Shown: positions 1-64,000 of the stretch, piece after piece
Layout of the letters: each line of letters begins with the position of its first letter
How positions within the stretch are numbered: the first letter of the stretch is position 1
Notes under the pieces: model-generated
The model's database searches: none
What the model saw: only the letters and a program-made list of their open reading frames with translations
Told to the model about the DNA's origin: nothing
Translations under genes and position numbers: made by a program
From: Marmoricola endophyticus
GTDB lineage: Bacteria; Actinomycetota; Actinomycetes; Propionibacteriales; Nocardioidaceae
Direction: 5' to 3'
Length of the DNA stretch: 64,000 nucleotides
Assembly: GCF_014644415.1 (NCBI RefSeq)
Contig: NZ_BMKQ01000001.1
Location: 2,109,556-2,173,555, forward strand

Positions 1-16
1 TCGGCTCCAGGCGGGC

Positions 17-940
17 ATGCTGGGCGTCTGGCAGCTGTCGCGCCTGGGAGTGACGCGCTCCGTCATGCGGCACAAGCTGGCGACGGAGCGCTGGGGGCAG
101 CACACCGACCGTGTCCTGGCCACGACGACCGGGGAGCCCACGCTCCTGCAGCGGCAGTGGCTCGGCGTGCTCCACGCCGGCCGCGGGTCGCTCGTGGGCG
201 GCGTGAGTGCTGCCGAGAACGCCGGGCTGCGCGGCTGGAGCCGGGACCACGTGACCGTGCTCGTCGACGACGAGTGGTCGTTCGACCCGGTGCCTGGCAT
301 CGAGTTCTTCCGCACCAGGCGACCGCTGCGCGACCTGCGCGGCTCGCGTCCCGGCAGGCTGCCGGTCTGCCAGCTCGAGCCGGCGGTGCTGCTGTTCGCG
401 GCGTACGACCCGAGCGTCCGCACGGCGCAGGGCATCGTCGCCGCCGTCGTCCAGCAGCGCCTCACCACGCCTGAGGCGCTCACCGGTTGGATCGAGCGGT
501 TGCGGCCGCTGCGCCGGGCTCGGCTGTTCCGCCGGGTGCTGCTCGACGTCGCCGGCGGCGCCCAGTCGCTGGCCGAGATCGACGTACGCCGGATGTGCCG
601 CACGCACCGCCTCCCGCCGCCCACGAGACAGCGTCCGCGGCGCGACCGCGAGGGCCGCCTGCGCTACACCGACTGCGAGTGGGCCTTGCCGGACGGGCGG
701 ACCCTGGTCCTCGAGGTCGACGGGGCCTTCCATGCCGACGTCCTGCACTGGGGAGCGGACATGCGACGACAGCGCAAGCTCGCCACGAGCGTCCGGATCG
801 TCGTGCGGTGCAGCGCCATCGAGCTGCGCGACGAGCCGGAGGCAGTGGCCGAGGACCTGGTCGCGCTGGGGGTGAGGTCGTGTGCTGGAGCGGTCGCCAG
901 GGCGACCACTGCAGCACACGACTCGACTACTGGGCCTTGA
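17..940 (+). CDS. DUF559/AbiEi-like protein (5' end probably outside window)
   Basis: The N-terminal half resembles the winged-helix AbiEi-like domain common in actinobacterial proteins. The C-terminal part, around VLEVDGAFH, followed by an Asp-Met-Arg-Arg stretch and a final VRCSAIEL strand, resembles the Vsr-like DUF559 nuclease fold. The frame is open to the window edge (Arg-Leu-Gln-Ala-Gly precede the ATG), so the true start is probably upstream. The last codons overlap the 3' end of pntB on the other strand by 14 bp and contain a strong hairpin. Proteins of this class are often called antitoxin-like, but no toxin partner is visible here. The family assignment is by resemblance only; the function is unknown. 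Confidence 0.6.
   Translation: MLGVWQLSRLGVTRSVMRHKLATERWGQHTDRVLATTTGEPTLLQRQWLGVLHAGRGSLVGGVSAAENAGLRGWSRDHVTVLVDDEWSFDPVPGIEFFRTRRPLRDLRGSRPGRLPVCQLEPAVLLFAAYDPSVRTAQGIVAAVVQQRLTTPEALTGWIERLRPLRRARLFRRVLLDVAGGAQSLAEIDVRRMCRTHRLPPPTRQRPRRDREGRLRYTDCEWALPDGRTLVLEVDGAFHADVLHWGADMRRQRKLATSVRIVVRCSAIELRDEPEAVAEDLVALGVRSCAGAVARATTAAHDSTTGP
877..922. terminator. Bidirectional hairpin in the overlap of convergent genes
   Basis: Two 21-base arms (877-897 and 902-922) pair with two mismatches around a four-base loop. The hairpin lies inside the last codons of the DUF559-like gene and 5 bp beyond the pntB stop, so it can end transcription from both directions. There is no T-tract, as is usual for GC-rich actinobacterial terminators. 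Confidence 0.65.
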
Positions 941-2318
941 CCGCGCTCAGCAGCTTGGACAGCGAGTCCTTCGCGTCGCCGAACAGCAGCGTCGTGGCGG
1001 GCTCGTAGAGCAGCTCGTTCTCGATGCCCGCGAAGCCGGGACGCATGGAGCGCTTGAGGAAGACGACCTGCTTCGCCTCGTCGGCGTTGAGGATCGGCAT
1101 GCCGTAGATCGGGGCGCCCGGTGTCGTCTTGGCGGCCGGGTTGACCACGTCGTTCGCGCCGACCACCACGACGACGTCGGCGTTCTTGAAGTCGCCGTTG
1201 ATGTCGTCCATCTCGATCAGCTGCTCGTAGGGCACCTGGGCCTCGGCGAGGAGGACGTTCATGTGCCCGGGCATCCGGCCGGCGACCGGGTGGATGGCGT
1301 AGTCGACCTTGGCGCCGCGCTCGGTGAGGACGTCGACCAGCTCGCGCAGCGTGTGCTGGGCCTGCGCCACCGCGAGGCCGTAGCCGGGCACGACGATGAC
1401 GCGCTCGGCGTACGCCAGCAGGATCGCGATGTCCTCGGGACCGGCGGACCTCACCGGTCGGTCGGAGGCCTCGCCGGCGCCGAGCGTCGAGCCGCCCTTG
1501 AGGGCGCCGAAGAGGATGTTGGACACCGAGCGGCCCATCGCGTTGGCCATCAGGCGGGTGAGGAAGGTGCCGGACGCGCCGACCAGCGTGCCGGCGACCA
1601 GCAGCAGCGTGTTGCCCAGGACGTACCCGCCCGCGGCCACGGTCAGGCCGGTGAACGCGTTGAGCAGCGAGATGACGATGGGGACGTCGGCACCGCCCAC
1701 CGGGAGCACCAGCAGCACGCCGAGCAGCAGCCCGACGAGCGCGAGCACGATGCCCACGACCATGGCCGGGGAGACGATGTTCAGCACGACGAGCACGACG
1801 GCCACGACGAGGCCCAGCCCGAACACGACCGGCAGGCCGGGGAAGATCACGGGGCGGGACGTCATCACCTCCTGCAGCTTGAGGAAGGTGATCACCGAGC
1901 CGGCGAACGAGATCGCGCCGACCACGATGGTGAAGCCGGTAGCCAGCAGGGTGAACCAGGGGACGTCGCCGCCGACGCTGTCCACCTCGGCCAGCTCGCG
2001 CAGCTCCAGCAGCGCCACGATCGCCGCCGCACCGCCGCCGACGCCGTTGAACAGCGCCACCATCTGCGGCATCTGCGTCATCTGGACCCGGCGCGCTCCC
2101 GCGAAGCCCACCAGGGAGCCGACGACGATCGCCACCAGGATCAGCACGACGTGGTCGAGATCGGCGTAGAAGAACGGGATCGCGCAGCCGACGACCGCGG
2201 CGACGGCGCCGACGGCGTTGCCGGTCCGGGCCGTACGCGGGCCGGAGAGCCCCTTCAGCGCCAGGATGAAGCCGACGGCACACAGCAGGTAGGCGACCTG
2301 CGCCCAGACGGGGATCAC
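927..2318 (-). CDS. pntB: NAD(P) transhydrogenase subunit beta
   Basis: PntB is the membrane subunit that couples proton entry to hydride transfer from NADH to NADP+. The N-terminal two thirds is a bundle of hydrophobic helices. The C-terminal domain III (from about residue 285) binds NADP(H) and shows the family sequence VIVVPGYGLAVAQAQH, the G-x-M-P-G-H-M-N segment and the late VVVVGANDVVNP stretch. At 463 residues it has the usual length. The GTG start shares a 4-bp GTGA overlap with the preceding pntA2 gene, so translation is probably coupled. It is the last gene of a possible six-gene run that begins with the P450. Confidence 0.96.
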   Translation of the reverse strand: MIPVWAQVAYLLCAVGFILALKGLSGPRTARTGNAVGAVAAVVGCAIPFFYADLDHVVLILVAIVVGSLVGFAGARRVQMTQMPQMVALFNGVGGGAAAIVALLELRELAEVDSVGGDVPWFTLLATGFTIVVGAISFAGSVITFLKLQEVMTSRPVIFPGLPVVFGLGLVVAVVLVVLNIVSPAMVVGIVLALVGLLLGVLLVLPVGGADVPIVISLLNAFTGLTVAAGGYVLGNTLLLVAGTLVGASGTFLTRLMANAMGRSVSNILFGALKGGSTLGAGEASDRPVRSAGPEDIAILLAYAERVIVVPGYGLAVAQAQHTLRELVDVLTERGAKVDYAIHPVAGRMPGHMNVLLAEAQVPYEQLIEMDDINGDFKNADVVVVVGANDVVNPAAKTTPGAPIYGMPILNADEAKQVVFLKRSMRPGFAGIENELLYEPATTLLFGDAKDSLSKLLSAVKAQ

Positions 2319-2623
2319 GCGACGTCCTCACGCTTGGCGGCCGGCTTCTTGCGGGTGAACATCTGCAGCATCCGGTCGGTGACGACGAAGCCGCCGACCA
2401 TGTTCACCGCGGCCAGCACGATCGCGACGACACCGAGCGTCACCGGCAGGGCGCCGTCGCTGGAGCCGGTCGCGATGATCGCCCCGAGCAGGATCACGCC
2501 GTGGATGGCGTTGGCGCCGGACATCAGCGGCGTGTGCAGGGTCGAGGAGACCTTGGCGATCACCTCGATGCCCACGAACACGCTGAGCACGAAGATGGTC
2601 AGCAGGGTGACGGTCTCGTTCAC
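2315..2623 (-). CDS. pntAB: NAD(P) transhydrogenase subunit alpha, transmembrane part
   Basis: This 102-residue protein is the separate membrane part (domain II) of the alpha subunit, as in three-subunit transhydrogenases. Three hydrophobic helices are visible, with the conserved SGANAIHGVILLGA segment in the second and a basic, cytoplasmic C-terminus (RKKPAAKRED). I start it at the GTG at 2621-2623, which overlaps the pntAA stop codon by 4 bp; a longer upstream reading in this frame is only Arg/Pro-rich shadow of pntAA. Its stop overlaps the pntB start in the same way. It assembles with PntAA and PntB in the cytoplasmic membrane. Confidence 0.94.
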   Translation of the reverse strand: MNETVTLLTIFVLSVFVGIEVIAKVSSTLHTPLMSGANAIHGVILLGAIIATGSSDGALPVTLGVVAIVLAAVNMVGGFVVTDRMLQMFTRKKPAAKREDVA

Positions 2624-3783
2624 GCGGGGTCTCCCTCGGTCGGGCCCTGCTGGCGCAGGGCGTCCCGTGTCGGCTCGTGCCGGACCTCGCCGGCGTGGGT
2701 GACGCAGGAGCCGGCGACGATCTCGTCGTCGAAGTCGGGGGCGAAGGCGGCCGCACCGTCCTCGTCCGCGGGGCGGGTCATCAGCGTCAGCAGGTTGACG
2801 ACGTTCTGGGCGTACAGCTTCGAGGCCGGGCCGGGCATCTGCGAGGGCACGTTGGCGCCGCCCCAGATCTGCGCGTTGCCGACCCGGACGACCTTGCCGG
2901 CGACCGAGCCCTCGACGTTGCCTCCGGAGTCGGCCGCCAGGTCGACCACCACGGCCCCCGGCCCCATCTGCCGGACCATCTGGTCGGTGACCAGCATCGG
3001 CGCGGTACGACCGGGGACCGCGGCGGTGGTGATCAGCGCGTCCGCGTCGGCGATGTACGGCGTCAGCAGGTCGCGCTGGCGTGCGGCCCGGTCCTCGGTC
3101 ATCTCCCGGGCGTAGCCGCCGGTGCCCTCGAGGGTCTCCAGGTCCAGCTCGATGGCCTGGGCGCCCATCGACCGGATCTCCTCGGCGGCGGCCGCACGGA
3201 CGTCGTACGCCTTGACCACGGCACCGAGCCGCTTGGCCGTGGCGATCGCCTGCAGCCCGGCGACGCCGGCACCGAGGACGACGACCTGCGCGGGCGGCAC
3301 GGTGCCGGCCGCGGTCATGTTGAGCGGGAGGAACCGGCGCAGCAGCCCGGCGGCGACGATCGCGCACCGGTAGCCCGACACCAGTGCCTGCGAGGACAGG
3401 GCGTCCATCGACTGGGCGCGCGAGATCCGCGGCACCAGCTCGGCCGCGAAGGCGGTGACCTGCGCGTCGCGCAGCGCGACCACGAGGTCCGGGCGCGTCG
3501 AGACCGGCAGGAACGACAACGTCGCCGTCCCCGCGCGCAGCCCCGCGACCCGGTCGGCCTCCAGCGGCTGCACCGACACCACGACGTCCGCCGACGCCAG
3601 GGCGTCGGGGTCGACGACCGCCCCGGCGGCGGCGTACTCCTCGTCGGGGTGGTCGGCCTGCTCCCCCGCGGCGGGTTCCACGGCCACCTCGGCACCCAGC
3701 CCGGTCAGCTTCCCGACCAGCTCCGGGACCATGGCGACGCGGGTCTCCCCGTCACGGGCTTCCCGTGCGACTGCGATCCTCAC
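2620..3783 (-). CDS. pntAA: NAD(P) transhydrogenase subunit alpha, NAD-binding part
   Basis: This is the soluble NAD(H)-binding domain I of transhydrogenase, related to alanine dehydrogenase. Visible features are RDGETRVAMVP near the N-terminus, the RISRAQSMDALSSQA segment, the Rossmann glycine motif VVLGAGVAGLQAIATAKRLGA and the DLAADSGGNVEGS loop. I chose the GTG giving MRIAVARE, the usual family start; a TTG three codons earlier (3790-3792) is the alternative, and neither has a clear ribosome-binding site. The gene is 42 bp downstream of the sirtuin gene on the same strand, so NAD(P)-consuming and NAD(P)-interconverting functions may be co-transcribed. Confidence 0.95.
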   Translation of the reverse strand: MRIAVAREARDGETRVAMVPELVGKLTGLGAEVAVEPAAGEQADHPDEEYAAAGAVVDPDALASADVVVSVQPLEADRVAGLRAGTATLSFLPVSTRPDLVVALRDAQVTAFAAELVPRISRAQSMDALSSQALVSGYRCAIVAAGLLRRFLPLNMTAAGTVPPAQVVVLGAGVAGLQAIATAKRLGAVVKAYDVRAAAAEEIRSMGAQAIELDLETLEGTGGYAREMTEDRAARQRDLLTPYIADADALITTAAVPGRTAPMLVTDQMVRQMGPGAVVVDLAADSGGNVEGSVAGKVVRVGNAQIWGGANVPSQMPGPASKLYAQNVVNLLTLMTRPADEDGAAAFAPDFDDEIVAGSCVTHAGEVRHEPTRDALRQQGPTEGDPA

Positions 3784-3825
3784 AGGGCGCAACCTAGGGC
3801 ATCGGGAGCACGGTTGGGCCCTCCG

Positions 3826-4551
3826 TCAGGACAGCGTGGCGAGGGTCTCCTCCACCCACGCGGGGACGACGTCGGTCGCCGGGCCGTGCTTGGAACGAGC
3901 AAAGAGCGCGCTGCCGTCGGAGGGGACCAGGTTGAGCTCGAGCGTGTCCGCGCCGGCCGCCGAGGCCAGCTGGACGAAGCCGGCGGCGGGGTAGACCGCC
4001 CCGCTCGTCCCGACCGAGACGAAGAGGTCGGCGGCCCACAGCGCCTCCTCGATGGCGTCCATGTGGCGCGGGATCTCGCCGAACCAGACGACGTCGGGCC
4101 GCAGCGCCACCGCGCCGCAGCCCGGGCAGGGCGCGTTGAGCGTCGTACGACCCGCGTCCGGGTGCCCCCCGCACGACAGGCACCAGGCCTGTCGCAGCGT
4201 GCCGTGCATGTGCAGCAGGTCGCGGGGGTCGGCACCCGCCTCGGCGGCCGCGCGGTCGTGCAGGTCGTCGACGTTCTGCGTCACCACCAGCGCCCGGCCG
4301 CCGTGCTCGCGAGCGGCCACCTGCAGCCGGGCCAGCGCGTGGTGCGCCGCGTTGGGCACCACGCCGTCGAGGCTGGCCCGTCGCGCGTCGTAGAACCGGT
4401 GCACGAGCTCGGGGTCGCGCCGGAACGCCTCCGGTGTCGCGACGTCCTCGACGTGGTGGTTCTCCCACAGCCCGTCGGAGTCACGGAAGGTGGCGAGCCC
4501 GCTCTCCGCCGAGATCCCGGCGCCGGTGAGGACGACGATGTTCTGCGTCAC
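3826..4551 (-). CDS. cobB: Sirtuin: NAD-dependent protein deacylase
   Basis: Sir2-family enzyme that removes acyl groups from lysine using NAD+. Visible motifs are GAGISAESG (NAD binding, from residue 10), TQNVDDLHDRA, the catalytic His in HMHGTLRQ, and two CxxC pairs (CLSCGG and CPGCG) that bind structural zinc. The FYDARRASL segment has the Tyr and Arg spacing of class III sirtuins such as E. coli CobB, which also accept succinyl-lysine; this substrate preference is inference. The 241-residue length is normal. It starts 18 bp after the ferredoxin stop and lies just before the transhydrogenase genes on the same strand. Confidence 0.93.
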   Translation of the reverse strand: MTQNIVVLTGAGISAESGLATFRDSDGLWENHHVEDVATPEAFRRDPELVHRFYDARRASLDGVVPNAAHHALARLQVAAREHGGRALVVTQNVDDLHDRAAAEAGADPRDLLHMHGTLRQAWCLSCGGHPDAGRTTLNAPCPGCGAVALRPDVVWFGEIPRHMDAIEEALWAADLFVSVGTSGAVYPAAGFVQLASAAGADTLELNLVPSDGSALFARSKHGPATDVVPAWVEETLATLS

Positions 4552-4569
4552 GGGGTGGAACCGTACGCC

Positions 4570-4794
4570 TCAGGGCTCCTCGTGCAGCACGATCGCCTGC
4601 ACCGGGCAGCCGACCGCCGCGGCGTCGACATCGGCGGCCTGGTCCGCCGTCGGGTGCTCCTCGAGCACCACGACCGACGCGTCGTCGTCCTGGTCGAAGA
4701 CCTCGGGTGCCGTCATCACGCACTGGCCCGAGCCGACGCAGACGTCGGCGTCGGCCTCGACGCGCAGCGGCCTCCCCGCGCTCACTGCACTCAC
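4570..4794 (-). CDS. [3Fe-4S] ferredoxin, P450 partner
   Basis: A small acidic ferredoxin of 74 residues. It carries the spacing C-V-G-S-G-Q-C followed later by C-P, in which the position that holds a fourth Cys in 4Fe ferredoxins is not Cys, as expected for a [3Fe-4S] cluster. The gene overlaps the P450 stop by 4 bp (GTGA), so the two are translated together and this is very likely the electron donor to that P450. The reductase that charges it is not encoded in the window. A GTG at 4785 is an alternative start. Confidence 0.92.
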   Translation of the reverse strand: MSAVSAGRPLRVEADADVCVGSGQCVMTAPEVFDQDDDASVVVLEEHPTADQAADVDAAAVGCPVQAIVLHEEP

Positions 4795-6017
4795 TGCTCG
4801 GTCCAGGTCACCGGTAGGCTGCGGACACCGCCGGTGACGGTCTCGCGCACCTCGATGTCGTCCAGGGCGACGGCCAGCCGCAGACCGGGCAGCCGCCGAG
4901 CCAGTGTCGCGAACGTCGCGCGCAGCTCCGTACGGGCCAGGCTCGCGCCGATGCAGAAGTGGCCGCCGTGCCCGAACCCGACGTGCGCCTTCTCCTGTCG
5001 GTCCGGGACGAAGTCCTCCGCGTCGGCGAAGGCCTCGGGGTCGCGGTTGGCGGCGTTGATCGAGAACATCACCGCGTCGCCGGTGCGGATGGTCTCCTCG
5101 CCGACCTCGACGTCGGTGTGCGCGTAGCGCAGCAGCCCCAGATCACCCGGAGCCCCCAGCCGCATCATCTCCTCGACGAGCGCGTTGACCCTGCCCTCGG
5201 GGTCCTCGACCAGCGCGCGCCACTGGTCCGGGGCGCCCGACAGCATGAGCGTGCCGAGGCCGATCCGGTTCACCGTGGTCTCGTGGCCGGCGAAGAGCAG
5301 GCCCGTGCAGATCCGGACCAGCTCGTCGTGGGAGAAGTCGGGGTCCTCGTCGTACGCCCGGACCAGGTCGGTGATCACGTCCTCGCCGGGTGCGGTGCGC
5401 TTGGCCTCGGCGAGCGTGCCCATGTACGCGTGGAACTCCCGCCGCGCCGCCTGGGCGTCGCCGCCGGTGAACGACGACATCCGCTCCGAGAGCGAGGAGA
5501 AGTAGTCGCCGTCGCTCTCCGGTACGCCGAGCAGCGTGCAGATCACGGCCACCGGCAGCGGGAAGGCGAGCGTCGCGTGCAGGTCCGCGACACCGTCCGG
5601 CGAGGCGTCGTGCTCGGCGACGAGGGCGTCGACGTAGCCGTCGATGAGCTGCTGGACGCGACCCTCGAGCGTCCGCATCCGCTTGGCGGAGAAGGCGGGG
5701 GTGAGCAGCCGGCGCATCCGGGTGTGCTCCCGCTCCTCGGTCTCGATGTCGCCCGACGGTCCCTCGAGGACGGCGGAGGTGTTGATCCGGGAGGCGTTCT
5801 CCGGGTCGGGGTGGGAGCGGCCCAGGCGCTTGTCGGCGAGCAGGCTGCGGACCTCCTCGAAGCGGGTGACCAGCCAGGCCGGGTCGCCGGCGGGGGTGGT
5901 GACCGCGGTGATCGGCGCCTCGCGGCGCAGGACGTCGTACAGCGGGGCGAGATCGAGCAGGTTCGGCCGGCCGAAGGGCAGCTGCGGTCGGGCCGGGTCG
6001 GCGTCGAGAACGGTCAT
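4791..6017 (-). CDS. Cytochrome P450
   Basis: Soluble bacterial class I P450 of 408 residues. It has the I-helix oxygen-activation motif FAGHETT (about residue 243) and the heme-ligand loop FGHGGHFCIGASLAR with the proximal Cys, followed by the usual C-terminal strand near SLPVTW. Substrate cannot be deduced. The ferredoxin gene overlaps its 3' end. Upstream, a TetR-family gene diverges over an 83-bp region with a candidate operator, so the repressor probably controls this gene and any co-transcribed downstream genes. Confidence 0.95.
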   Translation of the reverse strand: MTVLDADPARPQLPFGRPNLLDLAPLYDVLRREAPITAVTTPAGDPAWLVTRFEEVRSLLADKRLGRSHPDPENASRINTSAVLEGPSGDIETEEREHTRMRRLLTPAFSAKRMRTLEGRVQQLIDGYVDALVAEHDASPDGVADLHATLAFPLPVAVICTLLGVPESDGDYFSSLSERMSSFTGGDAQAARREFHAYMGTLAEAKRTAPGEDVITDLVRAYDEDPDFSHDELVRICTGLLFAGHETTVNRIGLGTLMLSGAPDQWRALVEDPEGRVNALVEEMMRLGAPGDLGLLRYAHTDVEVGEETIRTGDAVMFSINAANRDPEAFADAEDFVPDRQEKAHVGFGHGGHFCIGASLARTELRATFATLARRLPGLRLAVALDDIEVRETVTGGVRSLPVTWTEQ

Positions 6018-6056
6018 GGGGGGAGCCTTTCCGAGAGAAGGCCTTCACCGTACGAC

Positions 6057-6070
6057 TTGATGGCAGTCAA
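6057..6070. promoter_or_regulatory. Candidate TetR operator between P450 and tetR
   Basis: An inverted repeat TTGA-N6-TCAA lies in the short divergent region between the P450 and tetR starts. It is flanked by wider, weaker symmetry (TACGACT before it and AGTTCGTA after it). The position fits an autoregulatory TetR operator; the sequence alone does not prove it. Confidence 0.35.
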
Positions 6071-6086
6071 TGACAGAAATAGTTCG

Positions 6087-6092
6087 TAGGAT
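6087..6092 (+). promoter_or_regulatory. -10 element of tetR, leaderless pattern
   Basis: TAGGAT ends 8 bases before the ATG of the TetR gene. This spacing is typical of leaderless actinobacterial transcripts whose first bases are the start codon. Confidence 0.45.
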
Positions 6093-6100
6093 CCCTCCGC

Positions 6101-6709
6101 ATGAGCACCGACCCGCGCGGACGCCCCCCGCTGAGCGAGGAGCGCCGCCGGGAGCAGCGGCTCGCCGTCAGCCGCGCGGCGGTCGCGCTGTTCCGCGAGC
6201 ACGGCCTCTCCACGACCTCCGGGCAGCAGGTCGCGGCCGCGGCCGGCATCTCCGAGAGGACGCTGTGGCGGCTGTTCCGCAGCAAGGAGTCCTGCGTCGA
6301 GCCGGTGCTGCGGTCGGTGGTCGACGGCACCCGGGACGCACTGCGCTCCTGGAGTGCCTCCACCGCGCTGGACGAGCACCTCGGGGCGGTCGCCGAGGAG
6401 CTGTTCGACGCCGACGACACCGAGGACGCGCTCGCGGTCATCCGGATGAGCCACGAGTCGCCGCCGCTGCGCGCCGTGTGGTTGCTGCTGCAGGAGCAGA
6501 CCGAGCCCGCGCTGCGCGAGGCCCTCGCCGGCCCGATGGGGCTCCCGCCCGACGCGCCCGCGGTCTACGTCAGGGCCGCCACGACGAACGCGGCCCTGCG
6601 CGTGCTGGTGGACGCGGTGGCCGCGGGCGGGACGTCGTACGAGCTGGACGAGGTGGTGGCGGCGGTGCGCGACGCGACCCGGCCGCCACCCGCACCGTCA
6701 GACCGTTGA
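6101..6709 (+). CDS. TetR-family transcriptional regulator
   Basis: A 202-residue regulator with an N-terminal TetR helix-turn-helix: the EHGLSTTSGQQVAAAAGISERTLWRLFRSKE region (about 38-67) is the canonical TetR signature. The C-terminal ligand domain is generic. It diverges from the P450 operon with only 83 bp between starts, the typical layout of a local repressor. Its 3' end overlaps the convergent small membrane-protein gene by 12 bp. Confidence 0.93.
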   Translation: MSTDPRGRPPLSEERRREQRLAVSRAAVALFREHGLSTTSGQQVAAAAGISERTLWRLFRSKESCVEPVLRSVVDGTRDALRSWSASTALDEHLGAVAEELFDADDTEDALAVIRMSHESPPLRAVWLLLQEQTEPALREALAGPMGLPPDAPAVYVRAATTNAALRVLVDAVAAGGTSYELDEVVAAVRDATRPPPAPSDR

Positions 6710-6886
6710 GCCCTGGTACGCGTTCTTGCGGCCCCAGACCAGCCACACGATCAGCGTGATGATGCTGAACAGGAAGGCGACGACCGTCCAGATCACCTTC
6801 TTGGCCACGCTCGCCGGCGAGCGCCACACGTCGATGGTGATGTAGACGAAGATGATGATCTCGAGGATGTAGAGGATCGTCCTCAT
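6698..6886 (-). CDS. Small two-helix membrane protein
   Basis: This 62-residue protein has two hydrophobic helices (about 3-20 and 31-50) and a short polar tail. The layout resembles the stand-alone phospholipase-D-nuclease N-terminal (PLDc_N-like) membrane proteins of actinobacteria; no catalytic motif is present. I start it at the ATG at 6884-6886 because a GGGAGG ribosome-binding site lies 8 bases upstream; longer readings upstream are low-complexity. It overlaps the end of tetR on the opposite strand. Function unknown. Confidence 0.75.
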   Translation of the reverse strand: MRTILYILEIIIFVYITIDVWRSPASVAKKVIWTVVAFLFSIITLIVWLVWGRKNAYQGSTV

Positions 6887-7083
6887 GGCGGGTGCCTCCC
6901 GGCGGGTCGGTGGCCCGGACGTCGTCGTCCGGGTGGGGGGAGCGTAGGACGGCGGTGCGTCGTACGCACGTCCCCACGCTGCCGGCCGGGCGAGCATCGT
7001 GCGTGCGCCCCGCGCGCGGCTGTCGGCCGTGGTCGCGGACCGTGCGCCGGGCGAGCGGGGCACGGGCCGCCCGACAGGGTCCC

Positions 7084-7089
7084 TACACT
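7084..7089 (+). promoter_or_regulatory. -10 element, leaderless pattern
   Basis: TACACT ends 6 bases before the GTG of the exported protein at 7096. No ribosome-binding site is present, so a leaderless message is likely, and this also supports the chosen start. Confidence 0.45.
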
Positions 7090-7095
7090 GCCGGC

Positions 7096-7734
7096 GTGGC
7101 TGATTCCGGTACACCGAGCAGGCAGCGGATCATCCGCCGCAGTGTCGTGGTCGCGGTGGTGCTGGTCGCGGCCCTCCTGGTCGCCCCGAAGGCGGCCGAC
7201 GCGTGGCGCGGTGTCTCCTCCTTCCTCCACGGCACCACGGTGGCTCCGCGCGGTTTCGACGCGGTGCCCGACGAGGAGCTGCGGGCGACGATCCGGTCGA
7301 TGCCCGAGGTGAGAACAGCGACGCTGGAGTACCAGACGAACTTCGAGATGGGCGACAGCTACGACGGGAGGGTCCACCTGCGGCCGGGGCTCTCCGACGA
7401 CGAGATCGACTCGGTGCGCGACCGCATCGTGCTCGTCCTCATCCAGGGCCACTACGACGCACAGCTCGCCGTCGACGTGATCCCCGAGAGCGGGCGCTCC
7501 GTGTCGGTCGACCGGTCACTGGACCTCGACGAAGGCTTCGCAGGCTTCGGCAACAGCTCGGTCGCCACGCTGCTCGGCCCGCCGGCCGGCGAGCGCGACT
7601 GGCCGCCGGCGCTCGCCGGCGTCGCCGCCGACGCCTTGATCTCGCGCCCCGACTGGTGCGCGCCCCGCGGCGAGCGCAACCCGCTCTGCTTCGCCGCGAT
7701 CGGCAGTCTGCCTGCGGTGCAACCGCCTCAGTAG
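7096..7734 (+). CDS. Exported or membrane-anchored protein of unknown function
   Basis: This 212-residue protein has a basic N-terminus (RQRIIRRS) and one hydrophobic segment (about 16-34) that could be an anchor or signal peptide ending near ADAWRG. The rest is a soluble, mixed domain with two late Cys residues that could form a disulfide outside the cell. I do not recognise the family. The start is the GTG at 7096, chosen because a -10-like TACACT lies directly upstream. Its 3' end overlaps menB on the opposite strand by 7 bp. Confidence 0.6.
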   Translation: MADSGTPSRQRIIRRSVVVAVVLVAALLVAPKAADAWRGVSSFLHGTTVAPRGFDAVPDEELRATIRSMPEVRTATLEYQTNFEMGDSYDGRVHLRPGLSDDEIDSVRDRIVLVLIQGHYDAQLAVDVIPESGRSVSVDRSLDLDEGFAGFGNSSVATLLGPPAGERDWPPALAGVAADALISRPDWCAPRGERNPLCFAAIGSLPAVQPPQ

Positions 7735-8663
7735 TACCAGGGGTACGCCGACCAGTCGGGCTCCCGCTTCTCCAGGAACTGGTCGCGGCCCTCGGTGGCC
7801 TCGTCGGTCATGTACGCGAGCCTCGTCGTCTCGCCGGCGAAGAGCTGCTGGCCGACGAGGCCGTCGTCGATGGCGTTGAAGGCGTACTTCAGCATCCGCT
7901 GCGCGGTCGGGGACTTGCCGTTGACCAGCCGACCCCACTCCAGCGCGGTCGCCTCGAGCTCGGCGTGCGGGACGGCGCGGTTGACGGTGCCCATCGCGAC
8001 GCCCTCGGCGGCGTCGTACGTCTGGCCGAGGAAGAAGATCTCGCGGGCCTTCTTCTGCCCGACCTGGCGGGCGAGGTACGCCGAGCCGAAGCCGGCGTCG
8101 AAGGAGCCGACGTCGGCGTCAGTCTGCTTGAACCGTGCCTCCTCGGCGCTGGCCAGCGTCATGTCGCACACGACGTGCAGGCTGTGGCCGCCGCCGGCGG
8201 TCCACCCGGGGACGACGCAGACGACGACCTTCGGCATGAACCGGATCAGCCGCTGCACCTCGAGGATGTGCAGCCGTCCCAGCCGCGCCTTGTCGGCCGG
8301 GCTGCGGGCGTCGACCGTCTCGCCGCCGGTGCCGTCCTCGTACTGGTAGCCCGAGCGGCCACGGATCCGCTGGTCGCCGCCGGTGCAGAACGCCCACTTG
8401 CCGTGCCGCTCCCCCGGGCCGTTGCCGGTGAGCAGCACGCAGCCGACGTCGGCAGTCGTCCGTGCGTGGTCGAGGACCCGCAGCAGCTCGTCGACGGTGT
8501 GCGGGCGGAACGCGTTGAGCACGTCGGGGCGGTCGAAGGCGACGCGTACGGTCCCGTGCGCCTTGGCCCGGTGGTAGGTCAGGTCGGTCAGGTCCTCGAA
8601 CCCGGGGACCACGTCCCACGCGGCCGGGTCGAACGTCTCGCTGACTCCCTCGATCGCACTCAT
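7728..8663 (-). CDS. menB: 1,4-dihydroxy-2-naphthoyl-CoA synthase
   Basis: MenB closes the second ring of the naphthoquinone in menaquinone synthesis. The crotonase fold is clear: RPDVLNAFRPHTVDEL near the N-terminus, the CTGGDQRIRG oxyanion-loop region with the disordered loop after it, VVPGWTAGGGHSLHVVCDMTLAS, and the MenB-specific QTDADVGSFDAGFGS. The C-terminus WSAYPWYY is characteristic of long actinobacterial MenB (311 residues). Neighbours are not menaquinone genes. A repeat cluster separates it from the upstream CPBP gene. Confidence 0.96.
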   Translation of the reverse strand: MSAIEGVSETFDPAAWDVVPGFEDLTDLTYHRAKAHGTVRVAFDRPDVLNAFRPHTVDELLRVLDHARTTADVGCVLLTGNGPGERHGKWAFCTGGDQRIRGRSGYQYEDGTGGETVDARSPADKARLGRLHILEVQRLIRFMPKVVVCVVPGWTAGGGHSLHVVCDMTLASAEEARFKQTDADVGSFDAGFGSAYLARQVGQKKAREIFFLGQTYDAAEGVAMGTVNRAVPHAELEATALEWGRLVNGKSPTAQRMLKYAFNAIDDGLVGQQLFAGETTRLAYMTDEATEGRDQFLEKREPDWSAYPWYY

Positions 8664-8705
8664 GGGCCGAGGCTAGAGGTACGGCGCGCCGTCGCCGCGG
8701 GTGCG

Positions 8706-8895
8706 GGTCTCGACAAGCTCGACCACCGTGCTCACCGGCGGTGCGTACCTCGCCGGGTCTCGACAAGCTCGACCGCCGTGGTCGACGCGGGTGCGTACGT
8801 CACTGGGTCTCGACGCGCTCGCTGGCGCTCGCTGCTCGACCACCTACCAGGTGGTCGAGCGCGAAGCGAGCGCAGCGAGCGAGCACGTCGAGACC
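8706..8895. repeat. Palindromic repeat cluster, locus 1
   Basis: Two short units beginning GGTCTCGACAAGCTCGACC (8706 and 8756) are followed by a large inverted repeat: a left arm from 8806 and a right arm ending at 8895, facing each other around CTACCAGG. The arms are built from CGCTCGC/GCGAGCG blocks and end in GGTCTCGAC and GTCGAGACC. Related sequence recurs at 21415-21608 and 60463-60504. It sits downstream of the CPBP gene and could also end its transcript. Confidence 0.8.
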
Positions 8896-8914
8896 TCCGC
8901 GCCCACGCGCGCAC

Positions 8915-9652
8915 TCAGCCCAGGAAGATCGCGGGGAGGGCGTAGAGCATCACGACCGACCAGGTCAGGTGGGTGAGCATCGGCGCGAGGACGCCGCCGG
9001 AGGCGCGGCGCTGGAGACCGACGACGGTCCCGACGAGGATCGCGGCGAAGGCGAGCATCACGTTGCCGGTCGCCAGGGTGGCGATGACGTACACCACGGT
9101 CGACCAGAGGACCGGGTTGCGCGGGATGGCGGCGTACACCGCGCCGCGGAAGAACAGCTCCTCCCCCAGGCCGTTGAGCAGGGTGACGGCCAGGACGGTG
9201 ACGCCGCCGCCCTGGTCGGCGTAGTCGAGGACCCTCGTGACCTGGGTGTCCAGCCAGGACAGGAACGGCAGGGCGTGGATCAGCAGCCCACCCACCACGA
9301 AGAGGGCGGCGAGGCCGAGCCCGAGCAGGACCGGGTGCACGACCGGCCGCGGGAGCACGCTGCCCTCGGGCAGCGGCACCCCCTTGTCGATCCGGCCGAG
9401 GTGGATCGGCCCCGAGGCGAAGGCACCGACCGCCCAGACCACAGCGAGCACCAGCGTCGAGACGATGAACGCGTTGCTGCCGGGGTCCAGGCGCAGCGAG
9501 TAGCCGAGCACCCCGCCGCCGATCAGCACGAACAGCACGGTGACCGCCTGCCGGCGACGGAACGCGGCCGGTGCCTGGCGGTGGTCCCGCTCCACCTGCC
9601 AGCGCAGGGAGGGGTAGAGCCAGTGCCAGAACCGCCAGCTCGACCCGGTCAC
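8915..9652 (-). CDS. CPBP-family intramembrane protein (type II CAAX protease-like)
   Basis: A membrane protein of 245 residues with about six helices. The first CPBP motif, EExxxR, is intact in GLGEELFFRG (about 161-170), and the late His motif is seen in THLTWS (about 227-232). The middle FxxxH motif is not obvious: the matching helix reads VYVIATLATGN, so activity as a protease is uncertain. I start it at the GTG at 9650-9652, 8 bp after the monooxygenase stop; the longer upstream reading is Arg/Ala-rich shadow. It is likely co-transcribed with the monooxygenase. Confidence 0.82.
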   Translation of the reverse strand: MTGSSWRFWHWLYPSLRWQVERDHRQAPAAFRRRQAVTVLFVLIGGGVLGYSLRLDPGSNAFIVSTLVLAVVWAVGAFASGPIHLGRIDKGVPLPEGSVLPRPVVHPVLLGLGLAALFVVGGLLIHALPFLSWLDTQVTRVLDYADQGGGVTVLAVTLLNGLGEELFFRGAVYAAIPRNPVLWSTVVYVIATLATGNVMLAFAAILVGTVVGLQRRASGGVLAPMLTHLTWSVVMLYALPAIFLG

Positions 9653-9660
9653 CGCGGGCC

Positions 9661-11115
9661 TCAGGCGAACTGCATGGCGTCGTCGTCCACCGGGGTACGA
9701 CGCATGGTCACCGCGTCGCGCAGGTAGTTCTGCTTGAGCATCCACGGCGCCCGGTCGCCCGACCGCGGGAACTCGTCGACCGCACGCAGCACGTAGCCCG
9801 CGGCGAAGTCCAGCAGCGGCCGCTCCTCGACCCCGGCCTGCCGCTGCGGGGTGAAGCTCCGCTTGCCGGTCGCGTCGAGGTGCTGCAGCAGGCGGACGAC
9901 GTAGTCGCAGACCAGGTCGGCCTTCAGCGTCCACGACGCGTTGGTGTAGCCGATGGTGAACACGAAGTTGGGCACGCCGGAGAGCAGCATCGCCTTGTAC
10001 GCCATCGTGTCAGGCAGCGAGACCGGCTCGCCGTCGACGGCGAGCGTCACGCCGCCCAGCGGCTTGAGGTTCAGCCCGGTGGCCGTGACCACGACGTCCG
10101 CGTCGAGCTCCTCCCCGGAGGTCAGCGCGATCCCCTTCGGCGTGAACCGCTCGATGGTGTCCGTCACGACCGTGGCGTCGCCGTCGCGGATCGCACGGAA
10201 CAGGTCGCCGTCGGGGACGACGCACAGCCGCTGGTCCCACGGGTCGTAGCGCGGCTTGAAGTGCGTGTCGACGTCGTACCCCGCAGGCAGGGCGGCGACG
10301 TTGAGGCGTCGCACGAGCGCGCGGACCCGGTCCGGCTTCCACCGGCTCATCGCGTACAGCGCCGACTGCTGCAGCACGCTGCGCCAGCGGTTCACGTGGT
10401 GCGCGGCCTTGGCCGGCAGCACCTTGCCCAACCGGCGGGCGACGGGGTCACGCGCCGGCAGCGGCATGATGTAGGTCGGCGAGCGCTGCAGCATGGTGAC
10501 GTGCCCGGCGCCCTCGGCCGCCAGCGCCGGCACCAGCGTGACCGCGGTCGCGCCCGAGCCGATCACCACGAACCGCTTGCCCGTCGCGTCGAGGTCCTCG
10601 GGCCACTGCTGGGGGTGGACGACGGTGCCCTCGAAGTCGGCCAGGTGCGGCAGGGCCGGGGTGAAGCCCGCGTCGTAGTCGTAGTAGCCGCTGGTCGACC
10701 AGAGCAGGTCGCAGGTCAGCGCCACCTGCTCACCGGCGTGCTCGACGAGCACCGCCCAGCGCTGGTCGGTCGAGGACCAGTCCGCAGCCACGACGCGGTG
10801 GTCGTAGCGGATCTGCTCGTCGATGCCGAACTCGCGGGCCGTCGCGCGGACGTACGACAGGATCGAGGGCCCGTCGGCGAGCTGCTTGTCGCCGTCCCAC
10901 GGCCGGAAGGAGTAGCCGAGGGTGAACATGTCGGAGTCCGAGCGCACCCCGGGGTAGCGGAAGAGGTCCCAGGTACCTCCCGAGGCGGCGCGGGCCTCCA
11001 GGACGGCGACGCTGCGCCTGCGCAGGCCCTTGCGGGCCGCGATCTCGAGCCGGCAGGCGGCGCCGATCCCCGAGAGCCCGGCACCGACGATCAGCACGTC
11101 CACGTGTTCCGCCAT
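9661..11115 (-). CDS. Baeyer-Villiger-type FAD monooxygenase (EthA-like)
   Basis: A flavin monooxygenase of 484 residues that uses NADPH and O2 to insert oxygen next to ketones or at heteroatoms. It has the FAD Rossmann motif GAGLSG (11-16), the segment GGTWDLFRYPGVRSDSDM typical of the EthA group, the BVMO fingerprint F161-E-G-x3-H167-x3-W171-P172, and the NADPH motif VIGSGATA after it. Substrate is unknown; EthA-like enzymes act on ketones and thioamides. The CPBP gene follows after 8 bp. Confidence 0.92.
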   Translation of the reverse strand: MAEHVDVLIVGAGLSGIGAACRLEIAARKGLRRRSVAVLEARAASGGTWDLFRYPGVRSDSDMFTLGYSFRPWDGDKQLADGPSILSYVRATAREFGIDEQIRYDHRVVAADWSSTDQRWAVLVEHAGEQVALTCDLLWSTSGYYDYDAGFTPALPHLADFEGTVVHPQQWPEDLDATGKRFVVIGSGATAVTLVPALAAEGAGHVTMLQRSPTYIMPLPARDPVARRLGKVLPAKAAHHVNRWRSVLQQSALYAMSRWKPDRVRALVRRLNVAALPAGYDVDTHFKPRYDPWDQRLCVVPDGDLFRAIRDGDATVVTDTIERFTPKGIALTSGEELDADVVVTATGLNLKPLGGVTLAVDGEPVSLPDTMAYKAMLLSGVPNFVFTIGYTNASWTLKADLVCDYVVRLLQHLDATGKRSFTPQRQAGVEERPLLDFAAGYVLRAVDEFPRSGDRAPWMLKQNYLRDAVTMRRTPVDDDAMQFA

Positions 11116-11165
11116 GGCCCGAGTCTAGGGAGGGTTACCGACGAGTCGGACGCCCCGTCGGGTGG

Positions 11166-12152
11166 TCAGCCCTCGTCGCGCTTGCGCGGCCGCTTCACCC
11201 GCCACGCCTCGACGTGGTGGTAGCCCTTGACCGAGGCCCGTCGGATCCGGCGCAGCCGGAACTCCGCCTCGTCCGGGTCCGCCTCGGTCAGCGCCTCGTG
11301 CGCGCCGCCGTCGGCGAGCACGGTGCCCGGCCGGGCCAGGGAGGTCAGCCGGGAGGCGAGGTTGACCGTGGAGCCGTAGACATCTCCGAGCCGGCTGTAG
11401 ACGGCGCCGTACGCCACCCCGGCCCGGACCTCGGGGAATTCCTCGTCCTCGGCGTGCCGCTCGGAGAGCACGCGAGCGACGCGGACCGCCTCGACCGGGT
11501 CGTCGACGACGAAGAGCACCTCGTCGCCGATCGTCTTGATCAGCTGCCCACCGTGCTCGACGACGGTGCTGCTCGCGGTGCTCTCGAAGCCCTCCACGAG
11601 CGCGAGCAGCTCGGACTCGTCGAGGTGCTGGCTGGTCGAGGTGTAGCCGACGATGTCGACGAACCCGACGGCACGCGTCGGCGCATCGCCCTCGGGCCGG
11701 TCGAGCAGCCGGCCGGAGGCCGCCATCAGGTGCCGGCGCCAGACGTACTCCTGCAGCGAGGCCACCAGCGGGATCACGTCGTCGGCCAGCTCACCCACCC
11801 GGGCCTCGGGGTCCGGAGCCTCCGCGGCGACCCGCGCGAACAGCGTCGCCTGCCACTCGGCCAGCCGGGCGAAGCTGCGCCCCCAGCTGCGGACCAGCGT
11901 CGTGCTGGAGTCGCGGTCGACGATGCCGGCGTCGAAGAGCTGCGTGACGCTCTTCAGCGCCTCGAGGTCGGCCTGGGTGAAGATCCGCTGGTCGTCCCCG
12001 ACGTGCGCGAACCCGAGCGCGCGCCACAGCTCCTCGGCCGTCTCCAGGGGCAGCTCAGCGCGCTCCACGAGGTCGCGCCGGGTGTAGCAGGGCTCCCCGC
12101 CCAGGAGCAGCTGCTCCAGACGCCCCGCCAGAGACCCGGGCTCCTCGCTCAC
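11166..12152 (-). CDS. Class III adenylate cyclase with N-terminal regulatory domain
   Basis: Makes cAMP from ATP. Residues 1-155 form an all-helical domain like the autoinhibitory region of mycobacterial Rv1264-type cyclases. The catalytic domain follows: metal-binding D166 (FVDIVGYTS) and D210 (GDEVLF), purine-selecting K206 and D257, and transition-state N264 and R268 (NLASR). All six residues needed for activity are present, so it should be a true adenylate cyclase. It starts 7 bp after the stop of the cyclic-nucleotide-binding gene, and the two are almost certainly one transcript. Confidence 0.93.
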   Translation of the reverse strand: MSEEPGSLAGRLEQLLLGGEPCYTRRDLVERAELPLETAEELWRALGFAHVGDDQRIFTQADLEALKSVTQLFDAGIVDRDSSTTLVRSWGRSFARLAEWQATLFARVAAEAPDPEARVGELADDVIPLVASLQEYVWRRHLMAASGRLLDRPEGDAPTRAVGFVDIVGYTSTSQHLDESELLALVEGFESTASSTVVEHGGQLIKTIGDEVLFVVDDPVEAVRVARVLSERHAEDEEFPEVRAGVAYGAVYSRLGDVYGSTVNLASRLTSLARPGTVLADGGAHEALTEADPDEAEFRLRRIRRASVKGYHHVEAWRVKRPRKRDEG

Positions 12153-12159
12153 GAGCGCG

Positions 12160-12546
12160 CTACTTGCGCCGGTCGGCGGCCGCGTCGAGGGCCTCGGCGA
12201 AGGTCGGGATCTCCTCGCGCAGCCTCTCGACCGTCTCCCGGGTGAAGTGCAGGACGCACGCGTCGGTGGTGGTGACGACGGAGGCGTTGCGCAGCTTGTG
12301 GCTCACGATCGCCGTCTCCCCGACGACGTCGCCGGGCCCCAGGGTGGCGATCTCCTCCTTGCCCTTGCGGACCGAGAGCTCACCCTCCAAGACGATGTAG
12401 GCCTTGTCGGCGGGGGTCTTCTCGCTCATCAAGGACCAGTTCGCGGGGACGTTGACCTCCGTGCCGGCTTTGGCGATGCGCTTGACGTCCTTGTCGCTGA
12501 GCCGGTCGAAGATCGGGATGTCCCCGATCGAAGGCTTGCTGCTCAC
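12160..12546 (-). CDS. Single-domain cyclic-nucleotide-binding protein
   Basis: A 128-residue protein made of one cyclic-nucleotide-binding domain and nothing else. The phosphate-binding cassette is intact: G76-E77 in GDVVGETAIV and R86 in LRNASVV, so cAMP binding is plausible. There is no DNA-binding domain or catalytic domain, so it may act as a cAMP buffer or pass the signal by protein contact; that is inference. It is the first gene of the pair with the adenylate cyclase. Confidence 0.88.
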   Translation of the reverse strand: MSSKPSIGDIPIFDRLSDKDVKRIAKAGTEVNVPANWSLMSEKTPADKAYIVLEGELSVRKGKEEIATLGPGDVVGETAIVSHKLRNASVVTTTDACVLHFTRETVERLREEIPTFAEALDAAADRRK

Positions 12547-12693
12547 GCGCGCTCCTCATCTCATCTCCGACCCGCCCCGGGTGGGCGGACCGACGAGTCC
12601 CTCCGCCGCGGTGATCCTCCCGTGCCGGCCCGGGTCTGTCCAGATGATCCCCGCCATGCGCGGCCACCCGGCTCGTACGGGCGTCCGTGCAGG

Positions 12694-15420
12694 TCAGCGC
12701 TCGGTGAGGGCCGCCCACGTGGACTGCACCTGGGCGACGTCCTCCGCGGTCCCGTGCTCGGCCAGGAGTGCGGAGGAGGCCCGCGCCAGCGGCACCGCCT
12801 CCTCGGCCCGGCCCGCCTGGACCAGGATGACCGCCGCCTGGTGCTCGAGCAGGCCGCGCAGCCGCTTCTCCTCGATCGGGTCGGCGAAGCGGGTGGTCGG
12901 GTCGTCGGGCTCCAGCGGAGTGATGTCGCGCGTCTCCGGGATGATCGACCCGAGCGTGGACAGTGCCTCGGTGACCCGCCCGCCGCTGGCCTGGACGCCG
13001 GCGAGCTGCCGCAGGCTGGAGACCAGCCGGTGCCGGTCCCCCAGGTGCCGCGAGATCCGCGCCGCCGCCACCAGCTGCTGACCGGCCTCGTCGACGCGAC
13101 CGGAGCGGGCGTACGTCGCGCCGGCCGCCTCGCTGGCCGCCGCGGCGTCCGGCAGCTGGTCGGTACGACGAAAGCCCTCCGCCGCCGTCGCGAAGTGCTC
13201 GGCGGCGAGGTCCGGCCGCTCGCAGGCGAGCAGCGCCCGCCCGAGCGCCCAGGCCGTCACGGCCAGGAAGGGCGAGCCCTCCCGCGCCAGCGCGGCGACC
13301 GCCGGCTCGAGCACCTCCGCCGACTCGTGGGCGTTGCCGGTCTCGAGCAGCCCGGTGCCGAGCACGCGGTGGGCCAGCGAGCGGCGGACGACGTCGGCGG
13401 GCCCGGCGCGCAGCAGCAGCTCGTGGGCGGCGTCGATCGCCTCCTCCCAGCGCTCGTCGGCGAGAAGCACGTCGCACAGCTCGGCCCGCAGACCGAGCGG
13501 GTCGGTGATGCCGACCTCGTCGGCGGCGGCGACGGCCTCGGAGTACGCCTGCGCGGCGGTGGTGAGGTCGCCTTGCTGCTGGGCCAGCTTGGCCCGGGTG
13601 GCGAGGAGCGTGACCGCGACCGGCACCATCTCGTGGGTCTCGGCCTCGGCCTCCGCCTCCTCCAGCAGGTCGACGGCTCGTGCCGGATCGGCCCAGACGG
13701 CGGCGTACGCGGCCCCCTGCAGCGCGGTCACCCGCCAGCGCGGCTGGCCGGCCTGCTCGAAGAGCGTGGCGGCGCGCTCGGCGTACGCCTGGCCGCGGAC
13801 CGGGTCCGAGGAGCGGCTCAGCGTGAGCAGCCCCGACGCCGCCTCCTTCAGCTCGCCCTCGTCGACGAGCTCCTCGACCAGCTTCTCCGCCCGCGACCAC
13901 GCGGTCCGGTCGCCCGCGACCGCCTGGCGGTGGAGCACGTCGATGTCGACCCGCTGGGCCGCCGCCTGGCTGCCGGAGAGCCGGGCCGAGGCGGCCGCGC
14001 TCTCGAGCAGCTCCTCAGCGAAGGCGGGGTCGCGCTGCGCCCGCTCGCAGGCCAGCGAGCGACGCTCGAGGTACGCGACGGCGAAGTGCTCCAGCGTCCC
14101 GGACGCGGGCAGCAGGTGGTCCCGGTCGACCGACCAGCCCTCGATGAGCTCCATGACCCGCGCCCCGTCGAAGGCGTCGCTGGCGCCGATCAGCTCGGCG
14201 GCGTAGCCCAGCGCCCCGGCGGGCAGCGCCGACTCGGGCGGCGCCGTCCGCTCGACCCCGCCGGCGAGCGCCACGTCGAGCAGGTCGTACGAGCGCGCCT
14301 CCTCCGAGGCCCCCTCGGCGTGCAGCCGGATCCGGGTCAGCTCCCGGACCCGCGAGCCCACCCGGTCGGTCCCGTTGCGGCGGTCGAACGCCTCGGCCAG
14401 CTCGCGCCCGACGGTCGCGAAGGTGCTGATCGCCGCGTCGAGCGCCAGCCCGTCGACGACCGGAGGAGCGATCCGGTGCCCGCGTCCCGCCCGGAGCACG
14501 CGGGAGGCGACCGCGGCGGCGCACATCCGCTCGACGTCGTCCATCTCCGCGGCGGCCGGGCCGTTGAGGAGCACGACCAGCTGCTGGGCCAGGCGGGAGG
14601 CCCGGCCGGGGCGCCCCGCCCGCAGGAGGTACATCACGTGGTCGGCCATCGCCGAGGCGTGCCGCGGTCGTCCGGCGACCAGCAGCCACCCGGCCCGGTG
14701 GTACGCCTCGGCGGTGTCGCCGAGGCCCAGCCGCGCCGCCCAGTCGGCGGCCTCGCCGTAGAGCCGGTGCGGCTCACGGTCGCAGGACCGTCGGCCCTCC
14801 AGCAGGTCGCGAGCCCGCTCGAGGGCACCCTGGAGGTCCCCGGCCTCGGCGAGGAAGCGGGCGTCGGTGGCGATGTCGCACACCGCGCAGTCGCTGAGCT
14901 CGTCGCGCGGGCTGCGCCGCCACACGGAGAGCCAGCGGTCGAAGACGGCCGGGTCGTCGATGTCGCGGGCGAGCAGGGCGCGGTACTTCGCGAACAGGTT
15001 CGGCGAGACCCGCTCGGCGCGGTAGCGGCGCTCGATGTCGGCGTACACGCGGAGCACCAGGGGCAGCGGGAGGGTCGTCGTGCGCCGGGTCCGCTGCAGC
15101 GCGAAGCGGCACTCCCAGAGGATCTCGAAGCGCTGCCGGTCGGTGAGGACCCCCGACACGTCTGCGGCTCCGTGCCCGTCCCCGTCGGCGAGGGCGCTGA
15201 GCAGCCAGGCGATGTGCGGCAGCTCGCGCTCACCCGGGCGGGAGGCGTCGTACGCGGCGACGAGGTTGATCCTCGCCTGCACCTGCAGGCCGACCCCCGC
15301 GGCGCCCTCGAGGTGGCGCGCGCTGTCCAGGGCACGCTCGGCGGCGGCGACCTGCTCCTCACCGGGTGGGAGAGCGTCGGCGACCCGGAGCAGCTGCTCC
15401 ACCTCGACGACGCTCGACAT
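12694..15420 (-). CDS. Large tetratricopeptide-repeat protein
   Basis: A cytoplasmic 908-residue protein made almost wholly of helical repeats of TPR type, for example near the C-terminus ARAVDLLEEAEAEAE, the AALAREGSPFLAVTAWALGRALLA unit and AEHFATAAEGFRRTDQLPDAA. No signal peptide, kinase, ATPase or DNA-binding domain is visible. The ATG has a good GGAGGG site upstream. Such proteins are scaffolds for protein contacts; the partner is unknown. It lies 147 bp upstream of nothing related on its strand (the cAMP pair follows), so a functional link to cAMP signalling is only a possibility. Confidence 0.8.
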   Translation of the reverse strand: MSSVVEVEQLLRVADALPPGEEQVAAAERALDSARHLEGAAGVGLQVQARINLVAAYDASRPGERELPHIAWLLSALADGDGHGAADVSGVLTDRQRFEILWECRFALQRTRRTTTLPLPLVLRVYADIERRYRAERVSPNLFAKYRALLARDIDDPAVFDRWLSVWRRSPRDELSDCAVCDIATDARFLAEAGDLQGALERARDLLEGRRSCDREPHRLYGEAADWAARLGLGDTAEAYHRAGWLLVAGRPRHASAMADHVMYLLRAGRPGRASRLAQQLVVLLNGPAAAEMDDVERMCAAAVASRVLRAGRGHRIAPPVVDGLALDAAISTFATVGRELAEAFDRRNGTDRVGSRVRELTRIRLHAEGASEEARSYDLLDVALAGGVERTAPPESALPAGALGYAAELIGASDAFDGARVMELIEGWSVDRDHLLPASGTLEHFAVAYLERRSLACERAQRDPAFAEELLESAAASARLSGSQAAAQRVDIDVLHRQAVAGDRTAWSRAEKLVEELVDEGELKEAASGLLTLSRSSDPVRGQAYAERAATLFEQAGQPRWRVTALQGAAYAAVWADPARAVDLLEEAEAEAETHEMVPVAVTLLATRAKLAQQQGDLTTAAQAYSEAVAAADEVGITDPLGLRAELCDVLLADERWEEAIDAAHELLLRAGPADVVRRSLAHRVLGTGLLETGNAHESAEVLEPAVAALAREGSPFLAVTAWALGRALLACERPDLAAEHFATAAEGFRRTDQLPDAAAASEAAGATYARSGRVDEAGQQLVAAARISRHLGDRHRLVSSLRQLAGVQASGGRVTEALSTLGSIIPETRDITPLEPDDPTTRFADPIEEKRLRGLLEHQAAVILVQAGRAEEAVPLARASSALLAEHGTAEDVAQVQSTWAALTER

Positions 15421-15541
15421 GTGCCCTCCTCGTCCGCCCGGCTGCCGACCGGTCGGGGCCGGCGGCGACCGCGACAGGCTACGCGGGCGTCCGCACGCGC
15501 GGCGAGCCGTGCAGGTCAGGCCGTGGGCGGGCCCGCGCGGC

Positions 15542-15934
15542 TCAGAGCCGGGGCGAGCGCCCGAAGGACCAGAGCGCCACCCAGACCGCCCCGACGACCA
15601 GGGCCATCGCGCCCGGAATGTGCACCGCGAGGCTCATCCGGTCCCCGGTGGCGGCCTGGACGAACGTGTAGACGAAGACGATCACGGCGATCACCCCGGG
15701 CCACGGCGAGGTGCGCGTGCGGTACCAGTGCGCGCCGGCCGCGACGGCCGCGAACCCGCTCACGACGTGCAGCACGATCGCGCCGGTGGCGTGCAGGTCG
15801 ACCGGGCCGGGGAACAGTCGGCCGGCCGTGACGAACTGCCAGGCGAGGTTGACCACGGTGAGCACGGCGAACACCTGCAGGGCGCGCAGCGTGCCGGGGC
15901 TGGAGGTACGGGCGGGGCCGGTGGCTGCACTCAT
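15542..15934 (-). CDS. Four-helix integral membrane protein
   Basis: This 130-residue protein has four hydrophobic segments (about 16-34, 48-66, 76-93 and 103-122) with His residues in the second and fourth, and a short basic tail. The layout resembles small actinobacterial membrane proteins of unknown role; no motif gives a function. The ATG is preceded by GAGGAGA at a good distance. It is flanked by the TPR gene downstream and the BASS transporter upstream on the same strand. Confidence 0.75.
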   Translation of the reverse strand: MSAATGPARTSSPGTLRALQVFAVLTVVNLAWQFVTAGRLFPGPVDLHATGAIVLHVVSGFAAVAAGAHWYRTRTSPWPGVIAVIVFVYTFVQAATGDRMSLAVHIPGAMALVVGAVWVALWSFGRSPRL

Positions 15935-16015
15935 CTGCGTCTCCTCGGGGTCACGGCCGACGATAGACCCCGGCGCGGACCCGTGGCTGTGATCAGGCTG
16001 TGAGTGCGCCGAGGG

Positions 16016-16990
16016 TCAGCTGCTGCCGGCCGTCACCGGCTCGGCGACGCCGGCCGGGTCGGGGCGCCGGGACCAGCGCCCGGCGACCAGCGAGCCCGAG
16101 ACGTTGTGCCAGACCGAGAAGATCGCCGCCGGGAGCGCGGCGGCCGGGCTGAAGTGCGCCCCGGCCAGCGCGGCCGCGAGACCGGAGTTCTGCATGCCGA
16201 CCTCGATCGAGACCGCCCTCCGGCTCGGCACGTCCAGCCCGGAGACCTTGCCGATGGCGTAGCCGAGCGCGAGCCCGATCAGGTTGTGCAGCGCGACGGC
16301 GACCACGAGCAGGACACCGATGTCGAGCAGCGTGTCCGCACTGCCGGCGACCACCGCCATCACCACGACGGTGATGCCGAGGACCGAGACCAGCGGGAGG
16401 ACCTCCAGGAGTCGGTCGACGAGCCCGGGAAGGAGCAGTCGCAGCACCACGCCGAGCACGACGGGCACCAGCACGACCTGGAGGATCGAGACGAACAGAC
16501 CGCCGGTGTCCACGGGCAGGAAGCGTCCCGCCAGCCAGAGGACGAGCAGCGGCGTCAGCAGCGGGGCGAGCAGCGTCGACACCGTGGTCATCGCGACGGA
16601 CAGGGCCGTGTCCCCCTTCGCGAGGTAGACCATCACGTTGGATGCCGTCCCTCCCGGCGCGGAGCCGACCAGCACCATCCCCGCGGTCAGCGCGGGCGAG
16701 AGGTCGAGCAGGGTCGCCACGCCCAGGCCGGTGAGCGGCATGACGACGTACTGCGCCGCCACGCCGAGCGCGATCGCCCAGGGCCGTCTCGCCACGATCG
16801 CGAAGTCGCCGGCGCGCAGGGTCATCCCCATCCCGAGCATGATCACCGCCAGCAGCCACGGGACCGCGGGCCCGAGCGGGCTGAAGGTGCCGGGCGTCAG
16901 CAGCGCGATGCCGCCGGCGACGAGGACGATGAGGGCGAACCACCGCCCGGTGAACGCGTTGACGGCGGCGAGTCGGGCGAGTCGCGACAT
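16016..16990 (-). CDS. Bile acid:sodium symporter (BASS) family transporter
   Basis: A membrane transporter of 324 residues with about ten helices. The BASS signatures are visible: LGMGMTLRAGDF near the N-terminus, VGSAPGGTASNVMVYLAKGD in the first crossover, and EVGMQNSGLAAALA in the second. Family members import organic anions such as pantoate, pyruvate or bile acids with Na+; the substrate here is unknown. The start at the ATG at 16988-16990 is 37 bp after the stop of the split-barrel protein, so it may belong to the same transcript as the B12 sensor. Confidence 0.9.
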   Translation of the reverse strand: MSRLARLAAVNAFTGRWFALIVLVAGGIALLTPGTFSPLGPAVPWLLAVIMLGMGMTLRAGDFAIVARRPWAIALGVAAQYVVMPLTGLGVATLLDLSPALTAGMVLVGSAPGGTASNVMVYLAKGDTALSVAMTTVSTLLAPLLTPLLVLWLAGRFLPVDTGGLFVSILQVVLVPVVLGVVLRLLLPGLVDRLLEVLPLVSVLGITVVVMAVVAGSADTLLDIGVLLVVAVALHNLIGLALGYAIGKVSGLDVPSRRAVSIEVGMQNSGLAAALAGAHFSPAAALPAAIFSVWHNVSGSLVAGRWSRRPDPAGVAEPVTAGSS

Positions 16991-17027
16991 GCTCCGCACC
17001 TTCGCACACCGCCGAGGAGGCGAGGCC

Positions 17028-17450
17028 TCAGCGCAGGGACGGCCCGGCGAGCACGCGGGTCGGGGTGATCCGCAGGGCGACGCGGGCGGGGTTCTCCCGC
17101 GGCTGGCGGTAGCGGCCGGCGTACACCTGCTCGGCGTGCGCGACCGACTCGGCATCCGTACGGACCTCGGCGGTGCCCTCGACCGAGGACCAGCGGCGGC
17201 CGTCGACCTGCGCCACCGAGACCCGTGCCGGGCCGCCGGCCGGGTCTCCGGCGGCGACGTTGCGGGCCTTGCGGGAGCTGCCCGAGGTGATCACCCAGGC
17301 ACAGCCCTGCTCGGGGTCGAGGACGCACCCGACGGCGACGACGTGCGGGGACCCGTCCGACCGCAGGGTGGTCAGGGTGCACAGGTGACGCTCGGTCCAG
17401 AACTCCCGGAGGCCGTCCCCCATCTCGTCCAGCAGCGGGCTCCGACTCAC
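17028..17450 (-). CDS. PPOX-class split-barrel oxidoreductase (F420 or flavin)
   Basis: A 140-residue protein of the pyridoxamine-5'-phosphate-oxidase-like split barrel, in the group that often uses F420 in actinobacteria. Typical pieces are the TLRSDGSPHVVAVG strand pair, ITSGSSRKARNV for cofactor phosphate binding, and the RVSVAQVDGRRWSSVEGTAEV strands. I start it at the GTG at 17448-17450, which overlaps the stop of the B12-binding gene by 4 bp. Substrate is not known. Translation coupling to the sensor suggests a role in the same light or redox response. Confidence 0.85.
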   Translation of the reverse strand: MSRSPLLDEMGDGLREFWTERHLCTLTTLRSDGSPHVVAVGCVLDPEQGCAWVITSGSSRKARNVAAGDPAGGPARVSVAQVDGRRWSSVEGTAEVRTDAESVAHAEQVYAGRYRQPRENPARVALRITPTRVLAGPSLR

Positions 17451-18124
17451 GCGGGCACCCCGCGCAGCGTCCCGTCGACCAGGTCGGCGGCCGGGACGGT
17501 CGACAGCGGCAGGAGGAGACCGGCGTGCCGCTCGGCCAGCTGCGCCGTCGCCGCACGACCGGCGAGGGCGATCGTCGTGCGCCCCGCCAGCCGGGCGAGG
17601 TCCTCGGCGGCGGCCTCGAGCTGGGCGTCGTACATGTGCGGCTCGCTGCCGCACAGCACCAGCACGTCCGCGTCACGGTCCAGCGCGAGCTCGACCGCCG
17701 CGTCGACCGGGGTGTCCGCCCCGAGGAACACGCTGTCCCAGCCCCGCTCGCGCAGCACGAGGTCGAGGGCGAGCAGCCCGATGTCGTGCCGCTCGTACGT
17801 CGGGCAGGCCAGCACCGCGGTGCCGCGCGGGGGTACGGGGCGACCGGCGGCCAGTGCGGAGGCCAGCCCGACGAGGCGGCCGCGGACCAGCCCGCTCGCC
17901 CAGTGCTCCTGGGCCACCGAGACCTCACCGCGCTCCCAGGCGTCGCCCAGCTCGCGCAGGAACGGGAAGACGAGGTCGTCGACCACGACGGCGACACGGT
18001 GCGCGGCGAAGGCCGCGTCGAGAAGCCCGTGGACGGCGCGCTCGTCGTAGCGACCGAACGCCTCGCGCAGCCCGTGGGCCTGCGCGGCGAGACCGGCCGC
18101 CGGGTCCGCGCGCACGTCGGTCAC
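17447..18124 (-). CDS. LitR/CarH-like B12-binding photosensor without DNA-binding domain
   Basis: A 225-residue cobalamin-binding protein. A four-helix cap domain holds the light-sensor motif W63-x9-E73-H74 of the CarH/LitR family, and the Rossmann-like B12 domain holds E111-R-H113-D-I-G116, where H113 is the expected lower cobalt ligand. In CarH the adenosylcobalamin-bound form binds DNA in the dark and light breaks it apart. Here the N-terminal MerR helix-turn-helix is missing: the GTG start has a GGGAGG site 5 bases upstream, and no helix-turn-helix can be read upstream. The residue after the Trp is Glu, not the His that takes the upper cobalt position in Thermus CarH after light. It diverges from the photolyase operon. 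Confidence 0.88.
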   Translation of the reverse strand: MTDVRADPAAGLAAQAHGLREAFGRYDERAVHGLLDAAFAAHRVAVVVDDLVFPFLRELGDAWERGEVSVAQEHWASGLVRGRLVGLASALAAGRPVPPRGTAVLACPTYERHDIGLLALDLVLRERGWDSVFLGADTPVDAAVELALDRDADVLVLCGSEPHMYDAQLEAAAEDLARLAGRTTIALAGRAATAQLAERHAGLLLPLSTVPAADLVDGTLRGVPA

Positions 18125-18129
18125 GACTA

Positions 18130-18135
18130 CCTCCC
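18130..18135 (-). promoter_or_regulatory. Ribosome-binding site fixing the start of the B12 sensor
   Basis: GGGAGG on the minus strand lies 5 bases before the GTG at 18124. It shows that translation begins at the cap domain and that the sensor really lacks an N-terminal DNA-binding region. Confidence 0.7.
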
Positions 18136-18178
18136 GGTGTCCGTGTGGGGACGCCTCGATGTGGGTACGTTCCGAGAC

Positions 18179-18622
18179 ATGTCGCACCTTATCCAGCGCA
18201 CCGTCCACACGTCCTGGGATGCGCAGTCCGTCTTCGACTACCTCCTCGCCTTCGAGAACGCGGTCGAGTGGGACGCCGGCACCGTCACCTGCCACCGCAC
18301 CTCCGGCGAGGGCGGGGTGGGGACGACGTACGAGAACGTCTCGGAGTTCCGCGGGAGCAGGACGACGCTGGAGTACACCGTCGAGAGCGTCGAGGGCTCC
18401 CACCGCTTCGTCATCATCGGCCGCAACAAGACCGTCACCAGCAAGGACACCATCACGGTCGAGGAGCACGACGGCAGCACGTCGGTCGACTACCAGGCGG
18501 AGATGACGTTTCACGGGATCGCCAAGCTGGCCTCGCCGTTCCTCGGCGGGGCGCTGACCAAGCTCGGCGACGACGCCGAGAAGACGCTGTCCGAGGCCCT
18601 GAGCAAGCACGCCGGCTCGTGA
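18179..18622 (+). CDS. SRPBCC-family protein (polyketide cyclase/START-like fold)
   Basis: A 147-residue protein of the helix-grip fold that binds hydrophobic ligands: the RTVHTSWDAQSVFDYLLAFENAVEWDAG opening and the closing SPFLGGALTKLGDDAEKTLSEAL helix are typical. It is the first gene of the divergent operon opposite the B12 sensor, with 54 bp between the two starts. Its stop overlaps the photolyase start by 4 bp. Similar proteins are found next to photolyase and LitR genes in other bacteria; the ligand is unknown. Confidence 0.85.
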   Translation: MSHLIQRTVHTSWDAQSVFDYLLAFENAVEWDAGTVTCHRTSGEGGVGTTYENVSEFRGSRTTLEYTVESVEGSHRFVIIGRNKTVTSKDTITVEEHDGSTSVDYQAEMTFHGIAKLASPFLGGALTKLGDDAEKTLSEALSKHAGS

Positions 18623-19965
18623 GCGCGCTCCTCTGGCTGCGCCGCGACCTGCGCCGCGCCGACCTGCCCGCGCTGGGCGCCGCGGCCGAGGCGGGCGACG
18701 GCCGCGTGCAGGCCGTCTTCGTCATCGACCCGACGCTGTGGGGCCGCGCCGGGAAGGTACGCACCGCGTGGCTCGCCGCCAGCCTGCGCGCGGCCGTGGC
18801 GTCGTACGACGGCAACCTCTCGGTCCGCGTCGGCGACCCGCGCGAGGTGATACCGCGGCTGGCCGCCGAGCACGACTCGGTGCACGTGTCGACCGAGCCG
18901 TTCCCGTACGGCCGGGCCCGCGACGAGGCGGTCCGGGACGCCCTGCCCGACGGGGTCGAGTGGGTCGAGACCGGCAGCCCGTACGCCATCACGCCGGGCC
19001 GGGTCCGCAAGGGCGACGACACGCCGTACCAGGTCTTCACCCCGTTCTCCCGGGCCTGGCGCGAGCACGGTTGGCCGAGGCCGGCCCAGGCGCCGGCGAA
19101 GCTGACGCTGGCGGCGGCCGACGACGACGGCCGGGCGGCGCAGATGATCGACAAGGCGCTGCGCGAGGGGCCCGACGACCTGCCCGACGCCGGCGAGGAC
19201 GCTGCGCTGGCGCGCTGGCGGGAGTTCCTCGACGACGCGATCGACGACTACGAGGACGCCCGCGACCGGCCGGCCGTGGATGCGACCTCGCGGCTCTCGC
19301 CGTACCTCAAGGTCGGCGCGATCCACCCGCGGACCGTCCTCGCCGACCTCGCCGACAAGCGCTCGGCCGGCGCCTCGGCGTGGGAGACGGAGATCTGCTG
19401 GCGCGACTTCTACGCCGACGTGCTCTGGCACCACCCCGACTCCGCGTGGTCGGACCTCAAGCCGATCGGCCTGGACTACGACGACCCGGCCGACGGCATC
19501 GAGGCGTGGAAGTCCGGCCACACCGGCTTCCCCGTGGTCGACGCCGGGATGCGGCAGCTGCTCGCGACCGGGTGGATGCACAACCGGGTCCGGATGATCA
19601 CCGCCAGCTTCCTGGCCAAGGACCTGCACGCCTGGTGGCCGGTCGGGGCGCAGCACTTCCTCGAGCACCTGCTCGACGGCGACGTCGCCTCGAACAACCA
19701 CGGCTGGCAGTGGGCGGCGGGCACCGGCACCGACGCGGCACCGTACTTCCGCGTCTTCAACCCGGTCACGCAGGGCAAGAAGTTCGACCCCGACGGGGAG
19801 TACGTCCGCCGCTGGGTGCCCGAGCTCGCGCACCTGGCCGGCAAGGCCGCGCACGAGCCGTGGGAGCACGACGACGGCTACGCCCACGACTACCCGCGTC
19901 GGATCGTGGACCACAAGGAGGAGCGCGAGAAGGCGCTCGACCGCTACCAGAAGGCGAAGGGGTAA
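18619..19965 (+). CDS. phrB: Deoxyribodipyrimidine photolyase
   Basis: A class I photolyase of 448 residues that uses blue light and reduced FAD to split cyclobutane pyrimidine dimers. The antenna domain starts with LLWLRRDLRRADLPAL. The FAD/DNA domain shows LSPYLKVGAIHPRTV, WRDFYADVLWHHP, GFPVVDAGMRQLLATGWMHN, and the strongly conserved NNHGWQWAAGTGTDAAPY. The GTG start overlaps the SRPBCC stop. The placement beside a B12 photosensor suggests light induction. Confidence 0.96.
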   Translation: MSALLWLRRDLRRADLPALGAAAEAGDGRVQAVFVIDPTLWGRAGKVRTAWLAASLRAAVASYDGNLSVRVGDPREVIPRLAAEHDSVHVSTEPFPYGRARDEAVRDALPDGVEWVETGSPYAITPGRVRKGDDTPYQVFTPFSRAWREHGWPRPAQAPAKLTLAAADDDGRAAQMIDKALREGPDDLPDAGEDAALARWREFLDDAIDDYEDARDRPAVDATSRLSPYLKVGAIHPRTVLADLADKRSAGASAWETEICWRDFYADVLWHHPDSAWSDLKPIGLDYDDPADGIEAWKSGHTGFPVVDAGMRQLLATGWMHNRVRMITASFLAKDLHAWWPVGAQHFLEHLLDGDVASNNHGWQWAAGTGTDAAPYFRVFNPVTQGKKFDPDGEYVRRWVPELAHLAGKAAHEPWEHDDGYAHDYPRRIVDHKEEREKALDRYQKAKG

Positions 19966-19969
19966 CAGC

Positions 19970-20935
19970 GTGAACCCGCTCGACCCGCTCTCCCGCGTCA
20001 CCGACCTCGCACTCGACCGCACGCTGGTCGGCTTCTCCCAGGTCGGGCTCTCGGTCCGCTCGCTGCTGCCCGGGTGGCCGGAGGACCCCGCTCCGGACGC
20101 CCTCGTCGGCACCCACGTGGCCGTGACCGGCGCGACCTCGGGCCTGGGGCTCGCGACAGCGACCGACTGCGCGCGCCTGGGTGCCGTCGTCCACCTCGTC
20201 GTCCGCGACCCCGCCAAGGCCAAGGAGGTCGTCGCCGCCATCCAGCGCGACGTGCCGCAGTCCGTCGTGGAGGTGCACCGGTGCGACGTCGGCGACCTGG
20301 ACGACGTACGCCGCTTCGTCGCCGACCTGCGCGACCACCTCGGCGAGACCTCGCTGGGCGGGCTGGTGCACAACGCCGGTGTGATGCCGCCCGAGCGCAG
20401 CGAGTCGGCCCAGGGGCACGAGCTGTCGATGGCGGTGCACCTGCTCGGGCCGGTGCTGATGACCGAGCTGCTGCAGCCGCAGCTCTCGCCGGGCGCACGC
20501 GTGGTGATGGTGACCTCGGGCGGGATGTACGCCCAGGTGCTGCGCCCCGACGACCCGGAGTACCTCACCGGCGACTACTCCCCCACCACCGCGTACGCCC
20601 GCAGCAAGCGCGCCCAGGTCGAGCTGCTCCCCGCGCTCGCGGCGCGGTGGGTCGACGTGCACCTGTGGGCCATGCACCCCGGCTGGGCCGACACCCCCGG
20701 CGTCGTGGAGTCGCTGCCGACCTTCCACAAGGTCCTCGGCCCGGTGCTGCGCGACGGCTCCGGCGGCGCGGACACGACCGTCTGGCTGCTGGCCACCGAG
20801 CCCCCGCCGCCCGACGGCGGGCTCTGGCACGACCGGCGGCGTCGGCCCGACCACTTCTGGGGCTCGAACAAGCCCCGCGAGGGCGCGGTCGAGCAGATGC
20901 TCGCGTGGGTGCTGGCGGAGACCGGTCTGTCGTGA
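19970..20935 (+). CDS. Short-chain dehydrogenase/reductase
   Basis: An SDR of 321 residues with an N-terminal extension of about 45 residues before the Rossmann fold. The cofactor motif TGATSGLG, the HNAGVM loop, the catalytic Ser in MVTSGGM, and Tyr/Lys in YARSK are all present, so it should be active. The extension and the HLWAMHPGWADTPGV segment resemble DHRS12-like SDRs, which occur near photolyase or LitR genes in several genomes (recalled, not searched). It starts 4 bp after the photolyase stop. Substrate unknown. Confidence 0.9.
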   Translation: MNPLDPLSRVTDLALDRTLVGFSQVGLSVRSLLPGWPEDPAPDALVGTHVAVTGATSGLGLATATDCARLGAVVHLVVRDPAKAKEVVAAIQRDVPQSVVEVHRCDVGDLDDVRRFVADLRDHLGETSLGGLVHNAGVMPPERSESAQGHELSMAVHLLGPVLMTELLQPQLSPGARVVMVTSGGMYAQVLRPDDPEYLTGDYSPTTAYARSKRAQVELLPALAARWVDVHLWAMHPGWADTPGVVESLPTFHKVLGPVLRDGSGGADTTVWLLATEPPPPDGGLWHDRRRRPDHFWGSNKPREGAVEQMLAWVLAETGLS

Positions 20936-21390
20936 GTCTCAGGCGCACCGTCCCCGCCGTCCTGACCGGCGCCGTCCTCGGCACGCTCGGCACGAAGCCG
21001 ACGTCCGCGTGGTACCGCGACCTCGACCGTCCGTCGTGGGAGCCGCCGACGGTGGTCTTCCCGGTTGCCTGGACGTCGCTGTACGCCGCCACCGCCACCG
21101 CCGTCGCCCGGGCCATGGACGCGACCGACTCCTCGTCGGTGCGCCGCGACCTCGAGCGACGGCTGTGGGCCAACATGGCGCTCAACGCCGGCTGGTGCTG
21201 GCTGTTCTTCACCGCCCATAAGCCACGGCTCGCGCTGGCCGAGCTGCTGCTCCTCGAGGCCTCCACCGCCGACCTGGCGCGCCGGTGCGCGCGGGTCGAC
21301 GCGGGAGCAGGTGCGCTGCTCGCGCCGTACGTCGGCTGGAACGCGTTCGCCGCCGCCCTCAACGCCGAGATCGTGCGGAGGAACGGGTAG
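20932..21390 (+). CDS. TspO/MBR-family tryptophan-rich sensory protein
   Basis: A 152-residue protein with five membrane helices. Family residues are visible: SAWYRDLDRPSWEPPTVVFPVAWTSLY near the N-terminus, the NAGWCWLFF segment and the late APYVGWNAFAAALN. TspO proteins bind porphyrins and cholesterol-like ligands; bacterial members take part in light and oxygen responses. Its start overlaps the SDR stop by 4 bp, so it is the last gene of the SRPBCC-photolyase-SDR-TspO operon. This supports the reading of the locus as a light-stress module. Confidence 0.93.
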   Translation: MSLRRTVPAVLTGAVLGTLGTKPTSAWYRDLDRPSWEPPTVVFPVAWTSLYAATATAVARAMDATDSSSVRRDLERRLWANMALNAGWCWLFFTAHKPRLALAELLLLEASTADLARRCARVDAGAGALLAPYVGWNAFAAALNAEIVRRNG

Positions 21391-21414
21391 GTCCCGCCCC
21401 CCCGGGACCCCGGG

Positions 21415-21608
21415 GGTCTCGACGTCCTCCCCTGCGACAGGCTCAGGAGACCGCCTCGCTGGTCGTCCGGTGGTCTCGACGTCCTCCCTCGCTAGCGCTC
21501 GGTCGGGCTCGACCACCTCGGCCGTTGGGCTCGACCACCTCGGTGGTTGAGCAGCGAGCGCCTCGGGGTGGTTGAGCAGCGAGCGCAAGCGAGCGCGTCG
21601 AAACCACC
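21415..21608. repeat. Palindromic repeat cluster, locus 2
   Basis: Two GGTCTCGACGTCCTCCC units (21415 and 21472) are followed by two GGTGGTTGAGCAGCGAGCG units (21542 and 21568); the second continues to GTCGAAACCACC at 21608. The first unit closes on GAGACC at 21452 and can fold. This fills most of the space between TspO and the DUF885 gene and is related to the repeats at 8706-8895 and 60463-60504. Confidence 0.75.
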
Positions 21609-21632
21609 CCGCGCACCGCGCGGCGGGCGTCG

Positions 21633-21638
21633 TACGGT
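21633..21638 (+). promoter_or_regulatory. -10 element, leaderless pattern
   Basis: TACGGT ends 7 bases before the GTG of the DUF885 gene at 21646, with no ribosome-binding site between. Confidence 0.45.
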
Positions 21639-21645
21639 CGACACC

Positions 21646-23319
21646 GTGACCGCTGACGACGCCGCCCGTGACCTCGACGACCTGACCACGGCCTTCTGGG
21701 ACCACTACCTGGAGTCGAACCCGACCGAGGCGCACCTGCTGGGGATCTACCGCTACGCCGGGTTCGTCGAGGACTCCTCGCGCGCGGCGGAGGACCGCAC
21801 GATCGAGACGATGCGGACCTTCGCGAGCGACGCCGAGGCGATCGACCCGGGCGGGCTGGACGATCAGCAGCGCCTGAGCCGGGAGCTGCTGGTCCACCAC
21901 GCCGACGACACGGCCGCGGTGCTCGGCGTACGCCTGCCCGAGCTGGGCGCGGACCCGATCTTCGGCCCGCAGGAGGAGCTGCCGATCGTGCTCGGGATGC
22001 TCGGTCTGCCCGACGCCGGCGTCGCCGAGGCGATGGCGGACAAGCTGCACGGCTTCGGCCGGCAGGTCGACCAGCTGACCGAGCGGCTGCGCGAGGGCGT
22101 CGCGTCGGGTCGTACCCCGGCGGCGTTCGCGGTGACGGACACGGTCGGCCAGATCGACGACTGGCTGGCCCGCCCGATCAACGAGGACCCGCTGCTCGCC
22201 GCGGTCCCCGCGCCGCCGGCTACCCTCGACGAGGCGGCGTGGCGCGAGCGGCTCGGGCAGGTCGTGGCCGACGTCGTACGCCCTGCCTTCGCGGCGTACG
22301 CCGACGTCCTGCGTACGGAGGTGCTGCCGCACGCCCGGCCCGACGAGGAGTGCGGCCTCGGCGCGCTGCCGGACGGCGAGGCGTCGTACGCCACCATGCT
22401 GCGGCACTCCACCACCACCGACCTCACCGCGCAGCAGATCCACGACATCGGGCTGGAGCAGGTGGCGAAGCTGGCCGAGGAGTACCGCGCCCTCGGTCCC
22501 GACGTCGTCGGCTCCGACGACCTCGGGACGATCTTCGAGCGGCTGCGCACCGACCCCGCGCTGCACTACGAGCGCGGCGAGGAGCTGGTCTCCGACAGCG
22601 TCGTGGCGATGGACCGGGCCTGGGCCGCGATGCCGGACTGGTTCGAGACCCTGCCGCAGGCGCGGTGCGAGGTGCAGGGCACCGACGGCGGGGCGAAGGC
22701 GTTCTACTTCCCGCCCGCCTCCGACGGCAGCCGCGGCGGCACGTTCTTCATCAACACCGAGGAGCCGGAGTCCTGGGGGCGCTTCGAGCTGGAGTCGATG
22801 GCCTTCCACGAGGGCATCCCCGGCCACCACCTGCAGCTGACCATCGCCGGCGAGCTGAGCGGCCTCCCCGACTTCCGCAAGCACCTGCACCACAACGCCT
22901 ACGCCGAGGGCTGGGGCCTCTACACCGAGCGGCTGGCCGACGAGATGGGCCTGTACGCCGGTCCCGTCGACCGGATCGGGATGCTCGCCGCGGACTCGAT
23001 GCGCGCCTGCCGGCTGGTCGTCGACACCGGCCTGCACGCGCTGGGCTGGAGCCGGCAGCAGGCCGTCGACTACATGGTCGACAACTCGCCGCTCACGCCG
23101 GCGATGGTGCGCCCCGAGATCGACCGCTACATCTGCTCGCCCGGCCAGGCGACCGGCTACATGGTCGGTCGGCTGGAGATCCTCAGGATGCGCGCCGAGG
23201 CCCAGGGCCGGCAGGGCGCGGGCTTCGACGTACGACGCTTCCACTCCGCCGTCCTCGACTCGGGCTCCCTGCCGCTGGACGTCCTCGACCGGGTGGTCGC
23301 CGCGCGGCTCCCGGCGTGA
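21646..23319 (+). CDS. DUF885-family protein, predicted zinc peptidase-like
   Basis: A soluble 557-residue protein of the DUF885 family. The hallmark H-E-G-I-P-G-H within SMAFHEGIPGHHLQ is a probable zinc site similar to that of metallopeptidases, and a later conserved YAEGWGLYTERLADE helix can supply a Glu ligand. The C-terminal SPGQATGYMVGRLEI is also typical of the family. There is no signal peptide. I start it at the GTG at 21646, directly after a -10-like element; an in-frame upstream stretch reads through the repeat and is not credible. Substrate unknown. Confidence 0.88.
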   Translation: MTADDAARDLDDLTTAFWDHYLESNPTEAHLLGIYRYAGFVEDSSRAAEDRTIETMRTFASDAEAIDPGGLDDQQRLSRELLVHHADDTAAVLGVRLPELGADPIFGPQEELPIVLGMLGLPDAGVAEAMADKLHGFGRQVDQLTERLREGVASGRTPAAFAVTDTVGQIDDWLARPINEDPLLAAVPAPPATLDEAAWRERLGQVVADVVRPAFAAYADVLRTEVLPHARPDEECGLGALPDGEASYATMLRHSTTTDLTAQQIHDIGLEQVAKLAEEYRALGPDVVGSDDLGTIFERLRTDPALHYERGEELVSDSVVAMDRAWAAMPDWFETLPQARCEVQGTDGGAKAFYFPPASDGSRGGTFFINTEEPESWGRFELESMAFHEGIPGHHLQLTIAGELSGLPDFRKHLHHNAYAEGWGLYTERLADEMGLYAGPVDRIGMLAADSMRACRLVVDTGLHALGWSRQQAVDYMVDNSPLTPAMVRPEIDRYICSPGQATGYMVGRLEILRMRAEAQGRQGAGFDVRRFHSAVLDSGSLPLDVLDRVVAARLPA

Positions 23320-23344
23320 GCTGAAGGACGTTTCGGTGCCGGGG

Positions 23345-23413
23345 CGGGGTAGTCCCTGACGTTTGCGTGGACATTTCGCCCTCCGGACCGCTCGAACGTC
23401 AGGGACTATCCCG
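23345..23413. repeat. Long imperfect inverted repeat in an intergenic region
   Basis: A 19-base arm (23345-23363) pairs with 23395-23413 with one mismatch, around a 31-base loop. The arms contain TAGTCCCTGACGTT and AACGTCAGGGACTA. It lies between the DUF885 and MpaB-like genes, both on the plus strand. It could be a terminator, an RNA element or a small repeat element. Confidence 0.6.
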
Positions 23414-23455
23414 CCGGGGGCGGTGTCGTACGAGCGTCCGCGGCACGATGGACGC

Positions 23456-24304
23456 GTGCCCCTGCCGCTGCTTCCCGACGTGCGCGCCCGCCTCGGCGAG
23501 ATGGTGTTCGCCAAGGTCGCCGGTGAGGACGGCCCGGCCAAGCGGGACCACATCCACGACTCGCCCGGTGAGCGGTGGTTCGCCGAGGACGCCGCGATCC
23601 GCGAGGTGCACGGCGACTCCTCGATGTTCGTCGGGGGGATGCGGGCGCTGCTGCTGCAGTCCCTGCACCCGCTGGCGATGGCGGGTGTCGCCCAGCACTC
23701 CGGCTACCGCGGCGACCCGTGGGGCCGTCTGCAGCGGACCAGCTACTTCCTCGCCGTGACGACGTTCGGCCCCGCCGAGGACGCCGAGCGCACCTGCGCC
23801 CGCATCCGCGGCATCCACCGCCGCGTCACCGGGGAGTACGACGGCGTGCCCTACGCCGCCTCCGACCCGCACCTGCTGCGCTGGGTGCACGTCGCCGAGG
23901 TGGACAGCTTCCTGCGCGCCCACGAGCTGTACGGCGCCCACCGGCTCTCGCCGACACGCAAGGACGAGTACGTCGCCGACACGGCACTCGTCGCCCGCAA
24001 GCTCGGCGTCGTCGACCCGCCGGAGTCCACCTCGGAGCTGGCCGCGCAGCTGGCGTCGTACCGTCCCGAGCTGCGCAGCACCCCCGAGGCCCGCGCGACC
24101 GCCCGCTTCCTGCTGCTCGACCCGCCGCTGCCGCTCGTCGCCCGGCCGCCGTACGCCGTGCTGTCGGCGGCCGCCGTCGCGACCCTGCCGTGGTGGACGC
24201 GCTGGCCGCTGCGGCTGCCGTACCTCCCGCTCACCGAGCGCACCACCGCCCGCGTGGCCGGGAAGGCGATCGTCGGCGGGTTCCGCTGGATCGCCGGCGG
24301 GTAG
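23456..24304 (+). CDS. MpaB-like oxygenase (DUF2236 family)
   Basis: A 282-residue protein of the DUF2236/MpaB group, related to rubber oxygenase Lcp, which binds b-type heme. Characteristic parts are GMRALLLQSLHPLAMAGVAQHS and RLQRTSYFLAVTTFG, then HLLRWVHVAEVDSFLRAHE; the His residues in these helices are the likely heme ligands and bases. I start at the GTG at 23456; a frame-open extension upstream would read through the inverted repeat. The natural substrate is not known. Confidence 0.85.
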   Translation: MPLPLLPDVRARLGEMVFAKVAGEDGPAKRDHIHDSPGERWFAEDAAIREVHGDSSMFVGGMRALLLQSLHPLAMAGVAQHSGYRGDPWGRLQRTSYFLAVTTFGPAEDAERTCARIRGIHRRVTGEYDGVPYAASDPHLLRWVHVAEVDSFLRAHELYGAHRLSPTRKDEYVADTALVARKLGVVDPPESTSELAAQLASYRPELRSTPEARATARFLLLDPPLPLVARPPYAVLSAAAVATLPWWTRWPLRLPYLPLTERTTARVAGKAIVGGFRWIAGG

Positions 24305-24309
24305 CCCGA

Positions 24310-24322
24310 CCGGCTCAGCCGG
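24310..24322. terminator. Small hairpin between convergent genes
   Basis: CCGGCT-C-AGCCGG forms a six-base-pair arm in the 28-bp space between the converging MpaB-like and GNAT genes. It is short and has no T-tract, so the call is tentative. Confidence 0.3.
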
Positions 24323-24332
24323 CCCGGTCCGA

Positions 24333-24821
24333 CTACGGAGCGACGGCGGCCAGCGCCGCCAGCGCGTCGCCGGTGACCCGCTGGGTGGTCCACTCCTCCT
24401 GCGGCCGCGCCCCGATCGAGCGGTAGAACCCGATCGCCGGCTCGTTCCAGTCCAGCACGGTCCACTCCAGCCGCGGCAGCCCGCGCTCGACGCACTCCCG
24501 GGCGAGGGCGGACAGCAGCGCCTTGCCGGCGCGGGTCCCGCGGTGGGCGGGCTCGACGTACAGGTCCTCGAGCCAGATGCCGTTGCGCCCGGTCCAGGTT
24601 GAGAAGGTGAGGAACCACAGCGCCATGCCGACGACCTCGCCGTCGACCCCGTCCGACACCGCGACGTGGGCGTACGCGGTCGGCACCTCGCCGAACAGCG
24701 CGGTCTCGAAGTCGGCGGCGGTCGCGGTCGCCTGGTCGAGCTCCTTCTCGTACGCGGCGAGGTCGCGCACCAGTGCCACGATCCGGGGGACGTCGGCGGT
24801 GGTGGCGCGGCGCACGGTCAT
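24333..24821 (-). CDS. GNAT N-acetyltransferase (diamine acetyltransferase-like)
   Basis: A 162-residue GNAT enzyme. The acetyl-CoA pyrophosphate loop is HRGTRAGKALL (about 93-103), preceded by GIWLEDLYVEPA and followed by LEWTVLDWNEPAIGFYRSIGA. These segments are typical of the spermidine/thialysine acetyltransferase group, so a small amine substrate is likely; this is inference. The ATG overlaps the stop of the SGNH esterase gene by 4 bp (ATGA), so the two are translated together. Confidence 0.88.
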   Translation of the reverse strand: MTVRRATTADVPRIVALVRDLAAYEKELDQATATAADFETALFGEVPTAYAHVAVSDGVDGEVVGMALWFLTFSTWTGRNGIWLEDLYVEPAHRGTRAGKALLSALARECVERGLPRLEWTVLDWNEPAIGFYRSIGARPQEEWTTQRVTGDALAALAAVAP

Positions 24822-25741
24822 GGCTGCGGAGCGTAGTCACCCTTCTCGGCGTACGTCCGGTCCCGGGCGGCGTACGCCCGCTGCTGCGAGGCGAGCGCGG
24901 GGCCCTGGGCGCGCGCCTCGGCGAGGACCGAGGGGGTCGCGGCCACCGAGGTCGAGCCCAGCGCGGGCCCGATCAGCGGGGTGTAGCCGCTCGAGTGGCC
25001 GAGCCGGTTGGGGTGGTAGGAGTCGGAGACCGGGTCGGAGAACCCGTTGAGCCACTCGGGGTCGTCGCAGACCGCGTGGCCGGTGAAGGCGGTGCGCGGG
25101 TCGACGAAGGAGAACCCGGCACCGCTCGCCGCCGTGCGCAGCGTGTTTTCGAGCAGGTCCGCGGTCGCGTTGAGGCTGGACTCGTCCTCGGGGGAGAAGA
25201 ACGTCGCGGCGTTGCAGTCCTCGCCCTGGAAGAGCCGGGGGTAGCCGACGACGGCCACCTTCGCCTTCGGTGCGCGCGAGCGGATCGAAGCGTACAGCCT
25301 TCGCAGCGTCCCGGGCAACGATCCGCGGATGAAGGCGTTCGCGTCGGACACGGCCCCCGCACAGTCGCTGGCCCACGCCGGCAGCGCGCACTCGGTGATC
25401 ACGTCGGCGAAGCCGGCGTCGTTGCCGCCGACGGACAGCGTGACGTACGACGTCGACGCGCTCAGGGCGCTCGGCTGCGACGAGGTCACGTCCGCCGCCG
25501 TCGCGCCGGAGCAGGCGCGGAAGTTCAGCGACCAGCCCTTCGCGGCGGCGACCGACGACGGGTAGGCGTACGTCGAGCGCTGGCAGGCCGTGCCGTCGTC
25601 GAGGTACGCGCGGGTGCCGACGCCTGAGGAGTAGGAGTCGCCGAGGGCGACGTACGAGGGTGCCGCGGCCTGCACGGGGACGGCGACAGCGGTGGCGAGG
25701 AGCGCGCCGGCGGCGCACCCGAGCCCGAGAGTGGCCTTCAT
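24818..25741 (-). CDS. Secreted SGNH/GDSL esterase-lipase
   Basis: A 307-residue secreted hydrolase with a signal peptide (hydrophobic 4-25, cleavage near VQAAAPSY). The four SGNH blocks are seen: GDSYSSG with the nucleophile Ser, a Gly in the ACSGAT region, SVGGNDAGF with the Asn, and DSYHPNRLGH with the catalytic His. Several Cys pairs would form disulfides outside the cell, as in Streptomyces SGNH lipases. I start at the ATG at 25739-25741. Substrate is a lipid or ester, not known further. Confidence 0.92.
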   Translation of the reverse strand: MKATLGLGCAAGALLATAVAVPVQAAAPSYVALGDSYSSGVGTRAYLDDGTACQRSTYAYPSSVAAAKGWSLNFRACSGATAADVTSSQPSALSASTSYVTLSVGGNDAGFADVITECALPAWASDCAGAVSDANAFIRGSLPGTLRRLYASIRSRAPKAKVAVVGYPRLFQGEDCNAATFFSPEDESSLNATADLLENTLRTAASGAGFSFVDPRTAFTGHAVCDDPEWLNGFSDPVSDSYHPNRLGHSSGYTPLIGPALGSTSVAATPSVLAEARAQGPALASQQRAYAARDRTYAEKGDYAPQP

Positions 25742-25861
25742 GTGGAGTTGCCCTGCCCGAGAGGTGGTGTGACCTGTCGCACACCAGGGCTCGCCTCCGA
25801 CCGCCGGAAGTCCCCGCGGTGAACGCGTGAGGAACCCTGCTCGACGGTGCATCCTGGAAGG

Positions 25862-26227
25862 GTGCTGACGACTCTCGTCCCCACGGTCCACTACCGCGAC
25901 GTCGCCGTCGGGGTGGACCTGTTCGTCGACGGCGTGGGCATGCAGGTGCTGCACCGCGACGACGACCTCGTCGTGGTGGCTCGCGACGGGGTGAAGCTGA
26001 TGCTCGTCCCCGGACCGGTCGGCCCGACCGACGAGCGTCCCGAGCTCGGGATCGAGACCGACGACATCGAGGCCGTGCACCGCGAGATCAGCGAGCGCCG
26101 ACCGGATCTGCTGCACCCGAACCTGGCCGAGATCACCGCGCGGCCGTGGGGCGCTCGCGAGTTCGCGATCCTCGACTCGACGACCGTCGCGGTCGTCTTC
26201 CGCGAGTGGCCGCGGCCTACGCCCTGA
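25862..26227 (+). CDS. VOC-superfamily (glyoxalase-like) protein
   Basis: A 121-residue protein with a single vicinal-oxygen-chelate unit: the opening LVPTVHYRDVAVGVDLFVDGVGMQV, then VKLMLVPG, and the closing FAILDSTTVAVVFREW. The usual metal ligands are not complete, so catalysis is uncertain and it may act in ligand binding. An upstream GTG at 25847, with GAGGAA 12 bases before it, is an alternative start. Its end overlaps the ABC ATPase gene on the other strand by 11 bp. Function unknown. Confidence 0.7.
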   Translation: MLTTLVPTVHYRDVAVGVDLFVDGVGMQVLHRDDDLVVVARDGVKLMLVPGPVGPTDERPELGIETDDIEAVHREISERRPDLLHPNLAEITARPWGAREFAILDSTTVAVVFREWPRPTP

Positions 26228-27014
26228 AGCCCTCGCTGCGGGGAACCACCAGCGGCGTGCCCGACACCGGGTCCTCGATCACCAGGCAGGGCAGCCCGAA
26301 CACGCGCTCCACCAGCTCCGCGGTGAGCACCAGCGAGGGGTCGCCGGTCGCGACGACGTCACCGTCGCTCATCACCACGAGGTGGTCGGCGTACCGCGCT
26401 GCGTGCTGCAGGTCGTGCAGCACGGCCACCACCGTCGTGCCCTGCCGGTGCAGCCGCGCGACGAGGTCGAGCAGCTCGATCTGGTGCGCGATGTCGAGGT
26501 ACGTCGTCGGTTCGTCGAGCAGCAGCAGCGGGGTGCGCTGCGCGAGGACCGTCGCCATCTGGACCCGCTGCCGCTGCCCGCCGGACAGCTCGTCGACGCG
26601 ACGCTCGGCCAGCTCGGCGGTGCCGGTGGTCTCCATCGCCTCGCGGACGGCGTCCTCGTCCTCGCTGCTCCACCGCCGTAGCAGGCCCTGGTGGGCGTAG
26701 CGGCCTCGCGCCACGAGGTCGGCGACGACGATGCCGTCGGGTGTGGTCGAGGACTGCGGCAGCAGGCCGATCTGCCGGGCGGCGTCCCGGGGCCGCACCG
26801 TGTGGAGTGCCTTGCCGTCGAGGAGCACCTCACCGGCCTGCGGCCGCAGCAGCCGGGCCAGCGCCCGCAGCATCGTCGACTTGCCGCAGGCGTTCGGCCC
26901 GACGACGACCGTGAAGCCGCGGTCGGGGATCCGCAGGGTCACGTCCCTGGAGACGGTGCGGTGCTCGTACGCGAGCGTGACCGCCTCCGCCGAGAGCCTC
27001 GACTCCGCGCTCAC
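26217..27014 (-). CDS. Iron-siderophore ABC transporter, ATP-binding protein
   Basis: A 265-residue FecE/FepC-type ATPase. It has Walker A GPNACGKST (the usual second Gly is Ala), Q-loop LLPQSS, signature LSGGQRQR, Walker B LLLLDEPTTYLD, and the switch His in LHDLQHA. It energises the two FecCD-type permeases encoded just upstream; its GTG start overlaps the stop of the nearer permease by 4 bp. The whole import operon begins at a divergent promoter with an iron box, so iron represses it. Confidence 0.95.
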   Translation of the reverse strand: MSAESRLSAEAVTLAYEHRTVSRDVTLRIPDRGFTVVVGPNACGKSTMLRALARLLRPQAGEVLLDGKALHTVRPRDAARQIGLLPQSSTTPDGIVVADLVARGRYAHQGLLRRWSSEDEDAVREAMETTGTAELAERRVDELSGGQRQRVQMATVLAQRTPLLLLDEPTTYLDIAHQIELLDLVARLHRQGTTVVAVLHDLQHAARYADHLVVMSDGDVVATGDPSLVLTAELVERVFGLPCLVIEDPVSGTPLVVPRSEGFRA

Positions 27015-28018
27015 GAGGCCCTCCTCGCGCCGCGTACCAGCAGCCACAGCAGGTACACCCCGCCGACCACGACCGTCACCGTCCCCACCGGGACCTCCTT
27101 CGGTACGACGTGCTGGGCCACCTGGTCGGCCCCCAGCAGGAGCAGTGCGCCGGTCAGCGCCGACGCCACGAGCGGCAGGCCCGCGGACCGGGTCAGCCTG
27201 GCCGCCACCTGGGGCGCGGCCAGCGCGACGAACGCGACGGGACCGGCGACGGCGGTGGTGACCGCGGTCAGCGCGACGCCGACGACGAGCAGCGCCAGTC
27301 GCACCGGCTCGGTCGCGACGCCGTGGGCCCGGGCGGCGTCGTCACCGAGCTCGAGCTGCCGCAGACCTCGGTGGAGCGCGCCCAGGGCGACGCCGGCGAC
27401 GCCCAGCGCGACCACGGCGGGGAGAAGGGCGTCCCACTGCACCAGGGAGATCGACCCGGCGCCCCAGATCGCCGCACCCACCGCGGTCTGGGTGTCGACC
27501 CGGAGCAGGAGGTAGCTGTTCACCGCGGACAGCAGTGCCGTGACCGCGACACCGACCACGATCAGCCGGAAGCCCTGGACGCCGCCCCGCCAGGCGAGGA
27601 CGTACACCACCAGCGCCGTCACCAGCCCGCCGGCCAGCGCGCCGATCGCGGTGGAGGCGAAGGCCTGCCCGGTCACGGTGATCACCACCAGCGCACCGGT
27701 GTAGGCGCCGGTCGAGAAGCCGATCACGTCCGGCGACCCCAGCGGGTTGCGGGTCAGCGACTGGAACACCGCTCCGGCCGCCCCCAGGGCGCCGCCGAAG
27801 ACGAGCGCCGCGAGGACCCGCGGCAGGCGGAAGTCGCGGACCACGGTCGTGGCGAACCCCTCGTCGCCCCCGAGCAGGATCGTCACGACCGACCACGGGG
27901 AGACGGGGAACGTGCCCAGACCGAGCGCGACGACCGCGAGCAGCAGGCAGGCCACCGCGAGGACGACCGGCACCGTCGAGGACGCTCTCCGGGCACGGGA
28001 GAGCAGGGGGACGCTCAC
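27011..28018 (-). CDS. Iron-siderophore ABC transporter permease (second)
   Basis: A FecCD-family permease of 335 residues with about ten helices. Family sequences are RDFRLPRVLAALVFGGALGAAGAVFQSLTRNPLGSPDVIGF near the N-terminus and GPVAFVALAAPQVAARL in the region that touches the ATPase. It pairs with the other permease to form the channel. The GTG start overlaps the first permease stop by 4 bp. Confidence 0.95.
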   Translation of the reverse strand: MSVPLLSRARRASSTVPVVLAVACLLLAVVALGLGTFPVSPWSVVTILLGGDEGFATTVVRDFRLPRVLAALVFGGALGAAGAVFQSLTRNPLGSPDVIGFSTGAYTGALVVITVTGQAFASTAIGALAGGLVTALVVYVLAWRGGVQGFRLIVVGVAVTALLSAVNSYLLLRVDTQTAVGAAIWGAGSISLVQWDALLPAVVALGVAGVALGALHRGLRQLELGDDAARAHGVATEPVRLALLVVGVALTAVTTAVAGPVAFVALAAPQVAARLTRSAGLPLVASALTGALLLLGADQVAQHVVPKEVPVGTVTVVVGGVYLLWLLVRGARRAS

Positions 28019-29064
28019 AGGCCGCTCACCCGCAGCCCGCGGACCACGACGATGAGCACCGGCGCGCCGATGACGGCGGTGACCACCCCGGCCGGGAGCT
28101 CTCCGTCGGGCAGCACCAACCGACCGAGCACGTCGGCGGCCAGCAGCAGGCCCGGACCGAGCACGGCGCTCAACGCGATGATCCAGCGCTGGTCCGGCCC
28201 GACGACCCTGCGTGCCACGTAGGGGACCATCAGCCCGACGAACACGATCGGACCCGCCACGGCGGTCGCGCCGCCGGCCAGCAGTGTCACCGCCAGCACC
28301 GACAGGGCCTGCACGCGGCCGAGGCTCACTCCCATCGCCTGCGCGCGGTCGTCCCCGAGGGCCACCGCGTTCAGCGCCGGACCGAGGAGGACGGCGACCA
28401 GCACGCCGACCACGACGAAGGGCGCCACCACGGCGACCGGTTCCCACCCCCGACCGGGCAGGCTGCCGGACTGCCAGGAACGCATCGCGTTGAAGCCCTC
28501 GGGGTCGAACAGCAGCATCGCCGACGTGATCCCCGACAGCACCGCTCCGAGCGCGACCCCGGCCAGCGTCAGCCGGGCCGGGCTGGTCGACGACGGTCCC
28601 GCCGCACCGACCAGCCACACCGCGACCGCGGCGAGCAGGGCACCGGCGAAGCCGAACCACAGGTAGCCCTGCGGGGTCGTCAGGCCGAGCACGCCGGCAG
28701 CGATCGCGATCGCGAAGGCCGACCCGCTGCTCACCCCGAGGATCCCCGGGTCGGCGAGCGGGTTGCGCGTCACCGCCTGCATCAGCGCGCCCGCGACGGC
28801 GAGCCCGACGCCCGCGACGAGTGCCGCCGCCGTCCGTGGGAGCCGTTGGGTGCGCACGACCACGTCCTCGAAGGAGGTCCCACCGTGGACGAGTGCGTCG
28901 AGCACCGCCGCAGGGCTGATCGACCGGGCGCCGAGCGCGAGACTGAGCAGCACGAGCCCGGCGAGCGCGACCAGCGCCAGGACCAGGGCGCGGACCGCTC
29001 GCTGTCGTACGACGGCGGCCGACGCCGGCTGCCCGTGTGCCGCGGGCACCGTCGAGGTGGTCAC
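28015..29064 (-). CDS. Iron-siderophore ABC transporter permease (first)
   Basis: A FecCD-family permease of 349 residues, first gene of the minus-strand import operon. It shows RTQRLPRTAAALVAGVGLAVAGALMQAVTRNPLADPGILGVSSG, cut here into its known parts: the RLPR turn and the NPLADPGILG motif, and GPIVFVGLMVPYVARRVVG in the ATPase-contact loop. The GTG start is 4 bases from the iron box at 29069-29087, which overlaps its promoter region. Confidence 0.93.
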   Translation of the reverse strand: MTTSTVPAAHGQPASAAVVRQRAVRALVLALVALAGLVLLSLALGARSISPAAVLDALVHGGTSFEDVVVRTQRLPRTAAALVAGVGLAVAGALMQAVTRNPLADPGILGVSSGSAFAIAIAAGVLGLTTPQGYLWFGFAGALLAAVAVWLVGAAGPSSTSPARLTLAGVALGAVLSGITSAMLLFDPEGFNAMRSWQSGSLPGRGWEPVAVVAPFVVVGVLVAVLLGPALNAVALGDDRAQAMGVSLGRVQALSVLAVTLLAGGATAVAGPIVFVGLMVPYVARRVVGPDQRWIIALSAVLGPGLLLAADVLGRLVLPDGELPAGVVTAVIGAPVLIVVVRGLRVSGL

Positions 29065-29068
29065 CAGA

Positions 29069-29087
29069 TGAGGTTAGCCTTACCTCT
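29069..29087. promoter_or_regulatory. IdeR/DtxR-type iron box
   Basis: TGAGGTTAGCCTTACCTCT agrees at 15 of 19 positions with the IdeR/DtxR consensus TTAGGTTAGSCTAACCTAA (counted by hand). It lies in the 50-bp divergent region between the permease and the binding-protein genes, so iron-loaded IdeR can shut both directions. Confidence 0.85.
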
Positions 29088-29114
29088 TCCTACCCCACCT
29101 CGGAGGTCCTCCCC

Positions 29115-30110
29115 ATGCGCCGTCTTCCCCTGCTCGCCGTCCTCGCCCTCGTCCTCGGGCTGCTCGCCGGGTGCGGCTCGTCGGGCAGCGACGACTCCTC
29201 GGCCGGTGCCGCCTCGGGCACGGGCTTCCCGGTCACGGTGCCGAACAAGTTCGGCGGCACGACGCTCGAGGAGGCGCCCGAGCGGGTCGTCGCCCTCGGG
29301 TGGGGCGACGCCGAGACGGCGCTGGCACTCGGCGTCCAGCCCGTCGGGGCCTCGGACTGGCTCGCCTTCGGCGGCGACGGCCTCGGCCCCTGGGCGGAGG
29401 GCGCGTACGACGAGAAGCCGACGATCATCGGCACCCAGGAGCCGGACTACGAGAAGGTCGCGGCGCTGCGGCCCGACGTCATCCTCGACACCAAGAGCTC
29501 CGGCGACCAGGACCGCTACGAGCGACTCTCCTCGATCGCGCCGACGATCGCCGTCCCGAAGGGCGCCGACAACTACCTGATCTCGCCGAAGCAGCAGCTC
29601 AGCCTCGTCGCGCGCGCTCTGGGGCGCACCGACCAGGCCGCGAAGGTGCAGACCACGATCGACGACGCCTTCGCCACGGCCCGGAAGGCGCACCCGGAGT
29701 TCGCCGGCAAGAGCACGGTGGCGGCGGCGTACACCAGCGAGGGCTGGGGGGCCTACGTCGACGGCAGCGAGCGCGTCGGGTTCCTCGAGCGGCTCGGGTT
29801 CGAGCTGAGCCCGGCCATCAAGAACGCGAAGGCCGGCGACAGCGGCTTCACCGTGCGCGTCTCGGCGGAGAACCTCGACCAGCTCGACGCCGACGTCCTC
29901 GTCAGCTTCCCGATCTACGTCGACCCCTCGCAGATCTCCGACCAGGCGGCCTACCAGGCGCTGCCCGTGGTCAAGCGCGGCGGCGCGGTCCTCATCGCCG
30001 ACAAGACCACCCAGTCGGCGTACTCCCTGGCCTCACCGCAGGCCCAGCTGTACGCGGTGAAGAGCGTCGTCCCGCTGCTCGCGAAGGCGGTCGCCGCTCA
30101 GGGCAGCTGA
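29115..30110 (+). CDS. Iron-siderophore binding lipoprotein
   Basis: A 331-residue periplasmic-binding-type lipoprotein of the FepB/FecB group, anchored outside the membrane. The lipobox is LLAGC with Cys20. The domain pattern fits: ERVVALGWGDAETALALGVQPVG, the EPDYEKVAALRPDVIL strand and a C-terminal lobe after a long helix. A GGAGG ribosome-binding site lies 8 bases before the ATG. It delivers ferric siderophore to the permeases encoded divergently across the iron box. Its 3' end overlaps the next gene on the other strand by 13 bp. Confidence 0.94.
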   Translation: MRRLPLLAVLALVLGLLAGCGSSGSDDSSAGAASGTGFPVTVPNKFGGTTLEEAPERVVALGWGDAETALALGVQPVGASDWLAFGGDGLGPWAEGAYDEKPTIIGTQEPDYEKVAALRPDVILDTKSSGDQDRYERLSSIAPTIAVPKGADNYLISPKQQLSLVARALGRTDQAAKVQTTIDDAFATARKAHPEFAGKSTVAAAYTSEGWGAYVDGSERVGFLERLGFELSPAIKNAKAGDSGFTVRVSAENLDQLDADVLVSFPIYVDPSQISDQAAYQALPVVKRGGAVLIADKTTQSAYSLASPQAQLYAVKSVVPLLAKAVAAQGS

Positions 30111-30520
30111 CCGTACGCCCGCCCGGGCCGCAGACGGACGACCGTGCGGCCCTCGGCCACCATCGAGGCGCGGTAGGCGTCCCAGTCGTCGTGCTCACCG
30201 GACAGGGCCCGGTAGTAGGCGACGAGCTCCTCGACGGTGTCGTCGTCGGGCGCCTGCGCCACCGGCGCCAGTGACACCTCGCCCTCCACGACGACCCAGG
30301 ACCAGAAGTCGTCGCTGGTGATGTGCAGCGCGGCCCAGGGCGTACGGAGCAGGTTCTTGTACTTGGCCCGCGAGGACGTGATCGAGACGCGGACGACGCC
30401 GTCCTCGCCGAGGTGGTGCATGACGTTCGACAGCTGCGGGTGGCCGTCCGAGCCGCGCTCGGTGACGAGGACCGAGCGGGTGCGGTCGCCGACGAAGGAC
30501 AGTGCCTGGGAGAGCTCCAT
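30098..30520 (-). CDS. PPOX-class F420-dependent oxidoreductase-like protein
   Basis: A 140-residue split-barrel protein. The opening LSFVGDRTRSVLVTERGSDGHPQLSNVMHH, then ITSSRAKYKNLLRTPWAALHITSDDFWSWVVVEGEV, is typical of the F420-dependent TIGR03618-like family. ATG at 30518-30520 is chosen. It is unlike the other PPOX protein at 17028 in sequence length of strands but has the same fold. Substrate unknown. It diverges from the DsbA-fold gene by 33 bp. Confidence 0.85.
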   Translation of the reverse strand: MELSQALSFVGDRTRSVLVTERGSDGHPQLSNVMHHLGEDGVVRVSITSSRAKYKNLLRTPWAALHITSDDFWSWVVVEGEVSLAPVAQAPDDDTVEELVAYYRALSGEHDDWDAYRASMVAEGRTVVRLRPGRAYGQLP

Positions 30521-30553
30521 GTCCCCAGCCTGCCCGGTGGCAGGGTGGGTGTC

Positions 30554-31348
30554 ATGGCCTCCGACCCGCACGCCACCGACGTCCGTTTCTGGTTCGACCC
30601 CACCTGCCCCTTCGCCTGGATGACCAGCAAGTGGCTGCGCCTCGTGCTCGCCGAGCGGGACTACGCCGTCGAGTGGCGGCTGATCTCGCTGCGGATGCTC
30701 AACGCGGGAGTCGACTACGACACCCACTTCCCGCCGGAGTACGAGGCGGGCCACACCGCCGGGCTGCGGCTCCTCCGGGTGGTCGCCCGGGCCCGCGACG
30801 AGCACGGGCCCGAGGTGGTGGGGCCGCTGTACGAGGCGATGGGCACCCGGATCTTCGACACCCCGCCGGACTCACCCGAGGGCGCGGACTCCGCCACGGG
30901 GCGCGAGAACCGCGGGACCCGCGAGTACGTCGTCCCGCTGCTGGAGCAGCTCGGCCTGCCCGCCGGCCTCGCCGACGCGCTCGACGACGAGTCCTGGGAC
31001 GACCTGATCCGCGCAGAGACCGACGAGGCGCTCGCGCTGACCGGCAAGGACGTCGGGACGCCGATCATCTGGTTCCGCGCGCCCGAGCGCCGTCGAACCA
31101 CCGACTCCGACGGCCCTGACGGCCCTGACGGCATCGCGTTCTTCGGCCCCGTCATCAGCCGGCTGCCCGCACCCGAGGAGGCCGCCGAGCTGTGGGACCA
31201 CGTGGTCGGGCTGGCGTCGTTCCCCGGCTTCGCCGAGCTCAAGCGCAGCCTGCGCGAGCGGCCGCAGCTGGTCGGCTTCGGTGTCGAGGAGGGCGCGGTC
31301 GGGCAGACCGAGGACTGGCACGGCGGGAGCCGGCGCCAGAAGAAGTAG
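30554..31348 (+). CDS. DsbA-fold protein, mycothiol-dependent nitroreductase-like
   Basis: A 264-residue thioredoxin-fold protein of the Rv2466c type, which uses mycothiol for reduction reactions in actinobacteria. The opening DVRFWFDPTCPFAW matches the family, followed by a helical insert and the cis-Pro loop GTPIIWF. The usual active site is CPWC; here it reads C18-P-F-A21, so only the attacking Cys remains and the resolving Cys is lost. That suggests a monothiol mechanism with mycothiol. A repeated DGPDGPDG loop lies near residue 195. Gene symbol not assigned. Confidence 0.85.
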   Translation: MASDPHATDVRFWFDPTCPFAWMTSKWLRLVLAERDYAVEWRLISLRMLNAGVDYDTHFPPEYEAGHTAGLRLLRVVARARDEHGPEVVGPLYEAMGTRIFDTPPDSPEGADSATGRENRGTREYVVPLLEQLGLPAGLADALDDESWDDLIRAETDEALALTGKDVGTPIIWFRAPERRRTTDSDGPDGPDGIAFFGPVISRLPAPEEAAELWDHVVGLASFPGFAELKRSLRERPQLVGFGVEEGAVGQTEDWHGGSRRQKK

Positions 31349-31351
31349 CGC

Positions 31352-31834
31352 TCAGGCCTTCAGGGCCTTCTCGATGTCTCCGGCGATCTTCTCGGGCTTC
31401 GTGGTCGAGCCGTAGCGCTTGATCACCTTGCCGTCCTTGCCGACGAGGAACTTGGTGAAGTTCCACTTGATCTTCTCGCCCAGCACGCCCTTCTTCTCCG
31501 AGCGCAGCCACTTGAACAGCGGGTGCGCGTCGTCGCCGTTGACGTCGACCAAGCCGTACATCGGGAAGCTCACGCCGTAGTTGCGCTGGCAGAACTCGCC
31601 CTGCTCGGCCGACGTGCCCGGCGCCTGGCCGCCGAACTGGTTGCAGGGGAAGCCCAGCACGACCAGGCCCTGGTCGGAGTAGCTGTCGTACAGCTTCTCC
31701 AGGCCCTCGAGCTGCGGGGTGAAGCCGCACTGCGAGGCCGTGTTGACCACCAGCGCCACCTTCCCGGCGTAGGTCTCCAACGACTCGTCCTGTCCGGCGA
31801 GGGTCTCTGCGGTGAAGTCGCTCAGCGTGGTCAT
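31352..31834 (-). CDS. Glutathione peroxidase-family thiol peroxidase
   Basis: A 160-residue peroxidase of the GPx family that reduces hydroperoxides, in bacteria mostly with thioredoxin. Active-site pieces are VNTASQCGFTPQ with the peroxidatic Cys, GFPCNQFGGQ with the Gln, and WNFTKFLVG with the Trp and Asn. The Cys is coded by an ordinary codon, so this is not a selenoprotein. AGGAGA lies upstream of the ATG. It converges on the nitroreductase-like gene with only 3 bp between stops. Confidence 0.95.
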   Translation of the reverse strand: MTTLSDFTAETLAGQDESLETYAGKVALVVNTASQCGFTPQLEGLEKLYDSYSDQGLVVLGFPCNQFGGQAPGTSAEQGEFCQRNYGVSFPMYGLVDVNGDDAHPLFKWLRSEKKGVLGEKIKWNFTKFLVGKDGKVIKRYGSTTKPEKIAGDIEKALKA

Positions 31835-31948
31835 GTCTCTCCTGGGGGGTGGCAGCGGTGCACGGACGGCGTCGGTGGTTCGTCGGCACCATGGTCGCGG
31901 ATGGGCTCGAGAAGCGGCGGTTAGGGGGCGTCGGGCACCATCGGGGCC

Positions 31949-33862
31949 ATGCGCGTCCTGCCCGTCGTCCCGCGTCGCGCCGCCGCTCCCCTGGCCCTGG
32001 TCGCCGCGCTCGTGAGCGGTCCCGCCCTGGGCGGCTGCTCGCTCGGCGGGTCCGACGCCGAGCCCGCCGCGAAGACCCTCGCGGCCGCGCTGAGCGAGCG
32101 CGACGTCAGCGACGTCCGCTTCTCCGGCGCCACCGGCACGGAGGTCCAGCCGGAGCTGGAGAAGGTCGTCGGAGGCATGCAGCAGGTGCCGGCGAAGGTC
32201 ACCGTCGGTGACGTGGATGCCGACGGCGACCGGGCCACCGCCAGCCTCACCTGGAGCTGGGACACCGGCGGCAAGCCGTGGACCACGCGCTCCTCGCTCG
32301 ACCTGCGCAAGTCGGGAGAGGACTGGCTGCCGGTCTGGTCGCCGTCGCTGGTGCACGCCGACCTCGCGAAGGGCGACCGGCTGGAGGCGACGACGCTGCT
32401 CGCACAGCGCGGCGACATCACGGGCGCCCGCGACGCGCCGATCGTCACCCTCCGCCTGGTGGACCGGGTCGGGATCGACAAGTCGCGGGTCAGCGGCAGC
32501 GAGGCGGTCGCCTCGGCCCGTCGGCTGGCCCAGGTCGTGGGCGTCGACGCGGCGTCGTACGCCTCCCGGGTCAAGGGTGCCGGCGCGAAGTCCTTCGTCG
32601 AGGCGATCACGTTCCGTCGCAACGACGGCCCGAGCCGATCGGCCGTCGAGGCGGTCCCCGGAGCACGGGTGGTCGCCGCCCGCGCGCCGCTCGCGCCGAC
32701 CAAGTCCTTCGCCGCGCCGATCCTCGGCAAGGTCGGCAGCCCCACCAAGGAGATCGTCGACGAGTCCGACGGCAAGATCCGCGCCACGGACCAGGTCGGC
32801 ATCGGCGGCCTCCAGCAGCGCTACGACGACGCGCTGCGCGGCCGACGCGGGGTCGAGGTGAGTCTGGTGAAGGCCGACGGGTCGACCACGACGCTGCACC
32901 GCTCCGAGCCGGTGTCCGGGCAGGACCTCCGCACCACCCTCGATCTCAACGCTCAGGAGCTGGCCGAGAAGGCGCTGGCGAGGACCACCTCCCCGAGTGC
33001 GCTGGTGGCGATCCGGCCCTCCGACGGCAGCATCGTCGCCGCGGCCAGCGGGCCGGCCTCGAAGGGCCAGAACACGGCGACGTACTCGCGCTACGCCCCC
33101 GGCTCGACCTTCAAGGTGGTCACGTCCCTCGCGCTGCTCCGGGCCGGGCTCACCCCGGAGTCCGACGTGACCTGTGCGCCGAGCACCAGCGTCGACGGCA
33201 AGGTGTTCACCAACTACTCCGACTACCCGTCCTCGGCGGTGGGCACGATCCCGCTGCGCGAGGCGATCGCGAACTCCTGCAACACCGCGGTGATCAGCGA
33301 GCACGCCAAGATCGACCACGAGGACCTCGCCGACGCCGCGGCCGCGCTCGGGGTGGGCGTGGACCACGACCTCGGGTTCCCGGCGTACTTCGGCCAGGTG
33401 CCCGACCCGTCCTCCGACGTCGAGGCGGCCGCCGACATGATCGGGCAGGGCAAGGTCCTGGCGTCACCGATGGCGATGGCCGCCGTCGCCGCGAGCGTCG
33501 TCGAGGGCAAGCGCGTGGTGCCCCACCTCGTCACCGTCCCCGGCAACTCCTCCCCCGCCATGCCCGAGTCCGACACCAAGCCCGCGAAGCCGCTGACCGC
33601 GAAGGAGGCCGACGAGCTGCGCGGTCTGATGCGCGGTGTCGTGACGTACGGCAGCGGCAAGGGCCTGGCCGACCTCCCCGACGGTCCGGCGATCGCGAAG
33701 ACCGGGACCGCGGAGTACGGCGAGACGACCCCTCTCAAGACGCACGCCTGGATGATCGCCGGGCACGGCGACCTCGCCGTCGCGGTCTTCGTCGGCGACG
33801 GCGCCTCCGGCTCGGGCACGGCCGGACCGATCCTGGAGCGGTTCCTGCGCGGCTACCGCTGA
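31949..33862 (+). CDS. Lipoprotein penicillin-binding protein with MecA-type N-terminal domain
   Basis: A peptidoglycan transpeptidase of 637 residues, anchored by a lipobox (LGGC, Cys30). An NTF2-like MecA_N domain (about 40-150) and a PBP dimerisation domain precede the transpeptidase, whose motifs are S386-T-F-K389, S443-C-N445 and K584-T-G. This layout is that of PBP2a-like class B enzymes and of the actinobacterial PbpA2-like group. It should cross-link the cell wall outside the membrane. Whether it lowers beta-lactam affinity cannot be told from sequence. The 3' end overlaps the RelA/SpoT gene by 10 bp. Confidence 0.93.
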   Translation: MRVLPVVPRRAAAPLALVAALVSGPALGGCSLGGSDAEPAAKTLAAALSERDVSDVRFSGATGTEVQPELEKVVGGMQQVPAKVTVGDVDADGDRATASLTWSWDTGGKPWTTRSSLDLRKSGEDWLPVWSPSLVHADLAKGDRLEATTLLAQRGDITGARDAPIVTLRLVDRVGIDKSRVSGSEAVASARRLAQVVGVDAASYASRVKGAGAKSFVEAITFRRNDGPSRSAVEAVPGARVVAARAPLAPTKSFAAPILGKVGSPTKEIVDESDGKIRATDQVGIGGLQQRYDDALRGRRGVEVSLVKADGSTTTLHRSEPVSGQDLRTTLDLNAQELAEKALARTTSPSALVAIRPSDGSIVAAASGPASKGQNTATYSRYAPGSTFKVVTSLALLRAGLTPESDVTCAPSTSVDGKVFTNYSDYPSSAVGTIPLREAIANSCNTAVISEHAKIDHEDLADAAAALGVGVDHDLGFPAYFGQVPDPSSDVEAAADMIGQGKVLASPMAMAAVAASVVEGKRVVPHLVTVPGNSSPAMPESDTKPAKPLTAKEADELRGLMRGVVTYGSGKGLADLPDGPAIAKTGTAEYGETTPLKTHAWMIAGHGDLAVAVFVGDGASGSGTAGPILERFLRGYR

Positions 33863-34899
33863 TCGCCCGGGGCGCCGGCGCGGATCTTCGCCAGCCGCCT
33901 GGTCAGCAGGTCACGGCGGTGGTCGTTGCCGCGCAGGTCGACGTACGCCTGCCCGAAGTGGGTGAGCAGCGCGTCGTCGAGCCGGCGCACGGCACCGGGC
34001 GGGTAGCGGTAGTCCATCGCCGCGATGACCGCGTCGGAGTCGACCTCGGCCAGCACGTCCTCGAGCTCCTCCAGCGAGGCGATCCCCGACTCCAGCACCA
34101 GTGAGGAGATCCAGGTGTAGTGGTCGGTGCGCGACCAGCCGGCCGCCGGGAACCAGCCCGCGAGGAACGCCGCGAGGTCCTGCGGACCGATCCGGGGGTC
34201 GCGGAGGTCGTCGGTGACGGAGGAGCTCAGCACCCGCGAGTCCGCGCCGGCCTGCATCCGGTCGCGGATCTCGGAGAACTCCCGGTCGGCCAGCTCCAGG
34301 AGGCCGGCCGCCAGCGTGAAGCGCCGGTCCAGCTCGCGCGCGTACGACTCGGGGACCGTGCCCTTGTAGCGGATGTCGTGCTCGAACTCCGCCCACGCGT
34401 GCTGCAGCACCGTGCGCAGCTGCACCGACGCCTGCTGACCGAGCAGCACCGGCGGCACCGCGTCGGCGTCCTCGGGGCGGGTGCGGACGAGCAGGTGCCG
34501 GCTGCGGTAGCCGAACCGGCCCTCCCGCTCGGTCTGCTCGCCGAGGTCGCGGTCGGCGTCGACGAGGAGCTCCTCGCCGAGCAGCTCAGCCACCGCGTCG
34601 ACGTCCGCGGCGACGTAGGTGATCACCCGGACCCCGATCGCGTCGGTGATCTCGCCCAGCGGGTCGGCGTACATCGGAGCCCCGTCCGTGCCCGGCCGCA
34701 CGGCCTTGCCCGCGAAGGACTGCACCGACTTCACCCGGCCCGTGACGGAGAGGTAGTTGATGCCCGCGTCGTCGAGCACCTCGGTGATCAGGGCGACGTA
34801 CGCCGCCCCCGCCGCGCGCAGCTGCGGGTGCCGTCCGGCGTACTCCTCGACGGCGCGGCGACGGACCTCGTCGAACGGGGTGTCGCGCGCGCGGCTCAC
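33853..34899 (-). CDS. RelA/SpoT-domain alarmone synthetase
   Basis: A 348-residue protein with one (p)ppGpp synthetase domain and no hydrolase, TGS or ACT domain. Visible synthetase motifs are VTGRVKSVQSFAGKAV, ITDAIGVRVITYV with the metal Asp, GYRSRHLLVR, and SVQLRTVLQHAWAEFEHDIRYK. These are the active residues of small alarmone synthetases. The C-terminal 130 residues are extra and unrecognised. The GTG start overlaps the DUF1801 stop by 4 bp. It probably makes alarmone in addition to the genome's main Rel enzyme. Confidence 0.9.
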   Translation of the reverse strand: MSRARDTPFDEVRRRAVEEYAGRHPQLRAAGAAYVALITEVLDDAGINYLSVTGRVKSVQSFAGKAVRPGTDGAPMYADPLGEITDAIGVRVITYVAADVDAVAELLGEELLVDADRDLGEQTEREGRFGYRSRHLLVRTRPEDADAVPPVLLGQQASVQLRTVLQHAWAEFEHDIRYKGTVPESYARELDRRFTLAAGLLELADREFSEIRDRMQAGADSRVLSSSVTDDLRDPRIGPQDLAAFLAGWFPAAGWSRTDHYTWISSLVLESGIASLEELEDVLAEVDSDAVIAAMDYRYPPGAVRRLDDALLTHFGQAYVDLRGNDHRRDLLTRRLAKIRAGAPGDQR

Positions 34900-35246
34900 C
34901 GGCCCACCAGCGCGCCGACCACGCGACGGACGACCGCCTCCGGCAGCGGCTGCGCGTGGGGGAACCGCAGCGTGCCCTTGCCCGCGACGTACGGCGCCAT
35001 CGCGGCGGCCAGCCCAGGGTCCGCGGTGGTGTCGGGCAGCGGGTAGACCGCGACGTGAGCGGCGAACCCGCCGACGTGCAGCACGTTGCGGCCCTCGCGG
35101 CGCAACGTCGGGACGCCGTAGCGCAGCGCCTCGGTGAAGCCGTCGCCGGTGCACTCGCGCACCAGCGCGAGCAGCTGCTCGAAGCGCGGGCGGGTGGCGT
35201 CGGGGAGCGCAGCGACGTACGCCTCGACCTCCGGAGTGCTGCTCAC
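34896..35246 (-). CDS. DUF1801-family protein
   Basis: A 116-residue protein of the DUF1801 (YdhG-like) fold, related to the frataxin-like iron-binding YdhG group. Typical parts are AYVAALPDATRPRFEQLLALVREC, EALRYGVPTLRREGRNVLHVGGFAAHVAVYP and KGTLRFPHAQPLPEAVVRRVV. It is translated just before the alarmone synthetase with a 4-bp overlap, so the two are linked. Function unknown. Confidence 0.85.
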   Translation of the reverse strand: MSSTPEVEAYVAALPDATRPRFEQLLALVRECTGDGFTEALRYGVPTLRREGRNVLHVGGFAAHVAVYPLPDTTADPGLAAAMAPYVAGKGTLRFPHAQPLPEAVVRRVVGALVGR

Positions 35247-35280
35247 GCCTGCACCCTAGGACCAGGCACCCCCACGGGCC

Positions 35281-35286
35281 TACAGT
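35281..35286 (+). promoter_or_regulatory. -10 element for the monooxygenase-cupin pair
   Basis: TACAGT lies 35 bases before the ATG of the antibiotic-biosynthesis-monooxygenase gene, leaving room for a leader with an AGAGG ribosome-binding site. Confidence 0.4.
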
Positions 35287-35321
35287 GCGAAGGAACCCCC
35301 ACCCGCAGAGAAGAGGCCCTC

Positions 35322-35615
35322 ATGAGCGAGCTGCACGTCGTCGCCACCATCCCCGTCAAGCCCGAGCACGTCGACGAGCTGCGCCCGCTCATCTCCGAGC
35401 TGGCGGTGGAGACGAACAAGGAGGAGGGCTGCCTGTCCTACGAGGCGCGCGAGTCCGCATCGGCGCCCGGCGTCTTCGTGACCGTCGAGCGCTGGCGCTC
35501 CCAGGACGACCTCGACGCGCACATGCAGACCCCGCACATCGCCAAGGCGCTCGGCGCGCTGGAGGGCAAGGCGGCCGGCGAGGTGGCGATCCACCCGCTC
35601 GGCGAGGCGCTCTGA
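35322..35615 (+). CDS. Antibiotic-biosynthesis-monooxygenase-domain protein
   Basis: A 97-residue single ABM-domain protein. The opening ELHVVATIPVKPEHVDELRPLI, then NKEEGCLSYEARESASAPGVFVTVERWRSQDDLDAHMQTPHI, is typical of the YgiN-like quinol monooxygenase group, which forms dimers with a shared pocket. It is 4 bp before the cupin gene and probably co-translated with it. Substrate not known. Confidence 0.88.
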   Translation: MSELHVVATIPVKPEHVDELRPLISELAVETNKEEGCLSYEARESASAPGVFVTVERWRSQDDLDAHMQTPHIAKALGALEGKAAGEVAIHPLGEAL

Positions 35616-35619
35616 CCCC

Positions 35620-36006
35620 GTGACGCGACCGGGCCGGGTCCGGGTCTACGGCCCCGACGACTGGGAACCGGCCGACCCCACCCCGGGGATGGCTCGTGAG
35701 CAGGCCTTCACCGTTCCCGGGCTGTGGGCCGGCCGGGTGACCACCCAGCCCGGGTCGGCGTCCGGCTGGCACCACCACGCGAGCAACGAGTCGATGCTCT
35801 ACGTGGTCCGCGGGGTGCTGCGCCTGGAGTGCGAGGGCGTCGAGGGGTACGTCGACGCCGAGCCCGGGTGCGTGGTCCACGTGCCGGCGCACGCGGTGCA
35901 CCGGGAGTCCAACCCCGGCTCCGAGGCCTCGCTGGCACTGATCGCGCGTGCCGGCACCGACGTCCCCACGGTCAACGTGGACGGGCCGCCGGCGCCGCAC
36001 GCGTAG
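35620..36006 (+). CDS. Cupin-domain protein
   Basis: A 128-residue single cupin. Motif 1 is visible as WHHHASNESMLYVVRG with the His cluster and Glu, and motif 2 as PGCVVHVPAHAVHRESN with the last His, so a metal site is probably intact. The GTG follows the monooxygenase stop by 4 bp. Two-gene units of this kind often handle small aromatic or quinone compounds; that is inference. Confidence 0.87.
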   Translation: MTRPGRVRVYGPDDWEPADPTPGMAREQAFTVPGLWAGRVTTQPGSASGWHHHASNESMLYVVRGVLRLECEGVEGYVDAEPGCVVHVPAHAVHRESNPGSEASLALIARAGTDVPTVNVDGPPAPHA

Positions 36007-36020
36007 CCGGCCGGTCGCAG

Positions 36021-37577
36021 TCAGCCGGTCGGCGTCACCGACGGCTCGTCGACCGCCCAGTACCACCCGTTCGCCGCGCCCGTCAGCCGCCACTGGACGC
36101 TCATCCGCTCGGCCCCGGCGGGCACCGCGACCGGGACGTGCTCGATCGTGTGCGGGCGGCTCGCCCGCCAGGTGCGCACCACCTGCGCCGGCCCGCCGTC
36201 GAAGGACACCGCGAGCTGACCGGCCTGGTCGGCGTGGCCCTTGTAGTGGGAGGCGAACCGCACGACCGCCGAGGCGTGACCGCCGACGTCGTACGACGGG
36301 GAGCGCAGGGTCGAGTCGAAGCGTCCGGTGTGCGGGGCGTCCGCCCACTCGTCGGAGTCGGCGACGGCGAACGTGCCGCGCTCGCGCACGTTGCCGCCCC
36401 GGCCCTGGTAGCGCTGCGCGGCGCTCCAGCGCGCGTCACCGGTGAACGCCCAGCCGCGCCACCGGGCGTCGCCGCCGGTGCCCATCGCGGCGTCGTCGAC
36501 GTCCCACCCGGGTGGCGCCTCGTGGGTCGCGCCGCCCGCGACGGTCGCGGTGAGCGCGTCGAACGGGTCCGGGTCCGGCGCGGTCAGCGGCCGACCGTCG
36601 AGGTCGGCGGGTGCGGGGACGCCGAGCTGCCGCAGCACCGTCGGCACGAGGTCGACGTTGCGCACCGGGCTGTCGTCACCGGAGACCTGCCCCGGGTACG
36701 CACCGGCGCCGTCCATCGTGAGGAAGGAGGCCCGCTCGTGCGGGCTGACCCCGCCGTGACCGCCCGCGTCCTTGTGACCGTGGTCGGTGGTGAGGAGCAC
36801 CGTCCAGGTCTCTCCGCGGGCCCGGCGCTCGGCGACCACCCGCATCAGCCGCCCCAGGTGCGCGTCGGTGCGCCGGATCGCGTCGGCGTAGCAGGCGTGG
36901 GCGGCCCCGCACTCGTGCCCGGCCTCGTCGACCGCGCCGAAGTACACGAACGAGGCGTCGGGGTGCGGTCCGCGCAGGTGCGTCACCGCCGCGTCGGCGA
37001 CCCGGGCGTCCGTACCCGTCCAGCCGTCGGCGTCGCCGTCGTACGACACCCGGGTGTCGACCGCCGAGGAGATCACCGGGCGGTCCGGCCCGCCGGAGGT
37101 CAGGTCCGGCCAGCCGGCGGCGGCGTACGTCGACAGCTCCGGCCGCGCCCGCTCGACCCGGGTGAGGACGTCCGGGTGGTCGGCGACGTCACCGGAGGCG
37201 CCCCAGTCGTTGTCCTTGATCTTGTGCTTGTCCGGCCAGGTGCCGGTGAGGTTCGTCGACCAGCCGGGTCCGGACTTGGTGGTCGAGAACGGCGGCGCGT
37301 AGAGCAGCGTGCGCCAGGTCTGCCCGCGCGCCATCAGCGCGTGCAGCGCGGGAGTGCGCTGGCGCTCGGCGACGTCGAGACGCAGCCCGTCGATGCCGAC
37401 CACGAGCACGTGCGGCCGGGCGATCCTCGCCGCGGCCTCCACCCCGGTCGCCGAGGTCGGGTCGGCGCGCGGTGCCGCCGCGGCCGGGTCGGCCGCGAGC
37501 CCGGCGAGGAGCCCCGGGACGAGAACCAGCGGGGCGAGCAGGGCGCGCGCGAGCACGCGTGAGGACATGGGCAGCAC
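36021..37577 (-). CDS. Secreted alkaline phosphatase-superfamily phosphodiesterase
   Basis: A 518-residue exported enzyme of the nucleotide pyrophosphatase/phosphodiesterase group. Residues 1-34 form a signal peptide. Metal and catalytic residues are seen in VVGIDGLRLD (Asp), PPFSTTKSGPGWSTNLTG (nucleophile Thr or Ser), GAVDEAGHECG (Asp, His) and LLTTDHGHKD (Asp-His). The C-terminal third (about 360-515) adds a beta-rich domain ending GWYWAVDEPSV. I keep the GTG at 37577 because GGAGG lies 8 bases upstream; the ATG at 37568 is too far from it. Substrate unknown. Confidence 0.9.
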   Translation of the reverse strand: MLPMSSRVLARALLAPLVLVPGLLAGLAADPAAAAPRADPTSATGVEAAARIARPHVLVVGIDGLRLDVAERQRTPALHALMARGQTWRTLLYAPPFSTTKSGPGWSTNLTGTWPDKHKIKDNDWGASGDVADHPDVLTRVERARPELSTYAAAGWPDLTSGGPDRPVISSAVDTRVSYDGDADGWTGTDARVADAAVTHLRGPHPDASFVYFGAVDEAGHECGAAHACYADAIRRTDAHLGRLMRVVAERRARGETWTVLLTTDHGHKDAGGHGGVSPHERASFLTMDGAGAYPGQVSGDDSPVRNVDLVPTVLRQLGVPAPADLDGRPLTAPDPDPFDALTATVAGGATHEAPPGWDVDDAAMGTGGDARWRGWAFTGDARWSAAQRYQGRGGNVRERGTFAVADSDEWADAPHTGRFDSTLRSPSYDVGGHASAVVRFASHYKGHADQAGQLAVSFDGGPAQVVRTWRASRPHTIEHVPVAVPAGAERMSVQWRLTGAANGWYWAVDEPSVTPTG

Positions 37578-37711
37578 GAGGCGAACCTCCCGAGCAGGCG
37601 ACGTGGTCCGTCACCCACGAAAGCCTCCGCCCCGTGCTGGCCTCAAGGGGTGTCACCGAGAGTTGGGCAACAGTTGCCGGTCTCGATGCGCGCTGGTCAG
37701 GTGGGCACGGG

Positions 37712-37855
37712 TCAACTGAACACGGAGACCCCGCCCGGGCCGACGAGCAGCCCGACGACGATGAGCACGATGCCCCACAGGATCTGGCCGCGCACCAGCG
37801 AGACGATGCCGCCGATCACGAGCACGACGGCGATGATCCACAGGATCAGGTCCAT
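37712..37855 (-). CDS. GPGG-motif small membrane protein
   Basis: A 47-residue micro-protein with two hydrophobic helices and the C-terminal G-P-G-G-V-S-V-F end, the mark of the GPGG-motif small membrane proteins found in actinobacteria. A GGAGGGA ribosome-binding site lies 6-7 bases before the ATG, which makes expression likely in spite of its size. It is located between the phosphodiesterase and the amino-acid permease on the same strand. Function unknown. Confidence 0.85.
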   Translation of the reverse strand: MDLILWIIAVVLVIGGIVSLVRGQILWGIVLIVVGLLVGPGGVSVFS

Positions 37856-37932
37856 GACTTTCCCTCCCTCAGCTCGCCACCGGTCGGGGCGATATCGCTG
37901 GGGTACCCCTGGGGCTGTGAGCCAAACCACCG

Positions 37933-39372
37933 TCACTCGACCTCGGCCTCCGCGTTCCCGACGCTCTCCCCGCGCCCGACCTTGGAGTGCCGGTAGCCGT
38001 AGACCGCGTACACCACGATGCCGAGGGCGAACCAGATCCCGAAGCGCAGCCAGGTCTCCCACATCAGCTTGCTGGTCAGCCACAGCGAGAACCCGATCCC
38101 GAGCAGCGGCACCACCGGCATGAACGGCACCCGGAAGGTGCGCGGCAGGTCCGGCGAGCGGTAGCGCAGCACGATGACCGCCGCGCACACCACGACGAAG
38201 GCCAGCAGGATGCCGATGTTGGTCAGCTCGGCGGCCGTGCCGATCGAGACGAAGCCGGCGATCGCCGCGGACACGACGCCGACCAGCCACACCGTCCGGC
38301 TCGGCGAGTGGTGCTTGTTGGTCTTCGCGAACCACGCCGGCAGCAGCCCGTCGCGACTGATCGCGTAGCCCACCCGCGAGGCGCCGAGCGTGAAGGAGAA
38401 CAGCACGGTGACGATCCCGACGATCGCGCCGACGGCGATCACCTTCGCGAGCTCGGGCCGGCCCACCGCCTCGAAGGCCTCGCTGAACGCGGCGTCGGGC
38501 GAGATGTCGGTGTACTTCTGCATGCCGGTCAGCACGGTGGTGGCCAGCAGGTAGAGCACCATCGCGATCACGAGCGAGAGGATGATCGCCTTGGGCAGGT
38601 TGCGCTCGGCCTCCTTGGACTCCTCGGCGGCCGTGGACATCGCGTCGTACCCGAAGACCGCGAAGAAGACGGTGGCCGCACCGGTCGCGGCGCCGCCGAA
38701 GCCGTACGGGAAGTACGGCGTCAGGTTGTCGCTGGAGACGTAGAACGCCCCGGCCACGACCACCACCAGCACGATCACGATCTTCACGAGGACCAGCCAG
38801 GTCTCGACGCGCACGCTGTTGCGGATGCCGCGGTTGAGCAGCCAGGCGACGCCCAGGCACAGCAGCACCGCGAACAGGTCGACCCGGTGGCCGTCGCCCG
38901 ACCCGGGCGCGCCGAGCATCCAGGCGGGCAGGTCCAGCCCGATCGCGGTCAGCAGGTAGGAGACGTACTGCGAGACGCCGATCGCGACGACGGCGACGAT
39001 CGCGGTGTACTCCAGCAGCAGGTCCCAGCCGATGAACCACCCGACCGCCTCGCCGAGCACGGCGTAGCCGTAGGTGTACGCCGACCCCGACTGCGGGATG
39101 AGCCCGCCGAACTCGGCGTACGACAGCGCCGCGCACGCGCTCGCCGCCCCGGCCAGGAGGAACGAGACCGACACGGCGGGCCCGGCGAACTCGTTCGCCA
39201 CCTCGCCGGTGAGCGCGAAGATCCCGGCGCCGATGATCGCGCCCAGCCCGATCGCGGTGAGCTGCCACAGGCCGATCGAGCGCTCCAGCGGCCCGTCCTC
39301 GGAGGCCGGCTCGATCGGTCGGCGGCGGAAGATGCTGCGGGAGGGGCTGCGGTCGGCCGGGGTGCTGCTCAT
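37933..39372 (-). CDS. APC-superfamily amino-acid permease
   Basis: A 479-residue transporter with about twelve helices. The APC motif GLGAIIGAGIFALTGEVA in helix 1, SYAEFGGLIPQSGSAYTYGYAVLGE in helices 2-3, and the cytoplasmic ESKEAERNLPKAI loop place it in the cationic amino-acid (CAT/YfnA-like) branch. Substrate is probably a basic or neutral amino acid. It starts 59 bp after the tetR stop on the same strand. Confidence 0.93.
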   Translation of the reverse strand: MSSTPADRSPSRSIFRRRPIEPASEDGPLERSIGLWQLTAIGLGAIIGAGIFALTGEVANEFAGPAVSVSFLLAGAASACAALSYAEFGGLIPQSGSAYTYGYAVLGEAVGWFIGWDLLLEYTAIVAVVAIGVSQYVSYLLTAIGLDLPAWMLGAPGSGDGHRVDLFAVLLCLGVAWLLNRGIRNSVRVETWLVLVKIVIVLVVVVAGAFYVSSDNLTPYFPYGFGGAATGAATVFFAVFGYDAMSTAAEESKEAERNLPKAIILSLVIAMVLYLLATTVLTGMQKYTDISPDAAFSEAFEAVGRPELAKVIAVGAIVGIVTVLFSFTLGASRVGYAISRDGLLPAWFAKTNKHHSPSRTVWLVGVVSAAIAGFVSIGTAAELTNIGILLAFVVVCAAVIVLRYRSPDLPRTFRVPFMPVVPLLGIGFSLWLTSKLMWETWLRFGIWFALGIVVYAVYGYRHSKVGRGESVGNAEAEVE

Positions 39373-39430
39373 GGGAGCACGGTGCGCCTCGCGCGTCGTC
39401 TGTGTCGAGCCGTCGTCGGACGTGCCCCTC

Positions 39431-40030
39431 TCAGCCGCCGCGCGCGACGCGGTCGCGCTGCCCCTCGGCGAGCCGGACGACGCCCCGGCCCGCGGCCAGC
39501 AGCGGCTCGCGGCTGCGCGACGACCGGGCCAGCACGAAGGCCCCCTCGAGCATCGTCAGCACGGCGTAGGCGAGGTCGCGGGCTTCCGCCTCGTCGTCGA
39601 CCACCCCTCGGCAGAACGCGCTCAGCGCCTCGATCCAGCTCGCGAACACCTCTGCGGTCGCCACCCGGAGCGGCTCGTGGGTGCTGGCGACCTCCAGCGC
39701 GATCGTCGCGATCGGGCAGGCGTCGGCGTAGTCGCTGGCGGCGAGATCCTCGGCGGCCCGGACGAACGCGTGACCCAGTGCGTCGACGGGGTCGCCCGGG
39801 CCGTCGGCGAGCACCGCTGCGACGTACGCGCCGTACGCCCGTCCCCCGTCGCGGACCACCTCCGCGGTCAGGGCGTCCTTGCCACCGCCGAAGAAGTGGT
39901 AGATCGAGCCGACCCCTGTGCCGGACTCGGCGGCGATCTGGGCCAGCCCGGTGCCGGTCCAGCCCTGGCGGCGGAACAACGTGGTGGCGGTCGTGGTGAT
40001 CCGCTCGCGGGTGTCTCGGGTCATCGACAT
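39431..40030 (-). CDS. TetR-family repressor
   Basis: A 199-residue regulator. The helix-turn-helix FRRQGWTGTGLAQIAAESGTGVGSIYHFFGGGKDALTAEVV (about 19-58), shown in its short parts TGLAQIAAESGTGVG and SIYHFF, belongs to the group with a LmrA/YxaF-like C-terminal domain. ATG at 40030 or the second ATG at 40024 can be used; the purine-rich GAGGAGGGAGG before them fits both. A perfect palindrome lies 28 bp upstream, between it and the divergent hydrolase, so autorepression and control of the hydrolase are likely. Confidence 0.93.
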   Translation of the reverse strand: MSMTRDTRERITTTATTLFRRQGWTGTGLAQIAAESGTGVGSIYHFFGGGKDALTAEVVRDGGRAYGAYVAAVLADGPGDPVDALGHAFVRAAEDLAASDYADACPIATIALEVASTHEPLRVATAEVFASWIEALSAFCRGVVDDEAEARDLAYAVLTMLEGAFVLARSSRSREPLLAAGRGVVRLAEGQRDRVARGG

Positions 40031-40057
40031 CCTCCCTCCTCGCCGCTAGCGTCCCAT

Positions 40058-40075
40058 CTTGAACGATCGTTCAAG
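40058..40075. promoter_or_regulatory. TetR operator, perfect 18-bp palindrome
   Basis: CTTGAACGATCGTTCAAG is a perfect palindrome centred between the tetR gene and the divergent alpha/beta hydrolase. Its GAACG-AT-CGTTC core matches operators of several TetR-family repressors. It can control both promoters. Confidence 0.85.
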
Positions 40076-40086
40076 TGGAGGTCATC

Positions 40087-40923
40087 GTGCCAGTCGTCGA
40101 GCTCCCCGCCGGACCTGTCGAGTACGTCGACACCGGCGGTTCGGGTCCAGTGGTCGTCCTGACCCACGGCTTCCCGATGGATCACCGCCAGTGGCGTCTG
40201 GTCCTGCCGGACCTGGACGGCCTGCGGTGCGTGCTGCCCACGCTGCCTCTCGGCGCGCACCGGCACGCCATGCGGCCGGGCACCGACCTGACGCAGGCAG
40301 GCCAGGCCAGGATCCTGGCCGACTTCCTCGACGCGCTGGACCTGCACGAGGTCACGCTCGTGATGAGCGACTGGGGCGGGCCCGCGTTCGTCGTCGCGCA
40401 GGACCGGGCCGAGCGCGTGGCACGGATGGTGATGGTCTCCTGCGAGGCGTTCGACAACTTCCCGCCGCCGCCGGCGCGACCCGCGGCACTGCTGTGCCGC
40501 GCACCCGGCGGCACCTGGCTGCTCACCCAGCTGATGCGTACGTCCTTGCTGCGCCACGGCCGCCACGGGTACGGCTCGATGAGTCACGCGCGCGTGCCCG
40601 ACGAGGTGATGGACGCCTGGTTCGAGCCAGCGCGCCGCGACCCGCTCGTACGTCGCGACCTGCGCGCGTTCGCCACCGGTACGCCGCGACGCTCCACCTT
40701 GCTGCAGTGGTCGGCGCGTCTGGCCGATTTCGACCGGCCCGCGCTGGTCGTCTGGGCCGCCGACGACACGATGATGCCGCTCGCGCATGGTCGGCGGCTT
40801 GCCGAGCTGCTGCCGCAGGGGCGGTACGTCGAGGTGGCCGACTCGCGGACGCTGGTCACCGAGGACCAGCCCGAGGTGCTCGCCCGGCTGATCCGTGACT
40901 TCGTCGGTGGCCCGGAGGATTGA
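40087..40923 (+). CDS. Alpha/beta-fold hydrolase (dehalogenase/epoxide-hydrolase-like)
   Basis: A 278-residue hydrolase. The oxyanion His-Gly is in LTHGFPMDHRQW. The nucleophile elbow reads M-S-D-W-G-G, with Asp as in haloalkane dehalogenases and epoxide hydrolases, not Ser. The place where the catalytic His normally stands before E-D-Q-P reads DSRTLVTEDQP, with no His, so catalysis is doubtful or uses another residue. I chose the GTG at 40087, which has GGAGGT 4-5 bases upstream; a GTG at 40075 overlaps the operator. It is probably repressed by the adjacent TetR protein. Confidence 0.85.
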   Translation: MPVVELPAGPVEYVDTGGSGPVVVLTHGFPMDHRQWRLVLPDLDGLRCVLPTLPLGAHRHAMRPGTDLTQAGQARILADFLDALDLHEVTLVMSDWGGPAFVVAQDRAERVARMVMVSCEAFDNFPPPPARPAALLCRAPGGTWLLTQLMRTSLLRHGRHGYGSMSHARVPDEVMDAWFEPARRDPLVRRDLRAFATGTPRRSTLLQWSARLADFDRPALVVWAADDTMMPLAHGRRLAELLPQGRYVEVADSRTLVTEDQPEVLARLIRDFVGGPED

Positions 40924-40945
40924 CCGAGCTGCGTGGCGGGCGCAC

Positions 40946-40961
40946 AGTGACGTACGTCACT
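40946..40961. promoter_or_regulatory. CRP/GlxR-like palindrome
   Basis: AGTGACGTACGTCACT is a perfect 16-bp palindrome. Its core GTGA-N2-TA-N2-TCAC matches the actinobacterial cAMP-receptor (CRP/GlxR) consensus at every fixed core base. It lies 17-32 bases before the ATG of the secreted hydrolase, where it could overlap the promoter. Confidence 0.6.
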
Positions 40962-40977
40962 CTCGGGAAGGCTCCTC

Positions 40978-42360
40978 ATGGTCCGCTCCGTTCGCGCTCT
41001 CGTCGCCACCGCCACGCTCGCCCTCGCAGCGGTCGCTCTCGCACCGGCCGGCCAGGCCGACAGCCCGCCGGGCTCGCAGCCGTACCCGGGGTACACGATC
41101 TCGGCGCCGGCGCTGAAGCCGCTGGTCGTCGACGGGCAGCGGACCCGGGTGGTCCAGGGCGTCCGCAAGCACGCGGCGTACGACATCGAGATCCCACGGG
41201 ACTGGAACGGTCAGCTGGTGATGTGGGCGCACGGATACCGCGGCAACGGGTCCACGCTGAGCGTCGACGTGCCCTCCTTCGGGCTGCGACGGACGTTCCT
41301 CGAGCATGGCTACGCGTGGGCGGCGTCGTCGTACGCCCGCAACGGCTACGACGTCGCCTCCGGGATCACCACGACGTACGACCTGGCGCGGTACGCCGCC
41401 CTGCGGCTGCCTCGGCAGCCGGAGCGGACCTACGTCGCGGGCGCGTCCATGGGCGGTCACGTGATCGGCCGCTCGCTGGAGCAGTACCCGCGCTTCTACG
41501 CCGGCGCGATGCCGATGTGCGGGGTGCTCGGCGACCACCAGCTGTTCGACTGGTTCCTCTCCTACAACCTCGTGGCGCAGGACCTCGCCGACCACCCGGC
41601 GGCGTACCCGCCCCGGCCGGACTACCTCACCGCCGACGTCCCGGCGATCGAGAAGGCGCTGGGGATCGCGACCCTGACGCCGGGTGGCCCCGACACGACG
41701 AACGCGCGAGGCGCCCAGCTGCGCGACGTCGCGACCCGGCTGACCGGGGGCGAGCGCCCGGGGGCCGATCAGGCGTTCGCGTACTGGAAGGACTTCCCGT
41801 TCACGCTGTACCAGGTCGACAACGGCGGCTCGCTCGCCGAGAACCCCGGGCGGCTGGCGCAGAACCTCGACACCGACTACCGGCCGAACCGGCCGGCGCG
41901 GGTGAACCGCACGGTGCAGCGGGTCGCGCCTCGCGACGCCGCGTCCCGTACGACGAACCGGCTGACCCAGGTGCCGACGATCCAGGGCCGCCCCGACGTC
42001 CCGGTGCTCAGCCTGCACGGCCTCGGCGACTACTACGTACCGTTCGACGAGGAGCAGATCTACGCCCGCGACGTCGCGGCCAACCACCAGCAGAGCCTGC
42101 TCGTGCAGCGCGCGATCCGCGAGGCCGGGCACTGCGAGTTCACCCCCACCGAGGCGGCGCGCGGCTTCGCCGACCTGACCCGGTGGGTCGAGTCGCGCGA
42201 CGCCAAGGGCCCGGTGCTGAGGCCGGAGGGCGACGACGTGCTGAAGCCGGCGGCGGTGGCGGACCCGTCGTACGGCTGCCGGTTCACCGACCCCGCGGCG
42301 TACGACGACCCGAAGGCGTACCCGACCCGGAGCCTCTACCCCCGCTGCCCGGCCGGCTGA
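40978..42360 (+). CDS. Secreted alpha/beta hydrolase
   Basis: A 460-residue exported hydrolase. Residues 1-27 form a signal peptide (VRSVRAL..., cleavage near GQADS). The nucleophile elbow is GASMGG, with Ser, and a late His lies in REAGHCEF after SLHGLGDYYVPF, which supplies the Asp. The size and VMWAHGYRGNG start resemble tannase/feruloyl-esterase-like and PHB-depolymerase-like alpha/beta enzymes, but the substrate is not clear. A CRP-like palindrome lies just upstream, so expression may follow cAMP. Confidence 0.83.
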   Translation: MVRSVRALVATATLALAAVALAPAGQADSPPGSQPYPGYTISAPALKPLVVDGQRTRVVQGVRKHAAYDIEIPRDWNGQLVMWAHGYRGNGSTLSVDVPSFGLRRTFLEHGYAWAASSYARNGYDVASGITTTYDLARYAALRLPRQPERTYVAGASMGGHVIGRSLEQYPRFYAGAMPMCGVLGDHQLFDWFLSYNLVAQDLADHPAAYPPRPDYLTADVPAIEKALGIATLTPGGPDTTNARGAQLRDVATRLTGGERPGADQAFAYWKDFPFTLYQVDNGGSLAENPGRLAQNLDTDYRPNRPARVNRTVQRVAPRDAASRTTNRLTQVPTIQGRPDVPVLSLHGLGDYYVPFDEEQIYARDVAANHQQSLLVQRAIREAGHCEFTPTEAARGFADLTRWVESRDAKGPVLRPEGDDVLKPAAVADPSYGCRFTDPAAYDDPKAYPTRSLYPRCPAG

Positions 42361-42367
42361 GGACGGC

Positions 42368-42373
42368 TACGGT
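42368..42373 (+). promoter_or_regulatory. -10 element, leaderless pattern, tenA
   Basis: TACGGT ends 7 bases before the GTG of the TenA gene. It overlaps the end of the hydrolase operon region, so TenA can have its own promoter. Confidence 0.4.
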
Positions 42374-42380
42374 CGGCGGC

Positions 42381-42983
42381 GTGAGCGTCGCCGACGTGCT
42401 CCGCCGACACGAGGAGCCCTGGCACCGCGCCGTCCACCACCCCTTCCTCGACCAGGTCCGCGACGGCTCGCTCCCGGACCCGGCGTTCGACACCTGGCTG
42501 GTCCAGGACCACCACTTCGTGACCGACCTCGAGCGCTTCCAGCAGCGACTGCTGGAGCGTGCGCCCGCGCACGCCCGGCGCGTGCTCGGCGACGGCCTCG
42601 CCGCGCTGCGCGACGAGCTGGCGTGGTTCGAGGGCATCGCCGAGCGGCGCGGCCTCGACCTCACCTCGCCCCGGCGGCCCGCGACCGAGCGGGCGCGGGA
42701 GCTGATGGTCCGGCTCGACGCGGCGGACGTCTCCACGGCGCTGCTCGGGCTGTGGGCGATCGAGCGCGCCTACCTCGACGCCTGGACGTACGCCTCCCCC
42801 GGTGCCGCGCACCTGCGCGAGTACGTCGAGCACTGGACGACCCCGGAGTTCGGTGCGTACGTCGACGGGCTGGCCCGGGCGTGCGACGCGAGCCCGGTCG
42901 CCGGCGACGACACGTTCCTCGAGGTCGCCGAGATGGAGCGGGCGTTCTGGGTGATGGCCTCGGAGGTCAGCCGAACCAGCTGA
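42381..42983 (+). CDS. tenA: TenA-family protein (thiaminase II-like)
   Basis: A 200-residue all-helical protein of the TenA/PqqC fold. The parts HHPFLDQVRDGSLPDPAFDTWLVQDHHFV, ALLGLWAIERAYLDAWTYA and LREYVEHWTTPEFGAYV are typical. TenA enzymes salvage the pyrimidine half of thiamine. The nucleophile Cys of classical TenA is not obvious, so this may be of the TenA_E type; that is uncertain. It is 5 kb or more from the thiO-S-G-E operon and has no riboswitch. Its 3' end overlaps the DUF2332 gene by 17 bp. Confidence 0.82.
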   Translation: MSVADVLRRHEEPWHRAVHHPFLDQVRDGSLPDPAFDTWLVQDHHFVTDLERFQQRLLERAPAHARRVLGDGLAALRDELAWFEGIAERRGLDLTSPRRPATERARELMVRLDAADVSTALLGLWAIERAYLDAWTYASPGAAHLREYVEHWTTPEFGAYVDGLARACDASPVAGDDTFLEVAEMERAFWVMASEVSRTS

Positions 42984-43947
42984 GGTCGGCCCCGTGGCCG
43001 TGCGCCCAGGCGACAGCGCGGCCGTCGACGGCGAGGCACAGGCGGTGCTCGTCCGCGACCGGCGCGGTCGCCGTCACCCGGGGGAGGACGCGTGCGCCCT
43101 CGAGGCTGACCCAGTGGCACCGGCCGGCAGCGACGAGCTCCCGCAGCCGCTGGTCCAGCCGCTCGCGCTGCTCGCCGTCGAGATAGGCCACGGCCGCACT
43201 GTGGTGCACCACCGGCGTGGCGCCGCAGGACTCCGCGAGCGCGACGGCCTCCTTCAAGTGGCCGAGCATGTCGCCGGCGATCATCGTCGGTCGATCGGCC
43301 CCGGCCAGGTCGAGTGCCGCGGCGAGGCGCGTGCGCCGCTCCTCGTGCTCGGGCCAGACGAGGGTGAGCAGCCATGCCCGGTCGCCGGCGTCGCTGACGT
43401 CGAGCGGGTGCAGGTCGACCCCGACCCGTGCCGCGATCCGCGGGTGGGCGGCGGGGACCGGAAGCGGCCCGGTGGCGAGCGTCGCGAGGGTCGGCCCGCC
43501 GGAGCCGGTCAGGCAGCCGCGCTCACCCCAGTCGTAGTCGTAGCGGTCCGGGTACAGGCACAGCCCCGCGCTGGCACCCAGCTCGACCAGCGCGAACGGG
43601 CCCGGCCCGAGCATTCCCAGGGCCGGTACGAGTGCGGTCAGCCGCCCCACCTCGTTGGTCTGGGTACGGCGCTCGAGGATGGTCGCGCGGACCTGGGGCC
43701 ACCGTGGTCCCAGCAGGGTCGCCCGGAGCGCGTCGTACGAGCCCGGCCGGGCGCCGTGCCAGCGCGCGGCGGCGAAGACCAGGTTGGCCTGCTGCTTCGC
43801 GGCAGGCAGGGCGGCGATCACCGCCTGCGTCTCGGGGTCCTCGGCGATCCCGAGCGCCCACGCCCGGTAGCTCGGCGAGCTGCTCATCTCGGCTGCGTGG
43901 AAGCGGTAGTCCCGGGCGACGTGGCTGCCGTCGGTCATCGGCCTCAT
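42967..43947 (-). CDS. DUF2332-family protein
   Basis: A 326-residue protein of the DUF2332 family, which is widespread in actinobacteria. Key conserved parts are FHAAEMSSSPSYRAWALGIAEDPE, the FALVELGASAGLCLYPDRYDYDWG segment, a GVDLHPLDV loop and VVHHSAAVAYLDGEQRE. The GASAGL sequence looks like a methyltransferase-type nucleotide-binding loop, but no reaction is known. I start at the ATG at 43947; reading further upstream runs into a shadow of the divergent gene. It diverges from the HTH-citrate synthase gene by 108 bp. Confidence 0.88.
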   Translation of the reverse strand: MRPMTDGSHVARDYRFHAAEMSSSPSYRAWALGIAEDPETQAVIAALPAAKQQANLVFAAARWHGARPGSYDALRATLLGPRWPQVRATILERRTQTNEVGRLTALVPALGMLGPGPFALVELGASAGLCLYPDRYDYDWGERGCLTGSGGPTLATLATGPLPVPAAHPRIAARVGVDLHPLDVSDAGDRAWLLTLVWPEHEERRTRLAAALDLAGADRPTMIAGDMLGHLKEAVALAESCGATPVVHHSAAVAYLDGEQRERLDQRLRELVAAGRCHWVSLEGARVLPRVTATAPVADEHRLCLAVDGRAVAWAHGHGADLSWFG

Positions 43948-44000
43948 GGGCTCTCCCCTCGTCTCGGTGGTGCCAGGCTCCGCGACCGGACGTGGGTCCG

Positions 44001-44023
44001 CGAGGTCGATCGAGTCGACCTCG
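44001..44023. promoter_or_regulatory. Candidate operator between DUF2332 and HTH-citrate synthase genes
   Basis: Nine-base arms CGAGGTCGA and TCGACCTCG face each other around TCGAG. This perfect inverted repeat in the divergent region could be the target of the HTH domain of the adjacent fusion protein. Confidence 0.45.
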
Positions 44024-44055
44024 CGCACGGCCGTACGGTGCCCGAGACTGGCGCG

Positions 44056-45180
44056 GTGACCGAGACCGGCTGGATCGCCGCGCCCGAGGCCGCGCAGCGT
44101 CTCGGGGTGAAGCGAACGACGCTCTACACCTACGTCAGTCGTGGGCTGCTGACCCCTCGGCGCCGGGGCGGCGAGAGCCGGTTCTCCCGTGCCGACGTCG
44201 ACGCGCTCGCCGCCGGCCGCCGCCACCCCGGTGCGCCGGCCGGGGTGCTGCGGATGCGCTCGGTCCGGTCTGCGGTCAGCGAGGTGCGCGAGGGCGAGCT
44301 CTTCCTGCGCGGGACCGCACTGGCCGACCTCGCCGACGAGGCGTACGACGACGTGGTCGACCTGGTGCTCGGGCCGGGTGACGCCGACTCCGTCGAGGTC
44401 CCTGCGCACCTGGCGGACGTGCCGCGGCACCGGCGGCTGCCCGCGCTGGCGCAGTGGGCCGCGGCGACCCGACCCGACGTCCCGGTCGATGCTGCCGCCC
44501 GCGGGCTGGTCACCGCCGCACCCACGGTGATGGGCGGCTCCCCCGGCCCGACGGCGTCCGCACTGTTCGTGGCCGTCGCCGGTCGGCCGGGTCGACCCAG
44601 CGAGGTGGCCGCCCTGAACACGGCGCTCGTCGCCCTGGTCGACCACGGGCTGGCGGCCTCGGTGGTGGCCGCCCGGGTGGCGGCGTCCGCGCGCTCCTCG
44701 TCGTACGACTGCGTCGTGGCCGGGTACGCCGCCCTCGCCGGCCGTCTGCACGGCGCGATCGCCCCCGCCGCCCTCGAGGTGCTGCGCGACCACCTCGAGC
44801 CGCACCGTCTCGACGCGCCCGACCACCGCCGGTCGAGCCTCTCGAGACCAGCCGACGCACCAGGACAGGCGCCCGTTCCCGGATTCGGGCACTGGCGCCA
44901 CCCGGCCGGCGACCCCCGCGCCGACACGCTGCTGGCCCGGGTCGCCCTCGTCGAGGGGGCGGGCCCGGTGCTCGACGCGCTCGAGGACCTCGCCGACCGG
45001 CTCGAGCGCCGACCCAACATCGACGCGGCCCTCGCCGCGCTGACCCTCGCCTGCGACCTCCCCGACGAGACCGGGGAGGTCTGCTTCCAGGTCGGGCGCA
45101 CCACCGGGATCGCCGCACACGTCGTCGAGGAGCTCGGTGAGGTCCCCCTGCGCTGGCGGGCCCGGGACCCCGAGGGCTGA
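44056..45180 (+). CDS. HTH-citrate synthase fusion protein
   Basis: A 374-residue protein. Residues 5-50 are a MerR/excisionase-like winged helix-turn-helix: GWIAAPEAAQRLGVKRTTLYTYVSRGLLTPRRRGGESRF. The rest is a citrate-synthase-type fold: LFLRGTALADLADEAYDDV, ALNTALVALVDHGLAASVVAARVAAS with one active His, and GFGHWRHPAGDPRA with the second His and Arg. It is shorter than full citrate synthases and lacks some of the small domain. It may be a metabolite-sensing regulator, or an enzyme attached to a DNA-binding domain. The GTG at 44056 is 17 bases after a TACGGT sequence. Confidence 0.85.
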   Translation: MTETGWIAAPEAAQRLGVKRTTLYTYVSRGLLTPRRRGGESRFSRADVDALAAGRRHPGAPAGVLRMRSVRSAVSEVREGELFLRGTALADLADEAYDDVVDLVLGPGDADSVEVPAHLADVPRHRRLPALAQWAAATRPDVPVDAAARGLVTAAPTVMGGSPGPTASALFVAVAGRPGRPSEVAALNTALVALVDHGLAASVVAARVAASARSSSYDCVVAGYAALAGRLHGAIAPAALEVLRDHLEPHRLDAPDHRRSSLSRPADAPGQAPVPGFGHWRHPAGDPRADTLLARVALVEGAGPVLDALEDLADRLERRPNIDAALAALTLACDLPDETGEVCFQVGRTTGIAAHVVEELGEVPLRWRARDPEG

Positions 45181-45188
45181 GGCGCGGT

Positions 45189-46421
45189 TCAGGCGGCGTG
45201 GCGCCAGTCGAGGTCGATGGTGAACCGGGGCAGCGGTGCCGAGGGCCGCAGTGGTCTGGGTGGGCTGGGTGCCCGGGCAGGTGGTGGCCCGTGGTCGGGT
45301 GACTGGCGGGCGTAGTTGCAGGCCTCGCACAGGCCCTGCCCGTTGGCGGCGGACGTGGCGCCGACCGTCAGGAACGCCTCGAGGTGGTCGTGGTGGCGGA
45401 TCGGGGCGTCGCAGTACGGGGTGCGACACGTCCGGTCGCGATGCTCGAGGAACATGGCGAGTCCCTTCGGGAAGCAGCGCGAGCGGGCGTCCATCGCGAC
45501 CAGCTGTCCGGTGGCCGGGGAGGCGTAGAGCCGCCGCAGCGACGACAGCCCGTGCTCGCCGGCGCGGGCGATCAGCTCGCGGACGGTCTCGGCGGGCAGC
45601 GGGACACCGTCGATCCAGCCGGGCTGGTCACCGGCCGGCCCGTCGGTGTTGAGCAGCGCGGCATCGGAGACCACGACGTCGACGCTGACCCCGACCACCG
45701 GCTCACCCGTCTCGCCGATGCGGCCCAGCAGCCGGTTGACCAGGGTGTCGGCCATGACCTGGCCGCGGCTGCGGGCATCGCCGGTGTGGCGGACCGCCTC
45801 GGCGGCCGCGCCCAGGGACGCGATCACCGCGACCCCGTCGGCCAGGGGCAGCAGCGCCGACAGCCGGGTCATCCCCGCTCCTTCGACGCCGGGCACCGGG
45901 CGCAGTGAGACGTGCCGGTCGGCGACGGCACGCTCCCGGCGACGCAGCGCGGCCTCGGGGTCGAGCCGGTAGGCGAGCGCGTCAGCCTCCGCACCGAGAC
46001 GGCGTGCTCCCCACCCCTCGGTGGTGGCGGGGTCGGCCATCAGCTGCTCGTCGACCACGCGCCGGTCGTCTCGCGAGAGGCACGCCGTGGAACGGGCGAG
46101 GATCGTGGCCGCCCACTCCGAACAGCGGCCGGATTGCATCGCGGCCAGCGTGTGCGGCAGCTCCCGGACGAGCACCCACCCCAGCGACAGGTGCTGAGCA
46201 CCGCGGTGCGGGGACTCCCGCCGGGCCAGCCCCACCTCCGCACCCACCCCACGGGCCCGCTGAGGCGCCGGCAGGTGCCCACGCTGCGCGACCCGTAGCT
46301 CCCGCAATCGGACCGCCAGCCGCGCCTGCCCGGCAGCGATGGTGTTCGTCAACGACTCCAGCTCACCGAGCAGCTCCACCACCTCGGCGTCCTCCACCGC
46401 GTCCGCGACGCACGCCAGCAC
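45189..46421 (-). CDS. DUF222/13E12-family HNH endonuclease-like protein
   Basis: A 410-residue member of the DUF222-HNH family, of which many copies are found in actinobacterial genomes. The N-terminal part is helical; the HNH domain is seen as CRTPYCDAPIRHHDH followed by NGQGLCEACNYARQ, with both zinc Cys pairs. The GTG at 46421 has no ribosome-binding site. A better start may be the ATG at 46455-46457, which is 7 bases after a -10 element and just below a perfect LexA box, but it is in another frame; a five-C run (46451-46455 region) would need one base less to join the two. It is probably DNA-damage-induced. Confidence 0.8.
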   Translation of the reverse strand: MLACVADAVEDAEVVELLGELESLTNTIAAGQARLAVRLRELRVAQRGHLPAPQRARGVGAEVGLARRESPHRGAQHLSLGWVLVRELPHTLAAMQSGRCSEWAATILARSTACLSRDDRRVVDEQLMADPATTEGWGARRLGAEADALAYRLDPEAALRRRERAVADRHVSLRPVPGVEGAGMTRLSALLPLADGVAVIASLGAAAEAVRHTGDARSRGQVMADTLVNRLLGRIGETGEPVVGVSVDVVVSDAALLNTDGPAGDQPGWIDGVPLPAETVRELIARAGEHGLSSLRRLYASPATGQLVAMDARSRCFPKGLAMFLEHRDRTCRTPYCDAPIRHHDHLEAFLTVGATSAANGQGLCEACNYARQSPDHGPPPARAPSPPRPLRPSAPLPRFTIDLDWRHAA

Positions 46422-46464
46422 CTGCTGCTGCAGATCAGTGGCGGGAAGAGGGGGTCATGCCTTC

Positions 46465-46470
46465 ATCGTA
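46465..46470 (-). promoter_or_regulatory. -10 element of the HNH gene
   Basis: TACGAT on the minus strand ends 7 bases before an ATG at 46455-46457. The LexA box begins one base upstream of it, so LexA would cover the promoter. Confidence 0.6.
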
Positions 46471-46471
46471 G

Positions 46472-46487
46472 TCGAACACACGTTCGA
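46472..46487. promoter_or_regulatory. LexA SOS box
   Basis: TCGAAC-ACAC-GTTCGA is a perfect match to the mycobacterial/actinobacterial LexA consensus TCGAAC-N4-GTTCGA. It lies just upstream of the -10 element for the DUF222-HNH gene. It is also 54 bp from the end of the MerR-PP2C gene, which is on the same strand as the HNH gene and cannot be driven from here. Confidence 0.88.
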
Positions 46488-46540
46488 ACACCAGGGGTCG
46501 AGGCTGCTCCGCCGCGTCGTACCGTGAGCGCGGCAGCCGG

Positions 46541-47560
46541 TCACCCCAGGTCCGCCACCACCACCGTGTGGTTGTCCGGCTCGCCCGCGGCAGCCACCGC
46601 GGCGGCAAGGGCGTCGGCGACAGCCTGCGGCCCGGTCTCCGCCGAGAGCAGCGGCTCGAGATGGTCGACGTGGGCGTGCACGCCGTCGGTGGTCAGGACG
46701 AGCCGGTCCCCCGACCGCAGCTCCACCTCGACCTCGTCGGGCACCACACCCGGGGTCAGCGCACGGTTCAGCAGGCTGCGGTGGTCGTGGGCGCGCGCCT
46801 CCTCCTCGGTGAGCTGCCCGGCGTCGAGCAGCGCCGCGACCATCGTGTGGTCGTGGGTCAGGCAGCGCACCTCACCGTCACGGACGAGCCAGACCCGGGC
46901 GTCGCCGACGTGCGTCAACCGTCCCAGCGTTCCGTCCAGCGTCACCGCCGTGAGCGTCGTCCCCGCCGACGGCTGGCCCGGCAGCGCCTCGTGGAAGGCG
47001 GGGGCGACCTCGGCGACGGCGGCTGCGAACCCGCCGCGGGCGTACGCCCTCAGCGCGGCCGCCGCGAGGTCGTCGCGGTCTCCGAAGCCGTCGGCGACCG
47101 CGAGAAGCCCGGGGGTCGCGAGGAAGGCGTCCTGCTGCCGCTCGCGGCGTCCCTGCCGGTGGCCGGTCCCGACCTCGGCGCGCAGTGTCTGCGTTGCTGT
47201 GCTCATGGTGCTCTCCTCGTTCTTCCACTGACGAACGAGGGTGGTGACGATGTCGCGACGGCTGACCGTGTCGGCCTCCACCTGGCTCCAGTACGCCTCG
47301 ACCTCCCGCGCGGCGGCGGCGTCCGAGGCGTCCACGACGTCCCGGATCCGCGCCAGCGGCATCCCCAGCAGCCGGAGCATCGCGACCGTGCGCGCCCGCT
47401 CGAGCTGGGACGGTGCGTACCGGCGGTAGCCGGACCACGCGTCCACCTCCGCCGGCACGAGCAGGCCGAGCTCGTCGTAGACGCGCAGCGCCTTCGCCGA
47501 GAGACCTGCCTCCCGCGCGAAGTCGCCGATCGTCATGAGCGCCTCGGACATCGTCACCAT
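46541..47560 (-). CDS. MerR regulator fused to PP2C-type phosphatase
   Basis: A 339-residue fusion. Residues 10-77 are a MerR DNA-binding domain: MTIGDFAREAGLSAKALRVYDELGLL, GYRRYAPSQLERA and LRLLGMPLARIRDV. Residues 124-339 are a PP2C Ser/Thr phosphatase: RQQDAF, AVADGFGD (D157), SAGTTLTAV, VGDARVWLV, LVLTTDGV and the final DNHTVVV; all metal Asp residues are present. An internal ATG (47206, residue 119) has GGAGAG just upstream, so a PP2C-only product may also be made. It diverges from metF. ATG at 47551 is an alternative first start. Confidence 0.88.
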   Translation of the reverse strand: MVTMSEALMTIGDFAREAGLSAKALRVYDELGLLVPAEVDAWSGYRRYAPSQLERARTVAMLRLLGMPLARIRDVVDASDAAAAREVEAYWSQVEADTVSRRDIVTTLVRQWKNEESTMSTATQTLRAEVGTGHRQGRRERQQDAFLATPGLLAVADGFGDRDDLAAAALRAYARGGFAAAVAEVAPAFHEALPGQPSAGTTLTAVTLDGTLGRLTHVGDARVWLVRDGEVRCLTHDHTMVAALLDAGQLTEEEARAHDHRSLLNRALTPGVVPDEVEVELRSGDRLVLTTDGVHAHVDHLEPLLSAETGPQAVADALAAAVAAAGEPDNHTVVVADLG

Positions 47561-47608
47561 CCTCGCCGGTGCCTCTCACCGGTGGACGGAGGTTGTGGCT
47601 TCCCCCAC

Positions 47609-47622
47609 GGTCAAGGTCAAGG
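47609..47622. promoter_or_regulatory. Candidate MerR site (GGTCAA direct repeat)
   Basis: GGTCAAGGTCAAGG lies between the MerR-PP2C and metF starts. Read on the minus strand it gives CCTTGACCTTGACC, which supplies a -35-like TTGACC for the fusion gene, a layout often seen at MerR-family promoters. It is 8 bases from the metF -10 element. Confidence 0.45.
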
Positions 47623-47630
47623 AACTGCTC

Positions 47631-47636
47631 TACCCT
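47631..47636 (+). promoter_or_regulatory. -10 element, leaderless pattern, metF
   Basis: TACCCT ends 7 bases before the GTG of metF, with no ribosome-binding site between. Confidence 0.5.
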
Positions 47637-47643
47637 CGCGGGC

Positions 47644-48522
47644 GTGAGCCAGACGCTGCGAGACCGCCTGACCGACCCCCGGCCGACGATCTCCTTCGAG
47701 TTCATGCCACCGAAGACGGCGGCGGACGAGGAGCGCCTGTGGACGACGATCCGCGCGCTGGAGCCGCTGGACCCCTCGTTCGTGTCCGTGACGTACGGCG
47801 CCGGCGGGTCCACCCGCGACCACACCATCGGGGTCACCGAGCAGATCGCCCGCGAGACCTCGCTGCTGCCGGTCGCGCACCTGACGGCCGTCGACCACTC
47901 GGTGACCGAGCTGAGCGCCATCGTCGCCCGCCTCGCCGACGCGGGCGTCACCGACCTGCTCGCGCTGCGCGGCGACCCGCCGGGCGACGTGGGCGGCGAG
48001 TGGGTCAAGCACCCCGAGGGGGTCGAGTACGCCTCGGACCTGGTCGAGCTGATCGTGCGAGGCGGCGACCAGTCGGTCGGCGTGGCGGCGTTCCCGTACA
48101 AGCACCCGCGCTCGGAGTCCGTCGAGAGCGACACCCGGTGGTTCGTCGAGAAGTGCCACGCGGGCGCCGACTACGCGATCACCCAGATGGTCTTCGACGC
48201 CGAGGACTACCTCCGCCTGCGCGACCGTGTTGCTGCGGCCGGCTGCGACACCCCGATCATCGCCGGCCTGATGCCGGTCACGACCTGGGGGACCGTCGCC
48301 CGCTCCGAGCAGCTCTCGGGCGCACCGTTCCCCCCGCACCTGCTCTCGCAGTACGACGCCGCGCGCGACGACCCGGCCGCGCTGCGTGCGCTCGGCATCA
48401 CCCACGCCGTGGAGCTCGCCCAGCGGCTGCTCGACGAGGGAGCGCCCGGCCTGCACTTCATCACCATGAACTTCGCCAAGGCGACGCGCGAGGTGCTCGG
48501 GCAGGTCTCGGTCCCCGCATGA
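47644..48522 (+). CDS. metF: Methylenetetrahydrofolate reductase
   Basis: A 292-residue MetF that reduces 5,10-methylene-THF to 5-methyl-THF for methionine synthesis. Signatures are ISFEFMPPKTAADEERLW with the catalytic Glu, VSVTYGAGGSTRDHT, LLALRGDPPGD, AAFPYKHPRSES, and AITQMVFDAEDYLRLRD; the end HFITMNFAKATREVL is typical. The GTG is at the end of a leaderless-type promoter. A VOC protein follows with a 4-bp overlap. Confidence 0.96.
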   Translation: MSQTLRDRLTDPRPTISFEFMPPKTAADEERLWTTIRALEPLDPSFVSVTYGAGGSTRDHTIGVTEQIARETSLLPVAHLTAVDHSVTELSAIVARLADAGVTDLLALRGDPPGDVGGEWVKHPEGVEYASDLVELIVRGGDQSVGVAAFPYKHPRSESVESDTRWFVEKCHAGADYAITQMVFDAEDYLRLRDRVAAAGCDTPIIAGLMPVTTWGTVARSEQLSGAPFPPHLLSQYDAARDDPAALRALGITHAVELAQRLLDEGAPGLHFITMNFAKATREVLGQVSVPA

Positions 48523-48965
48523 GCGGGGTGCTCGCCGTGGCCCACACCGGGATCACCGTCCGGAGCCTCGACCGGGCGGTGGGCTTCTGGGTGGACGTGC
48601 TGGGCGCCGAGGTCGAGCGCCGCTTCGTGCTCGAGGGTGAGTTCGCCGCCGACGTGACCGGCGTGCCCGGCGCCCGGATCAGTGCGGCGGTCCTGCTGCT
48701 CGGCCAGCACCGGCTGGAGCTCCTGGAGTACCTCGCCCCTGCGCAGCGGGACCACGTACGCCCCCGCCCGAACGACCTGGGCTCCTGGCACCTGGCGGTC
48801 GAGGTGGCCGACCTCGCCGAGGTCGCCCGGCGCTGCGAGGAGTACGACTGGCGGCTGGCCGGCCGCCCGCGGACCATGGCCGACGGCCCACGTGCCGGCA
48901 CCACGTTCGCCTACCTCCACGACGAGGACGGCTGCACGCTCGAGCTGATCGAGCCGGCGGGCTGA
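48519..48965 (+). CDS. VOC-superfamily (glyoxalase-like) protein
   Basis: A 148-residue protein with two VOC half-domains: VAHTGITVRSLDRAVGFWVDVLGAEVE and LGSWHLAVEVADLAEVARRCEEYDW, then TTFAYLHDEDGCTLELIEPA. The metal-ligand positions (His in AHTGIT, Glu in RLELLEY, His in SWHLAVE, Glu in LELIE) are present, so it may be an active lyase, epimerase or dioxygenase. Its ATG overlaps the metF stop by 4 bp, so it is co-translated. Substrate unknown. Confidence 0.87.
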   Translation: MSGVLAVAHTGITVRSLDRAVGFWVDVLGAEVERRFVLEGEFAADVTGVPGARISAAVLLLGQHRLELLEYLAPAQRDHVRPRPNDLGSWHLAVEVADLAEVARRCEEYDWRLAGRPRTMADGPRAGTTFAYLHDEDGCTLELIEPAG

Positions 48966-48974
48966 GAGGGCTCG

Positions 48975-50684
<1,710 letters not shown>

Positions 50685-50688
<4 letters not shown>

Positions 50689-51827
50689 GCTGTCTCCTTC
50701 GGTCGGGGACCTGCGTGTGTCCAGAGCGGGTCGAGGTCGCGACCGGCGAACAGGTCGTCGAAGGCGGCGGCGGTCATCGGCGCCTGCAGCACGCCGTGCC
50801 GGTAGTGGCCCGTGGCCAGGACGAGCCCCGCACGAGCAGTCCGTCCCAGGCGCGCGAGGTTGTCCGGCGTCGCCGGGCGCGAGCGTGCGGTGAGGTCGAC
50901 CAGTCTCGCCTCGTCCAGGCCGGGGATCAGGGCGCGGGCGTCGCGCAGCAGGGCGAAGACGCCGCCTGCCGTGACGTCGGTGTCGGCCCGTTCCTCGCTG
51001 GTCGCGCCGACGACGATCTCACCGTCGTCGCGGCCGACCACGTAGACCGGGCGGTGCTGCACCAGGCCGCGCACGATCCGCGGCCCGCGCAACCAGGGCA
51101 GGTGCGAGGCGTCCAGACGAAGGATCTGGCCCTTGACCGGCCGCAGGGCCACGTCGACGTCGTCCAGGCCGGCCAGCAGCCACCGTGTCGCCGCGCCGGC
51201 GGCCAGCACCGTCGTCCCGGCGCGATGCTCCCGGCCCTCGTCGTCGACGACCCCGGTGACGGCCCCGTCCCCGTCGAGAAGCAGGCGGTCGGCAGCACGG
51301 TGCACGAGCTGCACCCCGCAGTCGTCCACGATCGTGCGCAGGGCCACGGCAAGGCGACGAGGGTCGACCTGGTGATCGTGGGGCACCCAGGTCGCCGCCG
51401 CGATGCGAGGCCCCAGCAGTGGCTCGCGCTCGCGGGCCTGACGGGCCGTCAGCTCGGTGACGTCCAGGTCGTGCGAGCGCTGGAGGTCGCGCAGCCGGGC
51501 GAGCTCACGGGCGTCGTCGGCGTCGTACGCGACGACCAGCACCCCGGTAGGACTGAAACCGACGGCCGAGCCCGCGCGACGCTCGATCTCGGCGGCGAAG
51601 CCCGGCCAGGCCGCGGCGGCGGCGAGGTTCAGTGCGACGAGGTCGCTCTCGCCGAACTCGGTCTCGGTGACGGGGGCGATCATGCCGGCGGCCGCGTACG
51701 TCGATCCGGCCATCGGTGCCGGGTCGAGCACCGTCACCCGGGCACCCAGCTCTGCCGCCCTCCAGGCGGCCAGCGCCCCCACGACGCCGAGGCCCACGAC
51801 GAGGACGTCGCTGCGGTCGTGACCCAC
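50685..51827 (-). CDS. thiO: Glycine oxidase ThiO
   Basis: A 380-residue FAD enzyme that oxidises glycine to the imine used for the thiazole ring. It shows the dinucleotide motif VVGLGVVGALAAWRAAELGARVTVLD, TYAAAGMIAPVTETEF, VDPRRLAVAL and the late GLVLATGHYRHGVLQAP typical of ThiO. I chose the GTG at 51827, which has AAGGGAG 5-6 bases upstream; the ATG at 51848 lies within the riboswitch. It is the first gene of thiO-thiS-thiG-thiE. Confidence 0.94.
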
Positions 51828-51831
51828 CCGT

Positions 51832-51920
51832 GCTCCCTTCGCTGGCATGACCCAGATCAGGTTCTGCGGTCGGCGTCACTGCCCTCTCAGCCCGATCCGG
51901 TTCCGGGCTCCCGCGCACCG
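51832..51920 (-). promoter_or_regulatory. TPP riboswitch (THI element)
   Basis: The minus strand has the conserved CTGAGA (51885-51890) in GGGCTGAGAGGG, and the AACCTGATCTGG block followed by GTCATGCCAGCGAAGGGAG. The final AAGGGAG is also the ribosome-binding site of thiO, so when TPP binds, pairing in P1 can hide it and block translation. The aptamer covers about 51832-51920. Confidence 0.94.
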
Positions 51921-51926
51921 ACGAAC

Positions 51927-52418
51927 CTACGCCCCTTCCGATCGGACGCCGCGACCGTCGGTGCCGGGGTGACAGGACTCGGTGCGGTGGCCCGGTCCGG
52001 GCAGCCGCTCGACGTACCGGTTCGCCCGCGCGGTCGGATCGCTCCAGAACGCCGACAGCGGCCGGTGCCTGTGCTCCCTGCAGAACACCTCGAACGTCGA
52101 GGCGATTCGGACGCTCTCGACGGCGCAGCCCTCGAAGACGGCGTTGACGTGCTCCAGCTCGGCGATCCGGTGCCACCCGCAGTGGTCGAAGGCCCACTCG
52201 TCGACGGACGCGAAGACGTGGAAGACCTGTGGGTCGCCCGGGCGCACCATGGCGTTGATCTCGACATCCAGCTCCGGACTGGCTCGGCGACATGCCCAGG
52301 TGAGGACGTGGCAGGCCCCGGACGCGAAGAACGCGCGATCCGGCCGCAGCCACGACAGGTGCTCGTCGCGCCGCTGAGCCGGCGTTCGTGCGAACTCCCC
52401 GGCCGCCCTCAGGTCCAC
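51927..52418 (-). CDS. Hypothetical protein
   Basis: A 163-residue soluble protein that I do not recognise. It is rich in Trp, His and Cys, with the segment RAFFASGACHVLTWACRR and VFHVFASVDEWAFDHCGWHR. No membrane or DNA-binding segment is seen. GTG at 52418 lies 7 bp after the end of the GNAT gene, so the two are probably in one transcript. It ends just before the TPP riboswitch, which is on the same strand but belongs to thiO. Confidence 0.6.
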   Translation of the reverse strand: MDLRAAGEFARTPAQRRDEHLSWLRPDRAFFASGACHVLTWACRRASPELDVEINAMVRPGDPQVFHVFASVDEWAFDHCGWHRIAELEHVNAVFEGCAVESVRIASTFEVFCREHRHRPLSAFWSDPTARANRYVERLPGPGHRTESCHPGTDGRGVRSEGA

Positions 52419-52425
52419 GCCGCGC

Positions 52426-53055
52426 TCAGTCCCCCGCGGCCTCGGTCGTACCTCGGCCGCCGGCCCACTCGGACTCGAGGATCCCCATCAGCACCTGGTC
52501 GTACCACTGGCCGTCGTGCCACACGGCACTGCGCCGGCGCCCTTCCTCGACGAAGCCGATGCTCTCGTACGCGCGGATCGCCTGCTGGTTGAAGGGCCAG
52601 ACGTCGAGCTGGATGCGGTGGAGAGCCATCTCGCGGAACGCGTACCCGACCAGCACCCGGATCGCGTCCGTGCCGTACCCCTGTCCGAGATGCTCGCGGC
52701 CCAAGGAGATCGCGAGGGTGGCGACCCGGTCCTTGGGCCGGATGCCGGACAGCCCGAGGCAGCCGATCAGCACCGACGGTTCCCCCGCCGTCTCGACGGC
52801 GAAGCCGATGCTGTCGTCGCGGTCGTTGGCGCACCAGCCGGCCACCTGCTGGCGAGCCGCGCCCTCGGACGGCGGCCGCACCTGGTTCGCGGACGTGACC
52901 ATCCGGCCCGGGTCCATCTCCCACTGCGCCAGCACGGGCACGTCGGCCTCGCGCAGACCGCGCAGCCTGACCCGGTCTCCGGTCAGGATCGTCTCGCCGT
53001 AGGCGAACGCGCTCTCGGCATCGATGAGGTCGGCCACAGGTCGATGGTGCCCCAC
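52426..53055 (-). CDS. GNAT N-acetyltransferase (RimJ/RimL-like)
   Basis: A 209-residue GNAT enzyme. The opening GDRVRLRGLREADVPVLAQWEMDP, the acetyl-CoA loop LGQGYGTDAIRVL, and the HRIQLDVWPFNQQAIRAYESIGFVEEGRRRSAVW stretch are typical of the RimJ/RimL group. The substrate could be an N-terminal amino group or a small molecule. A GTG at 53037 is an alternative start with a more usual N-terminus. The hypothetical gene follows after 7 bp. Confidence 0.88.
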   Translation of the reverse strand: MGHHRPVADLIDAESAFAYGETILTGDRVRLRGLREADVPVLAQWEMDPGRMVTSANQVRPPSEGAARQQVAGWCANDRDDSIGFAVETAGEPSVLIGCLGLSGIRPKDRVATLAISLGREHLGQGYGTDAIRVLVGYAFREMALHRIQLDVWPFNQQAIRAYESIGFVEEGRRRSAVWHDGQWYDQVLMGILESEWAGGRGTTEAAGD

Positions 53056-53128
53056 GAGACGACACCCGGGGCTGGACCGCGCCGAGCTCCTCCGAGCCGC
53101 CGTGCCTACGCCTCGCGGAGGCTGAGCC

Positions 53129-53602
53129 TCACTGGGCGGGGTCGCGCTCGCTGAGCGCGCTCAGCACGGTGTGCAGGTCATCGTTGAGGCGGTCGGTGGC
53201 AGCGCTGTCCAACCCGAGCCTGTCCGGGGCGAAGGCGGCGAGGACGTCCGGCGTGACCTGCTCGAGCAGGGCTCGACCTGCCGAGGACGCGTAGACGGCT
53301 GCCGACCGCCCGCGACCCGCCGGTGGCGTGCGCTCGACCAGTCCCTGCTCCTCCATGCCGCGGAGCAGCTCCCCCACGGACTGTCGAGTGGCGAGGACCT
53401 CCCGAGCGAGATCGGCCTGGCTGCGCCCAGGTCGCTCGACCAGGTGCATCAGCACGCTGAACTGCTGGGGCGCGAGGCGGTGGGGCGCCAGCGTCGCGAC
53501 GAACACGTGTCGCATCACCGTGGCCACGCGGACGAGCGTCAGCGCTGCGAAGTCATCGGGATCGCCGCCGGTCCACCCCTGAGGTCGTGTCGTACCGGGC
53601 AT
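53129..53602 (-). CDS. MarR-family transcriptional regulator
   Basis: A 157-residue MarR winged helix protein. The parts LAPQQFSVLMHLVERPGRSQADLAREVLATRQSVGELLRGMEEQGLVERTPP, read in its helix-turn-helix and wing, are typical. It diverges from the MMPL exporter gene with two related palindromes between the starts, so it is the likely repressor of that exporter and of itself. Confidence 0.93.
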   Translation of the reverse strand: MPGTTRPQGWTGGDPDDFAALTLVRVATVMRHVFVATLAPHRLAPQQFSVLMHLVERPGRSQADLAREVLATRQSVGELLRGMEEQGLVERTPPAGRGRSAAVYASSAGRALLEQVTPDVLAAFAPDRLGLDSAATDRLNDDLHTVLSALSERDPAQ

Positions 53603-53611
53603 GAGGCGAGT

Positions 53612-53624
53612 GTAAGGTCCTTGC
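53612..53624. promoter_or_regulatory. MarR operator 1
   Basis: GTAAGG-T-CCTTGC is a near-perfect palindrome 10 bp from the marR start and shares the GTAAGG half-site with operator 2. Confidence 0.65.
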
Positions 53625-53629
53625 CACCC

Positions 53630-53643
53630 GTAAGGCGCCTTAC
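53630..53643. promoter_or_regulatory. MarR operator 2
   Basis: GTAAGGCGCCTTAC is a perfect 14-bp palindrome 18 bp before the MMPL start. With operator 1 it gives two binding sites with 18-19 bp between centres. Confidence 0.75.
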
Positions 53644-53660
53644 ACCTAGGAGACCGAGCC

Positions 53661-55838
53661 GTGGGCCGACTGACAGACATCGTGCTACGACACCGACTTC
53701 TCGTCGTGCTCGGCTGGCTCGTCGTGGCTGTCGCCGGTGCCACGACCGCGTCGACCACGGTCGACCGGCTCTCCTACGACTTCGCGCTGCCCGGGCAGCC
53801 GGCGTACGAGGCCAACCAGCAGATCGTCGAGCAGTTCGGCGGCGGCGGGCTCAACGACCCACTCCTGCTCGTCGTCGACGGTGACGGCGCGAGCGGACGG
53901 GCTGACCAGCTCGCCGCCCAGGCCCGTCGAGCCGTGCCGGGCACCCGCACGGTGTCCCCCGGCGACGACGGGGCGGGGGTGCTGTCGATCGCGGACGACT
54001 CGGCCGTGACGCTCGTCTACCCACGCGTGGTCCCCGGTCCGGACCCGTACGCCGCAGCGCTCCCCCGGCTGCAGCAGGTCGCCGAGCAGGCCTCGGGTGG
54101 CGGCGACGAGGTCACCCTCAGCGGCTTCAGCCTGCTGGAGGAGGGCGGTGGTAACGACCGTGGCCTCCTGGTCGAGCTCGGACTGGGCGCCGTCGGTGCG
54201 CTGCTGGTGCTCGCGCTCGTGTTCGGGTCGCTGCTCGCCGGACTGCCGCTGCTGGTCGCGGCGTTCTCGATCCTCGGCACCTTCCTCGCCCTTCTCGGTC
54301 TGACCGCGGTCAGCGACGTCTCCGCGGTGGTGGAGTACCTCATCGCGCTGATCGGGCTCGGGGTCGCGATCGACTACTCCCTCCTGATCGTGACCAGGTG
54401 GCGGGAGGAGACGGCCAAGGGCGCCGCGACGGACGAGGCCGTACGCATCGCGATGAGGACGGCCGGACGGTCGGTCGTGTTCAGCGGCGTCACGGTGGCG
54501 GTCTCGTTGGCGGCCCTCGTCCTGGTGCCGCTCCCCTTCCTCCGCAGCATCGGCCTGGGCGGGCTGCTGATCCCCCTGTTCAGCGTCGCCGTGTCGCTGA
54601 CGCTCGTGCCGGCCGTCCTCAGCGCGGCCGGGCCGCGGCTCAGCTGGCCGCGTCGCAAGCCCGCCGTCACGCGCAGCCGGCTGTGGGCAGCGGTCGCCCG
54701 TGGCGTCCTGCGGCACCGCTGGGCGACGGCGCTGGGGGCGGTCGTCGTGCTGCTCGCGCTCGCCGCCCCGGTGGCGAGCCTGACCCTCGGCACCGCGACC
54801 CTCGACGGGGTCTCCTCCTCCTCACCGGCATCGACGTCGATCAGCCGAGCGGTGTCCTCGGGGCTTCCCGCCGGCGTCGTCCGGCCCACCGAGGTACTCG
54901 TGCCTTCCGGTGGGACAGCGGGCGTGCTGCAGCGCCTGGAGCGCGTCGACGGCGTGGCTGCGGTCCTGGCTCCACAGGGGCCGGGGTGGCGCACCGACCG
55001 CCAGGCACTCCTGCAGGTCTGGTTCGACTCCGACCCGGGGAGCGAGGCCGGACGGGCCACGCTCGAGAAGGTCCGCGACGTCGCCGACGACGCGAGGTCC
55101 GTCGCCGTGGGGGGCACGCCCGCCGAGGACGCCGACTTCATCACCGCCGTGTACTCCGACGTGCCGTGGGTCGTGCTCGGCGTCGTCGTGGTGACGTTCC
55201 TCCTGCTGGCCAGGGCTCTGCGATCCCTGTGGCTGCCGGTCAAGGCCCTGATCCTCAATGCGCTGTCGCTGGGTGCCGCGTACGGAGTGACGGTGCTGAT
55301 CTGGCAGCAGGGCTACGGCTCGCAGCTGCTGTTCGGCCAGCCCGCCTCGGGGGCGATCACCATCTGGGTGCCGATCGCCGCCTTCGCCTTCCTGTTCGGC
55401 CTCTCGATGGACTACGAGGTCTTCCTGCTCTCCCGGATGCGGGAGGAACGCGACCGGATCCTCGACCGGACCTCCGGCGCGGAGCCGTCTCCTCTGCCCA
55501 GCGAGCGCGACGCCACCGATGCGGCAGTCGTCGAGGGCACGGCCAACACCGGTCGGCTGGTGACCTCCGCGGCCCTCATCCTGTTCTTCGCCTTCCTCGC
55601 CCTCTCGACCGTGCCGACGATCGAGGTCAAGGTGCTCGCGACGGCGCTCGCGCTCGGCATCGCCATCGACGCCGTGATCGTCCGCGGACTGCTCGCCCCC
55701 GCCCTGGTCGGTGTGCTCGGCCGCGCCAACTGGACGATCCCGACCTGGCTGTCGCGCGGCCTGCTGCTGCCCCGATCGGAGGGATCGTCGGCACCGGGGC
55801 GGCGTGGCCACGTACGCGAGCCCGAGCACCGGGCGTGA
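53661..55838 (+). CDS. MMPL/RND-type exporter
   Basis: A 725-residue transporter with two repeats of helices and extracellular domains. The proton-relay helices read GLGVAIDYSLLIVTRWREE in the first half and FLFGLSMDYEVFLLSRMREER in the second, each with the paired Asp-Tyr. The N-terminal loop contains FGGGGLNDPLLLVVDGD. In actinobacteria such pumps export lipids or drugs; the nearby MarR regulator makes drug or toxic-compound efflux more likely. An AGGAGA site lies before the GTG. Confidence 0.93.
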   Translation: MGRLTDIVLRHRLLVVLGWLVVAVAGATTASTTVDRLSYDFALPGQPAYEANQQIVEQFGGGGLNDPLLLVVDGDGASGRADQLAAQARRAVPGTRTVSPGDDGAGVLSIADDSAVTLVYPRVVPGPDPYAAALPRLQQVAEQASGGGDEVTLSGFSLLEEGGGNDRGLLVELGLGAVGALLVLALVFGSLLAGLPLLVAAFSILGTFLALLGLTAVSDVSAVVEYLIALIGLGVAIDYSLLIVTRWREETAKGAATDEAVRIAMRTAGRSVVFSGVTVAVSLAALVLVPLPFLRSIGLGGLLIPLFSVAVSLTLVPAVLSAAGPRLSWPRRKPAVTRSRLWAAVARGVLRHRWATALGAVVVLLALAAPVASLTLGTATLDGVSSSSPASTSISRAVSSGLPAGVVRPTEVLVPSGGTAGVLQRLERVDGVAAVLAPQGPGWRTDRQALLQVWFDSDPGSEAGRATLEKVRDVADDARSVAVGGTPAEDADFITAVYSDVPWVVLGVVVVTFLLLARALRSLWLPVKALILNALSLGAAYGVTVLIWQQGYGSQLLFGQPASGAITIWVPIAAFAFLFGLSMDYEVFLLSRMREERDRILDRTSGAEPSPLPSERDATDAAVVEGTANTGRLVTSAALILFFAFLALSTVPTIEVKVLATALALGIAIDAVIVRGLLAPALVGVLGRANWTIPTWLSRGLLLPRSEGSSAPGRRGHVREPEHRA

Positions 55839-55920
55839 GCCCCACCCTTGCGGCGATGCGGTCGTCGACTCCTCAGGCATGGGTGCTCACGCGGCCAGGG
55901 AGGCTTGGCCGAGAGCGGGC

Positions 55921-56871
55921 TCAGGCCGTCGGAGCCAGGGCTCTCGACACGATGCGATAGGCGGCGGCGACTGTCTCGTACCCGGACGTGGAGTCGGGGT
56001 CGCTCGGTGCCGTGTAGACGGCGACGACCAGCGGCGGGTGCCGAGGCGGCCACACCACGGCGACATCGTTGACCTCGCCGTGAGCGCCGCTGCCGGTCTT
56101 GTCACCCACCTCCCAGTCATCGGGGAGGCCGGCCCGGATGGACCGGGCACCGGTCGTGCTGGCCCTCAGCCAGCCCACGATCCGGCGCCGGCTCGCTGGG
56201 TGGAGGCCGCTCCCCAGTGCCAGCGCACGGAGGTTCGCTCCCATGTGGGCCGCGGTGGTGGTGTCCCGCTGGTCGCCGGGTGCGCCGACGTTGACGTCCG
56301 GCTCGGTGCGGTCCAACCGGGTCACCGGGTCACCAAGGGTGCGGACGAACTCGGTGACCTTCGCCGGCCCCCCGACCAGGTCCACCAGCAGGTTGGCCGC
56401 GGTGTTGTCGCTGAGGGTGATCGCCGCCTCGCAGAGAGCCGCCACGTCCATGCCTTCGTCGACGTGCTGCGACGTCACCGGGGCGTGGTCGAGAAGCTGG
56501 GTCCGGTCGTAGCGGATCCGACGACCCAGGAGTCCGGGTCGCTGCTCGGCGAGGCGGAGGACCGCTGCGACCGCGAGCACCTTGTGTGTCGAGCACATCA
56601 AGAACCGCTCGTCCGCGCGGTGCCCGACCACGACACCGGTGGCCGTGGACACCGCGTGCACACCGAGTCGCCCGCCGAGCTCTCGTTCCAGGTCCGCCAG
56701 CTCCGCCTGCGCGCGAGCTACCCGCTCCGTCGAGGACGGGCTCGACGAGCTCGACACCGTGCCGGACGGTGAGGGCGACGGGGCGCACCCTGCCAGAACG
56801 GTTCCCACCCCGGTCGCGAGCACCAGTCGTCGCGACACGGGCCACGGAGCGATCGGCCCAGCGGGGGTCAC
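55921..56871 (-). CDS. Class A beta-lactamase (lipoprotein)
   Basis: A 316-residue serine beta-lactamase. The motifs S94-T-H-K97, S154-D-N156, E190 in RTEPDVN and K258-T-G260 are complete, so it should be active. The N-terminus has a twin-arginine-like SRRLVLATG and a lipobox VLAGC (Cys29), which would anchor it outside the membrane by Tat export. A Ser-rich linker (35-48) follows. It overlaps the stop of the small basic gene by 4 bp (GTGA). There is no BlaI/BlaR pair; a winged-helix regulator lies upstream in the same possible transcript. Confidence 0.94.
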   Translation of the reverse strand: MTPAGPIAPWPVSRRLVLATGVGTVLAGCAPSPSPSGTVSSSSSPSSTERVARAQAELADLERELGGRLGVHAVSTATGVVVGHRADERFLMCSTHKVLAVAAVLRLAEQRPGLLGRRIRYDRTQLLDHAPVTSQHVDEGMDVAALCEAAITLSDNTAANLLVDLVGGPAKVTEFVRTLGDPVTRLDRTEPDVNVGAPGDQRDTTTAAHMGANLRALALGSGLHPASRRRIVGWLRASTTGARSIRAGLPDDWEVGDKTGSGAHGEVNDVAVVWPPRHPPLVVAVYTAPSDPDSTSGYETVAAAYRIVSRALAPTA

Positions 56872-57053
56872 TTGCCGACGGCAGTGATCACCGCAGCGCG
56901 CTTGATCCGCCGCCGGCGACGCACCGCGCGCTCAGCCGTGCTCGTCGCCTCGTCCGGCGACTGCCCCCGACTGACCGCCTTGTCGTACGCCTTCTCGAAG
57001 GCGTGCTGCTCACGAGCCTGCCGACGGGCCTTCCGTGCGCTCAACCATCCCAT
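56868..57053 (-). CDS. Small basic protein of unknown function
   Basis: A 61-residue protein, very rich in Arg and Lys, with the runs ARKARRQAREQ and RRRRRIKRA separated by an acidic helix. No membrane segment or known motif. It could be a nucleic-acid- or ribosome-associated protein; that is a guess. It begins 38 bp after the winged-helix gene and its stop overlaps the beta-lactamase start, so it is probably translated with it. Confidence 0.6.
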   Translation of the reverse strand: MGWLSARKARRQAREQHAFEKAYDKAVSRGQSPDEATSTAERAVRRRRRIKRAAVITAVGK

Positions 57054-57091
57054 TCCCAGTCATCCCTCTCTCGTACGTCGTCGTTCGTCTC

Positions 57092-57454
57092 TCAGGCGGA
57101 GTCGCAGCTCGCGGGCACGGGACCCTGCGGCTCGCTGGCCGGCTCGTTCAGCGCACCGACCGGGGTCGTGGAGATGACCCGCAGGGCCTCGCAGTGCTCC
57201 TCGAAGGCGTCCGTGCCCGCGCGGGTCAGCGACAGCCAGGTCCGCGGACGTTTGCCGACGTACCCCTTGCGGACGTGCACGTACCCGGCCTCGTCGAGCA
57301 CCCGGACGTGCTGGGACAACAACGACTCACTGACCTCGAGGGTCTCGCGCAGCACCTTGAACTCGGCTTCTCCGGTCGCCGCGAGCGCGGCCATCAACGA
57401 GAACCGCACCGGCGTGTGGATGCGGGCGTCCAGGCGGTGACGGGGGTGGCTCAC
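57092..57454 (-). CDS. Winged-helix transcriptional regulator
   Basis: A 120-residue regulator of the MarR/ArsR-like winged-helix group. RIHTPVRFSLMAALAATGEAEFKVLRETLEVSESLLSQHVRVLDEAGYVHVRKGYVGKRPRTWLSLTRAG shows the recognition helix (SESLLSQHVRVLDEAGY) and wing, with a Lys/Arg-rich wing tip. I start it at the GTG at 57452-57454, which overlaps the stop of the upstream membrane protein by 4 bp. This regulator plus membrane-protein pair is common in actinobacteria, where the regulator represses its own operon. Confidence 0.87.
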   Translation of the reverse strand: MSHPRHRLDARIHTPVRFSLMAALAATGEAEFKVLRETLEVSESLLSQHVRVLDEAGYVHVRKGYVGKRPRTWLSLTRAGTDAFEEHCEALRVISTTPVGALNEPASEPQGPVPASCDSA

Positions 57455-57873
57455 GACCGCACCCGTGCCCATCCCCGGATCGCCTCGGCGAACGCCGGGA
57501 CCGCCACCACCACTCCCATCAGAGCCCACCAGCCGACGCTGCGATCCAGGTAGGTGGGACCGAACCACGACACCCCGGCGACGTAGAGCACCACCCAGGA
57601 CACCACCCACACCCGGGTGTCCCTGCGGCTGACGGGGCGGACGTCCTGACGATGCTTCCACCAGAAGATCACCACTGCCCACGCCACGACCACCAGGGCG
57701 AACGCGACTCCCGCCCGCGTGCTCCGCAGCAACGGTATCCACGCCACCAGACCGATCGTGACCACGCCGTAGGCGGTCATCATCACCGGGTACCAGCGCC
57801 CGCCACGGCGCATCCGGGCCTGCACCTGCTCGGCCTGGCCCCACATGGCCGCCGGCGTCGTGTCGTCGGACAT
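57451..57873 (-). CDS. Four-helix membrane protein
   Basis: A 140-residue protein with an acidic N-terminus and four hydrophobic segments (about 28-46, 53-70, 86-103, 111-129), linked by short loops with Arg residues at the cytoplasmic side. It is the first gene of the minus-strand group that continues with the winged-helix regulator. No transport or enzyme motif is visible. A TTTAGTG-A-CGCTAAT sequence in the promoter may be the operator. Confidence 0.78.
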   Translation of the reverse strand: MSDDTTPAAMWGQAEQVQARMRRGGRWYPVMMTAYGVVTIGLVAWIPLLRSTRAGVAFALVVVAWAVVIFWWKHRQDVRPVSRRDTRVWVVSWVVLYVAGVSWFGPTYLDRSVGWWALMGVVVAVPAFAEAIRGWARVRS

Positions 57874-57917
57874 ATCCCTCTACCCCTCGAGCTTCGACTC
57901 AACTGCGCCGAACATAC

Positions 57918-57932
57918 ATTAGCGTCACTAAA
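57918..57932. promoter_or_regulatory. Candidate operator for the winged-helix regulator
   Basis: ATTAGCG-T-CACTAAA has arms that agree at 5 of 7 positions and lies in the least GC-rich stretch before the membrane-protein gene. It is placed where a repressor from this operon would bind. Confidence 0.4.
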
Positions 57933-57982
57933 GTACGCGCACGTGCTCGATCTCTGCGTCCGGGGCCGAGGTCTGCTCGGCG

Positions 57983-59380
57983 TCAGCCCATCGTCATGTC
58001 GACGAAGCGGCTGTAGTGGCCCTGGAAGGCGACGACGACGTCCCGGGTGGGCCCGTTGCGGTGCTTGGCCACGATGATGTCGGCCTCGCCGGGGCGAGCG
58101 GACTCCTTCTCGTACGCGTCCTCGCGGTGCAGGAGGATCACGATGTCGGCGTCCTGCTCGATCGAGCCGGACTCGCGCAGGTCGGACATCATCGGTCGCT
58201 TGTCGCCGCGCTGCTCGGGGCCTCGGTTGAGCTGCGAGAGAGCGACGATCGGGACGTCGAGCTCCTTGGCCAGCAGCTTGATCTGCCGGGAGAACTCCGA
58301 GACCTCGACCTGGCGGGACTCGACCTTCTTGCCCGAGGTCATCAGCTGCAGGTAGTCGATGACGATCAGCTTCAGGTCGTGCCGCTCCTTGAGGCGCCGG
58401 GCCTTGGCGCGGATCTCCATCATCGTCATGTTGGGGCTGTCGTCGATGAACATCGGCGCGCTGGAGACCTGGCCCATCTTGGTGCCGACCTTGGTCCAGT
58501 CCTCGTCGCGCATCCCGCCGTTGCGGATGTGGTTGAGCGCCACCTTCGACTCCGCCGACAGCAGCCTCATCGTGATCTCGGTGCGCGACATCTCCAGGCT
58601 GAAGAAGACCGAGGCCTGGTTGTTCGCGATCGACGCGGCTCGGCAGAAGTCCAGCGCCAGCGTCGACTTCCCCATCGCGGGCCGCGCGGCGACGATGATC
58701 ATCTGCCCGCCCTGGAAGCCGTTGACCAGCTCGTCGAGGTCGGCGAACCCGGTCGGCACCCCGCGCATCGACCCGTCGTGGGACGAGATCGCCTCGATCT
58801 CGTCGAGCGTCGCCTCCATCAGCGCGCTCAGCGGGGCGTAGTCCTCGCCGGAGCGCTTGTCGGTGATCGAGTAGACCTCCTGCTGCGCGGCGTCGACCGT
58901 GTCGTCGACGTCGCCCTCGCCGGCGTAGCCCATCTGCGCGATCCGGGTGCCCGCGTCGACCAGCCGCCTCAGGATCGCCTTCTCGCGGACGATCTCGGCG
59001 TAGAACGAGGCGTTCGCGGCGATCGGGACGTTGGCCGTCAGCGTGTGGAGGTACGGCGCGCCGCCGATCCGGCCCAGCTCCTGGCGTCGCTGCAGCTCGG
59101 CGGCCACCGTCACCGGGTCGGCCGGCTCGCCCTTCGCGTACAGGTCGACGATCGCGGCGAAGATCGTCTCGTGCACGGGGCGGTAGAAGTCGCCACCGCG
59201 CAGGTGCTCGTGGACGTCCGCGATGGCGTCCTTCGACATCATCATCGAGCCGAGCACGCTCTGCTCGGCCGCCTCGTCCTGCGGGGGCACCCGGCCGGAG
59301 TAGCCCTCGCCCGCGCCGGAGTCGTACGACTCGTAGGACGGCGCATCGTACGCATCCCGAGGGTCGAGCATCTGGCTCAT
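57983..59380 (-). CDS. dnaB: Replicative DNA helicase
   Basis: A 465-residue DnaB. The N-terminal domain begins PPQDEAAEQSVLGSMMMSKDAIADV. The ATPase has Walker A ARPAMGKST, FFSLEMSRTEI, Walker B LIVIDYLQLM, and ALSQLNRGPEQR. The end RDVVVAFQGHYSRFVDM is typical. No intein is present, which is of note as many actinobacterial dnaB genes carry one. The start is the ATG at 59378-59380. It unwinds DNA ahead of the replication fork. The operon of rplI-rpsR-ssb-rpsF lies 1.2 kb upstream, as in other actinobacteria. Confidence 0.97.
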   Translation of the reverse strand: MSQMLDPRDAYDAPSYESYDSGAGEGYSGRVPPQDEAAEQSVLGSMMMSKDAIADVHEHLRGGDFYRPVHETIFAAIVDLYAKGEPADPVTVAAELQRRQELGRIGGAPYLHTLTANVPIAANASFYAEIVREKAILRRLVDAGTRIAQMGYAGEGDVDDTVDAAQQEVYSITDKRSGEDYAPLSALMEATLDEIEAISSHDGSMRGVPTGFADLDELVNGFQGGQMIIVAARPAMGKSTLALDFCRAASIANNQASVFFSLEMSRTEITMRLLSAESKVALNHIRNGGMRDEDWTKVGTKMGQVSSAPMFIDDSPNMTMMEIRAKARRLKERHDLKLIVIDYLQLMTSGKKVESRQVEVSEFSRQIKLLAKELDVPIVALSQLNRGPEQRGDKRPMMSDLRESGSIEQDADIVILLHREDAYEKESARPGEADIIVAKHRNGPTRDVVVAFQGHYSRFVDMTMG

Positions 59381-59562
59381 GCCGCCACTCCTTCCGGGTC
59401 CCCGCAGGGGTCTCGTCGCACCGGTCTCGACCTGTCCTCGCACTGGTCCCCAGCCTGGCGGGGGCCACCGACGCTTTCGGCCGACGAAGGACCACCCCCG
59501 GAGGCCCCGGTGCCGGGATCTGCGCGAGATTAGGCGCCCGGGGAGTCCTCGACCAAGCCGGC

Positions 59563-59808
59563 TTTTCCACAGTCGCTGTGGAGAACGGTGGGTCGTTGTG
59601 GCTAACCCGGCGTGGCGAGGCCACATGCTGTGGACAGCACTGTGCATGTCGATTGCAGTTCATCGAGCAAACCCGCTCTGACCTGGGGATACACAGTTCA
59701 CAGGGGGCGTCTCTCGAGGAAGTCGTTCATCGTTTCGCCATCTGGACGGCGGGTGTCCACGTGCGGCTCGTCGTCGAACGGGCCCGTTATCCCCAACCCT
59801 TGTGCACA
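59563..59808. other. DnaA-box-like sequences in a 490-bp gene-free stretch
   Basis: The stretch 59381-59870 holds no credible gene. It is less GC-rich than its surroundings and contains TTTTCCACA (59563, a perfect TTWTNCACA box), TTCTCCACA (59577-59585, minus strand), CTGTCCACA (59629-59637, minus), TTATCCCCA (59787) and TTGTGCACA (59800). They resemble DnaA boxes in a region next to dnaB; no AT-rich unwinding element is obvious, and this need not be an origin. Confidence 0.45.
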
Positions 59809-59858
59809 GGTTGAGACTCTGCCGGGACGGCTCGCGCGCGACACGTCCTCGCGCTGCC

Positions 59859-59864
59859 TACCCT
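59859..59864 (+). promoter_or_regulatory. -10 element, leaderless pattern
   Basis: TACCCT ends 6 bases before the GTG of the membrane protein at 59871. Confidence 0.45.
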
Positions 59865-59870
59865 GGGCGG

Positions 59871-60461
59871 GTGACGCCGCTGCAGCGCGTGGCCATGGGC
59901 CTGGTGATCGTGTTCGGCATCGCGATGTTCCCGGCCCACCCGACGCCGAGCTGGGAGTCGTACGACGCGCTCGCCGACCCCGTGGGCTGGGCACTCGTGC
60001 TGCTCGGCACCAAGGACCTCGCCGGGCGCCACCCCCAGCTCACGGGTGCCCACCGGGCCGCGGTCGTCGCCGGGCTGGTCAGCGTGCCGCTGTGGTTCCC
60101 GCAGCTGAACCACGAGGTGAGCGGAGCCGGCGCGTGGGCCGTGCAGGTCCCCCAGGGACTGGCCTGCCTGCTGCTGTGCGTGGGGATCGGACGGCTCGCC
60201 GCGGAGCAGGAGCCGCGCGACGCGTACGCCGCCAAGCGCTTCGGCCTGCTGACGTACGGCTTCGCGGTCGTGCTGGTCCTGCCCGCGCTCGTCGAGGGGG
60301 GCGGCCTCAGCGGGCTCGGTCCCGCCGCCGACCTGGTGAAGCTCGTCGTCGTGGTCGCCGCGGTGTGGTTCCTGTTCCGGGTGCACCGGCGGACCTGGCT
60401 GGGCGGGCCCGGGCCACTCGAGGTGCCGGCGGCGGGACCGGGTCGACCGCGCGACGAGTGA
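59871..60461 (+). CDS. Integral membrane protein
   Basis: A 196-residue protein with about five hydrophobic segments and a Pro/Gly-rich tail (PGPLEVPAAGPGRPRDE). The segments PVGWALVLLGTKDLAG and VSVPLWFPQLNHE lie between helices. I do not recognise the family and see no active-site motif. The GTG at 59871 has a leaderless-type promoter. It converges on rplI with a repeat and a hairpin between them. Confidence 0.7.
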   Translation: MTPLQRVAMGLVIVFGIAMFPAHPTPSWESYDALADPVGWALVLLGTKDLAGRHPQLTGAHRAAVVAGLVSVPLWFPQLNHEVSGAGAWAVQVPQGLACLLLCVGIGRLAAEQEPRDAYAAKRFGLLTYGFAVVLVLPALVEGGGLSGLGPAADLVKLVVVVAAVWFLFRVHRRTWLGGPGPLEVPAAGPGRPRDE

Positions 60462-60462
60462 G

Positions 60463-60504
60463 GGTGGTTTCGACGCGCTCGCTGGCGCTCGCTGCTCAAC
60501 CACC
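60463..60504. repeat. Palindromic repeat, locus 3
   Basis: GGTGGTT at 60463 faces AACCACC ending at 60504, enclosing CGACGCGCTCGCTGGCGCTCGC. This is the same family as at 8806-8895 and 21542-21608. It lies 2 bp after the stop of the membrane-protein gene and may act as its terminator. Confidence 0.75.
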
Positions 60505-60552
60505 AGGGCCCGTCCCCAAGGCACCCGCTGCCTCGACCACCTGCACGCGACA

Positions 60553-60583
60553 GCGCCGCCCGCCCCACGGGGGCGAGCGGCGC
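60553..60583 (-). terminator. Terminator of the rpsF-ssb-rpsR-rplI operon
   Basis: Arms of 14 bases (60553-60566 and 60570-60583) pair with one mismatch around ACG, 15 bp after the rplI stop. GC-rich without a T-tract, as common in actinobacteria. Confidence 0.65.
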
Positions 60584-60597
60584 CGGGCAGACGTGCG

Positions 60598-61047
60598 TCA
60601 GGCGGAGACGACGTTGAGGTCGACTGTCGCCTCGACGTCCTCGTGGACCCGCACGGTGACCGTGTGGGTGCCGAGGGACTTGATCGGGTTCGCGACGACG
60701 ATGGTGCGCTTGTCGACCGAGTCGCCGGTGACGGACTCGTTGATGGCGGCCGCGATGTCGGCGACCGTGACCGAGCCGAAGAGGCGCCCGCCGGCGCCGG
60801 CGTTGACCCGGACGTTGACGGTGTCGGCCTCCAGCTTGGCCTTGACCTGCTTGGCGTGGTCGACGTCGCGGACGGCCTTGGCGTCACGAGACGCGCGGAT
60901 CGACTCGATGGTCTTCTCGGCGCCGCGGGTCCAGCGGATGCCGAGGCCGCGAGGGACGAGGTAGTTGCGGCCGTAGCCGTCCTTGACCTCGACGACGTCG
61001 CCCGGGCTCCCGAGGCCGGTGACCTCCTGGGTGAGGATGAGCTTCAT
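60598..61047 (-). CDS. rplI: 50S ribosomal protein L9
   Basis: A 149-residue L9. The N-terminal domain [36 protein letters not shown], in its usual parts, is the rRNA-binding region; a long helix links it to the C-terminal domain with [16 protein letters not shown] and the final [17 protein letters not shown]. It is the last gene of the rpsF-ssb-rpsR-rplI operon and 14 bp from rpsR. Confidence 0.98.
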
Positions 61048-61061
61048 CTGGTGCAGCCTCC

Positions 61062-61298
61062 TCAGCGACCGGTGGTGGTGTAGGGCAGGAGGGCGACCTC
61101 GCGGGCGTTCTTGACCGCGGTGGCGACGTCGCGCTGGTGCTGCACGCAGTTGCCGGTCACCCGACGCGCACGGATCTTGCCGCGGTCGGAGATGAACTTG
61201 CGCAGCAGACCGGTGTCCTTGTAGTCGACGCCGGTCGCCTTCTCCTTGCAGAACTGGCAAACCTTCTTCTTCGGCTTGCGCATCACTGGCTTGGCCAT
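61062..61298 (-). CDS. rpsR: 30S ribosomal protein S18
   Basis: A 78-residue S18 with [21 protein letters not shown] in the conserved core. It keeps the zinc ligands CQFCKEKA near the N-terminus and C-V-Q-H later, so it is the zinc-binding (C+) type; many actinobacteria have a second C- copy for zinc starvation, which is not here. It binds the 30S platform with S6. Confidence 0.97.
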
Positions 61299-61411
61299 TG
61301 CGGTGCTCCCTTTCTGGAAGAGCCCGGCCCCGCGATGCGGGGGGCCGGAATGGTGGTGGTCCGGGCGGAGGGCCCGGGAGGTCTAGCAGGTCGTGCGGTG
61401 GTGCAGGTGGA

Positions 61412-61969
61412 TCAGAACGGGGGCTCGTCGTTGGAGCCGGCCCAGGGGTCGTTCCCGCCGCCGGAGCCGCCGGAGGACGAGCCGCCACCGGAGCCACCCG
61501 CCGGGGCGCCCCACGGGTCGTCGCCGCCCGAGGACGAACCGCCACCGGAGTATCCGCCACCCGAGGACGAGCCGCCGCCGGAGTAGCCACCGCCGCCACC
61601 GCCGCGCGAGGCGCGGGTGACCTTGGCCGTCGCGTACTTCAGCGACGGGCCGACCTCCTCGACCTCGATCTCGTTGACGGTGCGGCGCTCGCCCTCGCGG
61701 GTCTCGTACGAGCGGGACTTCAGCCGTCCCTGCACGACGACGCGCATGCCCTTGGTCAGCGACTCGGCGACGTTCTCCGCCGCCTGGCGCCAGACCGCGC
61801 AGGACAGGAACAGCGCCTCGCCGTCCTTCCACTCGTTGGTCTGCCGGTCGAAGGTGCGCGGGGTCGAGGCGATCCGGAAGTTCGCCACGGCCGCCCCCGA
61901 GGGGGTGAAGCGCAGCTCCGGGTCGTCGACGAGGTTGCCGACGATGGTGATGACGGTCTCGCCTGCCAT
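61412..61969 (-). CDS. ssb: Single-stranded DNA-binding protein
   Basis: A 185-residue SSB. The OB fold (1-115) shows [56 protein letters not shown] and [18 protein letters not shown]. The linker (about 120-175) is Gly/Ser-rich with repeated [11 protein letters not shown] units, and the tip is NDEPPF, the acidic tail that recruits repair and replication proteins. It is within the ribosomal operon as usual, with 113 bp to rpsR. Confidence 0.97.
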
Positions 61970-62089
61970 GGGGTTCTCCTGGGGTCTACAACGGTGGGTC
62001 GACGGTGGCGACGACGCTACGACCGACCACCGACACCGCGACAGTGCGTGCGCGGCGCCTGTGGACAGGCCGTCGGGCCTGGAGCAGCC

Positions 62090-62380
62090 TCAGTGGGCCG
62101 CGGGGCGCAGGACCTTGGTCCGCAGCACGGACTCGTTGAGCCCGAGCAGTCGGTCCAGCTCCTTGACGGTGGCCGGCTCGGCCTGCACGTTCACGACGGC
62201 GTAGATGCCCTCGGCGTGCTTGTCGATCTCGTACGCGAGGCGGCGGCGGCCCCACACGTCGACGCCGTCGACGACGCCACCGTCCTTGCGGACGACGTCG
62301 AGGAAACCGTCGACCGACTGCGGGACGGTGCGCTCCTCGAGAGTGGGGTCGAGGATCAGCATGAGCTCGTAGGCACGCAT
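62090..62380 (-). CDS. rpsF: 30S ribosomal protein S6
   Basis: A 96-residue S6 with [16 protein letters not shown] at the start and [28 protein letters not shown] in the middle. It is the first gene of the operon with ssb, rpsR and rplI. The gap to ssb is 120 bp and holds no gene. S6 pairs with S18 on the 30S platform. Confidence 0.97.
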
Positions 62381-62514
62381 CAGCGTGGCCCTCCTTCGGA
62401 CTAGAGGCGGCCACGGACGATCCGTGGCAGGAGGTGGGCGCCGGCAGCTCCGGCACCGCCACAGAGACTATCGCCTCCGGGGAGGATGGACGAAATCGGC
62501 GAGGTGGGCGCACA

Positions 62515-63993
62515 GTGGCCGACGTGAACATCTCGGGAACAGCAGGTGAACGATCGACCCACGTCCTGCGGAGCGCGAGGGACGTGACCGAGCTCGTCGG
62601 GTCCGGAGCGGCGCGAGCGCGCAACGCGACGCCGATCCTCATGATCGCGCTAGGCGGCATCTTCATCGACGCCTACGACTTCACCTCGATCAGCTTCGGG
62701 CTCTCCGACATCACCGACCAGTTCGACCTGTCGTCGCTGATGGTCGGCGTCGTCGGGTCGGCGATCATGCTGGGCGCGTTGATCGGCGCCCTGGCCGGCG
62801 GCTTCCTGATCGACAAGCTCGGGCGCTACCAGGTGTTCATGGCCGACATGCTGTTCTTCGTCGTCGCGGCGATCGGCTGCGGGCTCTCCCCCAACGTCGA
62901 GACGCTGATCGTCTTCCGGTTCCTCATGGGCATCGGCATCGGGATGGACTTCCCCGTCGCGCTGGCCTTCATCGCCGAGTACTCCGCCAGCAAGGGGCGC
63001 GGCGGACGGGTCGGGCTGTGGCAGCCGATGTGGTACGTCGCCACCTCCAGCACCTTCCTGGTCCTCCTGGTGCTGTACGCCGTCGTCCCCGCCGACGACC
63101 TGTGGCGCTGGGTCGTCGGGCTCGGTGCGGTGCCGGCCCTGGTCGTGATGAGCGTGCGCGGGAAGTACATGGACGAGTCGCCGACCTGGGCGGCCAACCA
63201 CGGCGACCTGGACCGCGCCGCCGCGATCCTCAACCGCGGGTACGACGTCGAGGTCACCGTCGCCGAGGACGCCGACCGCACCCCCGTCACGCACTCCGCG
63301 GTCACGCCGGCGTCGATGGCGAAGGTGTGGACGCCGCGCTACCGGTGGCGGACGATCCAGGCGGGTGCGGTGTCGGCCTGCCAGTCCGCGGAGTACTACG
63401 CCGTCGGCTTCGGCATCCCCACCATCATCGCCGGGATCCTGGCCGAGGGCCGGTTGGAGACGATCATCGGCTCGCTGGTCTTCAACGCGCTGTTCGGCAT
63501 CACCGGCGGCTTCGCCGGCGTCGCCCTCGCCCAACGGCTCGGCACCTGGAAGCTGGCCACGTCCGGCTTCGCGGTGACCCTGACCGTCATGGTGCTGCTG
63601 GCCGTCATCGGCAAGCCCAGCGGCACCTGGGCGATCGTCGGGGTTGGGCTCCTGCTCGGGATCTTCGTGTTCTTCCACGCCTACGGCCCGGGCTCGCAGG
63701 GCGGCGTCTTCTGCACCACGAGCTACCCGACCTCGCTGCGCGGGATCGGGTCGGGCTTCGGGCACTCGATCGACCGGGTCGGCTCGATCGTGTCGCTGCT
63801 GGTGTTCCCGCTGCTGTCGACGGCGTACGCCACCGGTGCGTACTGGTTCGTCGCCCTCGCGCCGGCGCTCGGGCTCCTCACGCTGCTGCTGATCCGCTGG
63901 GACCCCTCGCAGCACGACGTCGACGCCGAGGACTGGGACCCCGAGCCGCCTCGCCCGGGCCGGGCACCAGCGACCGCCCCCGCTCCGGCCTGA
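62515..63993 (+). CDS. MFS transporter (sugar-porter/aromatic-acid-like)
   Basis: A 492-residue transporter with twelve helices. The MFS motif GGFLIDKLGRYQVFMADML lies between helices 2 and 3, and FLMGIGIGMDFPVALAFIAEYSASKGRGGRVGLWQPMW in helices 4-5 resembles the metabolite:H+ symporter group. The extended C-terminus is acidic then Pro/Ala-rich. I start it at the GTG at 62515, with GAGGTG 8 bases upstream. Substrate could be an organic acid or sugar. It is divergent from rpsF. Confidence 0.9.
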   Translation: MADVNISGTAGERSTHVLRSARDVTELVGSGAARARNATPILMIALGGIFIDAYDFTSISFGLSDITDQFDLSSLMVGVVGSAIMLGALIGALAGGFLIDKLGRYQVFMADMLFFVVAAIGCGLSPNVETLIVFRFLMGIGIGMDFPVALAFIAEYSASKGRGGRVGLWQPMWYVATSSTFLVLLVLYAVVPADDLWRWVVGLGAVPALVVMSVRGKYMDESPTWAANHGDLDRAAAILNRGYDVEVTVAEDADRTPVTHSAVTPASMAKVWTPRYRWRTIQAGAVSACQSAEYYAVGFGIPTIIAGILAEGRLETIIGSLVFNALFGITGGFAGVALAQRLGTWKLATSGFAVTLTVMVLLAVIGKPSGTWAIVGVGLLLGIFVFFHAYGPGSQGGVFCTTSYPTSLRGIGSGFGHSIDRVGSIVSLLVFPLLSTAYATGAYWFVALAPALGLLTLLLIRWDPSQHDVDAEDWDPEPPRPGRAPATAPAPA

Positions 63994-64000
63994 AGGGTCG

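Follow-up and report, generated by a model that had tools for sequence, protein, structure and literature searches.

The protein encoded at 17447–18124 of the window, that is, of the whole 64,000-nucleotide stretch of the Marmoricola endophyticus genome analysed here, is a CarH/LitR-type cobalamin-binding domain lacking a DNA-binding part. Comparison of related sequences indicates that it is very probably the product of a former CarH/LitR gene of a LitR–photolyase locus, which lost its helix-turn-helix (HTH) part in place. Since the entire repressor survives at the corresponding site in a close relative, the protein seems to be a naturally beheaded version of a familiar type of light switch, not a novel type of sensor. 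The locus consists of the following features.

12694..15420, minus strand: large gene, 908 aa, whose homologue is directly after LitR in the closest relative (synteny anchor); its "TPR" label is putative, assigned by eye
16016..16990, minus strand: PanS/BASS-type transporter, next after the PPOX gene
17028..17450, minus strand: PPOX split-barrel, Rv1155/F420-type oxidoreductase, overlapping the sensor gene by 4 bp
17447..18124, minus strand: HTH-less CarH/LitR cobalamin-binding domain protein (the sensor), 225 aa, four-helix bundle and Rossmann domain
18125..18178, no strand: divergent promoter region, 54 bp
18179..18622, plus strand: SRPBCC (Polyketide_cyc2) protein, occupying the place expected for the HTH-coding part
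18619..19965, plus strand: DNA photolyase (phr), 74% identical to the orthologue in the closest relative
19970..20935, plus strand: short-chain dehydrogenase (SDR)
20932..21390, plus strand: TspO/MBR family protein

The closest relative found, G028, belongs to the same genus, and its locus is syntenic with the window. There, a full 302-aa MerR–B12 LitR, with an HTH matching Pfam MerR_1 at 2.8e-13, is divergent from phr–SDR–TspO. The collinear blocks cover positions 12185–12516, 12740–15420, 17615–17970, 18628–21384 and 24350–24820 of the window. It is because this syntenic locus keeps a full LitR that loss of the HTH in place is the most likely history. The original prediction, made from the window alone, did not include the synteny with an HTH-bearing locus; its suggestion of a light-response island holds by association, given the arrangement in G028 and that in a second family within the order, where SRPBCC and SDR genes lie downstream of LitR on the same strand at 13 of 15 HTH-bearing loci.

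In the phylogenetic tree the sensor pairs with the G028 protein with the support of 85/99, which is below the starred level of the tool. The branch leading to the sensor is 1.16 (flagged as long) versus 0.72 for G028, and on this tree the HTH-less label has to change twice. To lack the HTH is unusual: 34 of 35 relatives from the order and phylum searches possess it, L185 being the exception. Among the genomes searched, several of the searches covering samples of larger groups, the beheaded form at this locus occurs in this genome only. Seven distant relatives from a scan of named genomes were left out of the analysis; in five distant rows (L072–L075, L077) the MerR profile detects no HTH, and in two others (L071, L076) its match is weak. 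A literature search on LitR together with Nocardioides yielded nothing on point.

The sensor gene has a GTG start closely preceded by GGGAGG. Its product contains the Pfam domains B12-binding_2 (residues 17–81) and B12-binding (102–195), with the capping motif W63-x9-E73-H74 and the lower-ligand motif E-R-H113-D-I-G; across an alignment of 23 rows, W63, E73, H74 and H113 never vary. These domains and motifs are those of a CarH/LitR repressor, as is the descent indicated by the tree and the synteny. The N-terminal MerR HTH of such repressors is missing, and in being a B12 protein without a DNA-binding domain the sensor resembles AerR/PpaA. The NCBIfam CarH model aligns to the sensor only from model position 84 onward, with 84.4 bits against the cut-off of 400; this score is not diagnostic, since the HTH-bearing G028 protein, at 129.5 bits, is likewise below the cut-off.

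An alternative upstream start that would add an HTH was ruled out, as the 424-aa stop-to-stop frame around the sensor has no match to a profile built from the MerR proteins of the same genome. HTH remains near the sensor were rejected as well: the G028 HTH has no match in 15000–22000 at E-values up to 10, and across the window it matches well only an unrelated MerR, at 47333–47548. Thus the original description of a B12 sensor module with both motifs and a good ribosome-binding site, starting where the HTH should already have ended, is upheld by the domain assignments and by both null searches.

The residue following the capping Trp is Glu64, at the position of His132, the upper ligand of Thermus CarH in the light state, and it had been taken as a sign of a different photoproduct. 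However, His is seen at this position in none of the 71 relatives examined, neither the 36 motif-bearing ones from the family and genus nor the 35 from the order and phylum, many HTH-bearing proteins among them; they have Glu, Ala or other residues. Hence Glu is ordinary here, a special photochemical change was rejected, and the upper His, which the sensor lacks, is no family-defining feature in this group; for the relatives examined, the Thermus ligand switch should not be assumed.

The sensor was also suggested to titrate a full-length LitR. The genome is 99.99% complete and yields a single match to the sensor at E 1e-8; none of its five B12-binding Pfam matches is near any of the 14 MerR matches. 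As no other LitR was found by sensor homology, B12-binding Pfam or MerR searches, a full-length LitR elsewhere was rejected and titration is unlikely. Survival of the HTH as a separate gene was rejected too: the G028 HTH finds only ordinary MerR proteins in the genome (best 40% over 63 aa), and the best match to the LitR HTH is an ordinary 122-aa MerR at C1:1269492, about 0.86 Mb away and with no sign of a link to the sensor. No regulator gene or partner of the CrtJ/PpsR type is present among the seven island proteins scanned.

Judged by its residues, the cobalamin domain is intact and the sensor is without sign of decay. It keeps all 21 columns invariant among 14 HTH-bearing rows (19 in G028) and 36 of 46 near-invariant columns, as does G028. 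Accelerated decay was rejected on relative-rate tests, none of eight being significant, though they used fewer than 200 columns and have little power, and the tree branch is longer. For comparison, none of six tests is significant for phr and not the single one for the large gene (12694..15420), while SDR shows excess change in the window with two of five outgroups. A very recent loss of the HTH would likewise leave the domain unchanged. The codon score is 87.1 for 225 codons versus 113.5 for the 302 codons of the G028 gene, which is alike per codon.

The equivalents of Thermus CarH Trp131, Glu141, His142, Arg149, Arg176, His177, Gly192 and Asp201 are all kept; passages of PMC8221060 and PMC10442372 assign roles in the B12 site, salt bridges and dimer to these residues. 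The Thermus segment used for the comparison has Glu where a passage of one of these papers speaks of Asp178. The interface residue Gly160 is Ala in the sensor. An AlphaFold model of all 225 residues (pLDDT 92.8) matches Thermus CarH and consists of the helix bundle and Rossmann part only; among the 50 PDB matches listed in a structure search with this model, all are Thermus CarH. An adenosyltransferase gene is present in the genome. From the kept residues and the model, the remaining domain is likely to bind adenosylcobalamin still.

The neighbourhood was described correctly in the original prediction: the SRPBCC gene starts 54 bp from the divergent sensor gene, the four genes from SRPBCC to TspO are tightly packed, neighbours overlapping by 4 bp or lying 4 bp apart, and the sensor gene is coupled by its overlap to a split-barrel oxidoreductase, PPOX of the F420 type. 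As a conserved partner of the sensor PPOX was rejected, since it was found next to sensor homologues neither in a set of 20 loci nor in one of 15; a codon scorer written for this analysis supplied some of the gene calls, and it overlooked the SRPBCC gene of the window. The PanS-like transporter gene downstream of PPOX is an addition to the original description. Neither of these two genes was found at the G028 locus.

Upstream of most HTH-bearing LitR genes tested, G028 included, there are 11-bp tandem repeats (TGTNNA), the motif being the published CarH repeat TnnACA on the other strand, as given in a passage of PMC9304148. A repeat model from 14 HTH-bearing loci scores 322.9 versus 146–156 for eight shuffled sets. 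The shuffling preserves nothing but base composition, several training sequences are closely related to each other, and L056, one of the 14, has no clear array. When the model is trained without G028, the G028 promoter scores 18.5, a value reached by 0 of 300 controls, and the promoter of the window 1.5, reached by 58 of 300. Among held-out HTH-bearing loci, 25 of 34 (21 of 28 and 4 of 6) exceed the 99% null, which is conservative, since the null pool included LitR loci. None of six stretches of the window exceeds it, and no CarH-type 11-bp direct repeats were found in the 54-bp promoter. Thus the tandem operator of a CarH/LitR repressor is missing; this alone is weak evidence, since nine of the 34 HTH-bearing loci also have no detectable array.

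A search for perfect triple repeats found none in the genome; it is weak, as G028 itself has, by eye, one perfect repeat only. A palindromic operator was sought with no consistent result, and the tandem-repeat model took its place. A possible –10 element, TACGTT, lies 7 nt before the ATG of SRPBCC in the window and 6 nt before the GTG of phr in G028. Loss of the HTH seems to have gone hand in hand with loss of the operator repeats, and hence the circuit linking the sensor to phr is probably gone. This joint loss was missed in the original prediction.

Two explanations would make the loss in place illusory. The original prediction had counted HTH-less homologues far from any light gene as evidence against itself, and such homologues do exist: a second, separate clade of HTH-less CarH-type domains is found beside sulfate-transporter genes (15 loci, CysA directly upstream in 14), so that absence of the HTH alone is no mark of a light function. 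However, membership of the sensor in an old HTH-less B12 family such as this clade is extremely unlikely, as the tree joins it to the HTH-bearing G028 protein, with the label changing twice, and the syntenic locus of G028 encodes a LitR with an HTH. Loss or misjoining of the HTH part in the draft, or a peculiarity of the strain, is very unlikely. Although there is one genome only, a draft of 22 contigs, the junction is inside a 3.37-Mb contig and is clean (SRPBCC, 54-bp gap, GTG start with a Shine–Dalgarno sequence), and elsewhere the G028 HTH has only the ordinary MerR matches given above.

The remaining question is what the domain does. That it is a functionless remnant, perhaps of a recent loss, seems rather unlikely: the absence of both HTH and repeats, the failure to find another LitR, the neighbours PPOX and PanS not found at the G028 locus and the longer branch would fit, but the frame is intact with a good ribosome-binding site, the invariant residues are kept without significant excess change versus the HTH-bearing orthologue, and codon usage is like that of G028. 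It is unlikely that the sensor, as a co-regulator like AerR, continues to control the phr operon in light via a DNA-binding partner. According to a passage of PMC9144470, AerR is a B12 photoreceptor that acts with CrtJ while itself not binding DNA, and in the part of PMC10979010 on photocobilins their domains altered the activity of a separate enzyme in vitro; moreover, the sensor gene remains divergent from the operon and the dimer residues are kept. On the other hand, the scanned island proteins include no regulator, the promoter has no CarH-type repeats, and the MerR most similar to the LitR HTH is remote and has no apparent connection. About as unlikely is a bolder version: by losing its HTH and operator, CarH would have become a B12 light sensor acting in trans on this DNA-repair island by way of a partner protein, AerR-like but invented independently, with a sister species retaining the one-piece repressor.

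We moderately favour the reading in which the LitR–phr locus was beheaded in place, the circuit dissolved and the retained B12 domain acts by protein contact. The G028 form would be ancestral; the HTH-coding part and the repeat array, absent from the window, would have been lost. The first gene of the operon is now SRPBCC, a gene type that recurs at many LitR loci. The operon would be free of LitR dark repression, either constitutive or under another regulator. The retained domain would bind adenosylcobalamin and dimerize head-to-tail in the dark; light would open the dimer, and the domain would convey its state through contact with a partner protein, in the manner of AerR and CrtJ, not via DNA binding. 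By analogy, the sensor might signal in this way, if at all, a proposal that we hold tentatively.

Among known systems, the sensor shares its cobalamin domain, B12-site and salt-bridge residues and fold with class I CarH/LitR (Thermus CarH, a MerR-type AdoCbl photoreceptor), and its locus is syntenic with that of an HTH-bearing LitR; it differs in the missing HTH and operator repeats and in Glu for His132, though the relatives examined have no such His either. The phr and SDR neighbours recur in the Pseudomonas mendocina LitR (PmlR1) cluster and at loci of class II LitR with a short LOV partner in Pseudomonas, both in passages of PMC9758184; class II LitR is described there as keeping the HTH and implied not to bind B12, the reverse of the sensor. 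AerR/PpaA, the B12 co-regulator of CrtJ/PpsR, is likewise a stand-alone four-helix bundle and Rossmann protein with no DNA-binding domain, but it matches the sensor weakly in sequence (7te2 AerR, E 0.00055), no CrtJ-like partner is shown for the sensor, and the latter derives from CarH by loss. Photocobilins (B12–bilin, stand-alone or fused) have a CarH-like B12 light sensor that can work through protein contact in vitro (the same part of PMC10979010), but they possess a bilin-binding globin-like domain, which the 225-aa sensor lacks by Pfam and model.

HTH-less CarH-type domains thus also form a clade at sulfate-uptake genes, away from light genes. The window and G028 provide a natural before-and-after pair in one genus, a one-piece repressor with its operator and a sensor alone with no operator found. 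With this pair it may be tested whether a CarH B12 domain acts without its DNA-binding half, and how AerR-type co-regulators could arise.

The neighbour set named in the original prediction (PPOX, and the divergent SRPBCC, phr, SDR and TspO) was recovered by domain searches and coordinates, the genes being arranged as follows.

17447–18124, (-) strand: sensor gene, GTG start downstream of GGGAGG, 225 aa
PPOX gene, Rv1155/F420 type: 4-bp overlap with the sensor gene
SRPBCC, phr, SDR and TspO genes: divergent from the sensor gene and 54 bp away, successive genes overlapping by 4 bp or standing 4 bp apart
PanS-like transporter gene: next after PPOX

Two B12-binding domains are all that Pfam finds in the sensor, and its alignment with the NCBIfam CarH model begins at model position 84, with a score under the cut-off. 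The LitR of G028, the closest relative found and a genome of the same genus, also scores under the cut-off, but its alignment begins at position 11 and it bears the MerR DNA-binding domain (HTH). A MerR profile built from own-genome MerR proteins had no match in the 424-aa stop-to-stop frame around the sensor gene, nor did the G028 HTH match window positions 15000–22000 at E up to 10. An ordinary MerR HTH, 35% identical to that of the G028 LitR, is encoded at 47333–47548, (-) strand.

Ten of the 24 genus genomes searched, counting that of the window, gave a hit to the sensor (E 1e-8 or better); besides the window, only G028 has a close one (53% identity, E 5e-56). Comparison of the window with the G028 region (L050) by blastn demonstrates synteny, with these collinear blocks.

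12185–12516: collinear with G028
12740–15420: large gene, collinear with G028
17615–17970: B12 domain, collinear with G028
18628–21384: phr-SDR-TspO, collinear with G028
24350–24820: collinear with G028

The G028 LitR, 302 aa long and encoded divergently from phr, has its B12 domain at the C-terminus and also contains a MerR HTH (Pfam MerR_1, 2.8e-13). Neither PPOX nor PanS, which in the window separate the sensor from the large gene, was found in the G028 region. In the tree, the window sensor and the G028 LitR form a pair (85/99) outside the other HTH-less clade. The HTH is present in 34 of 35 further matches from the order and phylum searches, that is, all 15 from the one other matching family of the order and all 20 non-own phylum-search matches. 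Loss of the HTH within the window lineage is the simplest history.

The operators published for CarH consist of 11-bp units, nnnnTnnACAn, repeated in tandem (extracts of PMC9304148). An operator search independent of this published sequence was set for 11-bp tandem arrays, a spacing associated with CarH, and covered 190 bp ahead of the HTH match in 14 HTH-bearing LitR genes. It recovered TGTCNANNNTT, which is the published repeat on the opposite strand, with a total of 322.9 versus 146–156 in eight shuffled sets. With G028 excluded from training, its region scored 18.5, a value reached by 0 of 300 controls, and the window region scored 1.5, reached by 58 of 300. The 99% null level was exceeded by 25 of 34 held-out HTH-bearing loci, including all 15 of the other family. 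Six stretches of the window, taken around the sensor, SRPBCC, phr, PPOX and PanS, all failed to exceed it. Since nine of the 34 loci also have no array, absence alone proves little; the syntenic G028 promoter, in contrast, carries the array. The hexamer TACGTT, which precedes phr by 6 nt in G028 and SRPBCC by 7 nt in the window, is suggestive of a possible -10 element.

The HTH and the repeat array are absent, while the sensor domain and the operon are conserved. The main rival explanation, possible but rather unlikely, is that this domain is a functionless remnant. It retains every one of the 21 columns that do not vary among 14 HTH-bearing rows (19 in G028); of the 46 near-invariant columns, it and G028 each retain 36. 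Relative-rate counts with eight outgroups gave 13–20 changes unique to the window and 17–29 unique to G028, the window count being larger in one case (20 vs 19) and no test significant. A contrary sign is the longer model-based branch of the window sensor, 1.16 versus 0.72. Equivalents of Thermus CarH W131, E141, H142, R149, R176, H177, G192 and D201 are retained, with Asp next after that of H177, whereas G160 is replaced by Ala and H132 by Glu (residue roles from parts of PMC8221060 and PMC10442372). The AlphaFold model (mean pLDDT 92.8, pTM 0.89) has four helices and a Rossmann part, and Thermus CarH accounts for all of the best 50 of 109 Foldseek PDB matches (E 0.001). A gene for cobalamin adenosyltransferase is present in the genome.

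Two proposals of the original prediction fared worse. The Glu after the Trp is no special sign: His occurs there in none of 36 relatives from the family and genus that have the motif (L071, without EH at that place, was left out) and none of 35 from the order and phylum. The upper ligand His132 of Thermus CarH is thus absent in 71 of 71 relatives, the lower His being kept in the aligned rows; operator repeats are nonetheless present in most HTH-bearing loci tested. Titration of a full-length LitR is unlikely, as no such protein was found: the genome has one sensor match at E 1e-8, and none of its five B12-binding matches lies close to any of the 14 MerR matches.

Homologues that lack the HTH and lie away from light genes, which were to speak against the prediction, do exist, at 15 loci in a separate clade, with the sulfate transporter gene cysA directly upstream in 14 (L046 is the exception). 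These CarH-type B12 proteins of roughly 200–220 aa belong to one genus of the family (L054, L058, L064, L066, L067, L069; shorter loci: L025, L029, L035, L037, L038, L040–L049). By NCBIfam, the genes upstream of the B12 protein gene in L054 encode an SBP-CysT-CysW-CysA sulfate ABC transporter, and G096 has two tandem copies of the B12 protein. The clade may represent a sensor of B12 or light linked with the uptake of sulfate. A further HTH-less match, L185, belongs to a member of the phylum with a small genome (G545).

No B12 protein was found near phr in the fetched regions of 14 other genus genomes with phr (E 1e-30). An SRPBCC homologue is present in 11 genus genomes, wider regions being fetched for five of these besides the window. 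It adjoins an SDR homologue in G060 and G113, is about 2.4–2.7 kb from one in G004 and G084, with a photolyase-related gene (Pfam DPRP) in between in G004, and has no SDR nearby in the wider G028 region. In the other family of the order, SRPBCC and SDR lie downstream on the same strand at 13 of 15 HTH-bearing LitR loci (L152–L166). At L155, the sole locus of that family examined by Pfam, the divergent side contains DUF1365 and a cyclopropane-synthase-type gene; an NmrA/DUF2867 gene intervenes there between the SRPBCC and SDR downstream of LitR. Elsewhere in the phylum, an HTH-bearing LitR is followed by a phr homologue in one case (L170). The Pseudomonas mendocina PmlR1 (LitR) region is described as containing PhrB, SDR, FAD oxidoreductase and UfaM (extracts of PMC9758184). 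Hence the window island has the composition of a LitR locus.

B12 photosensors without a DNA-binding domain, AerR and photocobilins, are known, and SignatureFinder predicts light-responsive sequences also outside annotated MerR proteins (parts of PMC11796333). In the open-licence literature, searched mostly through listings, no report was found of HTH loss from a LitR encoded beside phr. Here the operon would have been released from LitR control, while the sensor domain would still bind AdoCbl and change its oligomer state with light. Signalling, if any, would proceed by protein contact, for which AerR with CrtJ (PMC9144470) and, in vitro, the photocobilins (PMC10979010) provide precedents.
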